A DNA stretch of 34,186 bases from a virus: the IMG/VR virus record IMGVR_UViG_3300036670_000069, positions 1 through 34,186 of that record; one strand, written 5' to 3'. Shown in pieces: positions 1 through 34,186 of this stretch. Made by a program: the position numbers and the translations under genes. A model generated the notes under the pieces. It did not search any database. It saw only the letters and a list, made by a program, of their open reading frames with translations, and was not told the origin of the DNA. Each line of letters opens with the position of its first letter. The stretch's first letter is position 1.

Positions 1-307
1 TATGATGCAGTCGCTATGATGCAGGCGCTATGATGCAGTCGCTATGATGCAGTCGCTATGATGCAGTCGCTATGATGCAGTCGCTATGATGCAGGCGCTA
101 TGATGCAGTCGCTATGATGCAGTCGCTATGATGCAGTCGCTATGATGCAGTCGCTATGATGCAGTCGCTATGATGCAGTCGCTATGATGCAGGCGCTATG
201 ATGCAGGCGCTATGATGCAGTCGCTATGATGCAGGCGCTATGATGCAGGCGCTATGATGCAGGCGCTATGATGCAGGCGCTCTAATGGTTCGCCCTGATG
301 CGTTCGC
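1..307. repeat. 14-bp tandem repeat array
   Basis: Twenty head-to-tail copies of TATGATGCAG(T/G)CGC fill 1-280. By my count 12 copies carry T and 8 carry G at position 11, with the G form concentrated at the right end. Two decayed copies follow: a 13-nt unit at 281-293 and CCTGATGCGTTCGC at 294-307. The unit is 50% GC, unlike the AT-rich surroundings. Because 14 is not a multiple of 3, every frame on both strands meets stops (TGA on plus, TAG on minus), so it is non-coding. The array runs off the left edge and its full length is unknown. Its place upstream of terS would suit a packaging or replication-related site, but that is inference. Confidence 0.95.
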
Positions 308-336
308 CCTGATGAACTATAAATTTAATCTATGTT

Positions 337-416
337 AATTGATATTGCTATAGGGTACACTATAAGATTTGACTATGCCAATTGATATTATGATAAGATA
401 AATCTATAGGGTACAC
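337..416. repeat. duplicated leader element
   Basis: A two-part motif occurs twice in direct orientation. AATTGATATT is at 337-346 and 380-389, and each copy is followed by CTATAGGGTACAC, at 348-360 and 404-416. The gap between the two parts is 1 nt in the first copy and 14 nt in the second. It could be a pair of protein-binding sites or part of a packaging region. No function can be read from it. Confidence 0.7.
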
Positions 417-451
417 CCCATCGAGATTTCAGATGGGATGGGTATATACCC
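417..451. repeat. inverted repeat and 12-bp palindrome
   Basis: CCCATC (417-422) and GATGGG (432-437) can pair around a 9-nt loop. Just downstream GGGTATATACCC (440-451) is a perfect 12-bp palindrome, suitable as a dimeric protein-binding site. Neither has a following T-run, so a terminator is not supported. Confidence 0.55.
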
Positions 452-506
452 TCCTACAGAAATTTTTACCAATTAAAAACTAATTTAATTTTCATTTAAT
501 TTATTT

Positions 507-528
507 GTTACAAAGATTTCTTTGTAAC
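507..528. repeat. 10-bp perfect hairpin
   Basis: GTTACAAAGA (507-516) and TCTTTGTAAC (519-528) form a perfect inverted repeat with only 2 nt between the arms. It lies in non-coding leader DNA and has no clean T-run after it. It may be an operator-type or structural site. Confidence 0.6.
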
Positions 529-562
529 GATTTTATGTAAGTATTTTCCTTAGTCAAAAACA

Positions 563-594
563 GACACATCCAATTTTCAATGTGTCCGCTTTTT
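563..594 (+). terminator. weak terminator-like hairpin
   Basis: GACACAT (563-569) pairs with ATGTGTC (580-586) around a 10-nt loop. CCGC and five T residues (590-594) follow. The stem is only 7 bp and AT-rich, so this is a weak Rho-independent terminator candidate, perhaps for transcription entering from the left. The same stem sequence recurs around 719-815. Confidence 0.35.
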
Positions 595-718
595 AGCCTT
601 TTTTGAGTGTTTTTACCAATTTATAGTCGGAGACACTACTCCAATCATATATGTTCGTCAAAAATTTTTTATCCAATTTAATAACAACGTTTGTTTTATA
701 AGTATTGTCTTACAAGCA

Positions 719-815
719 GACACATTCAGACACATTTATAGCCTTTCTATACCCCCCCCTAGAAAATAAAAATAAAAAAAGAGGGGGGGGGTCAAAAAAC
801 CCCAATCAATGTGTC
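719..815. repeat. C8/G9 hairpin within GACACAT arms
   Basis: A run of 8 C followed by T (752-760) is complementary to A plus 8 of the 9 G residues at 782-791, with an A-rich loop between. Around it are GACACAT at 719-725 and 729-735 and its complement ATGTGTC at 809-815, so a larger nested fold is possible. Such homopolymer GC arms are very unusual in this AT-rich DNA. The site is about 90 bp before terS, so a packaging signal is possible but unproven. Homopolymer lengths are also prone to sequencing error. Confidence 0.6.
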
Positions 816-871
816 GGTATATCTTTATTTAATAAGTTATTATATTATAGTATTATTAATTATTAATTAAG

Positions 872-879
872 TATATTTG
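872..879 (+). promoter_or_regulatory. TAnnTTTG -7 box before terS
   Basis: TATATTTG matches the Bacteroidota -7 consensus TAnnTTTG and lies 23 nt before the terS start. No TTG-type -33 element is visible at the usual distance, so this is a candidate only. Confidence 0.35.
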
Positions 880-902
880 TTTTAAATATAATTTTTATAA
901 AT

Positions 903-1346
903 ATGGCTTATTCTAAAGAAGATAAAGAAAGTCTATTCTCTCTAATCCTATTGGAAATAGAGAATGGTTTTGCTATTACTAATATTTGCAATAGAGATGG
1001 TATGCCTAGATTAGGCACTATTTATAATTGGTTAGATAGTGACGACGATATGAAAGAGGCTTATTTAAGAGCATCAAACGTTCGTTCCGAGAGAATATTC
1101 GAAGAAATACTTACTATAGCTGATAAACAAGATAAAGATGTTTATTTAGACAAAGATGGTAGAGAGGTCACAGACCATAATGTGGTTAATCGCTCAAGGC
1201 TACAAGTAGATACTAGAAAATGGATGCTTGGCAAGATGAACCCTAGAAAGTATGGAGAGAAGTTAGATGTTACATCTGACGGTGGTAAGGTTCAAGCTAT
1301 TCAGATAATCGGAATGAAAATAACCAACGATGAAACAGAAGACTAG
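903..1346 (+). CDS. terS: terminase small subunit
   Basis: A 147-aa protein, the usual size for a phage terminase small subunit, which recognises phage DNA and loads the large subunit for packaging. The N-terminal part (residues about 22-45, with GTIYNWL) looks like a helix-turn-helix. The stretch RLQVDTRKWMLGKMNPRKYG (about 99-118) is the pattern seen in many TerS proteins of this type. The next gene, terL, overlaps it by 17 nt in another frame, which supports the assignment and suggests translational coupling. The start is preceded by an AT-rich stretch without a clear Shine-Dalgarno sequence, as expected in Bacteroidota. Confidence 0.88.
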   Translation: MAYSKEDKESLFSLILLEIENGFAITNICNRDGMPRLGTIYNWLDSDDDMKEAYLRASNVRSERIFEEILTIADKQDKDVYLDKDGREVTDHNVVNRSRLQVDTRKWMLGKMNPRKYGEKLDVTSDGGKVQAIQIIGMKITNDETED

Positions 1347-3579
1347 CGAAATAACATTAAACGTTAGAGGTAATATAAAGCAACTGCAAGCAGTTAAGTA
1401 TTGGGTAGATAAAACTACCATCGATATAGCATACGGTGGCAGCAAGGGGTGTGCTGTTAGAGGTACAAAAGTTCTTACCGATAACGGATACAAAGAAATA
1501 CAGGATTTTAAAATAGGAGACACAGTTGCTTCGTTTAATGCTCTTGGATTTCTTGAATATAAAAATGTTATAGATGTTAAAAAGTTTCCTCTATCTAGTA
1601 CCTCCGAATACAATAAATTGATTACATTTGTAATGAAAGATAAAACAAGTCTTTCTTTAACACCTAATCACGAAATTTATTATGAAGGAGAATGGATACC
1701 AGCAGGAGGGTTTGCTAAAAGAGTCTTGGATTGTTATTCAAGGGACAAATGGGGCTTACGAAATATCATCGAAGGGAAGGGTGTTATCGAACAAGATGTA
1801 TGGACAAACGAACAAACGTATTTTGATACCTTCGACGACAAAGAAGGGTTATTTGAGAGTCTGCCTAAGTTCGGTAAAAAAGAGTGTATTGGTACACCAA
1901 TTGGTTGCTATTCATTTCTTAACAAATCCTCAGAACAAAGAGACGGTAAATCATATAGATTTCGACAGGGGCAACAACTCGGTAGAAAACTTGGAATGGT
2001 TGACAATAAAGGAGAATGTACATCACTCAAAAGAAAGATGTCCTCAGTTGTTCGGAGACAAGAGAGGAGAAAAAGGAACTACGACAATACTCAACAACGA
2101 GAAAGTCTTAGAGATAAGAGCCAAGTTCAGCCCCAGAGTGGTGACGAGGGAAATGTTAGGCAAAGAGTATGGTGTGGCAGCGGCAACGATAAAAGACATA
2201 GTTCTGCGCAAGAGTTGGACTCACATTTAATAAGTGAGATTAGATTTGAATTAGTTAAGGATAGTGTGTTTGATTTGACTGTGGCTGACAATCATAATTA
2301 CATAGTTACAGAGTCAAATATAATAGTTCATAATTCTGGCAAGAGTTTTTTAGGATGTTCTTTGATATGCGCAGATGCGCTAATGTACGCGGGAACGCAT
2401 TACTTCATTGCAAGGAAGACTTTGACAGACCTTCGTAAGTTTACAATTCCTTCGGTTCACGAGATATTAGATATGTGGGGTATTGGTTCGGAGTATTATA
2501 AGTACAACGGTCAAGATAACTTTTTCTTATTTCATAATGGTTCTAAGATATTTTTAATAGATGCGAAGTATCAGCCTAGCGACCCTCAGTATATGAGGTT
2601 TGGTTCGATGCAGATGACAAGGGGATGGATAGAAGAAGCTGGGGAGTTCGAACTAGAGTGCAAGAACAACTTACAAGCATCAATAGGCAGGTGGAAGAAT
2701 AAAGAATACAACCTTACACCGAAGTTACTTCAAACTTGTAATCCATCCAAAAACTATTTGTATAAGGATTATTACAAGCCTAGCTTGGACGGGACTATAC
2801 CTGAGTTTAAGAAGTTTGTTCAAGCTCTCCCTAGCGACAATAAGACGTTACCTAGTGATTACATACCTAACTTACTTAAAATACTTAGCCACAACGAAAT
2901 TCAAAGGCTTGTATATGGGAATTGGGAGTTTGATGATAATCCTTATGCGTTGTTTGATTATGCTAACATTCTTGGACTGTACACGAATGAATTTATAAAG
3001 CCTACTCAAGAGCGATACCTTACTTGCGACATTGCTTATACAGGTTCGGATAAGTTTGTACTTACAGTTTGGGCGGGCATGGTTGCGGTTAAAATAATAG
3101 CGATTGACAAGATAGATGATACGATGGTCTCTAAGAAGATAAATGAAGTAAGGATAGAGAATAGAGTTCCATTGAAGAATGTGATATATGATGCGGATGG
3201 ATTACAGACGTTTACTAGAGCATCATCAAAGCAAGGGATATTATCTGGAGCGATTCCATTCAATAATAATGGCACTCCTATAAAGATGCATGGTAAGACA
3301 GAAAACTTTAAGAACTTAAAGGCACAATGTTATTACTACTTCGCTGAGGCTTGTAAGGATTCAGCGTTATATATTCAAGAGAATAAATACAGAAGTCAGA
3401 TAATAGAAGAGTTGGAGCAGATAAACATTAAACCTCTAGGGGATGATGGTAAGATTTCATTAGAGAAGAAAGATGCGATAAAAGAGCGAATAGGGAGGAG
3501 TCCTGATTTTGCGGATTCGCTAATGATGCGATTCTACTTCGAATTAAAGAACAAAAAGAAAATAAGTATAATGTGGTAA
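1330..3579 (+). CDS. terL: terminase large subunit with intein
   Basis: A 749-aa precursor of the packaging motor. An intein of 295 residues (C41-N335) interrupts the Walker A motif; joining the flanks restores GGSKGSGKS. The spliced protein would be 454 aa, normal for TerL. Walker B is GWIEE (about 432-436), with E435/E436 as catalytic glutamate. The coupling motif TCNPS is at about 469-473. The C-terminal RNase H-fold nuclease shows D567 (LTCDIAY), D621 (IYDADG) and D726/D729 (SPDFADS). The ATPase pumps DNA into the capsid and the nuclease cuts it. Without splicing the ATPase site would be broken, so activity depends on the intein. A separate HNH gene lies inside the intein in another frame. 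Confidence 0.95.
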   Translation: MKQKTSEITLNVRGNIKQLQAVKYWVDKTTIDIAYGGSKGCAVRGTKVLTDNGYKEIQDFKIGDTVASFNALGFLEYKNVIDVKKFPLSSTSEYNKLITFVMKDKTSLSLTPNHEIYYEGEWIPAGGFAKRVLDCYSRDKWGLRNIIEGKGVIEQDVWTNEQTYFDTFDDKEGLFESLPKFGKKECIGTPIGCYSFLNKSSEQRDGKSYRFRQGQQLGRKLGMVDNKGECTSLKRKMSSVVRRQERRKRNYDNTQQRESLRDKSQVQPQSGDEGNVRQRVWCGSGNDKRHSSAQELDSHLISEIRFELVKDSVFDLTVADNHNYIVTESNIIVHNSGKSFLGCSLICADALMYAGTHYFIARKTLTDLRKFTIPSVHEILDMWGIGSEYYKYNGQDNFFLFHNGSKIFLIDAKYQPSDPQYMRFGSMQMTRGWIEEAGEFELECKNNLQASIGRWKNKEYNLTPKLLQTCNPSKNYLYKDYYKPSLDGTIPEFKKFVQALPSDNKTLPSDYIPNLLKILSHNEIQRLVYGNWEFDDNPYALFDYANILGLYTNEFIKPTQERYLTCDIAYTGSDKFVLTVWAGMVAVKIIAIDKIDDTMVSKKINEVRIENRVPLKNVIYDADGLQTFTRASSKQGILSGAIPFNNNGTPIKMHGKTENFKNLKAQCYYYFAEACKDSALYIQENKYRSQIIEELEQINIKPLGDDGKISLEKKDAIKERIGRSPDFADSLMMRFYFELKNKKKISIMW
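1450..2334 (+). other. intein in TerL Walker A motif
   Basis: Protein-splicing element of 295 residues within TerL. Block A starts at C41 (CAVRGTKVLTDNG). Block B has T111-P-N-H114 (LTPNHEIYYEGEW). Block F is VFDLTVADNHNYIV (313-326). Block G is NIIVHN ending at H334-N335, with S336 as the +1 extein nucleophile. All residues needed for class 1 splicing are present. The splicing domain consists only of about residues 41-130 and 300-335. The middle, about 131-300, is charged, Arg/Gln/Ser-rich sequence without recognisable fold; it is the out-of-frame reading of the HNH gene at 1682-2230. I infer a mini-intein that tolerates a long insert. Confidence 0.93.
1682..2230 (+). CDS. HNH homing endonuclease nested out of frame
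   Basis: A complete 182-aa HNH homing endonuclease read one frame away from the surrounding intein. A NUMOD4-type domain covers about 14-60 (ESWIVIQGTNGAYEISSKGR). The HNH_3-type nuclease follows, with VHQLVAIHF (H72), VNHID (N90, H91), NN (98-99), NLEWLT (N103) and H114/H115. A C-terminal HTH-type DNA-binding segment (about 137-180) ends in a TIKDIVLRKSW pattern typical of this family. It has its own ATG and stop. The ATG falls in intein block B and the stop falls just before block F. The role expected from the family is to cut intein-free terL alleles so that the intein is copied into them. Expression may be by internal initiation; no Shine-Dalgarno sequence is evident. Confidence 0.92.
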   Translation: MKENGYQQEGLLKESWIVIQGTNGAYEISSKGRVLSNKMYGQTNKRILIPSTTKKGYLRVCLSSVKKSVLVHQLVAIHFLTNPQNKETVNHIDFDRGNNSVENLEWLTIKENVHHSKERCPQLFGDKRGEKGTTTILNNEKVLEIRAKFSPRVVTREMLGKEYGVAAATIKDIVLRKSWTHI

Positions 3580-3591
3580 CAAATATAAAAT

Positions 3592-5223
3592 ATGATATTT
3601 AAAACTGACTTAGAATCGATAGCCGCCATAAAGGCTAACCTAAAGTTGACTAAGGATTTTGACGAGATGCGTAAGTACTCTAAAGAATTGAAAGCTCTAG
3701 TTAATGGAGATGACTTCATAGAGGAGTTGATAGATAAGATAGAAGGACTAGAGAGTGAGCGCAAGGCTAAGGCTAGGAAGATGTATAGCAGAAGTGTAAA
3801 AGACTTATTCACTAGATTATTCCAACCGATAGATAATATCTATTATGCATCGGGAGGTTCTAAAGAATACGATATTGTAAATGCTGAGATAAAAAAGACG
3901 TTCATATCTAAGATTGCCAACATAAGAGATGACAAGCCGCTTAGCGAGTGGATACAAACTTATGCGGTTCCATTGATGAATACAGACCCTAATGGACTTA
4001 TATTTTTGGAATATACTACAGAACCCGATATAGATATATACCCTACTTATAAATCATCTTCAAATTTAAGATACTACGAAGCGAATGGGCAGATGGTTGG
4101 ATATGTCATATTCGAGCCTAAAGTACTTAATAAAAGAACATTTTGGAGAATAGTGGACGACTTGAATGATAAAACGTTCGAGCAGATAGGTATGGACTTT
4201 GTAATCGTACCTGAGTTGTCGTTCAAACATCCATTTGGACAAACTCCTGCAATAATTTGTTCTAATGTACAGTTAGCAGGAGAAGATGAAAAACTAGCTC
4301 CAATTGACGATATAATTGATGTCGCTAAAGAGTATGCTAGAGACCAATCTTTCTTAACATTATATAAAATATATAAAGGGAATCCAATCTTCTGGAAATA
4401 CGTTCAGTATTGTGGTGAATGTAGCGGAACGGGAAAGTCGGGGGATTCAAATTGCGATTCTTGTAACGGTCATGGTAAGATGATGGCTAAAAACGATGTT
4501 ACTGACGTTGTCGAATTACCGATTCCTGACGATAGAGATACTCCTGTAATTGCTCCAAACATTGCAGGGTTTATATCTCCTGATTTAGATGTCTGGAAAC
4601 AATACTCTGAAGAACTTGAGATATTAGAGAAGAAGATGTACAAGACACATTGGGGAACTAATTACGGGATGCACTCAAATACAGGGAGCATCAAGACAGC
4701 TACGGAAGTGATGTTTGATAAGCAGCCAATGGAGACTAGGCTAAACAAATACGCTGATTATGTAGAGTATGTAGAGTGGAAAATATCAGAATGGGTGCTT
4801 AACTTCTACGATTTATCTAAAAACAAATTCGAAAGTAAGATAACAGTAAATCTAGGTAGAAGATACATTATAGAGAGTTACGATGTATTGTTGGATAGAT
4901 ATGAGTTGTCAGTTAAGGCTCAAGACAACAGCGTAGTGTTGGATAAGTTGTTCACAGAATATTTAGGAGCAAAATACAGAAACAATCCTATTGATTTACA
5001 TATTAGTTTGCTCAAGGCATCGATAGAGCCCTATATACATATAGATACAAAGACAGTATTAGAAGTATTTGGGCAAGAAGAAGCTCAGAGAAAGATATTA
5101 TTTGGTAAATGGTGGAGGACTTTAAAGGAATTTAGTAAGGAAAGTAGTGCTTTAGAAGAAGAATTTGACAATTGGTTCGAAATAAATAAGAAAATTGTTG
5201 TAATTCAAGATATTATTACATAG
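3592..5223 (+). CDS. portal protein
   Basis: A 543-aa protein directly after terL, the classic portal position. The portal forms the dodecameric ring at the capsid vertex through which DNA passes. The segment GSIKTATEVMFDKQPMETRL (about 365-384), followed by a long helix, resembles the stem/crown region of phage portals, and the length fits. An unusual insert at 274-291 carries a DnaJ-like zinc-finger pattern, C274-x2-C277-SGTG ... C288-x2-C291-NGHG. The start follows the terL stop by 12 nt. A terminator lies about 75 nt after the stop. Assignment rests on position and pattern, not on a strong sequence signature. Confidence 0.8.
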   Translation: MIFKTDLESIAAIKANLKLTKDFDEMRKYSKELKALVNGDDFIEELIDKIEGLESERKAKARKMYSRSVKDLFTRLFQPIDNIYYASGGSKEYDIVNAEIKKTFISKIANIRDDKPLSEWIQTYAVPLMNTDPNGLIFLEYTTEPDIDIYPTYKSSSNLRYYEANGQMVGYVIFEPKVLNKRTFWRIVDDLNDKTFEQIGMDFVIVPELSFKHPFGQTPAIICSNVQLAGEDEKLAPIDDIIDVAKEYARDQSFLTLYKIYKGNPIFWKYVQYCGECSGTGKSGDSNCDSCNGHGKMMAKNDVTDVVELPIPDDRDTPVIAPNIAGFISPDLDVWKQYSEELEILEKKMYKTHWGTNYGMHSNTGSIKTATEVMFDKQPMETRLNKYADYVEYVEWKISEWVLNFYDLSKNKFESKITVNLGRRYIIESYDVLLDRYELSVKAQDNSVVLDKLFTEYLGAKYRNNPIDLHISLLKASIEPYIHIDTKTVLEVFGQEEAQRKILFGKWWRTLKEFSKESSALEEEFDNWFEINKKIVVIQDIIT

Positions 5224-5224
5224 A

Positions 5225-5323
5225 TTTGCCTTAATTCTGTCATGGTTTTAATATATTTTCAATGAGCTAGTGAGATTAGTAACTTGGAACGAAAATTGGG
5301 GGAGCGTAAATCCCCCTTATTTT
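5225..5323 (+). terminator. Rho-independent terminator after portal
   Basis: GGGGGA (5298-5303), loop GCGTAAA, then TCCCCC (5311-5316) and TTATTTT (5317-5323) form a good intrinsic terminator in the 127-nt spacer between portal and the next gene. The same spacer has TTTG at 5225-5228 and TATATTTT at 5252-5259, which resembles a Bacteroidota promoter with one mismatch in the -7 box. It could restart transcription upstream of the terminator as an attenuator arrangement, but this is weak. Confidence 0.75.
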
Positions 5324-5350
5324 AAAAGTAACAAATAAAAAAAGTAAAAT

Positions 5351-5734
5351 ATGAGTGCATTTCAAATGGCAGTATATAAGCTGCATAAATTAGCGAGGTC
5401 AGGGAGTGGTTTTAGTCAAGATATAAAATTAGGACTAGAAAGAGACTTACATGTAATTCAATCGGATTATGCCGACCAAATAAATAGTCATTCTAGTATT
5501 AATGGATTGTTCTATGAAAAAGATGTAGACGCAACTGCACTTTACCTTTCTGGTAAATCTTACAAGAATGTAAAGACCTATACTAAATTCGTAGAAGTGA
5601 TGGAGGAAACGTCTTTAGATAAAGAAAATCTAATTGCTGAGTATGAAGAATTATCAGGCTTAAAAAGCAAAGGTAATTGGGGAGTAAAAAAACTTGAGAA
5701 TGAAATTAGTATCTTGAAAAACAAAAATGATTAA
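5351..5734 (+). CDS. hypothetical head-region protein
   Basis: A 127-aa protein between portal and scaffold, not recognised. The C-terminal stretch LIAEYEELSGLKSKGNWGVK (about 93-112) and the helix after it resemble the small helix-extended-helix (HeH/LEM-like) folds seen in some phage proteins, but the match is loose. It ends 2 nt before the next start, so the two are probably co-transcribed. Possible roles are a minor head protein or assembly factor; position is the only support. Confidence 0.65.
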   Translation: MSAFQMAVYKLHKLARSGSGFSQDIKLGLERDLHVIQSDYADQINSHSSINGLFYEKDVDATALYLSGKSYKNVKTYTKFVEVMEETSLDKENLIAEYEELSGLKSKGNWGVKKLENEISILKNKND

Positions 5735-5736
5735 TT

Positions 5737-6531
5737 ATGGCTTTAGAAAATATTTCTGAAATAGAAGCTTCGTTAGGACTAGAGGAAGGTAAGCTTTCTG
5801 AGATGATGTCAAGCGAAGAAGTTCATAACGTAGACTTGTCTACTAGAGTTATTATGGATAAGTCGGTTTACGATGAGAGAATTTCCAATATAAAGAAAGA
5901 AAGTTCTGCTATGTCATTGGAAATCGCAGTAAAAGAGCAACGAAACAAACTAGGTCTTGAGTTCCAAGGTAAAACGATGGAGAATCTAGTGTTGGCTTTA
6001 AGGCAAAAGGTCGAGCTAGAAAGCAAAACAGAGCCGGAGGAAAAATACAAGAACCTTAAAATTGATTTTGATAAACTTCAATCTAATTTATCACTAAAAG
6101 AAGATGAATTTAATACATTCAAAACTAACATCGAGTCTCAAAATAGTTTATCTGAGATTAAGAATGAGTTTACTAAAAATATCCCAGAAAATACATTGGT
6201 TTCTAAGTCTACTATATTTACAGAAGCTAAGGAGAAGGGATTTACGTTCGAAAAAGAAGATGGAGTATTAGTCGTAAAGGATTCAAAAGGAAGTATTGTT
6301 AAAAACGAGAGTACTTTATCTCCATTAAGTGTTTCTGATTGGGTAGCTGATTTCGTGACACCTTACTTACCTAAGAACACAGGAGGTAGTGGCAAGAAAG
6401 ACGAAGGGGGACAAGCTGCTGCGGGTTCATTCGATGCTTTTATGAAAGAGTCAGAGAAAAACGAATGGAACGCTAGTAAGCAAAATGAAGAGATGGCTAA
6501 AAGAATAAAAGATGGAACTCTAAAGTTATGA
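5737..6531 (+). CDS. probable capsid scaffold protein
   Basis: A 264-aa, strongly charged, helix-rich protein just upstream of the capsid gene, where scaffolds are usually encoded. Residues about 50-145 are rich in E/K/L/Q with heptad-like spacing, suggesting a coiled coil. A Gly/Ala-rich linker lies near 216-229 and the C-terminus is basic (MAKRIKDGTLKL). This matches the make-up of phage scaffolds, which template the procapsid and are then removed. There is no obvious protease motif. The stop overlaps the start of the next small ORF (ATGA). Confidence 0.7.
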   Translation: MALENISEIEASLGLEEGKLSEMMSSEEVHNVDLSTRVIMDKSVYDERISNIKKESSAMSLEIAVKEQRNKLGLEFQGKTMENLVLALRQKVELESKTEPEEKYKNLKIDFDKLQSNLSLKEDEFNTFKTNIESQNSLSEIKNEFTKNIPENTLVSKSTIFTEAKEKGFTFEKEDGVLVVKDSKGSIVKNESTLSPLSVSDWVADFVTPYLPKNTGGSGKKDEGGQAAAGSFDAFMKESEKNEWNASKQNEEMAKRIKDGTLKL

Positions 6532-6674
6532 GAAAAATAGTAGAATGGTTTTTTAGTTTCTTTATAAGTAAAGAAGCTATGGAAGCAGAAAAAGAGTCGG
6601 CATTAAGAAATATTAAGAAAGAACTGCGTGACTATAAAAATAAAACTTATTTTAATAAGTTAGCTAGGAAGTAA
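6528..6674 (+). CDS. small 48-aa protein
   Basis: A short ORF starting inside the scaffold stop (ATGA overlap). The product begins MRKIVEWFFSFFISKEAMEA and continues as a Lys-rich amphipathic helix ending KLARK. The hydrophobic N-terminal part (about 5-14) could touch membrane or protein partners. The tight overlap and the terminator directly after it suggest it is the last gene of the portal-scaffold unit. Function unknown. Confidence 0.55.
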   Translation: MRKIVEWFFSFFISKEAMEAEKESALRNIKKELRDYKNKTYFNKLARK

Positions 6675-6685
6675 ATATAATAACT

Positions 6686-6718
6686 AATCCCCACTACTTA
6701 ATTGTTTGGGGATTTTTT
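6686..6718 (+). terminator. Rho-independent terminator before capsid gene
   Basis: AATCCCC (6686-6692) pairs with GGGGATT (6708-6714) around a 15-nt loop, and a run of six T (6713-6718) follows. It separates the scaffold unit from the capsid gene. Confidence 0.75.
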
Positions 6719-6728
6719 CATATATTTG
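6702..6728 (+). promoter_or_regulatory. candidate capsid promoter
   Basis: TATATTTG (6721-6728) matches the Bacteroidota -7 box TAnnTTTG, and TTG at 6702-6704 lies 16 nt upstream, close to the known spacing. The -33 element lies in the terminator loop, so termination and re-initiation occur at the same place. This would give the capsid gene its own promoter and a leader of about 55 nt. Confidence 0.5.
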
Positions 6729-6788
6729 CTTTTGAATGACGGTAAAGTGATTCGGGACTTTTTTTAATCAACTTATAAATCATTCATA

Positions 6789-7814
6789 ATGGCAAATCGC
6801 ACAACTGCAAATTTAGTAAAGGCACAAGCAAGATTACTTGGAGCTTTTCAATCATCTGAACTTAGATTCAGATTTCCAGCCACATACTTGGCAATTAAGG
6901 GGATGTCCCCTATTATGTTTCCTAACTATTCTGAACTTAGAACAAGAGAAGATAGAGCAGTAGAAACAAACTTCGCTGCAAGAGCTTCAAGAGCTTTAGG
7001 TACAGGTGGAAGAACTCACAATCATACAGGAGTAAAATCAGACAGTACAGTATTGACACCTACATGGGGTTCTTACTCAGATACGTTTAATATGTCTCTA
7101 AAGCAAGCGGATAATTCTCTTTACAATGCTGATGAGCAAATGTTTCAAGAGGTTTCAAACATTGTAGCTAACTTCATGGAAGGCTATGAGACTGCTGCTA
7201 CTGCTTACTTATTTAATAACCGTTCTGGAGTAAACATTGCAACTGCAATGGGAACTTTTGATGAAACTGATGATGTCTTTGAAATCGCAGTAGCAGACGA
7301 AGATACGGCTATACAAATTACTAAGATTGCAATGGATGCTAATAAATATGTTGGCTCGATGACAGTTTTCTGTGATTCAATATCTTTTGCTAAATTCGAA
7401 AAGCAAGCTGCTCAAGGAATTTCAAACGCAACTAACTTATCTTTCCAATTTGGAGGAGTTACTTTTGTACACTCTGTAGAGCTTGGAGCTTTGGCTGCTG
7501 CCTTAGTATCTGGTTACTCTAAAGGATTTTGGATTGTAGTTCCAGAAGGAACTGTAGCAACACTACCTTGGATTCCAATGCAGAATAGAATGGGAGTTTC
7601 TAGTAAACTTTCTGACTACTCTAACATTTTGAATCCTGTAGATGGAGAGTCTTACGCATTGCACAGTTATGAGACATTGGCTGATGACACTGCTAATAAC
7701 GGATACTCTCAAGATGTAGTTATTCAATATGAAGTTTCTCAAGATTTATCTTTTGTAAAAGCTCCATTAACAGTAGCTAGTGAAACTACTATCCAAGCAT
7801 TTGGTATCGTTTAA
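6789..7814 (+). CDS. major capsid protein
   Basis: A 341-aa protein directly after the scaffold, with its own promoter candidate, as expected for the most abundant virion protein. It is Ala/Gly/Ser-rich with alternating helix and strand, and its length fits an HK97-fold capsid subunit without a long delta domain. Regions such as MQNRMGVSSKLSDYS and the C-terminal strands fit a structural protein, but I see no diagnostic motif. Identification is by order (portal, scaffold, capsid) and composition. Confidence 0.8.
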   Translation: MANRTTANLVKAQARLLGAFQSSELRFRFPATYLAIKGMSPIMFPNYSELRTREDRAVETNFAARASRALGTGGRTHNHTGVKSDSTVLTPTWGSYSDTFNMSLKQADNSLYNADEQMFQEVSNIVANFMEGYETAATAYLFNNRSGVNIATAMGTFDETDDVFEIAVADEDTAIQITKIAMDANKYVGSMTVFCDSISFAKFEKQAAQGISNATNLSFQFGGVTFVHSVELGALAAALVSGYSKGFWIVVPEGTVATLPWIPMQNRMGVSSKLSDYSNILNPVDGESYALHSYETLADDTANNGYSQDVVIQYEVSQDLSFVKAPLTVASETTIQAFGIV

Positions 7815-7817
7815 TAA

Positions 7818-8897
7818 ATGATAGAAGTCAACAAAATACAAACAGCATTAGCAGGGATTGTGGGGTTTAAACAACCTTACAACCCTGACTACTCTGTTAT
7901 AGACAATTCAAATACTACTAGCGAATCTGGTTATTACATAAATGACAACCCGTATGCTAAAGTTGAGTATATCAAGGATAGTCAGGATTTTGTTGGTATT
8001 AATGACAGAGATTTTAATTTGTTTCTTAGTGATTTAAAAAAATCATCTATCTCTAGTATTTGCAATCAAGTTTTTAGTGAATACGATTTTATAGATAGAC
8101 AAGTAATTTATAAAGAAGCTTCTAATAAAATAAATTTAGAGACTTTGCCTACAGATGCTTTTGTTGGGTATAAATTAGAAATATCTAAGAGAGAAAATAT
8201 CTCTTTCAGAATAAATAGAGTAATACTAGATTTTCAAGGTAGTGGAGATATTGAAGTTGTTTTATACAACACGTCCGTCAAAGCACCGATTAGGTCTAAA
8301 ATTATAACTGTAACTGAGCAAGACCATATACAGGTTGATTTAAATTGGGCAGTAAATAACACAGAAGGGGTGTGCGGTGGAGATTATTACCTAGGTTATT
8401 ATACTAGCGGAATTACTTTAACTCCTTTTAAAAGGGATTGGGCAGCCTCAAGTATTATTAACTCACCTAAACAGATGTACGTCACAAAGGTTAGTGTTCT
8501 TGACTACAATGGCTCAGATATGTTTGACTTGTCTAAGATAGAAGGGATGTCTGAAAACATAGGTTTGAATCCAGATATAACAGTTTGTGATGACTATACA
8601 GACTTCATCATTAACAATAAAATGTTATTTGCTAGAGCTGTTCAGTTAGAAGGAATCATAAGATGCATACAGTTATATATGTCTTCTCTAAGGAGTAACT
8701 CTAATCAACAAATGTCTGCTCAATTATATGAGAGAATGATGTTAGAGCTAGAAGGCACTAGCGGAGAAAGCGTTGTAAAAGTAAGTGGTTTAAAAAATCA
8801 ATTACTAGGCGAAATTACTTCAATAAGAAGCGAAGTAAATAAACTTAGAATGAGTTTTAATAAGACTAATCAAATAATGGTATCTACATTAAGATAA
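7818..8897 (+). CDS. head-tail connector region protein
   Basis: A 359-aa protein beginning 3 nt after the capsid stop. Unrecognised by sequence. Its middle (about 110-200) reads as beta-rich (YKLEISKRENISFRINRV, VDLNWAVNNTEG) and may be a jelly-roll or Ig-like sandwich. The C-terminal third (about 270-359) is helical (LEGIIRCIQLYMSSLRS, then a coiled-coil-like end). Its position between capsid and tail genes suggests a neck or decoration protein. The stop shares a base with the next start. Confidence 0.6.
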   Translation: MIEVNKIQTALAGIVGFKQPYNPDYSVIDNSNTTSESGYYINDNPYAKVEYIKDSQDFVGINDRDFNLFLSDLKKSSISSICNQVFSEYDFIDRQVIYKEASNKINLETLPTDAFVGYKLEISKRENISFRINRVILDFQGSGDIEVVLYNTSVKAPIRSKIITVTEQDHIQVDLNWAVNNTEGVCGGDYYLGYYTSGITLTPFKRDWAASSIINSPKQMYVTKVSVLDYNGSDMFDLSKIEGMSENIGLNPDITVCDDYTDFIINNKMLFARAVQLEGIIRCIQLYMSSLRSNSNQQMSAQLYERMMLELEGTSGESVVKVSGLKNQLLGEITSIRSEVNKLRMSFNKTNQIMVSTLR

Positions 8898-9436
8898 TGG
8901 CAAATAATTTAATAAACAACCCTGTAGGAATAGATAGTGTGATAAACAAAATACAATCAAAATTGTATAATAGCTTAAACACTTTATGGGGAGTTGAAAT
9001 AGATGGTTTTCCTAGATGCTATGATATTATAAGGGATAAAAGAAAGACTATAGAACACTACTTAGGAAACAAAGAATACTTGTCTTTAATTAGTCACGAT
9101 AGAAATAAATTTTTCTTTTTATCAAATCAAGATTATGTTCAAAACAGTTACTCAACTTACGATACGGTTATAGAATTATATTTTATAGTAAACCTATCTA
9201 AATGCAAGCCATTGTTAGGGCATAGAGGGGACGAGGAGTTAAGACTTGATGTAATTAACGTTTTATCTTTAGTAGGGGATATTTCCCCAAACATGAAGAT
9301 AGTTAAGGGTGTTGAGAATGTATTTAAAGGGTACTCATACAACTTATCTGACGATATGCAACCTTATCACTCATTCAAGATTTCATTGACTATAAATGAC
9401 TTTAAACTAAATAAAACAAATTGTAATGGCAATTAA
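8897..9436 (+). CDS. probable tail-completion/neck protein
   Basis: A 179-aa protein overlapping the previous stop by 1 nt and the next small ORF by 11 nt. Located just before the tail-tube gene, where phages encode head-closure and tail-terminator proteins. The pattern of two long helices at the N-terminus, then strands ending in HSFKISLTINDFKL, is compatible with a tail-terminator fold, but there is no specific motif. Role inferred from order only. Confidence 0.55.
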   Translation: MANNLINNPVGIDSVINKIQSKLYNSLNTLWGVEIDGFPRCYDIIRDKRKTIEHYLGNKEYLSLISHDRNKFFFLSNQDYVQNSYSTYDTVIELYFIVNLSKCKPLLGHRGDEELRLDVINVLSLVGDISPNMKIVKGVENVFKGYSYNLSDDMQPYHSFKISLTINDFKLNKTNCNGN

Positions 9437-9572
9437 AAGAGCAATACAAGAAAAAGAGTTCAAGGTTTTGAAACCGTTTTCTTATGATAAGAAATATTAC
9501 GTAGGAGACGTTGTATTATTGTCAGAATATAAAATTATAAAAAAATTATTAATAAACAAATACATTAAGTAA
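9426..9572 (+). CDS. small 48-aa protein
   Basis: A short, basic product (MAIKRAIQEKEFKVLKPFSY ... NKYIK) whose start overlaps the upstream gene and whose stop is 2 nt before the tail-tube start. The stretch KKYYVGDVVLLSE resembles a small beta-barrel. Tight packing makes it likely to be real. Function unknown. Confidence 0.55.
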   Translation: MAIKRAIQEKEFKVLKPFSYDKKYYVGDVVLLSEYKIIKKLLINKYIK

Positions 9573-9574
9573 TT

Positions 9575-10501
9575 ATGGCACTAATGGACCAAATTGATTT
9601 AATTAACTGTGGCATAGGCGACCTTTCGGGAACTGGTATGCAAGGATGCAGTTTTGATTGGGATAGAGTAGAGACTATTGAATTAAGCTCTAAAAATTAC
9701 CAATACTTAGAAGAGCAAACATTATTAAGCGTTAGGGAGGCTCAGCAAAAAGGAGATTTAATTATTCTACAAGGGATAAAATCTTTCAACCTTTCTGCCG
9801 TAGACCCTAATATTAGTACTGCTGATGGTTCTGGATACGAAACAGTTACAGGAGAACTTCCTTATAAGTACAACGTTATGTTTGACAATAACGGAGTAAA
9901 CTTTTGGAAAGCACTTAGAAAATTAAATTCTAAAGACCAGTATAACGTTGCTTTTTATGACGTAGAAGGTAATAAGATTTTTACTCAAAGTAAATCTGGA
10001 GTAGTAAGAGGTTTTGCTAGTAAAATGATTTTCACAGGTCAATACAAAGGTAAAGAAGGTAACAACCCTGCTGAATGTAGTATGACGATACAATTAGCTG
10101 ACTATTCAGAAATGGAAAGACAGTCTTTCATCGCTGGAGACAATTTAGATTTTAGTGCTAAGTCTGACTTAGAAGGAGTTAATGATTTCAAATTAACTGC
10201 AAGTCCTGTAGCTAGTGCTTCAACATTTATTGTTGTTACTGCTCTATTATTGGATAAATCTCATTTTGTAGATGGTTTATTAGTAACTGACTTCTTGGTT
10301 AAGAAGGATGGAGTTGTAATTGTTCCTACTGCTGTAGTTGCAGATGCTTCTGCAAAAACATATAAGTTTACAGTACCAGCAGTAGCGACTGCGGAAGTTT
10401 ATACCGTATCGTCTTGGGATGCTGATTTATTGGTTCCGATAATTCAAAGTGCTTCTGGTCTATTGTTTAAATCAGATATAGCAAGTGTAATAGTTTCATA
10501 A
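9575..10501 (+). CDS. major tail (tube) protein
   Basis: A 308-aa protein upstream of the tape measure and immediately followed by a terminator, as expected for the abundant tail-tube subunit. The N-terminal two-thirds alternates strands (GIKSFNLSAVDPN, YKYNVMFDN, CSMTIQLADYSE), like the tube fold. The last ~95 residues (from about 210, LTASPVASASTF) look like a separate Ala/Val-rich Ig-like domain that would decorate the tail surface. Identification by position, size and domain pattern. Confidence 0.7.
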   Translation: MALMDQIDLINCGIGDLSGTGMQGCSFDWDRVETIELSSKNYQYLEEQTLLSVREAQQKGDLIILQGIKSFNLSAVDPNISTADGSGYETVTGELPYKYNVMFDNNGVNFWKALRKLNSKDQYNVAFYDVEGNKIFTQSKSGVVRGFASKMIFTGQYKGKEGNNPAECSMTIQLADYSEMERQSFIAGDNLDFSAKSDLEGVNDFKLTASPVASASTFIVVTALLLDKSHFVDGLLVTDFLVKKDGVVIVPTAVVADASAKTYKFTVPAVATAEVYTVSSWDADLLVPIIQSASGLLFKSDIASVIVS

Positions 10502-10527
10502 TTTTTTTTATTTGTTATTTTTAATCG

Positions 10528-10554
10528 GGGATTGCGTAAAAGCAATCCCTTTTT
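10528..10554 (+). terminator. Rho-independent terminator after tail tube
   Basis: GGGATTGC (10528-10535), loop GTAAAA, GCAATCCC (10542-10549) and five T (10550-10554) make a strong intrinsic terminator 27 nt after the tail-tube stop. It ends only 10 nt before the next gene's ATG, so downstream genes need read-through. Confidence 0.85.
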
Positions 10555-10564
10555 GTTTATATAT

Positions 10565-11017
10565 ATGACTGTAGATGAGTACTTAGATAATGCTAAATTT
10601 GTTTCTGATAATTTACAATCAGAGGTAAATAATATTGTTTACTCAAGCGAAGTAGAAATAATTAATTTGAATACAGAAGACCAATTGTTTAAAAGAGGAG
10701 TTGGTTTAGAGAATAGTGTACTAGGTCAATATAAAACAAATAGTTATCCAGAAGCAGGCTCTTCACTTAGAGGTTATCCTAAGAACAGAGGAGACAAATA
10801 CAACTTCTTAAAGACAGGTAGATTATTCAATGATATGAGTGTAGAATTAAATGGATACAAACTTACGATAACTAACTCCGATACTGAAAATAAAATAGGT
10901 TCTTTGTTGAGATTGACGGGGCAAGAGTTTATAGGCTTAACAGAAGAAAATCAAGAGAAGTTAAACTACGAAATAATAAAGCCTAAGTTAGATGAATTTA
11001 TAAAAAAGTACTTATGA
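10565..11017 (+). CDS. hypothetical tail-region protein
   Basis: A 150-aa protein. I use the ATG at 10565 because the longer open frame would start with TTG inside the terminator hairpin. Features include DQLFKRGVGLENSVLGQY (about 41-58), YNFLKTGRLFNDM and a C-terminal EFIGLTEENQEKLNYEIIKP, an arrangement I associate with conserved small proteins in tail regions of Bacteroidota phages. Function unknown. It overlaps the next start by 4 nt (ATGA), so the two are coupled. Confidence 0.65.
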   Translation: MTVDEYLDNAKFVSDNLQSEVNNIVYSSEVEIINLNTEDQLFKRGVGLENSVLGQYKTNSYPEAGSSLRGYPKNRGDKYNFLKTGRLFNDMSVELNGYKLTITNSDTENKIGSLLRLTGQEFIGLTEENQEKLNYEIIKPKLDEFIKKYL

Positions 11018-11619
11018 TTTATTACGAAAGTATAGAAACATTACCTTTATTTAATTGGGATAATTATTTAAAGAACAAAGATAAAAATTGGTTTAGAGTA
11101 GATTTCGATGGCAGAGAATCTAAAATAACCAATAAAGAATTGGATAAGATAGAAGCTGATATTCAGGACGAGTACTTTATAGCTATAGATGACAGAGAGT
11201 TCGCTCATAGGCTTCAAAAATGGGTAAAGATAGATAACCTTACCACTAAGTATAATATGGTCTCTATGCTCTTAAAAAGGATGTGGAAGGGATTCGCTGA
11301 TAATGAGATGGAGCTTAGAGAAAGGTTTATAAATACTCTAGCTCTTTATGGGTTTAAGTTCCCTAAAATAAACACTCTTGGAGGAGATGCTGAGGAGATA
11401 ATTAAAATGAATACTAAGTTACAGAGTTTAAAAACTCAGATTGATATTCTAAGGAGTGAGATGGTTGAGGATGGTAAGGAAAAATCAAGTAGTTTAAACA
11501 AGCAATTAATAATAATGTCACTAGGTCTTAATTTCGGTTATAAGTTAAACGCAAAAGAAATAACTGTAGCAGAGTGGGTTGAAATGTGTAAAATACTAAA
11601 AGAAAAGAATAATGGCTAA
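11014..11619 (+). CDS. possible tail assembly chaperone
   Basis: A 201-aa, mostly helical, acidic protein immediately before the tape measure gene, where tail assembly chaperones are encoded. The C-terminal KQLIIMSLGLNFGYKLNAKE followed by VAEWVEMCKIL resembles the end of small chaperone-type proteins. I see no slippery heptamer that would create a longer frameshift product, which is the usual hallmark. It overlaps the upstream gene by 4 nt and the downstream gene by 8 nt. Confidence 0.5.
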   Translation: MIYYESIETLPLFNWDNYLKNKDKNWFRVDFDGRESKITNKELDKIEADIQDEYFIAIDDREFAHRLQKWVKIDNLTTKYNMVSMLLKRMWKGFADNEMELRERFINTLALYGFKFPKINTLGGDAEEIIKMNTKLQSLKTQIDILRSEMVEDGKEKSSSLNKQLIIMSLGLNFGYKLNAKEITVAEWVEMCKILKEKNNG

Positions 11620-14320
11620 TACAATAGACTTAATTGTTGGCGAAGGAGCCGAGAGACAAATTGCGAAGCTAATAAGCGACCTTACTCAAGTAAATGAACT
11701 AATACTTCAAACAGCTCAAAGCGCAGCTAAGTTAGGCTCTGCTTCAACTCCTAGTGGTGCAGGTAATAGTTCTACCGAAAACGGAAATGCAGTAAAACAA
11801 ATGCGTGAGCTTTCTGCCGAGGTAGATAAGTATGAGAAAAAATTATTGGAATTAGTTGCTGCTAAGAATAAATATACTGATAGCGCATTAAAAGAAAGGA
11901 CTGAGACGACTTTAGCCAGAAGAGAAGCGGTAAATCAAATCAAATCCACTTCTATAATGACTAGTGCTTATGAGAAGTTAGATATAGAACATAAGCAAGC
12001 AATGAAGTCTGCTCAAGCACTAGGAGCTACTTACGGAGCTACTTCTCAGCAATTTTTATTAGCTGCTGAAAAAGCAAATTTACTAGACGCAAAACTTAAA
12101 GAAATTGATAGTAAAGTAGGAAAAAACACTAGAAATGTAGGTAATTACAAGAGTGGATTTGACAGCTTGGGGAACTCAATTAACCAACTTACTAGAGAAG
12201 CTCCTGCATTTGCGGTATCTATGAATACTGGTTTTCTAGCGTTATCTAACAACATCCCTATATTTACAGATGAAATAGTTAAGTTAAAAAAAGCTAACTT
12301 AGACTTAAACGCAACAGGAAAACCAAGTGTATCTATATTTAAAAGTTTAGCATCTTCTATATTTACTTGGCAGACAGCTATAAGTTTAGCGGTTACACTA
12401 CTTACTGTTTATGGTGCTAAATTAATAGATTATGTTTTTAATACAGATGCGGCTGAAAAAGCTACTGTAAAATTAACTGAGTCTTTAAAAGACAATAGCG
12501 AACAAATAAAAAGAAATATATCTGATTTAGAAAATCAAGCGTCTGCTGATATAGAGTTAGCTAAACAAAGAGGAGCTAGTGAAAAAGAATTAGCTGCTAT
12601 AAGATTAAAAGCTGGATTAGACTCAGTAACGGAATTAGAGAAGAATAATAATGAATTAATAAGTAAACTCGACGAGTTTGATAGCTATAGATTACTAAAA
12701 GCTCAAGATATTAGTTTAGCGTTCCTGTCTCTAAGGAAAAAGTATAACGGAGACAATGAAAAGGCGCAAAAAGAATATATTAGGAGAGAAAACGAATTTA
12801 CAGATGAGAATAGAAAATTAATATTAGAAGATAAAATAAAATCTGACGAAGAATTAAGAAAGCAAAACAATAAAAACACACAGTTAGCTCTTGAAAATTT
12901 AACTAATGAAAAAGATGAAGATAGAAAAATAAGAGAAAAGGCAAACGAAGATAATAAAAAAAATAATGAAGAAAGACTAAAGGACATATTCGAAGCTAAT
13001 AAAAAAGAGTTAGAAATAGAGCAGTATAAAAAAGAAAGTATTATAGATGCTGAGTTTTCTACTTACAAAGAAAAAGAAAAAGCACTATTAGAATATAATG
13101 ATATACGCCAAGCTATAATAAATCTTAGCTTCAAGGAGGAGATTAGATTAGCCGAAGGAGATTATAATAAATTGCAATTAGCTAACTTAGATTATCAATT
13201 AGCTATTCTCAAACAAACTCAAGATAGTTTCTCTAAGTTAAGTACGATTAAAAAGAATGAGGAAGCAAAAAAACTAGCAGAATATAAAGCAGTATTAAAA
13301 TTATTAACTGACGAGGAGGAAAAAGCAGCTGAAATAACAGAGGCTTTAGAGCAAAGTAAGACTGACGCTATTCTAAGGAGTTTCAAAGCTATAGATAAGC
13401 AAATTGATGAGCAAATAGCCAAAACGGAAGAAGCTAAAAAGGCAGTAGAGAATTACTTAGGAAGCTTCGTTACAGAGTTCGCAGCTAATTCTGGCTTTTC
13501 AGAGACTTTTGACATTTTAACAGGTAAGATAGAAGGATTTGGAACGGATGTAGCCGTGACTTTTAACGCTATAGCTGAATCTGCTCAAGAAGCTTTTAAC
13601 TTTATAAGCAATGCTTCTCAAAACAACTTTGAAGGAGAAAAGAAAAGGTTACAAGAACAATATGATTTAGCAATAGGATTTGCGGGAGATAGTAGCTCTG
13701 CTAAAGCTAAGTTAGCTGATGATTTAGAAAAGAAGCAGAACGAAATAGCTAATAGAGAAGCTAAAGCTAAAAAGAAACAGGCATTATTTAATATCGCAAT
13801 AGATACTGCTCAAGCTATAGCATCTGCCTTACCAAATGTGCCTCTATCAATAGCAGTAGCATTATTAGGGGGTATTCAGTTAGCAATGGTATCTGCTCAA
13901 GAAGTGCCTAAGTTCTTTGCTGGAGGAGAACATGATGGAGGATTAATGTTAGTGAATGATGGTAAAGAATTTAATTTTAGAGAGACTGTAGTCACTCCCG
14001 ATGGGAATATACTAAAGCCACAAGGTAAAAACGTATTAATGGACGCTCCAAAAGGAACTCAAATTTATACAGACGCACAATGGCAAGAGCAAGAGTTAAG
14101 AGCAATGTTGGAGAGCAGAGGAATTTCAATGAATAGCTCAATTAACTCAAATGGAATGACCGCAAATGAAATGGATGGAGTTTTGGCAAAACATTTTAGT
14201 AAAATTCAAACCAATCACACTACCTTTGACAAAAAAGGTTTTAGCTCTTGGGCAGAAGCCAATGGTAATAGAACAATAAAGGATAGTAACAGAGTTAGTA
14301 GAACTGGTTTTAAAGTATAA
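11612..14320 (+). CDS. tail tape measure protein
   Basis: A 902-aa protein, the longest gene here, which sets tail length and helps DNA entry. The N-terminal half has long helices and the segment VGKNTRNVGNYKSGFDSLGN (about 169-188), followed by PAFAVSMNTGFLALSNNIP, a pattern I recognise from tape measures of Bacteroidota phages and prophages. A hydrophobic stretch is at about 250-270. A long E/K-rich coiled coil spans roughly 285-545. A second hydrophobic, Ala-rich region is at about 728-765. The C-terminus is a small globular part. Gene order and architecture agree. Confidence 0.9.
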   Translation: MANTIDLIVGEGAERQIAKLISDLTQVNELILQTAQSAAKLGSASTPSGAGNSSTENGNAVKQMRELSAEVDKYEKKLLELVAAKNKYTDSALKERTETTLARREAVNQIKSTSIMTSAYEKLDIEHKQAMKSAQALGATYGATSQQFLLAAEKANLLDAKLKEIDSKVGKNTRNVGNYKSGFDSLGNSINQLTREAPAFAVSMNTGFLALSNNIPIFTDEIVKLKKANLDLNATGKPSVSIFKSLASSIFTWQTAISLAVTLLTVYGAKLIDYVFNTDAAEKATVKLTESLKDNSEQIKRNISDLENQASADIELAKQRGASEKELAAIRLKAGLDSVTELEKNNNELISKLDEFDSYRLLKAQDISLAFLSLRKKYNGDNEKAQKEYIRRENEFTDENRKLILEDKIKSDEELRKQNNKNTQLALENLTNEKDEDRKIREKANEDNKKNNEERLKDIFEANKKELEIEQYKKESIIDAEFSTYKEKEKALLEYNDIRQAIINLSFKEEIRLAEGDYNKLQLANLDYQLAILKQTQDSFSKLSTIKKNEEAKKLAEYKAVLKLLTDEEEKAAEITEALEQSKTDAILRSFKAIDKQIDEQIAKTEEAKKAVENYLGSFVTEFAANSGFSETFDILTGKIEGFGTDVAVTFNAIAESAQEAFNFISNASQNNFEGEKKRLQEQYDLAIGFAGDSSSAKAKLADDLEKKQNEIANREAKAKKKQALFNIAIDTAQAIASALPNVPLSIAVALLGGIQLAMVSAQEVPKFFAGGEHDGGLMLVNDGKEFNFRETVVTPDGNILKPQGKNVLMDAPKGTQIYTDAQWQEQELRAMLESRGISMNSSINSNGMTANEMDGVLAKHFSKIQTNHTTFDKKGFSSWAEANGNRTIKDSNRVSRTGFKV

Positions 14321-14323
14321 TTT

Positions 14324-16900
14324 ATGAGATATTTTTTAGATTTTAAATCTGACAATTACGGAAGGAAAGTAATAGATGAACCATTTGGAGCAAGCGGAAT
14401 TAATTTTTCGCTTAACCAGAAACCTGATGGTATGGGTAGAGACATTTCTTTTAGCGGAGGAGAGATAATGTTTGAGTTTACCTATCTTAGAGAACACGAA
14501 TTAAAGCAGCTTTTATACTATAATAGAAAATTTGGTTTTGAATCAAATGTAGTCTTAACCATAGAAATTGATGAGAATAATAAATATACTTGTGATTTAG
14601 ATTTCGCTACTGCTGAGACAGATGATTTAGAATACTTTAAATGCAAGGGCATAGAGGATGCTAAATTACAGATAGTAAAAAGCAGAAAAGAAGTCAAGGT
14701 AGATTTATTTAGTAATACAGATATAGATGGAAATTATATCGCTCCATTAATTGCTGAGAATATGCTTTTGTTAGCCAAGCCTGTAATACAATCTTCTGAA
14801 TGGGTAAGTACACAAAAGTTTTCAGAGCGTTTAGAGACTTCTGATAATAGATTTTATTCAATAAACTCTGCTCAAAATTTAATAAAAACAGGTGTTCAAG
14901 GAGACAATACTTTCTTTTCAATAAACTCAAATAGCATAAAAGACTTTAGAGTTTTAAAAGCAGAAGAAACACTACAAAATATAAAGATAAAAATTGATAT
15001 TCCAGAATTTAATTACAAGACATTAGTTACAGGCGGAGGTAATGGATACTTGGATTATAGCTTTGATATTTACTACGGAGGAGATTTAGAGACTACTCCT
15101 TTAAATCAAATGAAAAAAATAACTCTTCTGCAGGAAACGACTAATGAAAACGTAGAGGTTGTTTTGTCTTTAAATACAGAGGTAACTATAGATTCTTTGA
15201 GTAGAGGAGAAGCTATTTACATATCGCATAACTTTTTTTTAAGGCAGTCTGCTTTATTTGGTTTCTTTAAGGCTGATTTTACCTTACCAGAAATGCAAAT
15301 GAAACTCTCTGTAGAAAGCACTTCTTATAATTCAATTAGTAAATCAATAAGACTAATAGATGTAATGCGTCAAGTAGTTCGCTCTATATCTGGTCTTGAA
15401 ATAAACGCTCCTAGATTTGAATCTTTAGGCGAATTTTATGACAATAGAATTTTAAACGGTAACTTACTTAGGGGTTTGATAGATAAGCCTTTTAGTATAA
15501 GTTTGGAAGATATTGAAAAGTCAATACCTGAATTTAAAGGGGATTGGGAGATAGGTAGCGATGGTAAAGTATTCTTTGGTGTAGAGAAAGATTTTTATAC
15601 AGGATTAGAAAGCGGATTCTTTGATAATACTCAGTTTTCAGAGATGAGCAAAACCTATAATCCAAAGTATAGCGTTAATCAATTATCGTACTCTTACGAA
15701 AAGTTTCAGTCTCAGAAGGAGAATGAGGAGTTAAATTCATACGATTTAATACACGGAGAATCTAAATTAACTCTGTTTAATAAAAACGTAGAGAATAAAA
15801 AAGAAGTAAAAGTAAAATGGATTAGAGATGCGTTTCTTATAGAGACACAAAGAAGAAAAGCTATAACAATAACTGAAAGCACTTCATCTCAAGATGATGA
15901 AGATATTTTTTGCATAGACTCTATAACTACTAATTTCGACAATGAATTTACAGAAGTTAGTATTTTAAAACATTTTTGGGATGAAGCTACTCAGAAGTTG
16001 GTAATTAGGAATAGTGGAGACATCAACTTTATTTCTTTAGGAATATTGTTCGATAGCATATTCTTCATACAGCCAAATGATTATAACGCAGGTACTTATC
16101 GTGTCTTTTCAGTTACGTCAAGTAAATTAGAGTTAACACGTTTACTAGGCACTAACAACTCAGGAGGTAATGGGTTAAGAAGCACTAAATACACTTACGT
16201 ATTAGAAGCTTATCAAGTTCCCTTTACTAATTATACTGATTTAGGCTTTACTGAAACTTCTAACTTGAATAGCGCAAATAATTATAGTAACAGGAGGTAT
16301 TCTATAGCTAGGAATATAAATAATTATTGGCAGTCCTATTTAGCTACTTGCAACTTATATTGGAAAGATAAACCAATTAAAAACACTTGGTACAAAAACA
16401 ACGGGGATTACGAGTCTAAATATAACGGTATAAAGTTAAAGGAAAACGAAAATATAACTCCTAAGAACCCAATATTGTCTCCTGTAGTATACAATCAGAT
16501 TGTATTCGCTAACGTAGCGTTTGAAGACTATATAGCGTTACAGGCTGACGTTAGAACTAATAGGGGATATATAAGAACTTTAGACAACAATAATACTGTA
16601 ATAAAAGTTTACCCGATAGATATGGAGTATTCGCTTTTAGAGATGGAGTTAATCATTAAGGCAGAAGAGAAATACGAGCCTACAAATATGACTATAAGCA
16701 CTCAATTTGACTACATACTTGTGAACGATGAGACTAGAATACAGTCAGTTATATATGAAGTTCAAAACGAGAAACTATTTTTATACGACGAAAATAGATT
16801 TAGATTGTACAATGGAGTGTATTGGTTTGAAGTAAAGGTTAATGGCGCAACTCCTAGTACTATTACTCAATTAAAAGATTGGTTAGACCTATTAAGCTAA
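14324..16900 (+). CDS. large distal tail / baseplate protein
   Basis: An 858-aa protein 3 nt after the tape measure, where the distal tail and tail-hub proteins are found. The N-terminal ~120 residues (YFLDFKSDNYGRKVIDEPFG ... CDLDFATAETDD) look like a beta-sandwich of the distal-tail type. The rest is long, mixed beta, with many aromatic residues and an Asn/Tyr-rich region near 620-700. It may combine hub and receptor-contact roles. No enzymatic motif is evident. Confidence is good for a virion tail component and low for the exact role. Confidence 0.65.
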   Translation: MRYFLDFKSDNYGRKVIDEPFGASGINFSLNQKPDGMGRDISFSGGEIMFEFTYLREHELKQLLYYNRKFGFESNVVLTIEIDENNKYTCDLDFATAETDDLEYFKCKGIEDAKLQIVKSRKEVKVDLFSNTDIDGNYIAPLIAENMLLLAKPVIQSSEWVSTQKFSERLETSDNRFYSINSAQNLIKTGVQGDNTFFSINSNSIKDFRVLKAEETLQNIKIKIDIPEFNYKTLVTGGGNGYLDYSFDIYYGGDLETTPLNQMKKITLLQETTNENVEVVLSLNTEVTIDSLSRGEAIYISHNFFLRQSALFGFFKADFTLPEMQMKLSVESTSYNSISKSIRLIDVMRQVVRSISGLEINAPRFESLGEFYDNRILNGNLLRGLIDKPFSISLEDIEKSIPEFKGDWEIGSDGKVFFGVEKDFYTGLESGFFDNTQFSEMSKTYNPKYSVNQLSYSYEKFQSQKENEELNSYDLIHGESKLTLFNKNVENKKEVKVKWIRDAFLIETQRRKAITITESTSSQDDEDIFCIDSITTNFDNEFTEVSILKHFWDEATQKLVIRNSGDINFISLGILFDSIFFIQPNDYNAGTYRVFSVTSSKLELTRLLGTNNSGGNGLRSTKYTYVLEAYQVPFTNYTDLGFTETSNLNSANNYSNRRYSIARNINNYWQSYLATCNLYWKDKPIKNTWYKNNGDYESKYNGIKLKENENITPKNPILSPVVYNQIVFANVAFEDYIALQADVRTNRGYIRTLDNNNTVIKVYPIDMEYSLLEMELIIKAEEKYEPTNMTISTQFDYILVNDETRIQSVIYEVQNEKLFLYDENRFRLYNGVYWFEVKVNGATPSTITQLKDWLDLLS

Positions 16901-16915
16901 TAAGATATTTTTCAG

Positions 16916-16923
16916 TATATTTG
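16916..16923 (+). promoter_or_regulatory. TAnnTTTG -7 box
   Basis: TATATTTG lies in the 43-nt gap between the large tail gene and the next ORF, 20 nt before its start. No TTG is present at the usual -33 distance. Its location in one of the few gaps of this operon makes it a plausible promoter for the tail-tip genes. Confidence 0.4.
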
Positions 16924-16943
16924 TAATAATTTAAGTTTTAATT

Positions 16944-17753
16944 ATGACTGTTTCTCCTTTTATAAATATTTTTCGAACGAAAAAAGAGGCTTTCTACTTT
17001 AAGAATAGTCAGATAAACACGAAATTTATATTTGAAGGAGTACAGTTATTGCCTAACAATACTGCCAAATACATACAATTAACAGATACAGTAGGGGGGA
17101 TAAACTTAGAAGATTGGCAAGTAAATATAGTAAATGTAAATACAGATGCAAAGACAGATGTTACTGATTACTTTTTTGTTGACTCGCTAACAAATTCATT
17201 AGATGGCGCACCGCAATTATACTGGTCTTTGACAAACGTTCCTTTTGATTTTGGATATGAATTAGTTTACCTAGAGATAAATCAATTTGTAGGAGAAACT
17301 TTTTATTCGACACCTTTTACGTTGACTGACAATAATAGTGAGAATGTATCTCAATTCCATTATAAGGAGTCTAAGGCAGATGTATATCAATCAATTGGTT
17401 TACAAGTATGGTACTTAGAAAGCGATAAAAAGACAGAGTTAACAACATATTACGAAGTATCAACCAAAGCTACAGTTTCTAAAGCTATCAAGACAAGTAA
17501 TTTAGAGATATTTAGAAGTGAATTAATGGATAAGTCAACGTTAATATTACTAACGTATTTACTTGAAAGTCCTGTTTTATTTCTGAATAATAAAAGATAT
17601 TCATTATATGAAGCTATAGATTTACCTAGAAAGACATCGCAAGAAAATTTCGGTTTTATTGAATTTAATTTATCAGTAAGCAATGCTACGACTTTTTTTA
17701 ATATTGCGGATTATAAAGGAATTGACTATGGAACTGCTGACTATAATATTTAA
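16944..17753 (+). CDS. tail-tip protein, hypothetical
   Basis: A 269-aa protein in the tail-tip cluster. Mostly beta, with aromatic and acidic surface (YLEINQFVGETFYSTPFTLT, then FHYKESKADVYQSIGLQVWY), suggesting two or more Ig-like or carbohydrate-binding-type domains. The ending STATTFFN-like, GIDYGTADYNI, has no motif I recognise. Virion location is inferred from neighbours. Confidence 0.55.
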   Translation: MTVSPFINIFRTKKEAFYFKNSQINTKFIFEGVQLLPNNTAKYIQLTDTVGGINLEDWQVNIVNVNTDAKTDVTDYFFVDSLTNSLDGAPQLYWSLTNVPFDFGYELVYLEINQFVGETFYSTPFTLTDNNSENVSQFHYKESKADVYQSIGLQVWYLESDKKTELTTYYEVSTKATVSKAIKTSNLEIFRSELMDKSTLILLTYLLESPVLFLNNKRYSLYEAIDLPRKTSQENFGFIEFNLSVSNATTFFNIADYKGIDYGTADYNI

Positions 17754-17763
17754 AAAATAAAAT

Positions 17764-18291
17764 ATGGCAACATACCAAGACATAGGTTATTTAATAGACA
17801 CTAACCTAGCTTCAAATACGAAGATACCAGCCGCTCTACATAGAGAGGTTGAGCGTGCTTTATTGGATTTTATTAATGTAAATTTATCTCAATCAGGAGA
17901 CATTAAAATGATAAAATGTGATATTACATATCTCAATGAGAACTTTGAAACAAATGGTCTAGGAAAGTTGCTTCGTTTAGGATGGGCAATTTGTAACGGA
18001 AACAATACTACTTGGGATTTTACAGGTAGAGTTCCGTTAGCTTCTGGCATTGGATATTCCGCTTTAGGAGGATTAGGAGGAAATAAGGACGCAGTAGTAG
18101 TGTCTCATGTACACTCAATTAATTTACAGCAACTTAACAGTAATGGCGATGGTGGTTCTGGAAAGTTAGCTACAGGAGGTCAAGTCGCAGAAGGAGTTAT
18201 TCCGAATATAAACACAGAATCTACAGGCGTAAGCGGAGTAGATAAGAATATGCAACCTTATATAACAACTTTATTTATTATGAAATTATGA
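17764..18291 (+). CDS. tail collar-domain protein
   Basis: A 175-aa protein. Residues about 77-100 (GWAICNGNNTTWDFTGRVPL) followed by a Gly-rich run, HVH (about 117-119), and a C-terminal NMQPYITTLFIMKL match the phage tail-collar type of domain used in receptor-binding tips. The N-terminus (LIDTNLASNTKIPAALHREV) resembles an attachment module. The likely role is a short tail-tip or adhesion component. It overlaps the next start by 4 nt. Confidence 0.75.
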   Translation: MATYQDIGYLIDTNLASNTKIPAALHREVERALLDFINVNLSQSGDIKMIKCDITYLNENFETNGLGKLLRLGWAICNGNNTTWDFTGRVPLASGIGYSALGGLGGNKDAVVVSHVHSINLQQLNSNGDGGSGKLATGGQVAEGVIPNINTESTGVSGVDKNMQPYITTLFIMKL

Positions 18292-19007
18292 GTCTAGTTA
18301 TAACAAAAGAGACAGGTAATTTCTTTAGTCTAGTTTTAGATGGGGGAACTCCTATAATATCCGAGCGGAATAGACTAACAACTATTGGTGATTTTTGCAA
18401 TTTTAAGACTGCTAATGGTGCTAACTTAATTCTAAAGCAGAATATTATATTTAGCGATATCACTATTATTACAGGAGTATCATATGTTCCGACTTCTATT
18501 AATAATTTATGGGTATCTTTGATAGATGCTGGCTTTTTCGTAGGATTAGGGTTAAGTAGCGGAGCTGGTGGAACCAATAGATTTGAAGAACTATTAGATA
18601 CGTTTTCTTATTTCGGTAGAGACGGTCAGTTATTAATAGTTGATGAATCTGGATTAAAATTAGACACCGTAGCTTATCAAGTATTTACAGAAGCAGATGC
18701 TTCGAAGCTAAATAATATAGAAACGGGTGCGCAAGTAAACGTCAATGCAAATTGGAATGAGAGCAATCCAGAATCAGATGCTTATATTTTCAATAAACCA
18801 ATGGTGCAACAAGATAAAAAATTTATTTACAATCAAACTAATGCATCATCTGTTTGGAGCATAACTCATAACTTGGAAAAAAGACCATCTGTTACAGTTG
18901 TTGATACTGCAGAGAGTCATGTAGTAGGTCAAGTTAATTATATAAACGACAATCAAGTAACAATAATATTTAACGCCTCTTTTAGTGGCTATGCATATTT
19001 TAACTAA
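18288..19007 (+). CDS. tail fibre protein
   Basis: A 239-aa protein. It contains ADASKLNNIETGAQVN followed by ANWNESNPESDAYIFNKP (about 137-181), a short module recurrent in trimeric phage fibres. It ends with a WSITHNLEKRPSVTVVDTA domain (about 194-239) that recurs as a C-terminal cap in phage fibres. The N-terminus (MSLVITKETGNFFSLVLDGG) is probably the attachment part. These modules are assigned from memory of the families. Confidence 0.7.
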   Translation: MSLVITKETGNFFSLVLDGGTPIISERNRLTTIGDFCNFKTANGANLILKQNIIFSDITIITGVSYVPTSINNLWVSLIDAGFFVGLGLSSGAGGTNRFEELLDTFSYFGRDGQLLIVDESGLKLDTVAYQVFTEADASKLNNIETGAQVNVNANWNESNPESDAYIFNKPMVQQDKKFIYNQTNASSVWSITHNLEKRPSVTVVDTAESHVVGQVNYINDNQVTIIFNASFSGYAYFN

Positions 19008-19025
19008 TAAATAAACAAAAAAACA

Positions 19026-21497
19026 ATGGCAACAATAAAATACTTAGTAGATTTAGATTTAACAAAAAATCAACTATTAAACGTAGTAGTTCAGAATTTA
19101 GCGATAGCACCAAATAACCCTAAAGATGGTCAAATATACTGGGATACAGCGGACAAAACACTATATGTGTGGAAAACATATAGCCCAATACCTTCATCTG
19201 CCCCTTTTGGAGAGTGGGTGGATTTAGGTTCTAGCGGTATTACGAATTTAGATTATGTAGCCGCAGAAACTAACGGTTTAGTAACTTCAAGTACAGGTAA
19301 CAATGCAACTATACCTTTAGCGACACTTGTAGCTGGGACAAATAAAGCGGGGTTTTTATCGCCAGCAGAAAAAACAAAACTTGCAGGAATTGAAGCTAAT
19401 GCAAAAGACGACCAATCAGCTATTGAAGTACCTGTAAGTCCTGCGATAAATGCTAAAACAAATGTACAAGCGGCTTTAGAAGACCATGAAACTAGAATTA
19501 CTACTGTTACATCTGCAAGTCATGATGCAGTAACTTTAGATAGTGTTGTTGATGTAACGGCACAAGCTGCCAGTTTATCAGGGCAACAATTGACTTTAAA
19601 AAAAGCAACTACATCTACTGATGGTGTAATGAGTAGTGAAGACAAGACTAAGCTCGATACGGTTGCTACCAATGCTCAACAAAATATAGCTACTAATTTA
19701 GCAGTAGGAACAAGAACGGCAACGGCTTTCCCTGTAACAAATAACAACGGTACGGGAGTTACTATTCCAGAAGCCTCTATTACAGAAGCGGGTTTGTTAA
19801 ATGCTGCAGATAAAGTTAAAGTTAATAATGCGGTATTAACTACGCAAAGTGCTATCATAGCTTCTTTTTTAAGTTTAAGTGCTAGTTTAGCTGAAAATTC
19901 AGACACAAAAATAGCATCTCAAAAAGCGACCAAATCCTATGTAGATGCATTAGTATTAAGCTATGGAGCGTTAGTTTTTCAAGACGGATACGATGCAAGT
20001 ACTGATACCCCTAAATTAGACTCAACACCTTTTGCTACTGGCATTAAAAGAGGTTGGACTTATGCAGTTAGTGCTGCGGGTGATTTTTTTACAGAAGCAG
20101 TTGAAGCAGGTGATTTACTTGTAGCAAGACAAGATTCTCCTACAACTAGAGCGCATTGGGTTATAATTAATAAAAATATACCAGATGTATTAAGTACGCT
20201 TTTAGTCGGATTTGTAGTAGGTGCAAATTCTACAATAACTTCATCAGATAGTATTTTAGTTGCTTTTGGAAAAGTTCAAGCGCAACTAAACAATAAAGAA
20301 GGTGGTATTACTGCAGGTACAACTTCTCAGTATTTTAGAGGTGATAAAACTTTTCAAACATTAAATACAACTGTAGTACCAGAGGGTAATAATTTATATT
20401 ATACAGATGTTAGAGTTAGAGCGACTCCATTAACAGGATTAAGCATAGCAAATGCTACTCCTATAGTTGCTGCAGATACTATTCTAATTGCAAGTGGAAA
20501 GTTACAAGGGCAAATTGATACAAAAAACGCTTTAATTTCACACTTAGAATTTAATAATACCGATTTAACTGTATGGAATAACGGAAAAGGGAACATAGCT
20601 AGTAATACATCATTTGGCGATGGAGCTTTACAATCAAACAGCACAGGCATTAATAATCAAGCAAGTGGTGCAAATGCTTTACAATTCAATAGCACAGGCA
20701 GTAATAATCAAGCAAGTGGGGCAAATGCTTTACAATTCAATAGCACAAGCAGTAATAATCAAGCAAGTGGTGCAAATGCTTTACGATTCAATAGCACAGG
20801 CAGTAATAATCAAGCAAGTGGTACAAATGCTTTACGTTCCAATAGCACAGGCAGTAATAACACGGCAAGTGGTTTAAATTCAGGTCTATTTATAGCAGAC
20901 GGAACAACAAGTAACACAAATTCAAACAATTCATTATTTTTAGGAAGTGACACAAAAGCCTTAGCAGATAACCAAACAAATCAAATAGTTATAGGTTCAA
21001 CAGCAATAGGCTTAGGTTCAAACTCAGCTATTTTAGGTAACTCTAGTATAACAACTACAGGATTAAGAGGTCGTGTTTTAGTTAATACAATAGCGGATAA
21101 CGGAGTTGATAATCTACAAATAACTGGTTCGCAAACATCAACAGGTCAAATTAAATCTACGGTAGCAACAAATACTGCCCCATTAGTTGTGGCGTCAACT
21201 ACTAAAGTAACCAACTTAAATGCTGATTTATTAGACGGACTTCATTCTAGTGACTTTTATTTAGCAACTAATCCAAGTAGTTTTACAGGCAAAGTTGTAT
21301 CCGTTTCATCAAGTACTTCTCTTGTTTCTACTTTTGCAATAGCTCACACTTTTGGCGCAGACGTAATAGCAAATGCAAGATTTGTAAGCGATAATAGCGT
21401 TTTTTTATGTGAAGTAATTATGACAAATAATTTAGTCACTTTTAACGTAAATACCCCAATCGCTGCTAATTCAGTTAAATTTATAATCATAGGATAA
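19026..21497 (+). CDS. long tail fibre with YadA-like repeats
   Basis: An 823-aa fibre. The N-terminal ~70 residues (DGQIYWDTADKTLYVW) look like an attachment module. Repeated DK-type motifs follow (GFLSPAEKTKLAGIEANAK, GVMSSEDKTKLDTVATNAQ, GLLNAADKVKVNN), common in trimeric fibre shafts. Residues about 540-607 are four full 17-aa repeats of the pattern TGsNNQASGaNALqfNS plus partial ones, like YadA/trimeric-adhesin head repeats. The segment NADLLDGLHSSDFYLATN (about 736-753) is a further fibre motif before a beta-rich C-terminal cap. Likely receptor contact. Confidence 0.8.
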   Translation: MATIKYLVDLDLTKNQLLNVVVQNLAIAPNNPKDGQIYWDTADKTLYVWKTYSPIPSSAPFGEWVDLGSSGITNLDYVAAETNGLVTSSTGNNATIPLATLVAGTNKAGFLSPAEKTKLAGIEANAKDDQSAIEVPVSPAINAKTNVQAALEDHETRITTVTSASHDAVTLDSVVDVTAQAASLSGQQLTLKKATTSTDGVMSSEDKTKLDTVATNAQQNIATNLAVGTRTATAFPVTNNNGTGVTIPEASITEAGLLNAADKVKVNNAVLTTQSAIIASFLSLSASLAENSDTKIASQKATKSYVDALVLSYGALVFQDGYDASTDTPKLDSTPFATGIKRGWTYAVSAAGDFFTEAVEAGDLLVARQDSPTTRAHWVIINKNIPDVLSTLLVGFVVGANSTITSSDSILVAFGKVQAQLNNKEGGITAGTTSQYFRGDKTFQTLNTTVVPEGNNLYYTDVRVRATPLTGLSIANATPIVAADTILIASGKLQGQIDTKNALISHLEFNNTDLTVWNNGKGNIASNTSFGDGALQSNSTGINNQASGANALQFNSTGSNNQASGANALQFNSTSSNNQASGANALRFNSTGSNNQASGTNALRSNSTGSNNTASGLNSGLFIADGTTSNTNSNNSLFLGSDTKALADNQTNQIVIGSTAIGLGSNSAILGNSSITTTGLRGRVLVNTIADNGVDNLQITGSQTSTGQIKSTVATNTAPLVVASTTKVTNLNADLLDGLHSSDFYLATNPSSFTGKVVSVSSSTSLVSTFAIAHTFGADVIANARFVSDNSVFLCEVIMTNNLVTFNVNTPIAANSVKFIIIG
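20643..20846 (+). repeat. 51-bp in-frame tandem repeat
   Basis: Four complete 51-nt copies start at 20643, 20694, 20745 and 20796, with a partial copy before and after (about 20613-20880). They encode the 17-aa adhesin-like unit of the long fibre. Copies are nearly identical at the DNA level, suggesting recent duplication and possible copy-number change. The repeat also opens a spurious second frame. Confidence 0.9.
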
Positions 21498-21498
21498 A

Positions 21499-22482
21499 AT
21501 GGCAAAACAAAAAATTAAAGCAGATTTAGAAGTAGATGGAATAGTTAAAGTAGGAGATAGACCAGTAGCAATTAGAGCTATTAGTTTTTCAGCAAGCCAT
21601 AACGACCTCGTAATTGACAATGCGAATAGCGGACATTCTTTTGAAGAAAGTTCAAGACTTATAGCGTCTACAAATAATGCTAGTTTTGGCTTTTATGATG
21701 CTGTTCCAACAGTAACTTCTTCTGGTTCAATTAATTTAGGACATCTTAACGGTTTTCAATCAAGAATACGTTATGAAGGAGCTGCTAGTTTTACAAATGA
21801 CCTTTCTGCTGGAATAAGAAGTTTCTATTCAGATATTTTCATATCAGGAAGTGGAAACGTACCTTATACTGCAGGTCTTTACATACAAAATGCTACAGTT
21901 ACAGGTACAGGTAGAGTACAGAATCAACACGGTATTATAATTGGCAACCTAGACGCTGGAACAGTATCAAATAGAGGTATAGCTTGCTACACTTATAGAA
22001 ATTTCTTGCAAGGTCTAGCTATTGGTTCTGATGTATTAGATTTAGACAACCCTCTTAGAGTAGAGGGTAATGGAAAATTTACAGGTACAGTAACCGCATC
22101 ACCCGCAACGGCGTCAACTGAACTAGCTACTTTAGCACAGGTAACTGCGAATAGACCTTATAAAGTATATACTGCTTTGCTATCTCAATCAGGAACTTCT
22201 GCACCTGTAGCAACTGTTTTAGAGAATACGTTAGGCGTTACTATTTCTTACATAAGGAATAGTTTAGGGTTGTATCAAGGAACTATTTCGTCGGGAACTT
22301 TTGACACGTCTAAAACCTACACAATGTGTTCGTTTGGTGATATACAAGGAACAACTTCACTAACAAGTCAGATAAAATTAACAAATTCATCATCTAATTT
22401 TTTAATATCAACTCAATCTAGCGAAACATATCTTGATAATTTGATGACTAGGCACAGTATAGAAATCAGAGTATATAATTAA
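21499..22482 (+). CDS. tail fibre/spike-like protein
   Basis: A 327-aa protein 1 nt after the long fibre stop. The N-terminus MAKQKIKADLEVDGIVKVGD is like fibre attachment leaders. The middle is Ser/Gly/Thr-rich beta sequence (FQSRIRYEGAASFTNDLSAG, QHGIIIGNLDAGTVSNRG), consistent with a beta-helix or beta-prism shaft. PATASTELATLAQVTAN (about 201-217) is a typical junction before a fibre head. The C-terminal ~110 residues look like a globular receptor-binding domain. Function inferred. Confidence 0.6.
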   Translation: MAKQKIKADLEVDGIVKVGDRPVAIRAISFSASHNDLVIDNANSGHSFEESSRLIASTNNASFGFYDAVPTVTSSGSINLGHLNGFQSRIRYEGAASFTNDLSAGIRSFYSDIFISGSGNVPYTAGLYIQNATVTGTGRVQNQHGIIIGNLDAGTVSNRGIACYTYRNFLQGLAIGSDVLDLDNPLRVEGNGKFTGTVTASPATASTELATLAQVTANRPYKVYTALLSQSGTSAPVATVLENTLGVTISYIRNSLGLYQGTISSGTFDTSKTYTMCSFGDIQGTTSLTSQIKLTNSSSNFLISTQSSETYLDNLMTRHSIEIRVYN

Positions 22483-22483
22483 A

Positions 22484-22678
22484 ATGATAAAATTTATACT
22501 AAACATATTAAAATCTGACACTGCAGAAAGTAGTAAGCGACTCGTAGGTGTATTAGGCTCTATAAGCCTAATTATTTCAATGTTAATATGGCATACAGAT
22601 ACTTTAGTTAATGCTGTTTTAGTTTTAAGTTTAGGGGCATTGGGTATTACAGCAGTTGAAAAAATATTTAAAAAATGA
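22484..22678 (+). CDS. holin-like membrane protein
   Basis: A 64-aa protein with two hydrophobic segments (about 20-37, LVGVLGSISLIISMLIW, and 42-58) and a basic C-terminus (EKIFKK). Size, topology and position just before the endolysin fit a class II holin that opens the inner membrane for lysis. The next membrane gene overlaps it by 4 nt. Confidence 0.65.
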   Translation: MIKFILNILKSDTAESSKRLVGVLGSISLIISMLIWHTDTLVNAVLVLSLGALGITAVEKIFKK

Positions 22679-22917
22679 ATAATATTAAGGAGGTTTTTTA
22701 TTGGTTGGACGGTTTCTTCACCGTTGTTTGGGGCGTTACTATAATTGATTTAATACCTTCAATTTCTATGGGATATGTTTTTACGAGCGTAGACAACGTG
22801 ATTAAAATAGCATTTAGCTTAGTGGGTTTAGTTTATGCGCTTTGTCGACTTATTTTTTACGTAATAAAATCACAACAGGAAATAATTAAAATGAAAAGAG
22901 AAAATGGAACTAAATAA
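22675..22917 (+). CDS. second holin-like membrane protein
   Basis: An 80-aa protein with two predicted membrane segments (about 10-31, and 43-64, IAFSLVGLVYALCRLIFYVI) and a charged C-terminal tail. It overlaps the preceding holin-like gene by 4 nt and the endolysin by 14 nt, so the three form a coupled lysis cassette. It could be a second holin or an antiholin; sequence does not decide. Confidence 0.6.
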   Translation: MNNIKEVFYWLDGFFTVVWGVTIIDLIPSISMGYVFTSVDNVIKIAFSLVGLVYALCRLIFYVIKSQQEIIKMKRENGTK

Positions 22918-23440
22918 AAAGTACAAGTCTTTATTTGATTCTTACCACATAAATACTCCTTTAAGGATAGCACATTTTATGGCTCAGATTGAACACGAAA
23001 GTGGACTAAAACCTATTGGCGAAAACCTTAATTATAGTGCTTCGGGTTTGATTAAAATATTTGGTAAGTATTTTACAAAAGAGAAAGCGGAAATGTACGA
23101 ACGTAAACCCGAATATATTGCAAATATTGTTTATGCTAATCGAATGGGTAATACTGAAAGCGGTGACGGATGGAAGTATAGAGGTCGTGGATTTATTCAA
23201 ATAACAGGAAAGTATAATTATATTTCATTGTCAAAAGATACCCGTATAGACTATTTAAATAACCCTGATTGGTTGCTTAGAGAAGCGGATAGTGTTATTT
23301 CTGCATTATGGTTTTGGAACAAAAATAAGTTAAATGATTTAGCCGATAAAAACGATATTTTAGGAATAACTAAAAAAATAAATGGAGGGATAAACGGCTT
23401 AGAACATAGAAAAGAATTACTGAAAAAATACCTTAAATAA
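22904..23440 (+). CDS. endolysin, GH19 family
   Basis: A 178-aa peptidoglycan hydrolase of the glycoside hydrolase 19 (chitinase/lysozyme) type. It shows AHFMAQIEHESG (about 23-34) with H31-E32 as the likely catalytic acid, ENLNYSA (40-46) with E40, and GDGWKYRGRGFIQITGKYNY (about 87-106), the hallmark substrate-cleft motif. There is no signal peptide, consistent with release through the adjacent holin. Length is typical for a single-domain phage GH19 lysin without a separate wall-binding domain. Confidence 0.93.
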   Translation: MELNKKYKSLFDSYHINTPLRIAHFMAQIEHESGLKPIGENLNYSASGLIKIFGKYFTKEKAEMYERKPEYIANIVYANRMGNTESGDGWKYRGRGFIQITGKYNYISLSKDTRIDYLNNPDWLLREADSVISALWFWNKNKLNDLADKNDILGITKKINGGINGLEHRKELLKKYLK

Positions 23441-23442
23441 AT

Positions 23443-23769
23443 ATGAATCCAAAATATAATTTTTACAGAAAAGACGATACTTTTAACGGAAGAAAATATA
23501 CTTTTCCATTTGATTTAACGGGCGCAGTCATTCTTTGTCAATTTAAAGTGCAACCTGCTTTAAATGTAGTTACTTTTGAATATAAGAGCGAAGATGGAAC
23601 TATTACAGTACCAATTCCGTCAAATGGAGAGATATTTTTTCAGCCTAGAATAATGAGTTATCCGACTTCTATTTATTATTATGATATACAAATAACATTT
23701 TCTAACGGAACGGTAAAAACATACGCACAAGATAAATTGGAAATTTTCCAAGATGTAAGTAGACTATGA
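23443..23769 (+). CDS. small virion-associated protein, hypothetical
   Basis: A 108-aa beta-rich protein 2 nt after the endolysin. Sequence such as DTFNGRKYTFPFDLTGA and YYYDIQITFSNGTVKTYAQ suggests an Ig-like or baseplate-type domain found beside phage fibre genes. It overlaps the following collagen-like gene by 4 nt, so it may form or anchor the base of that fibre. Function inferred only. Confidence 0.55.
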   Translation: MNPKYNFYRKDDTFNGRKYTFPFDLTGAVILCQFKVQPALNVVTFEYKSEDGTITVPIPSNGEIFFQPRIMSYPTSIYYYDIQITFSNGTVKTYAQDKLEIFQDVSRL

Positions 23770-24608
23770 ATTTAATAATCGAAGAAACTATATTAACTGA
23801 AAACATCTCAATAGTTGAAACGCTACAGACCAATACGGTTGTAGTGGATGAAACTACAGAGACAGTAACTATTAACGTCGACGAAATAAACGAAATAGTT
23901 ACGGTTAATATTTCTGAAACAACAGAAAGCAACTTAATAAATATTCAAGAGTTTATCGAAGTTGTTACAATTGGATTAACTGAAGCTATAGATGTTGTAA
24001 ATATAGTAATTGAAGAATTTGTCATCAAAGGAGTTCAAGGACTTACTGGTACAAACGGAGTTAAAGGAATAGACGGAACTAATGGATTAGACGGTACGCA
24101 GGGCACTCAAGGCGTACAAGGTGTTAAGGGAGATAGAGGAGAGCAAGGATTAGATGGATTACAGGGTATTCAAGGAGTTAAAGGAGATACAGGTACTAAT
24201 GGCATTAATGGTTTAAAAGGAATAGATGGTGCGCAAGGGGTTGAGGGAGGTAAAGGCGGCAAAGGCGATACAGGTTTACAAGGGCAGTCAGGCGAAAAAG
24301 GAGTTACAGGAGCAGAAGGTCAACAAGGAGTGCAAGGTATAAAAGGTGACGATGGAGTAGATGGAACTGATGCTACAATAAGTGATTTTTTTGAAATATA
24401 CGTTAATTTTATAGATGTTGAACCTTTCCTATACACAGCACCATTTACGTTTAAAATTAACTCAATTGTAGACGCAGATACAACAAGCTACACTATACTT
24501 TTAAACGATTTACCTTATACGATAGGAACAACAATTATGCAATACGACAAGATTAAAATAACGGTTTTAACGGTTGGATTTTTAACTTTAAATTCCGAAG
24601 CAATATGA
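23766..24608 (+). CDS. collagen-like fibre protein
   Basis: A 280-aa protein in three parts. Residues 1-88 are strand repeats rich in Val/Ile/Glu/Thr (VETLQTNTVVVDETTETVTI). Residues 89-200 are an unbroken collagen-like Gly-X-Y run with 38 glycines in register. Residues 201-280 form a small beta-rich cap (ISDFFEIYVNFIDVE). The central run should form a trimeric collagen helix, as in known phage fibre and head-fibre proteins. The cap may bind a receptor or nucleate trimerisation. Coding of the run is at 24030-24365. Confidence 0.85.
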   Translation: MNLIIEETILTENISIVETLQTNTVVVDETTETVTINVDEINEIVTVNISETTESNLINIQEFIEVVTIGLTEAIDVVNIVIEEFVIKGVQGLTGTNGVKGIDGTNGLDGTQGTQGVQGVKGDRGEQGLDGLQGIQGVKGDTGTNGINGLKGIDGAQGVEGGKGGKGDTGLQGQSGEKGVTGAEGQQGVQGIKGDDGVDGTDATISDFFEIYVNFIDVEPFLYTAPFTFKINSIVDADTTSYTILLNDLPYTIGTTIMQYDKIKITVLTVGFLTLNSEAI

Positions 24609-25429
24609 ATAAATTAGTACAATATTTCAATGTAATAAAAAAAGGAGTTGGAGGAGTTAATTACCTATTCAAAAACAAAGCTGGTATTAAAATACAAACT
24701 ATTTTTAAAGCAATTATAGGATTCAACGTAGCAGGGATAAAAATATCACAAGCTCCATTTCGTTTATTGATGAAGCAAAACCCCGCTTTTAAAATAAGGA
24801 CATTTGCAAGTGGTTTTTCCAAAAAAGAAATAATAAATGCGGGTATAAAAGTAGTTACGAGCGTGAGCGGATTGTTTAGACCAACTCAAAGACCTGCATT
24901 TAAGTTAACACAAGTTAGCTATAATTTAATCAGAACAGTAGGAGGTAATTTAGCCACTTTAACCACTCCGAACACACAAGGATGGACAAATCCTAATAAC
25001 GCAATATCAGGCACGAATGGAAGGAGAGATGGCGTTAACGCTACTTTTACAGGTAATGTTTTAGCAGCAAGAAATGGGACTATTTCATTGGATTATGCTA
25101 ATTTAGTCAAAAAGAGTGAGTTGACAATTAGCAGCGTAAAGCTTAGGTTTTATTACCAAACCGCAGGAACGGTTCTAAACAATGGGGATACTAGATTGTA
25201 TTTTACTTTGGATGGAATAAATTTCAATATTTTAGCACAGATAGCTGGGGATAAAAACGTAAGTGTTGTACCTGATGAATTTAACATAACATCAAGTATA
25301 TCTTCATGGAACGATTTAGACAACATTGTATGCGGAGTTATTTGTGTTTCAGCAGTTGCTGAGACTTGGACTTGTAACTTAGACGCTATCGAAGTTGAAA
25401 TAATAGCAAGTAAAATTGATATATTATGA
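24605..25429 (+). CDS. hypothetical virion-like protein
   Basis: A 274-aa protein overlapping the collagen-like gene by 4 nt. The N-terminal ~115 residues are basic with repeated short hydrophobic/Lys motifs (FKNKAGIKIQTIFKAI, NPAFKIRTFASGF, RPAFKLTQV). The C-terminal ~160 residues form a beta-sandwich-like domain (VKLRFYYQTAGTVLNNGDTR, DGINFNILAQIAGD) of the kind used for surface binding. I infer a virion surface component. It overlaps the next start by 4 nt. Confidence 0.5.
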   Translation: MNKLVQYFNVIKKGVGGVNYLFKNKAGIKIQTIFKAIIGFNVAGIKISQAPFRLLMKQNPAFKIRTFASGFSKKEIINAGIKVVTSVSGLFRPTQRPAFKLTQVSYNLIRTVGGNLATLTTPNTQGWTNPNNAISGTNGRRDGVNATFTGNVLAARNGTISLDYANLVKKSELTISSVKLRFYYQTAGTVLNNGDTRLYFTLDGINFNILAQIAGDKNVSVVPDEFNITSSISSWNDLDNIVCGVICVSAVAETWTCNLDAIEVEIIASKIDIL

Positions 25430-25620
25430 CAAAATATAAAAACAAAACAAACAATAATGTAAGTATTGATATTCCCGTTGAATATGACGAAAATGGAAAC
25501 GTTACGAGGATTAAAACTCACGTAATATCTCCCAACGAAATACTTGAATTTAACGATGGAAAAGAAAACACAAATACAATAATCGAACATTGCATAAATA
25601 ACAATTTAACACAAAAATAA
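25426..25620 (+). CDS. small 64-aa protein
   Basis: A 64-aa polar protein (MTKYKNKTNNNVSIDIPVEY ... CINNNLTQK) linked by 4-nt overlap to the gene before and 1 nt from the gene after. Predicted short beta-hairpin and helix. The context suggests a virion or assembly role. Not recognised. Confidence 0.5.
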   Translation: MTKYKNKTNNNVSIDIPVEYDENGNVTRIKTHVISPNEILEFNDGKENTNTIIEHCINNNLTQK

Positions 25621-25621
25621 T

Positions 25622-26050
25622 ATGGCATTAGCATTTTTAAATCAAGGTAAAACAAGTGTACGAGATTCTTTAAAAATTTTAGTATCTCACGTAACGGGGG
25701 CGGATGATAATACTTCATTTTTAGCTACACATACAGGTATTAATCCAAGTGGAGGGTCAACATCTACAATAGTAAAACCTACTACAAATGTAAATGTAGA
25801 CGGGAATACTTTTGACGCAAATTTTACCATAGATGGTACAACTGAATTTACCAATAAGTTTTTATTAGTTATTGGCGTATCGAAAGGATTAGGGGTTAGA
25901 CAAGTAGCGGGAAGTGGCGGAACGCATACGGGCGGTGGTATAGTAGGAACAGATACCATATCTCGAAGTGTGCGTACATTAGGAATAGGCGTTCAATCAG
26001 GCGACATATTTACGGTAGGGAATAGATTAGAAGTTCAAGATAATAGCTAA
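25622..26050 (+). CDS. small virion-like protein
   Basis: A 142-aa Gly/Thr/Val-rich protein (SHVTGADDNTSFLATHTGIN, then DGNTFDANFTIDGTTEFTNK) with low charge, typical of phage surface or fibre-tip subunits. Its stop shares a base with the start of the spanin-like gene. Function not recognised. Confidence 0.5.
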   Translation: MALAFLNQGKTSVRDSLKILVSHVTGADDNTSFLATHTGINPSGGSTSTIVKPTTNVNVDGNTFDANFTIDGTTEFTNKFLLVIGVSKGLGVRQVAGSGGTHTGGGIVGTDTISRSVRTLGIGVQSGDIFTVGNRLEVQDNS

Positions 26051-26538
26051 TGAAAAAAGAAAACGATACGCTTATAATATCGGCTATTTTAGCAATTATT
26101 ATAATCATAGCACTTGCAAGTTGCGGAAGTCGAAAAGTAGAGTCTAATAAAATAGATAAGCAAATTACTACTGAAACAAAAGAAACAAAGAAAGATACTT
26201 CATCTACAATTACTAAAAATAACATCTTTAAAGCCGAAGATGAAGAAACTATTATTTATGAGCCTATAAACAATAATAAACCAATTGTTATAAACGGAAT
26301 TAGCTATATAAACACACGTTTAATCAATCAAAAACGTAAATCTATACTAGTAGATACAACGATAAAAAAAGAGGTTAAAATAGGTATGTTTTCGTTAGCT
26401 AAAAAAGAACAATCTAAAGAGATAATTAAGGATAAAAACTCAGATAGAAAAGACGGTAGTACTTGGTTATTAATTGGAATTATACTTACTATTGTGTCAT
26501 TTGGCTTATTAAACCATTACTTCGGTGATAAATGGTGA
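26050..26538 (+). CDS. putative one-protein spanin (u-spanin)
   Basis: A 162-aa protein with a lipoprotein signal (LAIIIIIALASC, lipobox ALAS-C25) and a C-terminal membrane segment (about 139-156, WLLIGIILTIVSFGLLNHYF). Outer-membrane lipid anchor plus inner-membrane C-terminal helix is the topology of unimolecular spanins, which fuse the two membranes at the end of lysis. The periplasmic part is charged and about 110 residues long. It lies downstream of holins and endolysin, though separated by four virion-like genes. Alternative: a phage-encoded lipoprotein of other function. Confidence 0.55.
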   Translation: MKKENDTLIISAILAIIIIIALASCGSRKVESNKIDKQITTETKETKKDTSSTITKNNIFKAEDEETIIYEPINNNKPIVINGISYINTRLINQKRKSILVDTTIKKEVKIGMFSLAKKEQSKEIIKDKNSDRKDGSTWLLIGIILTIVSFGLLNHYFGDKW

Positions 26539-26547
26539 TTTATTTCT

Positions 26548-26555
26548 TACATTTG
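26548..26555 (+). promoter_or_regulatory. TAnnTTTG -7 box before exonuclease
   Basis: TACATTTG sits in the 32-nt gap after the spanin-like gene, 15 nt before the exonuclease ATG. No clear -33 TTG is seen. Candidate promoter only. Confidence 0.35.
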
Positions 26556-26570
26556 ACAAACTAAAAAATT

Positions 26571-27494
26571 ATGCGACAAAAAAACAAAGAAAAAAGGTAC
26601 AGATTTAGTTATCACATTGCTAACAAGATAGGAGTTGAAATAAATAAATCTGGACGTTACAGGCTAAATCAAGAGCAAGAGAATAAATTATTCGAATCAA
26701 CAAAAAACACTCAACTTATTAAACGTTTATTTTTTGATATTGAAACAACCCCTAATATTGGTTATTTTTGGAGAACAGGTTATAATCTTACAATTCATCC
26801 AGAAAGCATTATTGAAGAGCGAAAAATAATATGTATATCTTATAAGTGGGAAAGTCAGGATAAAATTTATCGTTTAAATTGGGATAAAAACTTATGTGAT
26901 AAGCAAATGTTAATTGACTTTGTAAAAGAAGCGAATAAAGCAGACGAGATGGTTGCTCACAATGGAGATAGATTTGATGTTAAATGGATTAGAACCCGTT
27001 GTATATTTCATAGAGTCCCAATGTTTCCACAATATAAAACCCTAGACACTTTAAAAAAGGCAAAATCTGGATTTAATTTTAATTCAAATAAATTAGACTA
27101 TATTGCTCAATTTTTAGGAGTAGGGGCAAAGGTAAAGCACTCAGGTTTTGATATGTGGAAAGACGTAATGAAAGGCGATAATAAAGCATTGGAGGAAATG
27201 GGTAACTATTGCGATGGAGATATAGTAGTATTAGAAGATGTATTTTTAACAATGCAAAATTATATTTTGGTAAACACACACGCTGGAGTAATTAATGGAA
27301 ATTCAAAACATTCATGTTCTGTTTGTTCTAGCGAAGATAGTGTTTTATTAAAAAACAATATTACAGCATTAGGCACAATTAAGAGGTTAATGGAATGTAA
27401 TGATTGCGGACACGTTCATGAAATGAGCAACTCTGCTTATCGTTTGTTTTTAGAAATGAAACAAGATAAAATGCTAAGTAATGAAATAATTTAA
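26571..27494 (+). CDS. DEDDy exonuclease with zinc ribbon
   Basis: A 307-aa protein with an RNase H-like 3'-5' exonuclease domain. Exo I is FFDIETTP (D56, E58). Exo II is AHNGDRFDVKW (D133 or D136). Exo III is Y213-C-D-G-D217, the DEDDy pattern. This places it near the PolB-exonuclease/YprB-like families that trim DNA or RNA. The C-terminus carries a probable zinc ribbon, C249-x2-C252 and C276-x2-C279. It starts a non-structural group after the virion and lysis genes. Substrate cannot be deduced. Confidence 0.8.
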   Translation: MRQKNKEKRYRFSYHIANKIGVEINKSGRYRLNQEQENKLFESTKNTQLIKRLFFDIETTPNIGYFWRTGYNLTIHPESIIEERKIICISYKWESQDKIYRLNWDKNLCDKQMLIDFVKEANKADEMVAHNGDRFDVKWIRTRCIFHRVPMFPQYKTLDTLKKAKSGFNFNSNKLDYIAQFLGVGAKVKHSGFDMWKDVMKGDNKALEEMGNYCDGDIVVLEDVFLTMQNYILVNTHAGVINGNSKHSCSVCSSEDSVLLKNNITALGTIKRLMECNDCGHVHEMSNSAYRLFLEMKQDKMLSNEII

Positions 27495-27496
27495 TT

Positions 27497-27718
27497 ATGG
27501 CAGATATAACAATGTGTTCAGGAAAAGATTGTCCTTTCAAAGATAAGTGTTACAGATTTACGGCTAATAAATCTAAATATATGCAATCGTATTTCACTGA
27601 CCCACCTATAAAAGACGGTAAATGTGATATGTATTGGGGTCAAAAATCAGAAAGTATATTTAATCAGTTAAAAGATATTATGCGTACCAGTGCGATAGAT
27701 TTAAACGAACTATCTTAG
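27497..27718 (+). CDS. Cys-rich small protein
   Basis: A 73-aa protein 2 nt after the exonuclease. Cysteines at about 7, 12, 18 and 43 (MCSGKDCPFKDKC, DGKCDMYWG) suggest a metal-binding or iron-sulphur-type knuckle. Similar small Cys-rich proteins are familiar in Bacteroidota phages, but no function is known to me. It is last in its unit before a terminator. Confidence 0.6.
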   Translation: MADITMCSGKDCPFKDKCYRFTANKSKYMQSYFTDPPIKDGKCDMYWGQKSESIFNQLKDIMRTSAIDLNELS

Positions 27719-27849
27719 GCGAGAGTAAAATAGTCCAGCAACGCATAAATGGTTCACGCAAATAGTGGCGATAATTTAATAGACGTATTAATAGTCCTTA
27801 TTGACATAACCGACAAAACCCCGCTAATTGATTTTAGGGGGGTTTTTGT
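27719..27849 (+). terminator. bidirectional terminator at convergent junction
   Basis: AAAACCCC (27815-27822) pairs with GGGGTTTT (27839-27846) around a 16-nt loop, with T-runs on both strands. It separates the plus-strand exonuclease unit from the converging minus-strand genes. The ~95 nt before it (27719-27814) hold no convincing gene; a 34-codon ATG frame from 27749 runs through the hairpin and is not credible. Confidence 0.75.
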
Positions 27850-27999
27850 TTAAAATGGATAAGTTTCTTTTTTTGGTTTAGGAATTAAATCTTTTTTTAT
27901 TTTTTCACTTATCGCCTCCCTAATAAAGTTTCCTATGTCAATATGGTAAGACTGCATTTCTGAAAGTCTTATTGTCTTGGTTTTAGTATATGTTTTCAT
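27850..27999 (-). CDS. small ribbon-helix-helix-like protein
   Basis: A 49-aa protein, MKTYTKTKTIRLSEMQSYHI followed by DIGNFIREAISEKI and a basic tail. The N-terminal strand (KTKTIRLS) plus two helices match the shape of a ribbon-helix-helix DNA-binding domain, usually a small repressor or antitoxin. It is the last gene of the minus-strand block and ends inside the convergent terminator. No toxin partner is evident next to it. Function inferred from pattern only. Confidence 0.55.
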   Translation of the reverse strand: MKTYTKTKTIRLSEMQSYHIDIGNFIREAISEKIKKDLIPKPKKETYPF

Positions 28000-28032
28000 A
28001 ATTGTAACACATTTATAGCGGTTAGCCAATAG

Positions 28033-28251
28033 TTAGCAGAAATGCTCGCGTAATTCAATACATAAATATTTCAACAGAACTTTACTATATTCCCTTTTAG
28101 TCAAATAAGTTCCATCTTCTTTCATTAATTCATTAATAGGCATTGCTATTTCAGCATCGTTTTCAATATAACTGATAAGCACTTCCGCTAACATCGGTTT
28201 TGACTTATTGCCGTTTTGGTCTTGAACTGAATTATTATTTTCTTCTTGCAT
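28033..28251 (-). CDS. hypothetical 72-aa protein
   Basis: A 72-aa protein with an Asn/Gln-rich, probably disordered N-terminus (about 1-17) and a helical acidic remainder (LAEVLISYIENDAEIAMPIN, then KREYSKVLLKYLCIELREHF). Not recognised. It lies 33 nt upstream of the RHH-like gene on the same strand, so the two may be co-transcribed. Confidence 0.55.
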   Translation of the reverse strand: MQEENNNSVQDQNGNKSKPMLAEVLISYIENDAEIAMPINELMKEDGTYLTKREYSKVLLKYLCIELREHFC

Positions 28252-28325
28252 AATTTGTGTTTAATTTAAAGTTAGTTTTGTGTTTTATCGGTAACAAGAC
28301 AAAGCCGCAACCGTTGTGGTAAATA
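28252..28325 (-). other. spacer with half-site of cassette-type repeat
   Basis: On the minus strand this 74-nt spacer contains AACGGTTGCGGCTTTG just after the upstream stop. A close relative, AACGGATTGCGGCTTG, follows the stop of the 29352-29792 gene. Both resemble one arm of the attC-like sites nearby, but no matching second arm is visible here. Confidence 0.35.
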
Positions 28326-28655
28326 CTACAATATCGGTTTTTCAGAAAATTCAAGTTTAACATTAGGCTTAATTTTTTTAGGTAATTTTACTTTTGAAAA
28401 TTTACCGAATCCTTGTAAAATACGAATTACAATTATCTCCACAGAGTGTTGGTTATCGTTAACTTCTTTTTTATAACCAATCCACTTTCTACATTGATTA
28501 AAATAATGTCCATTATCAAACATAGGATTGCAATTATTTGGCTTTATCCAATAATCATCATTATACGTTTCTAACGCCTCTACTAGCATATCATATAATT
28601 CTGATTTTGTGAATTTATGGTATTGTGCTAGTTTTTTTGCTTGGTTAAAATTCAT
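28326..28655 (-). CDS. hypothetical 109-aa protein
   Basis: I start this gene at the ATG giving MNFNQAKKLAQYHKFTKSEL; an earlier in-frame ATG would place 14 extra residues (MLIRCCGKYLNKEN) over the attC-like site. The product has an N-terminal helical region, a Cys/Asn/Tyr-rich middle (YWIKPNNCNPMFDNGHYFNQ) and a basic C-terminus with KLPKKIKPNVKLEF. Not recognised. It is followed by a cassette-type half-site. Confidence 0.6.
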   Translation of the reverse strand: MNFNQAKKLAQYHKFTKSELYDMLVEALETYNDDYWIKPNNCNPMFDNGHYFNQCRKWIGYKKEVNDNQHSVEIIVIRILQGFGKFSKVKLPKKIKPNVKLEFSEKPIL

Positions 28656-28677
28656 ATTTTCTTTGTTTAAGTACTTA

Positions 28678-28809
28678 CCACAACACCGTATAAGCAATAT
28701 GGCAAGATTAGGTTTAATTTAATGATTTGTGATTCTCTATTATTATTTTGGTATGCGGAATGATTACTGCTTGTTTGGTTGCCACATAGCTTATACGTAG
28801 CCGTTATAA
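28678..28809 (-). repeat. attC-like inverted repeat site (second)
   Basis: Two imperfect 19-nt arms, 28687-28705 and 28779-28797, pair with 2 mismatches (minus-strand CGTATAAGCTATGTGGCAA versus TTGCCATATTGCTTATACG). Beyond them the 7-mers TTATAAC and GTTGTGG (28803-28809 and 28678-28684 on the minus strand) pair entirely when wobbles count, giving outer AAC...GTT triplets. Total 132 nt. Arm order, core triplets, size and position right after a short gene fit an integron attC site. The 7-mers do not match the RYYYAAC/GTTRRRY consensus exactly. Confidence 0.5.
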
Positions 28810-28816
28810 TAAATAG

Positions 28817-29116
28817 CTACGTTAACGTTTCTTTAATTACGTTTTCTGCAAAATCTAGTTCTGCCCATACATTATTTTCTTTACAAAACTTTACCAAATC
28901 TTCTAATGCTTTTAATAATTCGGGAGCATTTGCAATTAATCTTTGGTCTGCTCTCATTATTTCAAGTTCTTTATCATGTTTTTCGTCTTGACTTGAATAT
29001 TTACTAGGATGATATAAAGTACAAATCAAGCCCCCTTTATTTCTTACTGCTCTTTTTTTATCGGAGGTAAAAACGCATCCCCATTTTCCTTCGCTTCCTT
29101 TAAATTCTGTTGCCAT
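28817..29116 (-). CDS. hypothetical cassette-borne protein
   Basis: A 99-aa protein, MATEFKGSEGKWGCVFTSDK then LICTLYHPSKYSSQ and a helical second half with RADQRLIANAPELLKALEDL. The last motif (LIANAPELLKAL) is familiar from small conserved phage proteins of unknown function. The gene sits exactly between two attC-like sites with a 32-nt leader and an 8-nt trailer, the make-up of a mobile integron cassette (about 470 bp). Function unknown. Confidence 0.65.
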   Translation of the reverse strand: MATEFKGSEGKWGCVFTSDKKRAVRNKGGLICTLYHPSKYSSQDEKHDKELEIMRADQRLIANAPELLKALEDLVKFCKENNVWAELDFAENVIKETLT

Positions 29117-29147
29117 ATTTTAGTTTTTTTTTCCTATCTGCAATTTA

Positions 29148-29278
29148 TTATAACAGCGGTTATACAAGATTGCCAGATGGTTTTGTGTTTGTTTATAATT
29201 TAGTCTTTAATCTATTTATTTCGTATTCTTGGTTTCAATTGTCTTGAACTTTTGCAACCTCGTATAGCTACGTTCCTT
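29148..29278 (-). repeat. attC-like inverted repeat site (first)
   Basis: Two 15-nt arms, 29159-29173 (GTTATACAAGATTGC) and 29254-29268 (GCAACCTCGTATAGC), match as an inverted repeat at 12 of 15 positions. Outer AAC and GTT triplets are at 29152-29154 and 29272-29274. Total 131 nt, almost the same as the next site. On the minus strand it follows the stop of an open frame ending LRLRSENIA (stop at 29278-29280). The resemblance to integron attC sites is structural and was not tested by covariance search. Confidence 0.45.
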
Positions 29279-29351
29279 TAGGCGATATTCTCAGAACGTA
29301 ATCGTAAAACATCATCTAATTTTGATTGTAAAACGTGCAAGCCGCAATCCG
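29278..29351 (-). pseudogene. possible gene remnant
   Basis: On the minus strand, an open frame reading DCGLHVLQSKLDDVLRLRSE-NIA ends at a TAA (29278-29280) directly at the first attC-like site. It has no ATG of its own in this stretch and is out of frame with the gene at 29352-29792. It looks like the 3' end of a cassette gene whose 5' part is lost or replaced. The evidence is protein-like composition only, so this is tentative. Confidence 0.3.
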
Positions 29352-29792
29352 TTAGCAAACAGTTTCAGAAACCCTTGTCGCTTCGATTATATATTCTTCC
29401 AAAAGTGATTGAGTTTTTGAAATATGGTATCTATCATTCCATTTAAAGCAATCAACTGTTTTTTCTTCTCCTTGAAATTGACATCTTACTTTATATTGAT
29501 TTTCCTTGTCAAAACGGGCGTTAAATAATAAACAATCTTCATTTCTATTTTCAAGTCCGTGTTCCATTCCGTAACATCTATTTATCCAATCAAACAATTT
29601 TTCACGTTCGTTTTCTGTCAAAGTATGATAATGTTTATTTATAACATCGTCCCAAAACATAGCCCTTGCAATTGGGCGAGGAGGAACACACGCTTCAACT
29701 AAAAAACTGAACTCAAAAAAATCAATATTAAACCGATTTGCTAACAACGGTTTGCACGCATTGCTTGATTCTGTGGGATTACTTTTTTTCAT
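29352..29792 (-). CDS. hypothetical 146-aa protein
   Basis: A 146-aa protein, the first gene of the minus-strand block. The N-terminal ~35 residues are polar and variable-looking. The core has RFNIDFFEFSFLVEACVPPR, PIARAMFWDDVINKHYHTLT and NEREKLFDWINRCYG, followed by FNARFDKENQYKVRCQF and CFKWNDRYHI. It resembles a conserved small protein of Bacteroidota phages whose function I do not know. A later start, near the FNIDFF motif, is possible. A -7-like box lies 25 nt upstream on the minus strand. Confidence 0.65.
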   Translation of the reverse strand: MKKSNPTESSNACKPLLANRFNIDFFEFSFLVEACVPPRPIARAMFWDDVINKHYHTLTENEREKLFDWINRCYGMEHGLENRNEDCLLFNARFDKENQYKVRCQFQGEEKTVDCFKWNDRYHISKTQSLLEEYIIEATRVSETVC

Positions 29793-29951
29793 GTTCTTTT
29801 ATTTTTAATTATTGTACAAATATATATAACTAAGTGTCTTTATAAATACTATTTAACTTAAAATTGTGAATTAGTTAAATAAACGTTAAAAGTAATTTAT
29901 AAACACTAATTCTGCCTTAAATTTGTACCCAACAAATAAACGATATGAATT
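29793..29951. promoter_or_regulatory. divergent promoter region
   Basis: A 159-nt spacer between divergent gene blocks. On the minus strand TATATTTG (29817-29824) lies 25 nt before the minus block. On the plus strand TAAATTTG (29918-29925) lies 26 nt before the first early gene. Both match TAnnTTTG; neither has a clear -33 TTG at normal spacing. The region is AT-rich and is the natural control point for both blocks. No operator repeats stand out. Confidence 0.5.
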
Positions 29952-30185
29952 ATGGATACTAGAGATTACACGAACAAAGCTCCTTACTTAACAGAAGTGG
30001 ATGCAGATACAGAGCAAGTAGAAATAGATGCTTACTACTACACAGAATTAAAGAGAGACGCTACGAAATATAGATTCTTAAAGAAGTCTTTATTAAAGTA
30101 CTTTGAGTTAATAGATTCTCCTTTCGGACTTAGTAGCGACCAATATCAAGAGTTGATTAAACTAGAACTAATACTAAAAAAATGA
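29952..30185 (+). CDS. hypothetical 77-aa early protein
   Basis: A 77-aa acidic protein (MDTRDYTNKAPYLTEVDADT ... KLELILKK), mostly helical after residue 20. First gene of the rightward early block. Not recognised. Confidence 0.55.
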   Translation: MDTRDYTNKAPYLTEVDADTEQVEIDAYYYTELKRDATKYRFLKKSLLKYFELIDSPFGLSSDQYQELIKLELILKK

Positions 30186-30209
30186 AATAGCGTATTAAGC
30201 CTTTAAATA

Positions 30210-30300
30210 GGATGGGTTTACGGTGTGGATAGATAAGTGAAATTTTAAGTATTTCGTGGGACTTATCGGGTCAAAGGGTTCGATTCCCAACACTCCTCTA
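30210..30300 (+). tRNA. degenerate tRNA-like element
   Basis: GAAAT (30239-30243) and ATTTC (30251-30255) enclose a 7-nt loop TTTAAGT with U33 and a UAA anticodon (would read Leu UUA), flanked by a further GATAAGT/ACTTATC pairing. Downstream GGG-TTCGATT-CCC (30276-30288) resembles a T-arm with a 7-nt loop. The outer T-stem pairs and a 7-bp acceptor stem do not form, so this is not a clean tRNA. It may be a decayed phage tRNA or a tRNA 3' fragment serving as an att core. The rest of the 30186-30316 spacer shows nothing clear. Confidence 0.3.
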
Positions 30301-30316
30301 ATTTTAAAAAAGCATA

Positions 30317-30439
30317 ATGAAAGAAATTAAAGAAAGGTCTCACGTTTTAGATTGGAAATATGAACAAAGAACAAGCGCAAAGAAAGCTCTTGAATTAGCA
30401 AAGGCTCAGAACAAGCCAATTAAATATTTGACAAAATGA
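30317..30439 (+). CDS. small 40-aa protein
   Basis: A short basic product (MKEIKERSHVLDWKYEQRTS, then AKKALELAKAQNKPIKYLTK) whose stop overlaps the next start (ATGA). Looks like one amphipathic helix. The overlap and Lys-rich composition support a real early gene of unknown function. Confidence 0.5.
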   Translation: MKEIKERSHVLDWKYEQRTSAKKALELAKAQNKPIKYLTK

Positions 30440-30912
30440 GTATAGAAGAAATAAAGGACATTCTAGGAATAGATATTAGAGATAGGTGCAGGAACGAAGT
30501 TAATATACTTCTAAAGACTATCTATATAGTAGAGAATAGAGGTAAGACTCTAATGGAATTAGGGGAGGAGTTAGGAATTACTTATTGTAGTGTTTACAAC
30601 CTTAAAAAGAAGTACTTGTCAAAAACTAATAAAGAGGAGATGGTTATTGTGAAGAAGGCTTATTACGAGAAAGACCCCTCTTACTTAGATGAAATTGCTA
30701 AGTTGAAAGTTCTAATCCATAGAAACACTAGAAGTGTAGCAGTTAAGAGCGAAGTATCTCAAAGAAAAATGTCTATGATAAATATTTGCGACATACTTAG
30801 AGATGATAAAAAGTCTTACTTAAACAATAAGCTAGTAAGTAGTTGGAATTTATTAGATTGGGATAATTTAAAGAGTATTAACGAATCAAAATACATTAGT
30901 TATGAGCAGTAG
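30436..30912 (+). CDS. HTH DNA-binding protein
   Basis: A 158-aa protein with a helix-turn-helix at about 37-60 (KTLMELGEELGITYCSVYNL followed by KKKY), the sigma-like/winged type found in small phage regulators. The rest is basic and helical with no enzyme motif. It is encoded in the early block and overlaps the exonuclease gene by 11 nt. Possible roles are transcriptional control or replication initiation accessory; unproven. Confidence 0.6.
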   Translation: MSIEEIKDILGIDIRDRCRNEVNILLKTIYIVENRGKTLMELGEELGITYCSVYNLKKKYLSKTNKEEMVIVKKAYYEKDPSYLDEIAKLKVLIHRNTRSVAVKSEVSQRKMSMINICDILRDDKKSYLNNKLVSSWNLLDWDNLKSINESKYISYEQ

Positions 30913-31546
30913 AGAACAGAATTTCAACCCAGACCAAAGGAGCGATAATTGGAGAAAAGCGAGACATGGTAAGTTCTCAGCGTCACAAATACATAGACTT
31001 TTAGGAGCTAGAGGATTAGGAGAAGCAGGCAAGACCTATGCATTAGAGAAAGCAATAGAAGAAATGTATGGCGACCTTGAGGGAGATGGAGGATTTGTTT
31101 CATTTGATATGCAGAGAGGAATAGATTTAGAGCCTAGAGTATTTGATTTGTTTAAGGAGCAATACCCTTCCGCACAAAACTGTTCTTTCTTTGTGATAGA
31201 TGAACACTCAGGAGCGTCTCCAGATGGATTAGAAGGAGAAGATGCGGTGATAGAGATAAAGTGCCCTAAGTCAGAGAAGTTCTTTAAAATAGCGTCTGGA
31301 GCATTACCAATGGATAAAGTATATTACTCCCAAATGCAGATGCAAATGTTAGCTACAGGACGCATTAAGGCTTACTTCGTTAACTACATTAGACACGATG
31401 CTCAGGATTATATTCACATCCAATTAGTAGATAGAGATGAGGAAGTTATTAACCTTATTAAAGAAAGAATTGCTGAGGCAGTTATAATTAAGAACGAACA
31501 CATAGAGAAACTAAAGCAATATGAAAAAAGCAGAACAAATGAATAA
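30902..31546 (+). CDS. YqaJ-like viral recombinase exonuclease
   Basis: A 214-aa protein of the YqaJ/lambda-exonuclease family (PD-(D/E)XK fold), which resects double-stranded DNA for single-strand annealing. Seen are W17 and R21 with GKFSAS (23-28), E77 (RGIDLEPRVF), SGASPDGL with D108, EIKCP with E118 and K120, and YYSQMQMQML (Q144/Q146). All catalytic positions are intact. A partner annealing protein is not in the window and may lie to the right. It overlaps the next gene by 26 nt. Confidence 0.92.
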   Translation: MSSREQNFNPDQRSDNWRKARHGKFSASQIHRLLGARGLGEAGKTYALEKAIEEMYGDLEGDGGFVSFDMQRGIDLEPRVFDLFKEQYPSAQNCSFFVIDEHSGASPDGLEGEDAVIEIKCPKSEKFFKIASGALPMDKVYYSQMQMQMLATGRIKAYFVNYIRHDAQDYIHIQLVDRDEEVINLIKERIAEAVIIKNEHIEKLKQYEKSRTNE

Positions 31547-31934
31547 ATTAGAGGAGCAGTTAAAATTTTTGTCAAAGATGGGATTGAATGATGAGTCTAT
31601 TGTAGATGATTTAAGAATGGTTCAAACGAAAGCGGAACACTATTATATTTTAGAGAAGAAGATAGAGCGATGGGCATACGATAAAGAGATTTTAGACAAG
31701 GGCAATACAATGGCTCAAGCAGAGAAGACGCATGAGGAAGTTCTTGAATTAATGGCTGCAATTAACGACGATGACAAGCACGAGATTATAGATGCTCTTG
31801 GAGACATACTTGTAACAATTATTATCCAAGCTAAGATGCAGAACGTGAAGTTGATTGATTGTTTACAAGTAGCTTATAACGTAATAAGTAAGAGAACAGG
31901 TAAGATGGAGGATGGTAAATTTAAAAAAGACTAA
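31521..31934 (+). CDS. MazG-like NTP pyrophosphohydrolase
   Basis: A 137-aa all-alpha nucleotide pyrophosphohydrolase. EEVLEL (E72, E73, E76) and HEIIDALGD (E88, D91, D95) supply the metal-binding acidic residues. LIDCLQVAYN and SKRTGKMEDGKF near the end match the phage MazG-like pattern. Such enzymes hydrolyse (d)NTPs or (p)ppGpp-like alarmones. The start overlaps the exonuclease gene; an in-frame ATG at 31539 would give a six-residue shorter product. Confidence 0.88.
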   Translation: MKKAEQMNKLEEQLKFLSKMGLNDESIVDDLRMVQTKAEHYYILEKKIERWAYDKEILDKGNTMAQAEKTHEEVLELMAAINDDDKHEIIDALGDILVTIIIQAKMQNVKLIDCLQVAYNVISKRTGKMEDGKFKKD

Positions 31935-31938
31935 TATT

Positions 31939-32226
31939 ATGAATAATATTTTCAAAAAAGGAGAAGTAAGGCTAGATGAAAAATATAGCTTAATAAGCGA
32001 TGGGGATAACGGAGTTGCTTTAATACTAAAAGAAGTTAGGTTGAATGGTAAGGGAGAAGAATATATTTTTATAGACAAGTGGTACTTCCCTAGTACAGGA
32101 ATGGCTTTAGAGAAATACGTTAGAGAAGTCAATAACATTTCCTCGGAAATTAAAGAAATTATAGACGTGACTAAAAAGACGTATGATATAATAAATGATT
32201 TTAAAACTAAATATAAAAACTGGTAG
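31939..32226 (+). CDS. hypothetical 95-aa protein
   Basis: A 95-aa protein beginning MNNIFKKGEVRLDEKYSLIS. I start at 31939, just after the MazG-like stop, rather than at 31912, which would overlap it. It has a beta-rich first half (VALILKEVRLNGKGEEYIFI) and a helical end. Similar small proteins are common in phage early regions. Function unknown. Confidence 0.6.
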   Translation: MNNIFKKGEVRLDEKYSLISDGDNGVALILKEVRLNGKGEEYIFIDKWYFPSTGMALEKYVREVNNISSEIKEIIDVTKKTYDIINDFKTKYKNW

Positions 32227-32227
32227 T

Positions 32228-32602
32228 ATGAAAATAGAAAAAGGTAATTATTATAAGTGTATAAAAGGGTGCGGTAATTGGTTTGAGGTTAATAAAAAAT
32301 ATTTTACAGATACAAATAATTTTATGGTAGATGATTTTGGGGGGTATTTAAATATGCTTGGTCGTGAAGATTGTTTTGAATTAGTAAGTGTCGATAATAA
32401 CAAATACAAAGTTAATTGCAAAGGAGTTATGATTGATGTGTATGATGTTTTGAGTGCGTATCAGGTACAAAATCCAGCTTTACAACACTTAGCGAAGAAG
32501 GTATTAAAATGTGGCGATAGGGGTCATAAAAACCGAGAGATAGACCTGAGAGATATATTAGCAAGTGCGAAACGTGCGTTAGAATTAGAAGGGTATGAAT
32601 AA
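32228..32602 (+). CDS. conserved phage protein, unknown role
   Basis: A 124-aa protein; ATG at 32228 chosen because it follows the previous stop by 1 nt. The N-terminal half (YYKCIKGCGNWFEVNKKYFT) is a small beta domain. The C-terminal ~55 residues (YDVLSAYQVQNPALQHLAKK, GDRGHKNREIDLRDILAS) form a module I recognise as recurring at the ends of many phage proteins, function unknown. It overlaps the next gene by 8 nt. Confidence 0.65.
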   Translation: MKIEKGNYYKCIKGCGNWFEVNKKYFTDTNNFMVDDFGGYLNMLGREDCFELVSVDNNKYKVNCKGVMIDVYDVLSAYQVQNPALQHLAKKVLKCGDRGHKNREIDLRDILASAKRALELEGYE

Positions 32603-32900
32603 GCATCAAAAAAAAGAACTTTGGGAAAATAAGAGGCTAACAACAGCTACTTTAACTAATAAAATATTGAATATAAATTCAGATGATATTAGAGCTTCTG
32701 AAAATTTAGGGGAGTTGTCTGCGATTAGTACTTTTATGAATAGTCATATAAAAAGTATAAACGGAGATTTAAATCTAATAAAAAACGAAGATACTAGAAA
32801 AATTCATATAGGATATATTCATAGCCAAAAGTATTTAGCCATGCAGATTGATTGGCAAATATTTAAAGTTAAAATAAAATTAAATAAAAGTATTGTATAA
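32595..32900 (+). CDS. hypothetical 101-aa protein
   Basis: A 101-aa basic, mostly helical protein (MNKHQKKELWENKRLTTATL, then GELSAISTFMNSHIKSINGD). No known motif. The end of this gene contains the -33 element of the following promoter candidate. Confidence 0.55.
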   Translation: MNKHQKKELWENKRLTTATLTNKILNINSDDIRASENLGELSAISTFMNSHIKSINGDLNLIKNEDTRKIHIGYIHSQKYLAMQIDWQIFKVKIKLNKSIV

Positions 32901-32922
32901 CCAATTAAGTATTATACATTTG
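32893..32922 (+). promoter_or_regulatory. best Bacteroidota-type promoter
   Basis: TTG (32893-32895), a 19-nt spacer and TACATTTG (32915-32922) match the Flavobacterium/Bacteroides consensus TTG-N17-23-TAnnTTTG in both elements. It lies 15 nt before the ATG at 32938 and would drive the small early genes to the right. Confidence 0.6.
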
Positions 32923-32937
32923 ATAAAAAATAACATT

Positions 32938-33162
32938 ATGAAAGAAAAGATAGAGAATTTATTAGCAGAGGGATTGAATTTAGATTTATTTTACAGTATC
33001 TCTTTTGATTCAGGAAGAACAAGTTGTCAAGGTAATTTTACGGAAGATACCCAAAAGCATATTCAAGAGTTAGGATTTGAGAGTTATAATTATCTATATA
33101 AAAACGACGAAATTATGAGCGAGTATTTTAAAGACGATATTAGAATTTTATTGTGCAAATAA
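32938..33162 (+). CDS. hypothetical 74-aa protein
   Basis: A 74-aa acidic protein starting MKEKIENLLAEGLNLDLFYS. I use the ATG at 32938, since the earlier in-frame start at 32893 would translate across the promoter. Likely alpha/beta (NFTEDTQKHIQELGFESYNY). Not recognised. Confidence 0.55.
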   Translation: MKEKIENLLAEGLNLDLFYSISFDSGRTSCQGNFTEDTQKHIQELGFESYNYLYKNDEIMSEYFKDDIRILLCK

Positions 33163-33164
33163 TT

Positions 33165-33320
33165 ATGAAAGAAATTAAACAGGAATATTTAAAAAAAAAC
33201 ATTATGAAAAACAGGAACTTTATTTTAGGCACGTTAATATTAGGAGCGTTCGTTATGTCGATTATTTGGGCAGCATTAGAAGCTATCTTATTTATTTTAC
33301 GTTTAATTTTTAATCTTTAA
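33165..33320 (+). CDS. small membrane protein
   Basis: A 51-aa product with a hydrophobic segment at about 19-48 (FILGTLILGAFVMSIIWAAL, then EAILFILRLIF), predicted as one long or two short membrane helices. A second in-frame ATG at 33204 (preceded by the same ACATT context as the previous gene) would give a 38-aa form. Could be a small early membrane effector; function unknown. Confidence 0.5.
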   Translation: MKEIKQEYLKKNIMKNRNFILGTLILGAFVMSIIWAALEAILFILRLIFNL

Positions 33321-33323
33321 CTT

Positions 33324-33482
33324 ATGAAAGAAAATTATAAAATAATACACGCATCATTTAACAATCCAGAAACGTTATTAGTTGCTAACTTTAAATGGCT
33401 AAATGAAGTTTGTTTTTTCGGGTGCGAAGTTAACAGACGTAACGTCATAGGGAAATGGAATATTAAATATAAAAAATCATGA
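33324..33482 (+). CDS. small 52-aa protein
   Basis: A short product (MKENYKIIHASFNNPETLLV ... WNIKYKKS) with two cysteines and a basic C-terminus. Its stop overlaps the next start (ATGA). Function unknown. Confidence 0.45.
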   Translation: MKENYKIIHASFNNPETLLVANFKWLNEVCFFGCEVNRRNVIGKWNIKYKKS

Positions 33483-33559
33483 AAACACTTGAAAGAATAT
33501 ACGACAGAGTATCAACTTATTTATTTGGCAATGTGAATTGCGACCCTAAACGATATTAA
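33479..33559 (+). CDS. micro-ORF, 26 aa
   Basis: A 26-aa product beginning MKTLERIYDRVSTYLFGN and ending DPKRY. It starts within the previous stop and ends 1 nt before the next ATG, so its boundaries fit an operon even though it is very short. Tentative. Confidence 0.35.
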   Translation: MKTLERIYDRVSTYLFGNVNCDPKRY

Positions 33560-33560
33560 G

Positions 33561-33668
33561 ATGACAAAAGTAGAAAAGTTTTATGAATGGATGCTGAGGA
33601 TAAATAATATATATCTTCATGATAACGACAGAATGATGGCTGCATTTAATAAAGTAGTAAATAAATAA
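33561..33668 (+). CDS. micro-ORF, 35 aa
   Basis: A 35-aa product (MTKVEKFYEWMLRINNIYLH, then DNDRMMAAFNKVVNK), probably one amphipathic helix. It is packed 1 nt after the previous stop and 2 nt before the next gene. Tentative. Confidence 0.4.
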   Translation: MTKVEKFYEWMLRINNIYLHDNDRMMAAFNKVVNK

Positions 33669-33670
33669 TT

Positions 33671-34069
33671 ATGAAACCAACCTTAGAAAAAGTAAAAGAG
33701 CATTTTAAAAATGCTAAAGAAGTTAAGTGTATATCTAGTAATCAAATATATGATTTAACTAAAATTACAATTATAAAAGACATACATATGTGGATTGATG
33801 ATTTTTGGATAGATGCGGATATAGATGATAGAAATATTAAATTAACATTAGATGAACAATACGCTGAAATAATATCTTACAAAGAGCCTAAAAAACAAAC
33901 AGTAAAAGAACTGTTAAAAGGTAGCGAGTTTGAAAAAATGAATTTTGGTTTTTATGGAGATGATTACATCGAATATTCAGATGATAGAATACAAGATAAA
34001 AGAGTAATTAAGCTAACTCAAAAACAAGCAGAAGATATAATCGGTTATAAATTTGAAATAGTTAAATAA
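33671..34069 (+). CDS. hypothetical 132-aa protein
   Basis: A 132-aa protein, acidic, with repeated Ile/Asp-rich strands (ITIIKDIHMWIDDFWIDADI), a helical KKQTVKELLKGSEFEKM segment and a C-terminal RVIKLTQKQAEDIIGYKFEI. The pattern is that of a small early phage protein of unknown function. Confidence 0.55.
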   Translation: MKPTLEKVKEHFKNAKEVKCISSNQIYDLTKITIIKDIHMWIDDFWIDADIDDRNIKLTLDEQYAEIISYKEPKKQTVKELLKGSEFEKMNFGFYGDDYIEYSDDRIQDKRVIKLTQKQAEDIIGYKFEIVK

Positions 34070-34104
34070 AAGTTAAATACAAACTTATATATTGATTAAA
34101 GTAG

Positions 34105-34186
34105 TAGTTTTGTCAAACAGATGTAAGCCTTGAGCATCCTAATTTCGAGGCAGAAAATAAATAAATGTATTATGAGTTCAAACAGA
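34105..34186 (+). promoter_or_regulatory. promoter-like box, leader hairpin, next gene start
   Basis: TAGTTTTG (34105-34112) fits the TAnnTTTG -7 box, without a clear -33 TTG. Downstream GCCTTGA (34127-34133) and TCGAGGC (34145-34151) can pair with one wobble, forming a leader hairpin. An ATG at 34172 (MSSNR) probably begins the next gene, cut by the window edge. Confidence 0.35.

What the first reader, a model, noticed from the sequence alone, without database searches (positions are those of the whole stretch)
1682..2230. Complete HNH homing endonuclease gene nested out of frame inside the terL intein
The terL reading frame is continuous from 1330 to 3579 and contains intact intein splicing blocks A, B, F and G. 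The middle of the intein, where an in-frame endonuclease would be expected, instead encodes a full NUMOD4-HNH-HTH endonuclease in the +1 frame with its own ATG and stop. The intein frame reads through this gene as about 170 residues of protein without recognisable fold. The same DNA must therefore stay stop-free and splicing-compatible in one frame and encode an active nuclease in another. In-frame LAGLIDADG or HNH domains in inteins, and free-standing endonucleases between split-intein halves, are known. An overlapping out-of-frame endonuclease is not an arrangement I know as standard, though I cannot search for precedents.
Basis: partly seen in the sequence, partly recalled or inferred. Interest (0 to 1): 0.92.

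Follow-up and report, generated by a model that had tools for sequence, protein, structure and literature searches.

The report
Nuclease gene hidden inside an intein
In many phages the same stretch of DNA is read in one frame as the throw-away middle of a self-splicing protein insert (intein) in an essential gene, and in another frame as a complete DNA-cutting enzyme that probably spreads the insert; this overlapping design is widespread and seems to have arisen at least three times.

Summary
terL (1330-3579) is one open frame with a 295-residue intein (1450-2334) in its Walker A motif. A complete NUMOD4-HNH gene (1682-2230) lies in the +1 frame between splicing blocks B and F. It is not an error: nine relatives have both frames open. 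The intein frame has no stops, where random recoding expects 10-20 and 51 free-standing relatives have at least 13. Selection acts on the HNH frame (omega about 0.15). The intein frame there is only kept open (omega above 2.5, predicted disordered), except for about 19 codons at its start where both products seem needed.

The arrangement is general: 31 TerL P-loop inteins (all +1), 46 inteins at other TerL sites with another HNH family (all +2), and Vsr-like nucleases nested in a helicase intein of sequenced isolates (phi673, CP-T1, MR14; all +1). Inteins swap between near-identical exteins, as homing predicts.

Best reading: a splicing mini-intein plus an independently started homing endonuclease encoded out of frame. 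The closest published case, the ShiLan element, has no splicing domain; one cited preprint on non-canonical inteins could not be read. Splicing, cleavage and HNH translation are inferred, not shown.

The parts
1330..3579 (+). terL, one continuous frame (749 aa) holding the intein
   Evidence: TerL relatives
1330..1449 (+). N-extein, ends GGSKG in the Walker A motif
   Evidence: intein-less relatives read GGSKGSGKS without interruption
1450..2334 (+). intein, 295 residues, Cys1 to His294-Asn295, then Ser+1
   Evidence: Hint fold
1450..1737 (+). ordered N-terminal part of the Hint domain (residues 1-96; block B Thr71-His74 at 1660-1671)
   Evidence: pLDDT mostly 70-88, falling to ~55 at residues 91-96; conservation
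1682..2230 (+). nested NUMOD4-HNH endonuclease gene, +1 frame, 182 aa, stop TAA 2228-2230; frame open from 1661
   Evidence: I-HmuI-like by sequence and fold
1682..1737 (+). stretch where both frames appear to matter (intein strand/helix and HNH N-terminus)
   Evidence: few substitutions, so selection in both frames is only suggested
1721..1870 (+). NUMOD4 motif of the nested protein (residues 14-63)
1889..2020 (+). HNH_3 domain of the nested protein (residues 70-113; H72, N90, H91, N99, N103 invariant)
2096..2203 (+). C-terminal helical (HTH-like) DNA-binding part of the nested protein (residues 139-174)
   Evidence: helices in the model; conserved columns; HTH role inferred
1738..2202 (+). 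intein-frame linker, residues 97-251, stop-free but disordered
   Evidence: pLDDT 25-35
2203..2334 (+). C-terminal part of the Hint domain (residues 252-295; block F Asp275, block G His-Asn)
2335..3579 (+). C-extein, starts SGKS

Best explanation
It is a mobile intein whose homing endonuclease is encoded out of frame. Translated in the terL frame, the DNA gives a precursor whose Hint domain (blocks A, B, F, G) excises itself and restores TerL; its middle is a disordered, disposable linker. Translated from an internal ATG in the +1 frame, the same message gives a separate NUMOD4-HNH endonuclease. That enzyme is inferred to cut intein-less terL alleles at or near the Walker A codons, and repair copies the intein with its nested gene into them. 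Shown: two open frames, domains, stop avoidance, purifying selection on the HNH frame, predicted disordered linker, empty and filled sites in near-identical exteins. Inferred: splicing, internal initiation, cut site, homing.
For: Zero stops in the intein frame in nine close relatives against 10-20 expected each and 14-22 in free-standing relatives; 51 free-standing NUMOD4-HNH genes have 13-33. Overlap core: omega about 0.14 in the HNH frame, about 3 in the intein frame; intein ends 0.35 and 0.06. Indels in multiples of three. Catalytic intein residues invariant in 22 inteins. Folds: HNH like I-HmuI, intein ends like Hint domains, middle disordered. Mobility: exteins with and without the intein 94-96% identical; L002 and L005 exteins 90-98% but inteins 62-69% identical. 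Recurrence in 31 loci with one fixed frame. In the other two families half of 30 nested starts carry a Shine-Dalgarno-like motif against 9% of background ATGs. The nearest free-standing relatives lie directly beside terL.
Against: No assay of splicing, cleavage, homing or HNH translation exists here. The window's own HNH start has no clear Shine-Dalgarno motif (Bacteroidota rarely use one, from general knowledge). The N-terminal intein models score just under cut-off. Most of the P-loop loci are short metagenomic contigs.
Confidence: 0.85

Rival explanations
1. The nuclease is not started independently but made by a +1 ribosomal frameshift from the terL frame, giving an intein-N/HNH fusion.
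For: The HNH frame is open from 1661, 21 bases before the ATG, so a fusion is possible.
Against: An ATG is conserved within a few codons in all close relatives; many nested starts in the other families carry a Shine-Dalgarno-like motif; some nested frames have no overlap-compatible shift site that I could recognise (not tested systematically).
Confidence: 0.1
2. The HNH helps DNA packaging rather than homing, like terminase-associated HNH proteins of HK97-type phages.
For: HNH genes beside terminase genes are known packaging components (noted in PMC12613952, citing Kala et al. 2014); the free-standing relatives also lie next to terL.
Against: NUMOD4 and the I-HmuI-like fold are homing-type; near-identical terL genes lack it; the inteins move between terL backgrounds.
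Confidence: 0.04
3. Artefact or relic: two compensating sequence errors or indels put an ordinary in-frame HNH domain out of frame.
Against: 31 independent or partly independent loci share the same +1 offset; nested-frame omega about 0.14; similar nesting in cultured, completely sequenced phages.
Confidence: 0.005
4. A group I intron, not an intein, carries the HNH gene.
For: NUMOD4-HNH genes often sit in group I introns (I-HmuI, general knowledge).
Against: No Rfam match in 1200-2600 even at E = 1; frame open throughout; intein residues invariant.
Confidence: 0.005

Closest known systems
[quoted passage not shown]
   Same: A complete HNH endonuclease read out of frame inside an insertion that adds no stop to the host gene; disjunct distribution; disordered host-frame product.
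   Different: That element has no detectable splicing domain and is thought to stay in the protein as a loop; here an intact intein flanks the overlap. Different host gene and HNH type.
Canonical bifunctional inteins (Hint domain with in-frame LAGLIDADG or HNH domain)
   Same: Splicing blocks, insertion in a conserved active-site motif, endonuclease between blocks B and F, mobility.
   Different: The endonuclease is a separate protein in another frame, not a domain of the intein.
Fractured genes: split inteins with a free-standing endonuclease gene between the halves (Dassa et al. 2009, from my knowledge; example Salmonella phage S16 uvsW)
   Same: Nuclease gene with its own start between intein halves, in phage genes; the helicase family here uses the same DE|CHH box as S16 uvsW.
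   Different: The host gene is not broken: the intein frame runs through the nuclease gene without a stop.
I-HmuI and other NUMOD4-HNH homing endonucleases
   Same: NUMOD4 plus HNH, same fold (PDB 1u3e).
   Different: I-HmuI is encoded in a group I intron; this one is nested in an intein.

Membership tests
Intein (protein-splicing element) | In-frame insertion at a conserved motif, with empty sites in relatives | tested here: met
   Walker A GGSKG|SGKS; empty sites
Intein (protein-splicing element) | Cys1, block B Thr-x-x-His, block F Asp, His-Asn and a Ser/Thr/Cys at +1 | tested here: met
   C1, H74, D275, H294, N295 invariant in 22 inteins; Ser+1
Intein (protein-splicing element) | Hint fold | tested here: met
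   Foldseek hits to inteins, best E 7e-5, on the ordered ends
Intein (protein-splicing element) | Splicing activity | not testable with these tools
   needs expression and catalytic mutants
Bifunctional intein with in-frame endonuclease domain | Endonuclease domain in the intein reading frame | tested here: not met
   HNH is in the +1 frame; in-frame middle predicted disordered
NUMOD4-HNH homing endonuclease | NUMOD4 and HNH domains with conserved catalytic residues | tested here: met
NUMOD4-HNH homing endonuclease | Cleavage of the empty allele and homing | not testable with these tools
   distribution fits but no assay
Fractured gene / split intein with free-standing nuclease | Host gene broken into two ORFs | tested here: not met
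   terL is one 749-codon frame
ShiLan-type element | Out-of-frame HNH within an open host frame | tested here: met
ShiLan-type element | No splicing domain | tested here: not met
   intein motifs and Hint fold present
Group I intron with endonuclease ORF | Intron RNA core around the ORF | tested here: not met
   no Rfam match in 1200-2600

The most novel reading that the evidence does not exclude
Inteins with out-of-frame endonuclease genes are a major, repeatedly invented class of phage mobile element (at least three nuclease families, two relative frames, several insertion sites). Reading a nuclease gene one frame off gives a hydrophilic, disordered linker for free, which does not disturb splicing. 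Overlap with an essential gene also purges indel decay of the nuclease. One nonsense mutation in the linker would turn such an element into a split intein flanking a free-standing nuclease, so this class could be the missing ancestor of fractured genes.
Probability: 0.4. Interest if true: 0.88.

Novelty: new variant of a known kind. Interest (0 to 1): 0.79.

Why it matters
Inteins are described as carrying their endonuclease as an in-frame domain or, when split, as a gene between two halves. A third arrangement, overlapping genes in different frames, occurs in dozens of phages, including cultured ones annotated only as helicase or terminase, so annotation misses the nuclease. It gives a concrete, testable route for how endonuclease genes enter inteins and how split inteins arise. 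It also supplies a natural set of overlapping sequences in which one frame is constrained only to have no stops, and small inteins that evidently tolerate long disordered inserts.

Tried and rejected
Chance ORF: rejected by recoding and free-standing controls. Compensating indels: rejected by 31 loci with one offset. Group I intron: no Rfam hit. Selection for a more hydrophilic linker beyond stop avoidance: not found, mean z -0.05 in 14 loci (a first version of that script failed). In-frame members of the same HNH families: six long ORFs read, none an in-frame intein. Split-intein versions among the non-nested relatives of the second family: only L377, at a contig edge, showed an intein C-terminal motif. 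Eight free-standing HNHs in annotated phages were ordinary neighbouring genes or, in one case, fused to an annotated dUTPase frame. Lactococcus phage 949 nrdD, first suspected, has no nested same-strand ORF of 80 aa or more in its intein. Papers: ten searches found no intein with an out-of-frame nuclease. Three likely sources are not held: Gorbalenya 1998, Gosselin et al. 2025 bioRxiv and Dassa et al. 2009, so prior mention there is not excluded. The structure of the relationship between nested and free-standing HNHs (which came first) was not resolved by the tree.

Full report
What is there. terL runs without a stop from 1330 to 3579. Its product is a terminase large subunit related to those of Flavobacterium phage 11b and other Bacteroidota phages, interrupted in the Walker A motif (GGSKG|SGKS) by a 295-residue intein at 1450-2334. 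The C-terminal intein model scores above its cut-off; the N-terminal model and Pfam Intein_splicing fall just below theirs. Between blocks B and F, in the +1 frame, lies a 182-residue ORF, 1682-2230, with NUMOD4 and HNH domains. The window is a virus record without a named host; a 75% identical nested HNH in a Flavobacterium MAG contig (L178) suggests a flavobacterial host.

Is it real. Eight further contigs from the virus collection carry the same intein with the same out-of-frame HNH. Indels in the overlap are all multiples of three. When the HNH gene is recoded at random with synonymous codons, the intein frame acquires 10-20 stops on average and never none in 4000 trials; all nine natural sequences have none. 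Seven free-standing HNH relatives have 14-22 stops in the same offset frame, and 51 free-standing NUMOD4-HNH genes have 13-33, median 20, in their last 150 codons. This is a natural control: only the copies inside inteins avoid stops.

What each frame is for. Counting substitutions in close pairs, the overlap core evolves as an HNH gene (omega about 0.14 in that frame) while the intein frame there shows about 3, as expected when only the other frame is selected. The intein's own ends show 0.35 and 0.06, and the C-extein 0.07. These are simple counting estimates, not a codon model. AlphaFold gives the HNH protein pLDDT 82, with I-HmuI (1u3e) as best PDB match. The intein frame folds as a Hint domain at residues 1-96 and 252-295 and is disordered at 97-251. 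So most of the overlap is, in the intein frame, a linker that must only be stop-free. Its hydropathy equals that of random stop-free recodings: reading the gene one frame off yields a hydrophilic linker by itself. About 19 codons at the start of the overlap (1682-1737) appear to be needed in both frames. Cys1, block-B His, block-F Asp and His-Asn are invariant in 22 inteins.

How widespread. A profile of the HNH family finds the same nesting in very different TerL proteins, again at the Walker A motif: 31 loci, all in frame +1, 22 distinct at 95% identity and 11 at 60%. A second HNH family is nested in frame +2 inside inteins at other, more C-terminal TerL sites: 44 of 57 loci found with one query, plus two from other scans; 36 distinct at 95%. 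Two TerL genes (L192, L201) carry both kinds of intein, each with its own nested nuclease in its own frame. A third family, a Vsr-like nuclease (Pfam DUF559/MTES_1575), is nested in frame +1 in the intein of a helicase at its DE|CHH box in Corynebacterium phage phi673, Vibrio phage CP-T1, Pseudomonas phage MR14 and other Vibrio isolates. Forty phage records match; nine regions were fetched and all have the helicase frame open through the nuclease gene. The deposited annotations name only a helicase or hypothetical protein. In the 44 further loci tested, 322 stops are expected in all and none occurs; ten GC-richer or codon-biased ones are individually weak (P of zero above 0.01). In Vibrio isolates the nested frame has omega 0.07-0.13 and the host frame 2.5-2.9 in the overlap, but 0.06-0.19 outside it. 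Half of 30 nested starts have a Shine-Dalgarno-like motif against 9% of background ATGs; relatedness makes that P value optimistic.

Mobility and origin. Several exteins with the intein are 94-96% identical in DNA to exteins without it. L002 and L005 share 98% of N-extein and 90% of C-extein DNA but only 62-69% of intein DNA, so the intein has been replaced horizontally. In a tree of 72 HNH proteins all 21 nested copies fall in one group (support 94/95) that also holds five free-standing HNHs lying directly upstream of an intein-less terL; the nearest outgroups are also free-standing HNHs beside terL. In the outgroup loci L105, L108, L114 and L115, terL is frame-disrupted exactly at the Walker A codons, in L114 and L115 by a hairpin insert. 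The simplest reading is that a free-standing HNH that targets this terL site was captured by a mini-intein there. The tree does not settle the direction of change.

Mechanism. Most likely the precursor splices in cis, the nuclease is initiated independently inside the terL message, and it cuts empty terL alleles so that repair copies the whole element. Splicing, initiation, cleavage and homing are inferred from family knowledge and the patterns above; none was assayed.

Against what is known. The nearest published case is the ShiLan element, an out-of-frame HNH in a mycobacteriophage methylase with no splicing domain (PMC11855218). Split inteins with a free-standing nuclease between the halves (Dassa et al. 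2009, from my own knowledge) differ in that the host gene is broken; Salmonella phage S16 uvsW shows that layout at the same helicase box. As a hypothesis, nested inteins are one nonsense mutation away from fractured genes. No held paper describes an intein with an out-of-frame nuclease, but three likely sources could not be read. I therefore rate novelty as a new variant of a known kind, and interest high because of its generality and the cultured examples.

Noticed in passing
L114:3585-3660, L115:2192-2270, L271:3015-3090, L272:657-730; also L286:2952-2990, L108:3601-3640, L105:3600-3640: Beside free-standing HNH genes, terL is interrupted exactly at the Walker A codons by a short insert with in-frame stops. 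In L115, L271 and L272 it is a 10-bp hairpin with a TTAATT loop, flanked by Ala codons; in L114 a longer hairpin flanked by matching ATA codons; L286 has CGA-TGA-CGA and L108 GGT-TAG-GT. This resembles the T4 gene 60 translational bypass (PMC5009743) and may protect terL from the HNH. Two loci are single contigs and L105/L108 could be assembly errors.
   Followed up: partly
L192 (same contig as L111) and L201: One TerL gene carries two inteins, each with its own out-of-frame HNH: frame +1 in the Walker A intein and frame +2 in the C-terminal one.
   Followed up: partly
L184, L404-L411 (Corynebacterium phi673, Vibrio CP-T1, Vibrio 24, Pseudomonas MR14, Vibrio isolates): Vsr-like nuclease nested in frame +1 in a helicase intein; records annotate only the helicase or a hypothetical protein.
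   Followed up: yes
L347-L403: A second HNH family nested in frame +2 in TerL inteins at C-terminal sites, 44 of 57 loci of one search.
   Followed up: yes
L082-L088, L098, L100: Free-standing HNH relatives immediately upstream of an intein-less terL; where read, the HNH end overlaps or abuts the terL frame.
   Followed up: partly
window 1658-1681 and the aligned positions of L002-L009: The DNA just before the HNH start (TTAACACCTAATCACGAAAT.TAT) is nearly identical in all nine relatives although they differ strongly nearby, synonymous sites included; it may hold an initiation signal.
   Followed up: no
L183 (Salmonella phage S16 uvsW): A split-intein fractured gene at the same DE|CHH box as the nested helicase inteins, with the nuclease gene overlapping both intein halves at its ends.
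   Followed up: no
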